A program made the position numbers and the translations under genes. Source: Candidatus Atribacteria bacterium (GTDB taxonomy: Bacteria; Atribacterota; JALVIU01). Taken from it: a stretch of 12,484 bases of DNA. The number at the start of each line of letters is the position of its first letter. Position 1 is the first letter of the stretch. Where the stretch lies: NCBI GenBank assembly GCA_027028665.1, contig JALVIU010000191.1:1-12484 (forward strand), read 5' to 3'. Of the stretch, positions 1 to 12,484 are shown in pieces. The notes under the pieces are model-generated. The model worked only from the letters and a program-made list of their open reading frames with translations, searched no databases and was not told the DNA's origin.

Positions 1-1391
1 ACGATCCTTTCATCTAAGGTTGTAAGCTCATCTATAAATGTTACCCATACTGCCAAAAGATCAAGCTCTATTATCTTGCCCATAGTCTCTTTACTTAGAA
101 ATATGGCATCTTCCAGTGTAGTAGAGGAGAAGGGTTCATTTAGGATAATAATACTATGAGAAGTAGCATGTGATAATATATTATGTATATGTAAAAGCTC
201 ATCTTCCAGTTTTCCGTGTAGATTCTTTATATCCTCTTCTCTTTCAAAATGTGTAAAGAGGTTATCAAATAAAAAGAGTTTGGCCCTTTTCCCGGGTACA
301 GGACACCCTAATCTGGCAAAATAGTGGATCTGACCAAAGCTTCTTGCAAATGTGGTTTTCCCTCCCTGATTTGGACCTGTTACCACAAATATACGCTCTT
401 TTTCTTTCAAATAAAAATCATTTGGGACAATCTGTACATCTTTTGTATTTATAAGTTTATGTGCAAGTAATAGGTCAAAACCCCTATAATTATAGATTTC
501 TTTATCATCCCGAGAAAGCTCAGGATAACAAAAATCTAATCCATTTCTTATAAGTGGGGAGATATAATCCAGGTAGGATATGTAAAATTGTACCTCTCTA
601 TCAAATCTATTTATAATCTCATCTATATACTCTCTGTTTTCAAGATAATAGGTATCAAGTTCTGAAAATACATCTGGATAAAGCCTTGATACCATATCCA
701 ATATTCTTCCCTCTACATAGTTTACCTCAACAGACTCAAGGAGCTTAACGGTATAGGTTTCTACACTGCCCTGTTTAAACTTTTCAAAGGTTTTTAATAC
801 ATCTTTACTATAATCAGGTTCACCATTTCCTTCTGAGACAGTGATTTTATTACCCTTTATAAAGATATTGTATCTTATATTAGAGAGTTTTTCCTTAAGC
901 GATCTTGTCTTCTCACATAGAGATTTAAATCTGTAAGAATCAATATATGATGAAAGATACAACCTGAAATCCAAAAACCCCTGGGAGTTTAACTTCAGGG
1001 CATTTAAGTCACCCAATAGGCCAGTAACTGCATCACAATATACCTCTACCGCTTCTCGATACCACTCCTCTTTCTGGTATTTGTGGTGTAGTTCCTCTGA
1101 TTGATGGAGATATCTACGCATTGTCCGCATTTTATTGGAAAAATCATGAATAGCTTCATAGAGGGCCTTATTGAACTGGAGGTCTTTCATTACCTCATGT
1201 CTATACTTTATCGTATTTATATCTTCAAGGGGGATATAGAAGAGGTGTTTTAGATTATACTCTTTTTTCCAAGAGACAATACCACCTATAATCTGGTCAA
1301 GATTGAGATCTTTTACAAAATCTGAATCACTGATCTTGACCTTTCTTTTACTTTCTTCTTCTTTCCTGAAGAGGATACTGAAAAAAGCCAT
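1..1391 (-). CDS. MutS-domain ATPase, mismatch-repair-like (partial, C-terminus off the left edge)
   Basis: The first 463 codons of a minus-strand gene lie here; the reading frame is open to base 1. The protein starts MAFFSILFRKEEE. Residues from about 30 to 320 form a mostly helical lever/clamp-like region. A MutS domain V ATPase follows, with Walker A GPNQGGKTTF at about 339-348 and a Walker B-like strand IIILNEPFSSTT around residue 419. The segment WVTFIDELTTLDER comes just before the edge. Classical MutS has GPNMGGKST and LLDE; here the P-loop Met is Gln and the Walker B Asp is Asn. No N-terminal mismatch-reading domain (with its FxE motif) is present, so this is a MutS-like paralogue of roughly 500-600 residues, not housekeeping MutS. 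The ATG at 1391 follows a GAGGG ribosome site by 7 nt, and no in-frame start lies upstream. The gene has its own promoter and a fluoride-riboswitch-like leader. Its substrate is unknown. Confidence 0.88.
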   Translation of the reverse strand, partial: MAFFSILFRKEEESKRKVKISDSDFVKDLNLDQIIGGIVSWKKEYNLKHLFYIPLEDINTIKYRHEVMKDLQFNKALYEAIHDFSNKMRTMRRYLHQSEELHHKYQKEEWYREAVEVYCDAVTGLLGDLNALKLNSQGFLDFRLYLSSYIDSYRFKSLCEKTRSLKEKLSNIRYNIFIKGNKITVSEGNGEPDYSKDVLKTFEKFKQGSVETYTVKLLESVEVNYVEGRILDMVSRLYPDVFSELDTYYLENREYIDEIINRFDREVQFYISYLDYISPLIRNGLDFCYPELSRDDKEIYNYRGFDLLLAHKLINTKDVQIVPNDFYLKEKERIFVVTGPNQGGKTTFARSFGQIHYFARLGCPVPGKRAKLFLFDNLFTHFEREEDIKNLHGKLEDELLHIHNILSHATSHSIIILNEPFSSTTLEDAIFLSKETMGKIIELDLLAVWVTFIDELTTLDERI

Positions 1392-1392
1392 T

Positions 1393-1403
1393 GGGAATCC
1401 CTC
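1393..1403 (-). promoter_or_regulatory. Ribosome binding site and candidate expression platform of the MutS-like gene
   Basis: On the minus strand the Shine-Dalgarno GAGGG (1399-1403) is followed by ATTCCC (1393-1398) and then the ATG at 1391. ATTCCC is complementary to GGGAAT inside the aptamer linker (1461-1466). The GGGA of the ribosome site can also pair with the TCCC of aptamer helix P1. No U-run terminator lies between aptamer and start codon. Control of translation initiation is therefore more likely than control of termination. The pairing is seen; its regulatory use is inferred. Confidence 0.45.
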
Positions 1404-1427
1404 ATCCGCATACGATCTCTGATATCA

Positions 1428-1486
1428 GGTAGAAGCTATCAGCCTTTAAGCGGTTCGGGTATTCCCCAGGGGAGCTTCATCCCATC
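1428..1486 (-). promoter_or_regulatory. Fluoride riboswitch (crcB motif) aptamer
   Basis: The leader RNA of the MutS-like gene matches the crcB/fluoride aptamer in order. A P1 stem GGG/CCC encloses AUGAAGCU. The conserved GAACCGC follows, then a short helix and the hallmark GGCUGAUAGCUUCUACC. The pseudoknot is intact: AAGCU (1473-1477) pairs with AGCUU (1433-1437). The Thermotoga petrophila aptamer, as I recall it, has AGGCC with GGCCU at this place, so complementarity is kept while bases change. An extra GGGGAAUACCC stretch sits between P1 and the AACCGC strand. Fluoride riboswitches are ON switches, so fluoride should raise expression of the downstream gene. Confidence 0.85.
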
Positions 1487-1489
1487 TGT

Positions 1490-1517
1490 ATTATATCAAA
1501 ATCGGAGATTATGTCAA
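1490..1517 (-). promoter_or_regulatory. Sigma70-type promoter of the MutS-like gene
   Basis: The minus strand has a perfect -35 TTGACA (1512-1517), a 16-bp spacer and a perfect -10 TATAAT (1490-1495) with an upstream TG (extended -10, TGATATAAT). Transcription should start near 1483, at the first bases of the fluoride aptamer. This gives a leader of about 92 nt. Confidence 0.88.
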
Positions 1518-1556
1518 GCTCAGTCTATGGGGTATAAAAACCTTTGGATAGGGAGT

Positions 1557-1582
1557 AGATAGAGGGGTATGCCCCTCTATCT
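1557..1582 (-). terminator. Stem-loop at the end of the lysC-dapA-dapB operon
   Basis: A perfect 11-bp stem (AGATAGAGGGG / CCCCTCTATCT) with a 4-nt loop overlaps the dapB stop codon at 1581-1583. Flanking GGGA and TCCC could extend it. No U-run follows directly; a TTTTT lies about 15 nt further on (1536-1540). It may be a weak intrinsic terminator or a 3'-end RNA-stabilising hairpin. It separates the dap operon from the promoter of the MutS-like gene. Confidence 0.55.
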
Positions 1583-2363
1583 ATAATCCCAATACCTCTT
1601 TTGTGCTATATAGTCCAGGTTTTTGTTTTACCACAAAACGGGCTGCTGTAAGTGCACCATTTGCAAATGCCTCACGAGAGTGTGCACGGTGTGTAAGCTC
1701 TAAGCGCTCACCTGGTCCTGCAAAGATCACTGTGTGATCCCCCACTATATCCCCTGCACGTACTGCAAGTATACCAAGCTCACCCTTCTTACGCTCACCT
1801 ACAAAACCGGATCGTCCATATACCCCTACATCATCCAGATTCTTTCCCCAGGCCCCTGCGATAATCTCTCCCAATTTCTTTGCAGTGCCTGATGGTGCAT
1901 CCTTTTTGTGATGATGATGCATCTCTACGATTTCTGTATCATACTCGTCGCCAAGTATTCGTGCCACTATATCCACAAGTTTAAAGAGTATATTTACACC
2001 AGTTGACATATTTGGGGAAAGCACAATGGGTGCACTCTTTGAGGCATCTTCTATTACTTTTTTATCCTCATCTGATAGGCCTGTTGTCCCTATTACCATA
2101 GGTTTTTTATGCTCTTTCGCAATCTTTGCATGTTCCACAGTAGTTTCAGGATTTGTAAACTCTATTACCACATCCCCCTTATCTATTGCCTCCTCCAGTG
2201 AGGCATAAAGAGGTATATCTGTGCCATTCCAGGTCTTTACACTATCTACAACCTCTTTTCTCTCTATGCCTGCAACAAGCTCCATATCATCTGCAGCCTG
2301 AACAAGCCCCCCTATCATTTTACCCATTCTTCCCATTGCACCTGAAATAATTACTCTTATCAT
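1581..2363 (-). CDS. dapB: 4-hydroxy-tetrahydrodipicolinate reductase (DapB)
   Basis: This cytosolic enzyme reduces 4-hydroxy-tetrahydrodipicolinate with NAD(P)H to tetrahydrodipicolinate in the diaminopimelate/lysine pathway. The 260-residue length is normal for the family. The N-terminal Rossmann nucleotide loop is GAMGRMG (residues 8-14), and IEFTNPETT lies at about 67-75. The signature EMHHHHKKDAPSGTA (147-161) contains the catalytic His149 and Lys153, matching His159 and Lys163 of the E. coli enzyme by alignment of this motif. The ATG at 2363 is 1 nt after the dapA stop. An AGAGGTG ribosome site lies inside the dapA 3' end with 7-nt spacing, so translation is probably coupled. It is the last gene of the riboswitch-controlled lysC-dapA-dapB operon. 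No missing residue was seen. Confidence 0.97.
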   Translation of the reverse strand: MIRVIISGAMGRMGKMIGGLVQAADDMELVAGIERKEVVDSVKTWNGTDIPLYASLEEAIDKGDVVIEFTNPETTVEHAKIAKEHKKPMVIGTTGLSDEDKKVIEDASKSAPIVLSPNMSTGVNILFKLVDIVARILGDEYDTEIVEMHHHHKKDAPSGTAKKLGEIIAGAWGKNLDDVGVYGRSGFVGERKKGELGILAVRAGDIVGDHTVIFAGPGERLELTHRAHSREAFANGALTAARFVVKQKPGLYSTKEVLGL

Positions 2364-2364
2364 G

Positions 2365-3249
2365 TTAGCTCACCTCTAATCCATAATCTCTCATGGCCTT
2401 TTTCATTTTCTCAAGATTTGCATCATCCATAGGTGCAAGTGGTAGTCTTAGTGGTCCTGTAGGAAGACCTAACAGGCCTGCCGCTGTCTTTACAGGTATA
2501 GGATTTGTCTCATAGAACATGGCCTGTGCAAGTGGGTACATCTTGTAATACATCTCCCTTGCCTTGCCGACATTGCCTGCCTCCCACTCCTTTATCATCT
2601 GTGCCATATCTTTGGGGATTATGTTTGCAACCACAGATATTACCCCTGTACCACCTATTGAAAGTATCGGAAGTAAAAGCTGATCATCCCCTGACATGAG
2701 TTTAAACCCTTCTTTTACCTTTGATACGATCTGCACCATTTGTCCAAGGTTACCACTTGCCTCTTTTACCGCAACGATATTTGGTATCTCAGAAAGCCTT
2801 GCCACTGTGTCTGGAAGGAGGTTTATACCTGTACGAGATGGTACATTGTAAAGGATTATAGGGATATCCACCTCTTCTGCAATCTTTTTAAAGTGTAGAT
2901 ACATACCCTTTTGTGTAGGTTTATTGTAATAAGGTGTAATAAGTAGTGCTGCATCTGCCCCTGCCTCTCTGGCTGCCCTGGTAAGATCAAGTGCCTCAGC
3001 TGTGGAGTTGGAGCCTGTACCTGCCACTATAGGGATCCTCCCATTTGCAATCTCTACCCCCATCTTGATAAGCTCTTTGTGCTCATCATGTGTAAGTGTG
3101 GCAGATTCCCCTGTAGTACCTGCAAGGAGTATTGCATCTGTGCCGTTTTCTATGTGGAAGTTTATAAGTCTTTCCACCCCATCTCTGTCGATCTTTCCAT
3201 CCTCTGTAAAAGGCGTGATCATCGCCACTATAGAACCTCTGAATTCCAT
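2365..3249 (-). CDS. dapA: 4-hydroxy-tetrahydrodipicolinate synthase (DapA)
   Basis: This class I aldolase condenses pyruvate with aspartate semialdehyde, the committed step toward diaminopimelate and lysine. The 294-residue TIM barrel has the expected landmarks. GTTGES (44-49) supplies the Thr pair, YNVPSRTG (134-141) holds the catalytic Tyr134 and the substrate-binding Arg139, and VKEASGN (161-167) holds the Schiff-base Lys162. The ATG at 3249 is preceded by a strong AAGGAGG with 7-nt spacing. It lies 30 nt downstream of the lysC stop and 1 nt upstream of dapB, so the three genes form one transcription unit under the lysine riboswitch. The sequence looks intact and ordinary. Confidence 0.97.
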   Translation of the reverse strand: MEFRGSIVAMITPFTEDGKIDRDGVERLINFHIENGTDAILLAGTTGESATLTHDEHKELIKMGVEIANGRIPIVAGTGSNSTAEALDLTRAAREAGADAALLITPYYNKPTQKGMYLHFKKIAEEVDIPIILYNVPSRTGINLLPDTVARLSEIPNIVAVKEASGNLGQMVQIVSKVKEGFKLMSGDDQLLLPILSIGGTGVISVVANIIPKDMAQMIKEWEAGNVGKAREMYYKMYPLAQAMFYETNPIPVKTAAGLLGLPTGPLRLPLAPMDDANLEKMKKAMRDYGLEVS

Positions 3250-3279
3250 AATACCGCCTCCTTATTTTTATTTACAAAT

Positions 3280-4497
3280 TTAAGGTATCTCTTCCATTAC
3301 CTTAGATACTATTTCATAGGCATCCCCTGCCCTATCCCAATCTACATATATAAGGATATCTGTTTTAATAGTCGCCATTTCCAATATATTTATCCCTGCC
3401 TCCCCCAAAGGGGTGGTGAGTTTGGATATTACACCTGGTGTATCTATAAAGTTCTGACTCTCTGTGGATATAAGACCAATATTGTCTTTCACTGTAATGG
3501 ATTTCAAAAGTGGATGCTCCACTACTATAGGATGTAACATATTGTAAGACAAAGATGCACTTTCTGTCTGTACATAGATTCCTATATATTTTGTACCAAC
3601 AGATACACCATATATGGCAATATTTTTCTCTGCCAGAGGGCTTATGAGTCTATCCAGTAGGCCTGGTGTGGTCATTATCTCATCACCAACTATGGTGATC
3701 ATGGAGAGCTTTTCCTTATGTAGTGTTGCCCTTTTCTCAAAATAGCCCACGATCTCTGTACCTTCAACATCAAGATCCCCATGTCTAAAGTGTATCACCT
3801 TTGATCTCATTTTGGGTGTCTTAAAACGAAGTGCATTGGGATGTATCACCTTGGCACCTCTATCTGCAAGTACGCCCATCTCCTTTACCGATATCTCTTT
3901 TAAAATCTCTGCACCTTCTACCTTTCTTGGATCACCACTTAAGACCCCTTCTGCATCTGTAACAATAATAACCCAATCGGCATTCAAGAAGTTTCCAAGG
4001 GCATATGCGGTAACATCTGAACCACCTCTTCCTAAGGTAGTCACCTTTCCTTCAAGGCTTCTGCCCAAAAATCCACATACAACAGGGACAACTCCTCTCT
4101 CTATAAGGGGTTCTAAGAACTTTTCTCCTGCCTCTATGCTCTGTTTTGGAAGGATCTTTGCCCCCCATGGGGTATTATCTGTGATAATGGGGAAATCCTC
4201 TCTGTTTGGATCAAAGTACTGTGCCTCTATTCCCATAGACCTGAGGGTTGCAGCCATGATTCGTGCAGATGTAGCCTCTCCCATTGCCACGATATCAGAT
4301 AGGAATGTATCATCAATACTTTCCCCTGTTGCACTCTTTGCTGTATTTAAGAGATTATCTGTTACACCTGCCATGGCAGATACAACAACTATCATCTCAT
4401 CACCCTTTTTTGCCTTTTTAGCAACTGCACCTGCTGCAAGCCTTATACGCTCTGCATCACCAACACTTGTACCACCAAACTTTACTACAATCCTCAC
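3280..4497 (-). CDS. lysC: Aspartate kinase with two ACT domains (LysC)
   Basis: The enzyme phosphorylates aspartate, the first step of the aspartate family (lysine, methionine, threonine). With the start used here it has 405 residues. KFGGTS (6-11) and LGRGGSDVTA (155-164) mark the amino acid kinase domain, and two ACT-type allosteric domains fill about 265-400, so end-product inhibition is likely. I chose GTG at 4497 because a strong AAAGGAGGT (4504-4512) ends 6 nt before it. A longer frame beginning with GTG at 4515 would place this ribosome site inside the coding sequence. The protein then starts MRIVVKFGGTS, normal for the family. It is the first gene of the operon and lies downstream of the lysine riboswitch. 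No homoserine dehydrogenase fusion is present. Confidence 0.95.
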   Translation of the reverse strand: MRIVVKFGGTSVGDAERIRLAAGAVAKKAKKGDEMIVVVSAMAGVTDNLLNTAKSATGESIDDTFLSDIVAMGEATSARIMAATLRSMGIEAQYFDPNREDFPIITDNTPWGAKILPKQSIEAGEKFLEPLIERGVVPVVCGFLGRSLEGKVTTLGRGGSDVTAYALGNFLNADWVIIVTDAEGVLSGDPRKVEGAEILKEISVKEMGVLADRGAKVIHPNALRFKTPKMRSKVIHFRHGDLDVEGTEIVGYFEKRATLHKEKLSMITIVGDEIMTTPGLLDRLISPLAEKNIAIYGVSVGTKYIGIYVQTESASLSYNMLHPIVVEHPLLKSITVKDNIGLISTESQNFIDTPGVISKLTTPLGEAGINILEMATIKTDILIYVDWDRAGDAYEIVSKVMEEIP

Positions 4498-4583
4498 TCT
4501 ATTACCTCCTTTCACTAATATGCAATATCACTACTCATCCGCATCCCTAAATCCTTACTTCCAAAGAGGGAATCCATCTACCT

Positions 4584-4682
4584 CAAGTTCTCTCTCTTTC
4601 CAAGGGGAAACCTATATTCCCAAGTTTTCCCTCTTTCAAGAGTGATTATCCCCAACAAATTCTCCCTCTTTCCAGAGGAGAA
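4584..4682. repeat. Three imperfect ~36-bp-period direct repeats in the lysC leader
   Basis: Three related 26-27-bp units begin at 4584, 4621 and 4656 on the plus strand, each of the form CAAgTTcTCcCTCTTTCcAaagg, spaced 37 and 35 bp. The third is nearly palindromic (TTCTCC-CTCT ... AGAG-GAGAA), and a related CCAAAGAGGGAATCC lies at 4561-4575. They sit between the riboswitch terminator and the lysC ribosome site, so they would be transcribed only on readthrough. They may be degenerate copies of a small dispersed palindromic repeat. No coding sequence is supported in 4516-4713. Confidence 0.6.
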
Positions 4683-4713
4683 GCAAGAAGGACCTGGAAA
4701 GTGTACAAATAAC

Positions 4714-4745
4714 AAAAAAGGCGACTACTATCTTAAGTAGTCGCC
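4714..4745 (-). terminator. Riboswitch-controlled intrinsic terminator (lysine attenuator)
   Basis: Read on the minus strand, GGCGACTACT / AGTAGTCGCC form a perfect 10-bp GC-rich stem around a 6-nt loop (TAAGAT), directly followed by TTTTTT (4714-4719). The stem-loop contains CTTAAGATAG (4728-4737), which is exactly complementary to the 3' strand of riboswitch helix P1 (4771-4780). That pairing would disrupt the terminator and act as the antiterminator. Confidence 0.93.
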
Positions 4746-4770
4746 TTTTGATCTCTCGAAAGACCCCTAA

Positions 4771-4951
4771 CTTAAGATAGCGCTCCACGAAAGGTCGGGT
4801 ACCCCTTCCGTGACAGTTTTATGGTTATTCACCATAAACCCAGCCTTAAGGGATCGGCCATCCCTTATGACTTCGGCAGAATCACCTTTCACTCCGGGTC
4901 AAAGATGCCGTCTCGCCGGAGGTACTCATTGATTCCGCACCTCTATCTTAA
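4771..4951 (-). promoter_or_regulatory. Lysine riboswitch (L box)
   Basis: The minus strand shows the lysine-aptamer hallmarks in order: AGAGGTGCG, AGTA, GAAAGGTGATTCTGCCGAAG, GGCTGGG, CTGTCA and GTGGAGCGCTATC. Helix P1 is formed by TTAAGATAG (4943-4951) with CTATCTTAA (4772-4780), 9 bp. With lysine bound, P1 forms and the downstream terminator folds. Without lysine, the P1 3' strand can pair with 4728-4737 as a 10-bp antiterminator, allowing transcription of lysC-dapA-dapB. The mechanism is known for this class; both alternative pairings are visible here. Confidence 0.96.
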
Positions 4952-4974
4952 TACACCTATATTCAATTTTTTTT

Positions 4975-5003
4975 ACCATAGCACAAAAATGAAAAGATGT
5001 CAA
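4975..5003 (-). promoter_or_regulatory. Promoter of the lysC-dapA-dapB operon
   Basis: The minus strand has -35 TTGACA (4998-5003), a 17-bp spacer and -10 TATGGT (4975-4980). The start should fall near 4968, about 17 nt before the riboswitch P1 helix, giving a leader of about 470 nt before lysC. The promoter lies in the 100-bp gap after wecB. Confidence 0.85.
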
Positions 5004-5051
5004 GGAGTTTAATCGTTAAAAAATCTATATGAGAGGGATAAAACAAATATT

Positions 5052-6191
5052 TTATTTTTCATCAAAGTCAAGGGGTCTTGGGGTATTGTAAAATATGTAA
5101 TCAAGGGCACTTACTGTTCTCTTTGCCGCCATTCCATCTCCATAAGGATTTTTTGCATGTGCCATAGAATTATAATATTCTCTGGATTCTATAAGCTTTT
5201 TCACCTCATTAACAATCTTTTCTCTATTTGGGCCTACAAGTCTTACTGTACCATATGCCACTGCTTCTGGTCTTTCTGTAACTTCCCTTGTTACAAGGAC
5301 TGGCTTTCCAAGGGATGGGGCTTCCTCCTGTACCCCACCTGAGTCAGTTATGATAATATATGCTCTATTCATAAGGTTTGCAAATTCTATATAATCCATT
5401 GCCTCCTTGAAGTATACAGAAGGATTATTTTCTAATACTTCCAGAACTGGAGCCCTTGCCCTGGGATTTTTATGAAGGGAAAAGACGATTTTATAATCTG
5501 GAAAAAGTCTCGATATATAATCTATTGCCCTTGCCACTTCCTTCATAGGGGGACCCCAATTCTCTCTTCTATGTTGGGTTACAAGGATTGTCTTTTCTGG
5601 ATCTAATTTATTAAGATAGGGATCAGTAAAGGAAAAATCATCCTTTACCACCATAAAAAGTGCATCAATTACGCTATTTCCTGTAACAAATATCCTATCT
5701 GAGGTTGCACCTTCCTTCAATAGATTATCACGTGCACTTTTAGTTGGGGGGAAATAGTATGATGCCAGAATATCCGTTAATCTTCTATTTGCCTCTTCTG
5801 GAAATGGTTGATACATATTATAGGTTCTAAGGCCTGCTTCTATATGCCCTACAGGTACTTTATGATAAAATCCTACAAGTGTTGCCACAAAGGTAGTTGT
5901 TGTATCCCCATGCACTAAAAGCATATCAAATGAATCATCTATTACTCTATCAAGGCTTTCTATTGCCCGTGAGGAAAACTCAGAGAGGGTCTGATTTTGA
6001 ACCATAAGATCAAGATCTATATCTGGCTCAATCTGGAAGAAGGAAAGCACCTGATCAAGCATCTCTCTATGCTGAGCAGTTACTATAACACAAACATTGT
6101 ATCGCTCTCTATGCCTATTTAGTTCTTTTACAATGGGAGCCATCTTTATAGCTTCAGGTCTTGTCCCGAATATTACACCTATTTTCTTCAT
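5052..6191 (-). CDS. wecB: Non-hydrolysing UDP-N-acetylglucosamine 2-epimerase
   Basis: The enzyme interconverts UDP-GlcNAc and UDP-ManNAc in the cytosol, supplying ManNAc for cell-surface glycans such as teichoic-acid linkage units or capsule. Counted from the upstream ATG at 6197 (381 residues), the motifs are GTRPEAIKMAP (11-21), VHGDTTTT with Asp98 (95-102), GHIEAGLRT with Glu120 (118-126), PFPEEANR with Glu134 (131-138) and TQHRRENWG with His209 (207-215). These match the known catalytic Asp, Glu, Glu and His set. I prefer the ATG at 6191 (379 residues, MKKIGVIFGTRPEAIK). No Shine-Dalgarno precedes either ATG, and a -10 element abuts the region. No glycosyltransferase lies nearby, so its end product is not shown by context. 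It sits 52-58 nt downstream of the SorC-type regulator gene. Confidence 0.95.
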   Translation of the reverse strand: MKKIGVIFGTRPEAIKMAPIVKELNRHRERYNVCVIVTAQHREMLDQVLSFFQIEPDIDLDLMVQNQTLSEFSSRAIESLDRVIDDSFDMLLVHGDTTTTFVATLVGFYHKVPVGHIEAGLRTYNMYQPFPEEANRRLTDILASYYFPPTKSARDNLLKEGATSDRIFVTGNSVIDALFMVVKDDFSFTDPYLNKLDPEKTILVTQHRRENWGPPMKEVARAIDYISRLFPDYKIVFSLHKNPRARAPVLEVLENNPSVYFKEAMDYIEFANLMNRAYIIITDSGGVQEEAPSLGKPVLVTREVTERPEAVAYGTVRLVGPNREKIVNEVKKLIESREYYNSMAHAKNPYGDGMAAKRTVSALDYIFYNTPRPLDFDEK

Positions 6192-6197
6192 ATACAT

Positions 6198-6225
6198 ATT
6201 TTAACATAATCTAAGGATATTACAA
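6198..6225 (-). promoter_or_regulatory. Candidate wecB promoter, giving a leaderless transcript
   Basis: On the minus strand, TTGTAA (6220-6225), a 16-bp spacer and TAAAAT (6198-6203) form a reasonable promoter. The A of the ATG at 6191 is the seventh base after the -10, where transcription normally starts. No ribosome site is visible upstream. The elements are seen; the leaderless start is inferred. Confidence 0.5.
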
Positions 6226-6249
6226 ATATAAATTTACTAAAATCTAAAT

Positions 6250-7194
6250 CTAAAAAGACTTTGAGTCTCTGAGCAATGCCTTTGCGGTCCCTTCATCTGT
6301 TATAAGGGTATCTATATAACCTCCCCTTATCGCTCCTAATAAAGGCTTTACCTTTACCTCTCCTCCTGATACACCTATTACATTTTCTACCTCTTTTATA
6401 TCATCTAAATCAAGTCCTATTATTCTGCTGTCAAGCGATGTTTTGATCTTATCTCCATGAATATCATAAAATCTCCCAAGAATTTCTCCTACTGCTCCTT
6501 TTGCCTTTACCTCTTCAAGTTCCCTGTAGGTAAGAAATCCCACGCGTATAAGGGTTGACTCAGGGCTTACATCACCTATAGAAACCAATCCAATATTCGC
6601 CCTTTTTGCCATCTTAAAGATAAAGGCCACCTGTTCTTGATTCATAAGTATACGGCTTGTTTCTTTGCTATCTGTAATAGCAGGTGCATGGAGGTAGTAA
6701 CTTTTCCCGCCAAATATATTGGAGATTTTACTTGCAATCTCAAAGGGATTTTCCCGTGAGCCAGGAGCAAGTCCTCCCATTATAGAGACAACTTTAAGAC
6801 CTGAAATTTTTTTGGGACGAAGATATGGAATAATATAAGAAAGAGTGGAACCCCAGGCAGTTGTAAGCACCATATTATTTCTGAGAATCCTACGAAGGTA
6901 TATAGCACCAGCTCTACCCAGAGAATTTTTAATCTTTTCTATAGAGCTATCCACTCTGGGAACTACCATCGCATCTTTTAAACCAAAGGCATCTTTTAAG
7001 TCTCGCTCAATCTGGAGGCAATTTGTAAGAGGATCTATTATATCAATATAAACGAGGCCCTCTTTTTTTGCCTTATTTAGAATGCGTGTCACTTTTATCC
7101 TTGATATATCAAGCATATCAGCAATTTCCTTTTGTGTTAGACCTTCAATATAATAGAGCCATGCCACTCTTACTAAAAGTTCTCGCTGATACAT
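6250..7194 (-). CDS. SorC/DeoR-type sugar-binding transcriptional regulator
   Basis: This is a cytosolic DNA-binding regulator of about 314 residues. An N-terminal helix-turn-helix (about 19-41, GLTQKEIADMLDISRIKVTRIL) is followed by a SorC sugar-phosphate-binding domain. Typical blocks are TAWGSTLS, VVSIMGGLAPG, a central NIGLVSIGDVSPESTLIRVG and the C-terminal GAIRGGYIDTLITDEGTAKALL. The family binds phosphorylated sugars and controls sugar uptake or catabolism genes. I chose the ATG at 7194 because AAGGAGAG precedes it closely; a longer frame from 7224 would run through that ribosome site and add 10 residues. The gene is divergent from the exported propeller gene and lies just upstream of wecB. 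No sugar catabolic genes are in the window, so the target is unknown. An inverted repeat upstream suggests autoregulation. Confidence 0.88.
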   Translation of the reverse strand: MYQRELLVRVAWLYYIEGLTQKEIADMLDISRIKVTRILNKAKKEGLVYIDIIDPLTNCLQIERDLKDAFGLKDAMVVPRVDSSIEKIKNSLGRAGAIYLRRILRNNMVLTTAWGSTLSYIIPYLRPKKISGLKVVSIMGGLAPGSRENPFEIASKISNIFGGKSYYLHAPAITDSKETSRILMNQEQVAFIFKMAKRANIGLVSIGDVSPESTLIRVGFLTYRELEEVKAKGAVGEILGRFYDIHGDKIKTSLDSRIIGLDLDDIKEVENVIGVSGGEVKVKPLLGAIRGGYIDTLITDEGTAKALLRDSKSF

Positions 7195-7221
7195 TTCTCT
7201 CTCCTTAACTATACAATTGTT

Positions 7222-7238
7222 CAAAATAAAATATTTTG
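7222..7238. promoter_or_regulatory. Candidate operator: inverted repeat before the SorC-type gene
   Basis: CAAAATA-AAA-TATTTTG is a perfect 7-bp inverted repeat with a 3-bp spacer. It lies just downstream of the regulator's -10 and upstream of its ribosome site. TTGTTC-like half-sites flank it, and ACAATTGT (7213-7220) is a second short palindrome. The position suits repression of the gene by its own product. AT-rich palindromes also occur by chance. Confidence 0.4.
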
Positions 7239-7248
7239 TTCGCTATAT

Positions 7249-7257
7249 AGTATATCA
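7249..7257 (-). promoter_or_regulatory. Extended -10 promoter element of the SorC-type gene
   Basis: The minus strand reads TGATATACT, an extended -10 (TG-N-TATACT). No good -35 is found at 16-18 bp. Transcription would start near 7242, about 48 nt before the ATG at 7194 and directly ahead of the inverted repeat at 7222-7238. Confidence 0.5.
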
Positions 7258-7300
7258 TATTTCTTTAACAATTTCTACAAATTTTTTAAATTTTTATAAT

Positions 7301-7340
7301 TTGACTTCTTACTCAATTATGATATAATTTTGGAAGGAGG
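7301..7340 (+). promoter_or_regulatory. Promoter and ribosome site of the exported propeller gene
   Basis: The -35 TTGACT (7301-7306), a 16-bp spacer and a perfect TATAAT (7323-7328) with an upstream TG form a strong promoter. The start should fall near 7335. The Shine-Dalgarno GGAAGGAGG occupies 7332-7340, so the mRNA would begin at or within the ribosome site with a leader of only about 11 nt. Confidence 0.8.
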
Positions 7341-7345
7341 GGAAA

Positions 7346-9316
7346 ATGAGGAAAAATATTATAACTGTAATAATTATCCTCTGCATATTGCTATACTTTT
7401 CATCTATCGGTTTATCAGAGCCAATAAAGATTTTTGAAGGCCATTACTCTCCTATAAGCGATTTTACCATTACTTATGATAAAAATACCCTTATATCATT
7501 AGACTCTGAAGGAAAAATAAAGTTCTGGTCCCTCAATTCTTATAAAGTAATAAATGAGTTACATCTTTACAATGCACCTTATTTTCTAAGTATTGATGTC
7601 TCTCAGAGTTCAAGATATCTTGCACTCTCCGGCAGTGAAATACTATGGATATATGATGTGGTTAAAAAAAAGGTTATATCTAAACTAAATGGTGTGGAAA
7701 GTATAGGTCTCTTTATAGGAGATGATACCTTGCTCTATCTAAGGGATGGATATATAAATATGGTTACCCTGGATGATAAAGCCCTTTCCAAAAAGATAAG
7801 GTTTCCATATACTCCACCTGATTTCATATCTGTATCACCCTTAAAGAGGTTTCTCGCATTGGGAAGTAATGAATATCTTATGATTTATGATTTAGAAAGA
7901 GGGAAACTAATACGAAAGATAAAGAGAGATATATTGTCGTTTTCATTTTTAGGAGATAAAAGATTTATATTTCAGGCCAAAGATGGCATATATATAGATA
8001 ATATAAATGGAAGAACCCCTGCACTTTTACCCATTAAGATACACTCTATCTCCTATATTGAGGGCTCTCCTTATAAAAAAAGATTTGTAGTGTCTACAGA
8101 AGAAAAACTCATATTATACACTATTGAAGGGGGTAAAGTAAAAGAAGAATTTTCAAAGGAGTTCGAATCTATTCAAAAATGGATATACATAAATGACAAA
8201 AAATCTGCCTTCCTGCCTGTCGGAGCAAATGAAATAGCAGTAGTTTCTACACCAGATCTATCAGCAATTGCAAACCTTGGGGGCTATTCACTTCCTGTGG
8301 ATAAGGTAGAATTTTCACCATCAGGTAGATTCTTGGCATTAGGTTTTAAGGATAAAGAATCTTATATAATAAAAGTATATGATATGCAGAAGACTCAGTT
8401 ATTGGAAAGTGATGTATTTTCTTCTCTTATAGATTTTGAGATATCGAAAACAGATGATCGCATAGGCATATTGAGTCCAGATTATGAGCTTTATATATAT
8501 AATCTCAAGAAAAATAGTGTAGAGAAGGTGATAGAAGAAGTAAAAGAAGAATTACTGTTATTTAGAAAAAAATGGCTCTACACATTCTTTGGATATAGCA
8601 ATCTGGGTATTTATAATATCGATGATGGTTCCTTTGATAATCTAAATCTAAACAGTATGCCATTTCTTCATCCTACCATCTCAAATAATGGTACCATTGC
8701 TACATTGGGAGAAGACGGAAATATCTGGGTATACATGAGAGGTAAAAAGAATGCAAAAAAGATAGAACTTCCTGATGATGTAAAAGAAAAACTTCAGGCA
8801 GAGGAGTTAGGGATAGATCTTCCCCGGGTAACATTTACAGAAAAAAGGGGCGAGATCCTCTTATCTATACCTGAAGAAAATGGATTTACCATAGAAAAAA
8901 TAGAAAACTTTAAGTCAAAAAAGAAATGGAAGGCAAAAGGTCCTATTATAGGAACAATTGATGGGGGTAGATATTATCTACAAACAGTCTTTGACAAAGG
9001 AAAGACAACTCTTTTTATACTTAATCGTAATTTTAAAAAGGTAAAGGAAATAGAGATAGGTGAAGGGCTTATATCATCCTATACATATGCAAAGGGTATA
9101 CTTGTTGTAGGTGATTACTGTGGAAATGTAAAGTTTATAAAAATAAAAAATATGGAAACACTTGTAGCAAAGGTGTTCAATGATGGAAACTGGATCATAA
9201 TAAATGATAAAGGAGAGTTCTTTGGAAGCAAAGGTATAGATAAATATCTCTCACTTACAAAAGAGGAATTTGATAAAAGATATAAAAAAGATATAATGAA
9301 AAAATTTTTTAAATAG
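7346..9316 (+). CDS. Exported WD40-like beta-propeller protein
   Basis: This 656-residue protein has an N-terminal signal peptide: basic MRKN, a hydrophobic core at about 5-20 and a likely cleavage after GLS at residue 24. It is probably secreted or held at the outer face of the membrane. The rest is a series of degenerate WD40-type blades. Blade 1 begins GHYSPISDF and ends IKFWSL (32-63). A clear later blade is VDKVEFSPSGRFLALG (about 318 onward), and YDL/YNL/YDM blade ends recur. The closing segment NWIIINDKGEFFGSKGIDKYLSL (about 615-637, two parts: NWIIINDKGEFFGS and KGIDKYLSL) resembles the tail of WD40-caspase (peptidase C14) proteins. No caspase domain or other catalytic motif is visible. 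The short Lys-rich C-terminus ends at 9316, overlapping the convergent HAD gene by 8 bp. Its partner and function are unknown; a protein-binding scaffold is the likely role. Confidence 0.8.
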   Translation: MRKNIITVIIILCILLYFSSIGLSEPIKIFEGHYSPISDFTITYDKNTLISLDSEGKIKFWSLNSYKVINELHLYNAPYFLSIDVSQSSRYLALSGSEILWIYDVVKKKVISKLNGVESIGLFIGDDTLLYLRDGYINMVTLDDKALSKKIRFPYTPPDFISVSPLKRFLALGSNEYLMIYDLERGKLIRKIKRDILSFSFLGDKRFIFQAKDGIYIDNINGRTPALLPIKIHSISYIEGSPYKKRFVVSTEEKLILYTIEGGKVKEEFSKEFESIQKWIYINDKKSAFLPVGANEIAVVSTPDLSAIANLGGYSLPVDKVEFSPSGRFLALGFKDKESYIIKVYDMQKTQLLESDVFSSLIDFEISKTDDRIGILSPDYELYIYNLKKNSVEKVIEEVKEELLLFRKKWLYTFFGYSNLGIYNIDDGSFDNLNLNSMPFLHPTISNNGTIATLGEDGNIWVYMRGKKNAKKIELPDDVKEKLQAEELGIDLPRVTFTEKRGEILLSIPEENGFTIEKIENFKSKKKWKAKGPIIGTIDGGRYYLQTVFDKGKTTLFILNRNFKKVKEIEIGEGLISSYTYAKGILVVGDYCGNVKFIKIKNMETLVAKVFNDGNWIIINDKGEFFGSKGIDKYLSLTKEEFDKRYKKDIMKKFFK

Positions 9317-9890
9317 AAGATAATAGCTTCTCTATATATGAAATAACATCATATAGATCATTATAGTAAAAGTTTGCACCTTTTAAGTCATATTCATTGG
9401 CCTTTAGGATAAGGATAGGAATACTCGCGGCCTTTGCAGCCTGAAGATCTAGAAAACTATCTCCAATAGCAATTACTTCATCCTTTGAAACCTTCATTCT
9501 TTTTATTGCCTCATACATAGGAGATGGATCTGGTTTATAAAATCCATCCTCACGTGTCAAAATCACATCAAAGGTTAGAGAAAATTTCTTTATTATATAT
9601 AAAACATTATCCTTTGTATTATTAGTAACAAGTGCCCTTTTTATACCATGTTTTTCTAAAAAGGAAAAAAGTTCATGTACACCATCCATTAATCGTGCAC
9701 GATAAGTATGCTCCCTCTCTATCTCTTTTAATATTGCCTCCTTTTCCCTTCTCTCATCTGGTGGCATCTTTTCAAAATTGGAAAGAATAGAGCCCTCTTC
9801 CACTCCAAGCCTTTTCCTTACAGCCTTCCAGTCATAATCTGCATCTATAAGTGTTCCATCAAGATCAAAGATTACCCCTTTTAATCTCAT
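9309..9890 (-). CDS. HAD-superfamily phosphatase (phosphoglycolate phosphatase-like)
   Basis: This 193-residue cytosolic hydrolase has all four HAD motifs. Motif I is FDLDGT with nucleophile Asp9 and acid/base Asp11, motif II is VTNNT (88-92), motif III is Lys119 in YKPDP, and motif IV is GDSFLD (Asp144, Asp148). A helical cap between about residues 15 and 75 makes it a subfamily I enzyme of the Gph/PgmB kind. The substrate cannot be read from sequence. The ATG at 9890 overlaps the stop of the upstream membrane-protein gene by 4 nt (ATGA), with a GAGAGGA ribosome site, so translation is coupled. It is the last gene of the livF-M20-UPF0104 string and converges with the propeller gene. Confidence 0.88.
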   Translation of the reverse strand: MRLKGVIFDLDGTLIDADYDWKAVRKRLGVEEGSILSNFEKMPPDERREKEAILKEIEREHTYRARLMDGVHELFSFLEKHGIKRALVTNNTKDNVLYIIKKFSLTFDVILTREDGFYKPDPSPMYEAIKRMKVSKDEVIAIGDSFLDLQAAKAASIPILILKANEYDLKGANFYYNDLYDVISYIEKLLSSI

Positions 9891-10849
9891 TGTAAATCCT
9901 CTCTTTTCACATTTTTAAAATCTAAAAGTGATAGGCCCTTTCTAAAGAATATTATTACGAAAAAGGATGATGTTACCAAAATCTGGATCAACTGAAGTAA
10001 TATCCCTGCAGCAAGTGCCTCCTCTTTTCCTATACCGTAAAGTGTTGCTATAAATACTATACTTGCCTGATATGTTCCCATACCACCTGGGGTAATAGGT
10101 ATTGTAAAGGAAACAGTAGATACAGCAAAGAGCAGGAATATCTGATAAATATTAAGAGGAAAGTGTGCACCATACCGAAAAAAAACAATATTTTTGAGAA
10201 AATAAGAAAACCACAAAAGTACGGTATACATTATAGAAATAGATAATACCCTGAAGGTTAGCCCCTGATCTATCCCATCCACTATCTTTATTATATAGTC
10301 TCTTATACGCCTATATGGAAGAAAGTATACTACCCTTTTTATTATCTTTGTTTTAAGCAATACAAGGAATCCCACTATTATAACAAACAGTATTATAAGG
10401 ATCAGTTTTACTCTATCATCTCTTACATAAAAGAAAAATACCAGGATCGTGAATAAAAATAGTACATTTATATCCAAAAAACGCTCTATAAACAGGGCAG
10501 AAAAGGTAGTATGTGTATCTTTATTGTAGTATTTTTTAAGATATGCCACCTTTGTAAGATCTCCAATCCGTGCAGGTAAGACCAAATTCAAAAAATCAGC
10601 TACTATAACTGTCTCAAAAGAAGGTATAATGCCTATATTCCCCGCAAGGTAGTTCCATCTTAAAGAAAGGATAGCATAACTTAGTAATATACTAAGTATT
10701 GTAGCTATAAGTGCCCAGGGTGAATACTGTGTAAATGATACATAAAATTTATGAGGATCTACCCTTTTAAAAAGATATACAAGTATTAAGAAAATAATGG
10801 AAAATTGAATAACCCTTTTTAATAAATAGATTCCCTTCTCTTTCGTCAT
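9887..10849 (-). CDS. UPF0104 / AglD-type integral membrane protein (LPG synthase TM family)
   Basis: This 320-residue polytopic membrane protein has about eight or nine hydrophobic segments, roughly at 12-29, 46-66, 82-92, 120-141, 147-166, 202-222, 236-255, 262-280 and 284-303. Family motifs are LSLRW (61-65), LPARIGDLTKVAYL (91-104), FIERFLD (120-126) and PITPGGMGTYQAS (251-263). The family includes the transmembrane (flippase-like) half of MprF and the glycan-related AglD. Here there is no soluble aminoacyl-transfer domain, so the substrate is open: a lipid or lipid-linked glycan is plausible. The ATG at 10849 has no Shine-Dalgarno, and a TGATATAAT element lies 6 nt upstream of it. The gap to the M20 stop is 12 nt. 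Confidence 0.88.
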   Translation of the reverse strand: MTKEKGIYLLKRVIQFSIIFLILVYLFKRVDPHKFYVSFTQYSPWALIATILSILLSYAILSLRWNYLAGNIGIIPSFETVIVADFLNLVLPARIGDLTKVAYLKKYYNKDTHTTFSALFIERFLDINVLFLFTILVFFFYVRDDRVKLILIILFVIIVGFLVLLKTKIIKRVVYFLPYRRIRDYIIKIVDGIDQGLTFRVLSISIMYTVLLWFSYFLKNIVFFRYGAHFPLNIYQIFLLFAVSTVSFTIPITPGGMGTYQASIVFIATLYGIGKEEALAAGILLQLIQILVTSSFFVIIFFRKGLSLLDFKNVKREDLQ

Positions 10850-10855
10850 GCATCT

Positions 10856-10864
10856 ATTATATCA
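10856..10864 (-). promoter_or_regulatory. Extended -10 element directly before the UPF0104 start codon
   Basis: The minus strand reads TGATATAAT, whose TGA is also the stop codon of the M20 gene. Six bases separate the TATAAT from the ATG, so the A of ATG is the expected transcription start. No -35 match is seen at 15-18 bp. It may drive a leaderless transcript for the last two genes of the string. Confidence 0.45.
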
Positions 10865-11983
10865 CATACTAAGTACAAACTCTTTGAGTAATAAAACTGA
10901 GGGTAAAAGCATATCTTCATCTATATTAAATCTGGGGTGATGATGAGGATATATGATACCCTTTTTTTCATTTCTTATTCCTATAAAGAAATAAAGACCG
11001 GGTACTTCCTCGGAGAAAAAGGAAAAATCCTCAGAGATAGTTGTAGGATAGACCTCTTGAAAGGTAAAGTCCGAAGACGAGACAGCCTCTTTTAGTTTCT
11101 CATAGAGCCCTTTGTCATTTACCACAGGTGGAAATACCCTATCTATCTCTATTTCTGCCCTTGCTCCCCACATATCTGCAAAATCTATTACCACCTTCTT
11201 CAAAAGAGAAATTACCTCATCCCTTTTTCTATGTGACAAAGACCTTATAGTCCCTTCTATCTCCATCTCTTTAGGTATCACATTAAAGGCGGTACCTGCA
11301 TGGAGCTTACCAATACTTATGACTACCTGTTCAGATATAGGGGATATACGGCGTGTAAGGTTGGAGAATATACCCTGCACCAGAGAGGTACCCATTGCAA
11401 TAACATCATGAGAAAGCCAGGGGGTTGCACCATGTGCACCCCTGGCCTCTATCTTTATCGAAAATTTATCTCCCTCTGCCATTATAACTCCTTTTCTTGC
11501 ACCAATAATTCTACTCGGGATAGATGAAAACAGATGATACCCTATAACCTTCTGAATCCCATAATGAGATATTATACCTTCTCTCACCATAAGCTCTGCA
11601 CCCTTTCCAATCTCCTCTGCCGGCTGGAATATAAACACAATCCTATGAGTAAGGTGATCTTCCTCCTCTTTAAGCGCCCTTATAAGTCCCAGAAGTATGG
11701 CCATATGACCATCATGGCCACATGCATGCATCCTTCCTGGATAAAGAGACTTATACGGTACATCATTTTCCTCCACTACAAGGAGTGCATCCATATCAGT
11801 ACGGATACCTATTATAGGGTTACCCTCTCCCAGTGTGGCTACAACCCCTGTTTTGGCCCACCCCTTCCATGGGATCCCCCAATCTGTAAGTAAAGATGTA
11901 ATGTATCCTTTTGTTTCTTCCTCAGAAAAGGCAAGCTCAGGATGAGAATGAAACCATCTGCGCCATTTCACTATATCATCCAT
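10862..11983 (-). CDS. M20-family amidohydrolase (N-acyl-amino-acid / hippurate hydrolase-like)
   Basis: This 373-residue cytosolic metal-dependent hydrolase would split N-acyl amino acids or similar amides. WRRWFHSHPELAFSEEET (7-24) opens the M20D fold. Metal ligands are visible in MHACGHDGH (Cys88, His90), PAEEIGKGAE (Glu123, Glu124), GYH (His150) and the C-terminal HHHPRFNIDE (347-356). GIRTDMDAL (59-67) and TTISEDFSFF are further family blocks. The ATG at 11983 overlaps the livF stop as TAATG. The only Shine-Dalgarno (AAGGAGG, 11997-12003) is 13 nt away, so reinitiation after livF is likely. Next to a branched-chain amino acid importer, it fits release of amino acids from acylated or conjugated forms. 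An N-acetyl-diaminopimelate deacetylase role is possible, but no dapH-type partner is seen. Confidence 0.9.
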   Translation of the reverse strand: MDDIVKWRRWFHSHPELAFSEEETKGYITSLLTDWGIPWKGWAKTGVVATLGEGNPIIGIRTDMDALLVVEENDVPYKSLYPGRMHACGHDGHMAILLGLIRALKEEEDHLTHRIVFIFQPAEEIGKGAELMVREGIISHYGIQKVIGYHLFSSIPSRIIGARKGVIMAEGDKFSIKIEARGAHGATPWLSHDVIAMGTSLVQGIFSNLTRRISPISEQVVISIGKLHAGTAFNVIPKEMEIEGTIRSLSHRKRDEVISLLKKVVIDFADMWGARAEIEIDRVFPPVVNDKGLYEKLKEAVSSSDFTFQEVYPTTISEDFSFFSEEVPGLYFFIGIRNEKKGIIYPHHHPRFNIDEDMLLPSVLLLKEFVLSM

Positions 11984-12484
11984 TATGAAAGGTATGCCTC
12001 CTTGATCTCTTTACTATTTAAAAGCTCCTTAGAGGGACCCTGGAATATAATCTGTCCCTTTTGTAATACATACCCCCTATCTGAGATCTCAAGGGCCTTT
12101 TTCGCATTTTGCTCAACAAGTAGTACAGTGACACCACTTTCCCTTATCCTCTGTATAACCTCAAATACCTCCTCTACAAGGATAGGGGCAAGACCCAGAG
12201 ATGGCTCATCAAGCATGAGTAGTCTGGGCTTTCCCATAAGGGCACGCCCCACAGCAAGCATCTGTTGCTCTCCCCCTGAAAGGGTACCTGCAAGCTGACC
12301 TATTCTCTCATGGAGTCGTGGAAAGAGTTCGAAGACCTCTTCCATTCTCTTTTGCAGCTCTTCCTTATCATTTAGGAAATAGGCACCCATCATGAGGTTT
12401 TCCTTTACTGTCATTTTTGGAAATACCCTTCTCCCCTCAGGGACTACACTTATCCCGTTTTTAATAATCTCAGGGGTCTTTATC
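11983..12484 (-). CDS. livF: Branched-chain amino acid ABC transporter ATP-binding protein LivF (partial)
   Basis: The last 166 residues of a minus-strand gene are present. The frame is open to the right edge, so the ATG at 12414 is internal. The edge sequence IKTPEIIKNGISVVPEGRRVFPKMTVKENLMMGAY is the LivF-type region after the Q loop. It is followed by the ABC signature LSGGEQQ, Walker B LLMLDEPSLGLAP and the H-loop VLLVEQNAKKAL. LivF and LivG form the ATPase pair that powers high-affinity uptake of leucine, isoleucine, valine or related amino acids. Walker A lies outside the window. The stop at 11983-11985 overlaps the M20 start by one base. The remaining liv genes are expected upstream, to the right. 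Confidence 0.94.
   Translation of the reverse strand, partial: IKTPEIIKNGISVVPEGRRVFPKMTVKENLMMGAYFLNDKEELQKRMEEVFELFPRLHERIGQLAGTLSGGEQQMLAVGRALMGKPRLLMLDEPSLGLAPILVEEVFEVIQRIRESGVTVLLVEQNAKKALEISDRGYVLQKGQIIFQGPSKELLNSKEIKEAYLS

Follow-up and report, generated by a model that had tools for sequence, protein, structure and literature searches.

A predicted fluoride riboswitch ahead of a core-only MutS-like ATPase in an Atribacteria contig, and the recurrence of this arrangement in other phyla

The stretch of DNA analysed here (the window) comprises 12,484 nt of a contig from Candidatus Atribacteria bacterium, and its region 1493-1423 on the minus strand is, as judged from its sequence, a fluoride (crcB) riboswitch, with fluoride binding as the predicted activity. 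The gene that follows encodes a MutS-like ATPase, hereafter MutS-A, which in relatives of this organism is coupled to a second gene of the same kind, MutS-B. Taken as a whole, the explanation that we favour, with a probability of about 60%, is that the riboswitch activates an operon dedicated to the fluoride response, in which the first gene would supply one subunit of an ATPase pair, and that this MutS-A/MutS-B pair would remodel a target jammed by fluoride.

The fluoride aptamer and the gene that follows it

The leader is preceded by a sigma-70 promoter (1517-1490, minus strand) that matches the consensus at 12 of 12 positions (TTGACA, a spacing of 16 and TATAAT), as an earlier note on this DNA had pointed out, and that also carries the TG of an extended -10 element, a few bases 5′ of the P1 stem. 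The same note had placed a fluoride riboswitch between 1391 and 1517, a span that proved correct, and its suggestion to run the Rfam model RF01734 was followed. A cmscan of the window matched the aptamer with 32.0 bits (E=2.6e-7), and a whole-genome search found it to be the sole RF01734 match in the MAG (E=3.5e-7). Because this score falls 2 bits under the Rfam gathering cut-off of 34 bits, which is a database cut-off and not a structural feature, the default scan at the gathering threshold did not report the aptamer, and it was recovered by an E-value search. The low score is probably due to a 10-nt insertion and a weak P1, which together make up the departure from the consensus. A covariance model built exclusively from other loci gave 37.9 bits (E=1.2e-11), the next-best site in the window reaching 7.8 bits, and the aptamer aligned end to end to both models (positions 1-64 of RF01734 and 1-57 of the held-out model).

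All the conserved elements that had been claimed, namely the GAUGAAGCU loop, AACCGC and GGCUGAUAGCUUCUAC, are present, within an arrangement of two conserved stems, GAUG loop, AACCGC and the CUGAU..CUAC consensus. According to the RF01734 alignment and the sequence, the P1 5′ arm GGG (1483-1481, minus strand, as are all leader features) pairs with 1472-1470, which gives three G-C pairs followed by a mismatch; the second stem, GCU/GGC, occupies 1451-1442 in the RF01734 alignment. The pseudoknot between the loop strand GAAGCU (1478-1473) and the 3′ strand AGCUUC (1437-1432) can form six base pairs, one more than the five first claimed, and these pairs covary in 49 aptamers of relatives, a signal that is partly circular in that the sequences were chosen with this pseudoknot. 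The insertion, GGGGAAUACCC (1467-1457), separates P1 from the second stem and might form either a local hairpin or an anti-Shine-Dalgarno strand. Hairpins occupy the same position in relatives L049, L066, L039 and L114, and since the last three are small and unrelated in sequence (CGGAGCAAUCCG, GGGGUUAGGACCC and GGGGUAAUUUCCCC, respectively), an accessory hairpin is tolerated at this site.

The next gene downstream does encode a MutS-domain protein, as had been noted. MutS-A starts at 1391 on the minus strand, 7 nt after the GAGGG motif, and extends to position 3, where the contig end cuts the gene after 463 of the approximately 511 aa typical of the family. It matches Pfam MutS_V (E=9.9e-18), no other Pfam domain being seen in it; in full-length relatives MutS_V is also the only Pfam match above cut-off, and domain V with its P-loop, the mark of the MutS superfamily ATPases (PF00488), is recognised with E values of ~1e-17 to 1e-23. 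The data do not establish the earlier reading that this gene stands in place of a fluoride exporter. The MAG, ~90% complete, yielded no CrcB, but in related genomes CrcB coexists with the riboswitch-MutS operon. As the note had mentioned, the link between crcB motifs and mutS genes is in the literature, and it is not new, because Weinberg et al. (2010) named “DNA repair (mutS)” among the crcB-associated genes (PMC2864571). The window shares with that published association the aptamer core and the kind of downstream gene; it differs in that the gene is recognised as half of a paired core-only MutS, a point not resolved in the literature searched, and in an insertion that may double as anti-Shine-Dalgarno strand. 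As far as the literature searched is concerned, the tandem core-only pair, a change in Walker B, a link to dynamin-like proteins and a translational variant of the switch are new.

Other elements were observed in the window. A 28-bp near-perfect palindrome, GATAGAGGGG..CCCCTCTATC (1556-1583), without a U-run, lies between the end of a dapB-like gene and the riboswitch promoter and is perhaps a terminator or insulator. A lysine riboswitch (4770-4953, minus strand; 131.8 bits) precedes an aspartokinase-like gene (3280-4515) that is followed by two dapA-/dapB-like genes, forming an ordinary lysine operon. Finally, the protein encoded at 7346-9316 on the plus strand (656 aa) probably has a signal peptide, contains WD40-like beta-propeller repeats and weakly matches a large number of eukaryotic propeller models.

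Recurrence of the MutS-A/MutS-B pair and its genomic surroundings

The contig ends before any MutS-B, so the existence of the pair in this organism is deduced from relatives. Four other genomes of the phylum, including two Candidatus Caldatribacterium and one Atribacteria MAG (L065, L077 and L066), carry MutS-A homologues 48-51% identical to that of the window with an aptamer directly upstream, and in each of these loci a second paralogous MutS-like gene comes next. In the phylum set, intact MutS-A was present in five genomes (G000, G004, G018, G024 and G048), with an aptamer directly upstream in 5/5, and these five were all among the 11 of 50 genomes that have an aptamer (2e-4 under an assumption of independence that does not hold for genomes).

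Searching 84,980 species genomes yielded 307 relatives, of which the best 80 were kept; they belong to Firmicutes, Chloroflexi, Proteobacteria, Acidobacteria, Actinobacteria, Spirochaetes and other groups. Both genes of the tandem were resolved in 74 of these best 80 loci, and in 57 of them the MutS-A stop and the MutS-B start share 4 nt (ATGA). The survey of homologues that the earlier note had recommended was carried out: using a covariance model trained partly on aptamers from the same loci, cmsearch of the best 80 loci detected 158 fluoride aptamers (E≤0.001) in 920 kb, and an aptamer lies at most 700 nt upstream of MutS-A, in the same direction, in 54/80, and 72/80 have one within ~6 kb, some of the remaining eight loci being cut by contig ends. 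RF01734 at its gathering cut-off, which is independent of that training, found 17 matches in 8 of the 11 loci that lacked an upstream aptamer by pattern scan. When 12 whole genomes were compared, RF01734 gave 105 matches in ~80.5 Mb, and ~35 aptamers (model R1) fell in the 0.15 Mb around MutS-A. At the level of sequence, these results show the MutS-A/B pair to be a recurrent, predicted fluoride-response module across many phyla.

Individual loci showed further particularities. A Paraburkholderia genome has its 34 fluoride riboswitch matches all in one stretch of ~126 kb, on the contig that also carries MutS-A/B (L117; G069, contig C3:51350-177321), and most of the 20 matches of an Acidobacteriaceae genome lie within ~130 kb (L109; G068). 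At L041 (G006:C4:64000-76000), the MutS-A frame, near a fluoride riboswitch, is broken by stops and a dynamin-like frame downstream of the fluoride riboswitch also looks broken; apparently, this operon copy is decaying or the assembly contains errors.

Enolase, a classic fluoride target, is encoded nearby in 20 of the best 80 of the 307 loci, and further recurrent neighbours in the same sample are CrcB, CLC and Na+/H+ antiporters. A dynamin-like GTPase (Dynamin_N of Pfam, lowest E 6e-30) is present at most 6 kb away in 25 of these 80, a count made from HMM matches, given that single-linkage neighbour clusters may merge unrelated GTPases. Thirteen genes of the dynamin cluster in the best 80 loci have a fluoride aptamer of their own, and at L114, L118 and L127 a single aptamer leads dynamin, MutS-A and MutS-B in this order. 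At two further loci (L042, 1017-3427, and L045, 589-3009, both minus strand) a fluoride riboswitch is followed by a universal stress protein and a dynamin-like GTPase with no MutS-A/B, which suggests that dynamin enters the fluoride regulon on its own. No paper joining fluoride, riboswitch and dynamin was found in the literature searched; a fluoride island that contains eno, uspA, ppaC and crcB was already known (PMC5533749). In the fluoride-regulated stretch of L036, a gene of the chromate-transporter family, possibly an anion exporter, is located between MutS-B and the dynamin-like gene (6338-6895, minus strand). Anti-phage defence was considered and rejected as the role of these genes: PADLOC gave no match to MutS-A and only weak ATPase matches to MutS-B, the 48-bit match of the dynamin-like GTPase to LeoA/LeoBC was read as a generic dynamin match, and the fluoride context argues against it.

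Architecture of the pair and its possible role under fluoride

Full-length MutS-A and MutS-B of Thermoanaerobacter were modelled with AlphaFold (pLDDT 86, pTM 0.84), and almost the entire length of both models matches MutS and MutS2; residues ~15-500 align to ~260-770 of E. coli MutS (Z 24-31), a region made up of the core/lever and ATPase domains. Both models lack the mismatch-recognition (I) and connector (II) domains, their clamp is shortened to a beta-hairpin plus a low-confidence loop, and the relatives end at ~500-520 aa, right after the ATPase, so that a KOW/SMR tail of the MutS2 type is also missing. Walker A is intact (GPNQGGKTT/GANQGGKST). Ordinary MutS proteins carry Asp-Glu in Walker B. 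In contrast, Asn-Glu was found in 58/58 MutS-A and 47/47 MutS-B (105 sequences), a natural counterpart of the artificial change in E. coli MutS D693N (3K0S). The Walker B motif of MutS stabilises the Mg2+ water shell, and its substitution abolishes repair (PMC3848065). The H-loop His is retained in MutS-B and replaced by Phe in 58/58 MutS-A. In a tree of the ATPase region the two proteins form separate clades (support 98/97 and 94/96), both set apart from the phylum's ordinary MutS genes. Given the missing domains, the Walker-B Asn and the asymmetry between A and B, mismatch repair is an unlikely role for the pair, and an asymmetric heterodimer, which the gene coupling also favours, is likely.

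Comparison with known families placed the pair outside each of them. With MutS1 and MSH2-MSH6-MSH3 it shares the fold of domains III and V and Walker A, and with MSH2-MSH6 presumably the use of two different subunits; it differs in the absence of domains I and II, the reduced clamp and the Walker-B Asn for Asp, and its scores of 73-89 bits fall below the equivalog cut-offs, which are 480 and 642. MutS2 (TIGR01069) is similar in combining core/lever and an ABC-type ATPase without mismatch-recognition and connector domains, but MutS-A/B lack the KOW and SMR domains, come as two distinct subunits and have NE instead of DE in Walker B, with 56-82 bits against a cut-off of 400. The lysine 5,6-aminomutase reactivase ATPase KamC (NF052383) resembles the pair in size (508 model positions) and in being a MutS-like ATPase; it is, by annotation only, an enzyme reactivase and a precedent for such an ATPase outside DNA repair; the pair reaches 43-77 bits of the 300 required by that model, no aminomutase genes were seen near it, and no paper joining MutS and KamC was found in the literature searched.

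Our best guess, by analogy with KamC and with MutS2 on ribosomes, is that the pair has an ATP-driven remodelling or reactivation role. With lower confidence than for the riboswitch step, we propose that a MutS-A/MutS-B heterodimer would spend ATP on opening or remodelling a fluoride-jammed target, either a protein or a membrane; the enolase and dynamin-like GTPase neighbours suggest fluoride-poisoned enzymes or membranes as that target. A more specific version can be put forward tentatively: the pair may be a hitherto undescribed two-subunit fluoride-resistance machine that frees trapped enzymes or membranes together with the dynamin-like GTPase, the Walker-B change from Asp to Asn in both subunits perhaps avoiding self-trapping by Mg-fluoride. 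Counting against remodelling, the MutS fold is able to bind DNA even when domains I and II are missing. An alternative is a protein acting, like other MutS paralogues, on branched or damaged DNA, fluoride being the agent that damages DNA or stalls replication, in line with the MutS fold, the intact P-loop and the DNA-damaging stress suggested by Weinberg et al. (PMC2864571). We consider such a role rather unlikely, and the fluoride-linked damage proposed in the earlier note is weakened as far as DNA is concerned, since this is a core-only, two-subunit family with a Walker-B Asn, shortened clamp and neither mismatch-recognition nor connector domain, and the genes around it encode enolase, dynamin-like GTPases, antiporters and fluoride exporters, no DNA-repair gene being seen to recur among the best 80 of the 307 loci. 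It is quite unlikely that the pair clears stalled ribosomes or another translation complex in the manner of MutS2, with fluoride as the stalling agent. The pair does have the architecture of a tailless MutS2, the best fold matches include MutS2 structures, and MutS2 splits collided ribosomes (PMC10897456), but ~500-520 aa leave no room for the KOW/SMR domains that recruit MutS2 to collisions, and translation genes do not recur nearby in the best 80 of the 307 loci.

The leader as a putative switch and the meaning of the pair

When the free leader was folded, the insertion paired with GGGAUUCCC (1401-1393), which overlaps the Shine-Dalgarno sequence GAGGG (1403-1399) and buries it (GGG unpaired 0-0.02), and CUGAUA of the aptamer core (1442-1437) paired with the downstream UAUCAG (1424-1419) in a putative anti-aptamer stem that is part of the MFE structure. 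Once the aptamer was forced, the energy model left GGG unpaired at 0.35-0.37. The insertion/Shine-Dalgarno duplex was computed at -13.7 kcal/mol, in folding energies that leave out the pseudoknot, Mg2+ and fluoride, and a duplex as strong occurred in 7/2000 shuffled downstream sequences and 12/2000 shuffled insertions. Because the insertion pairs with the ribosome-binding site, we infer from these models a translational ON switch: without fluoride, that pairing would block translation, and with fluoride, the aptamer would fold and free the ribosome-binding site. A terminator scan found no terminator near the window leader; the U-run at codons 2-4 (GGCUUUUUUC) lies six bases beyond the sequestering stem, and a transcription terminator there is unlikely. 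Close orthologues (L036, L037, L039 and L050) use long terminators instead, the 3′ half of the aptamer itself serving as their 5′ arm, and the translational platform is therefore not conserved. That a real aptamer belongs here to a decayed switch, with MutS-A constitutively expressed in this organism, would fit the score under the Rfam cut-off, the weak P1 and the lack of an orthologue-type terminator, but is very improbable in view of the intact core nucleotides and pseudoknot, the perfect promoter just ahead of P1 and a complementarity between insertion and ribosome-binding site that exceeds chance (7/2000 shuffles as strong).

The observation made in 2010 of fluoride riboswitches ahead of “mutS” had stood as a DNA-repair puzzle. 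The presence of a core-only MutS pair in fluoride regulons turns it into a testable question, namely what use an ATP-driven machine may have under fluoride. Among the carriers of intact copies are Thermoanaerobacter wiegelii and members of Paraburkholderia, bacteria whose cultured strains would permit removal of the genes.
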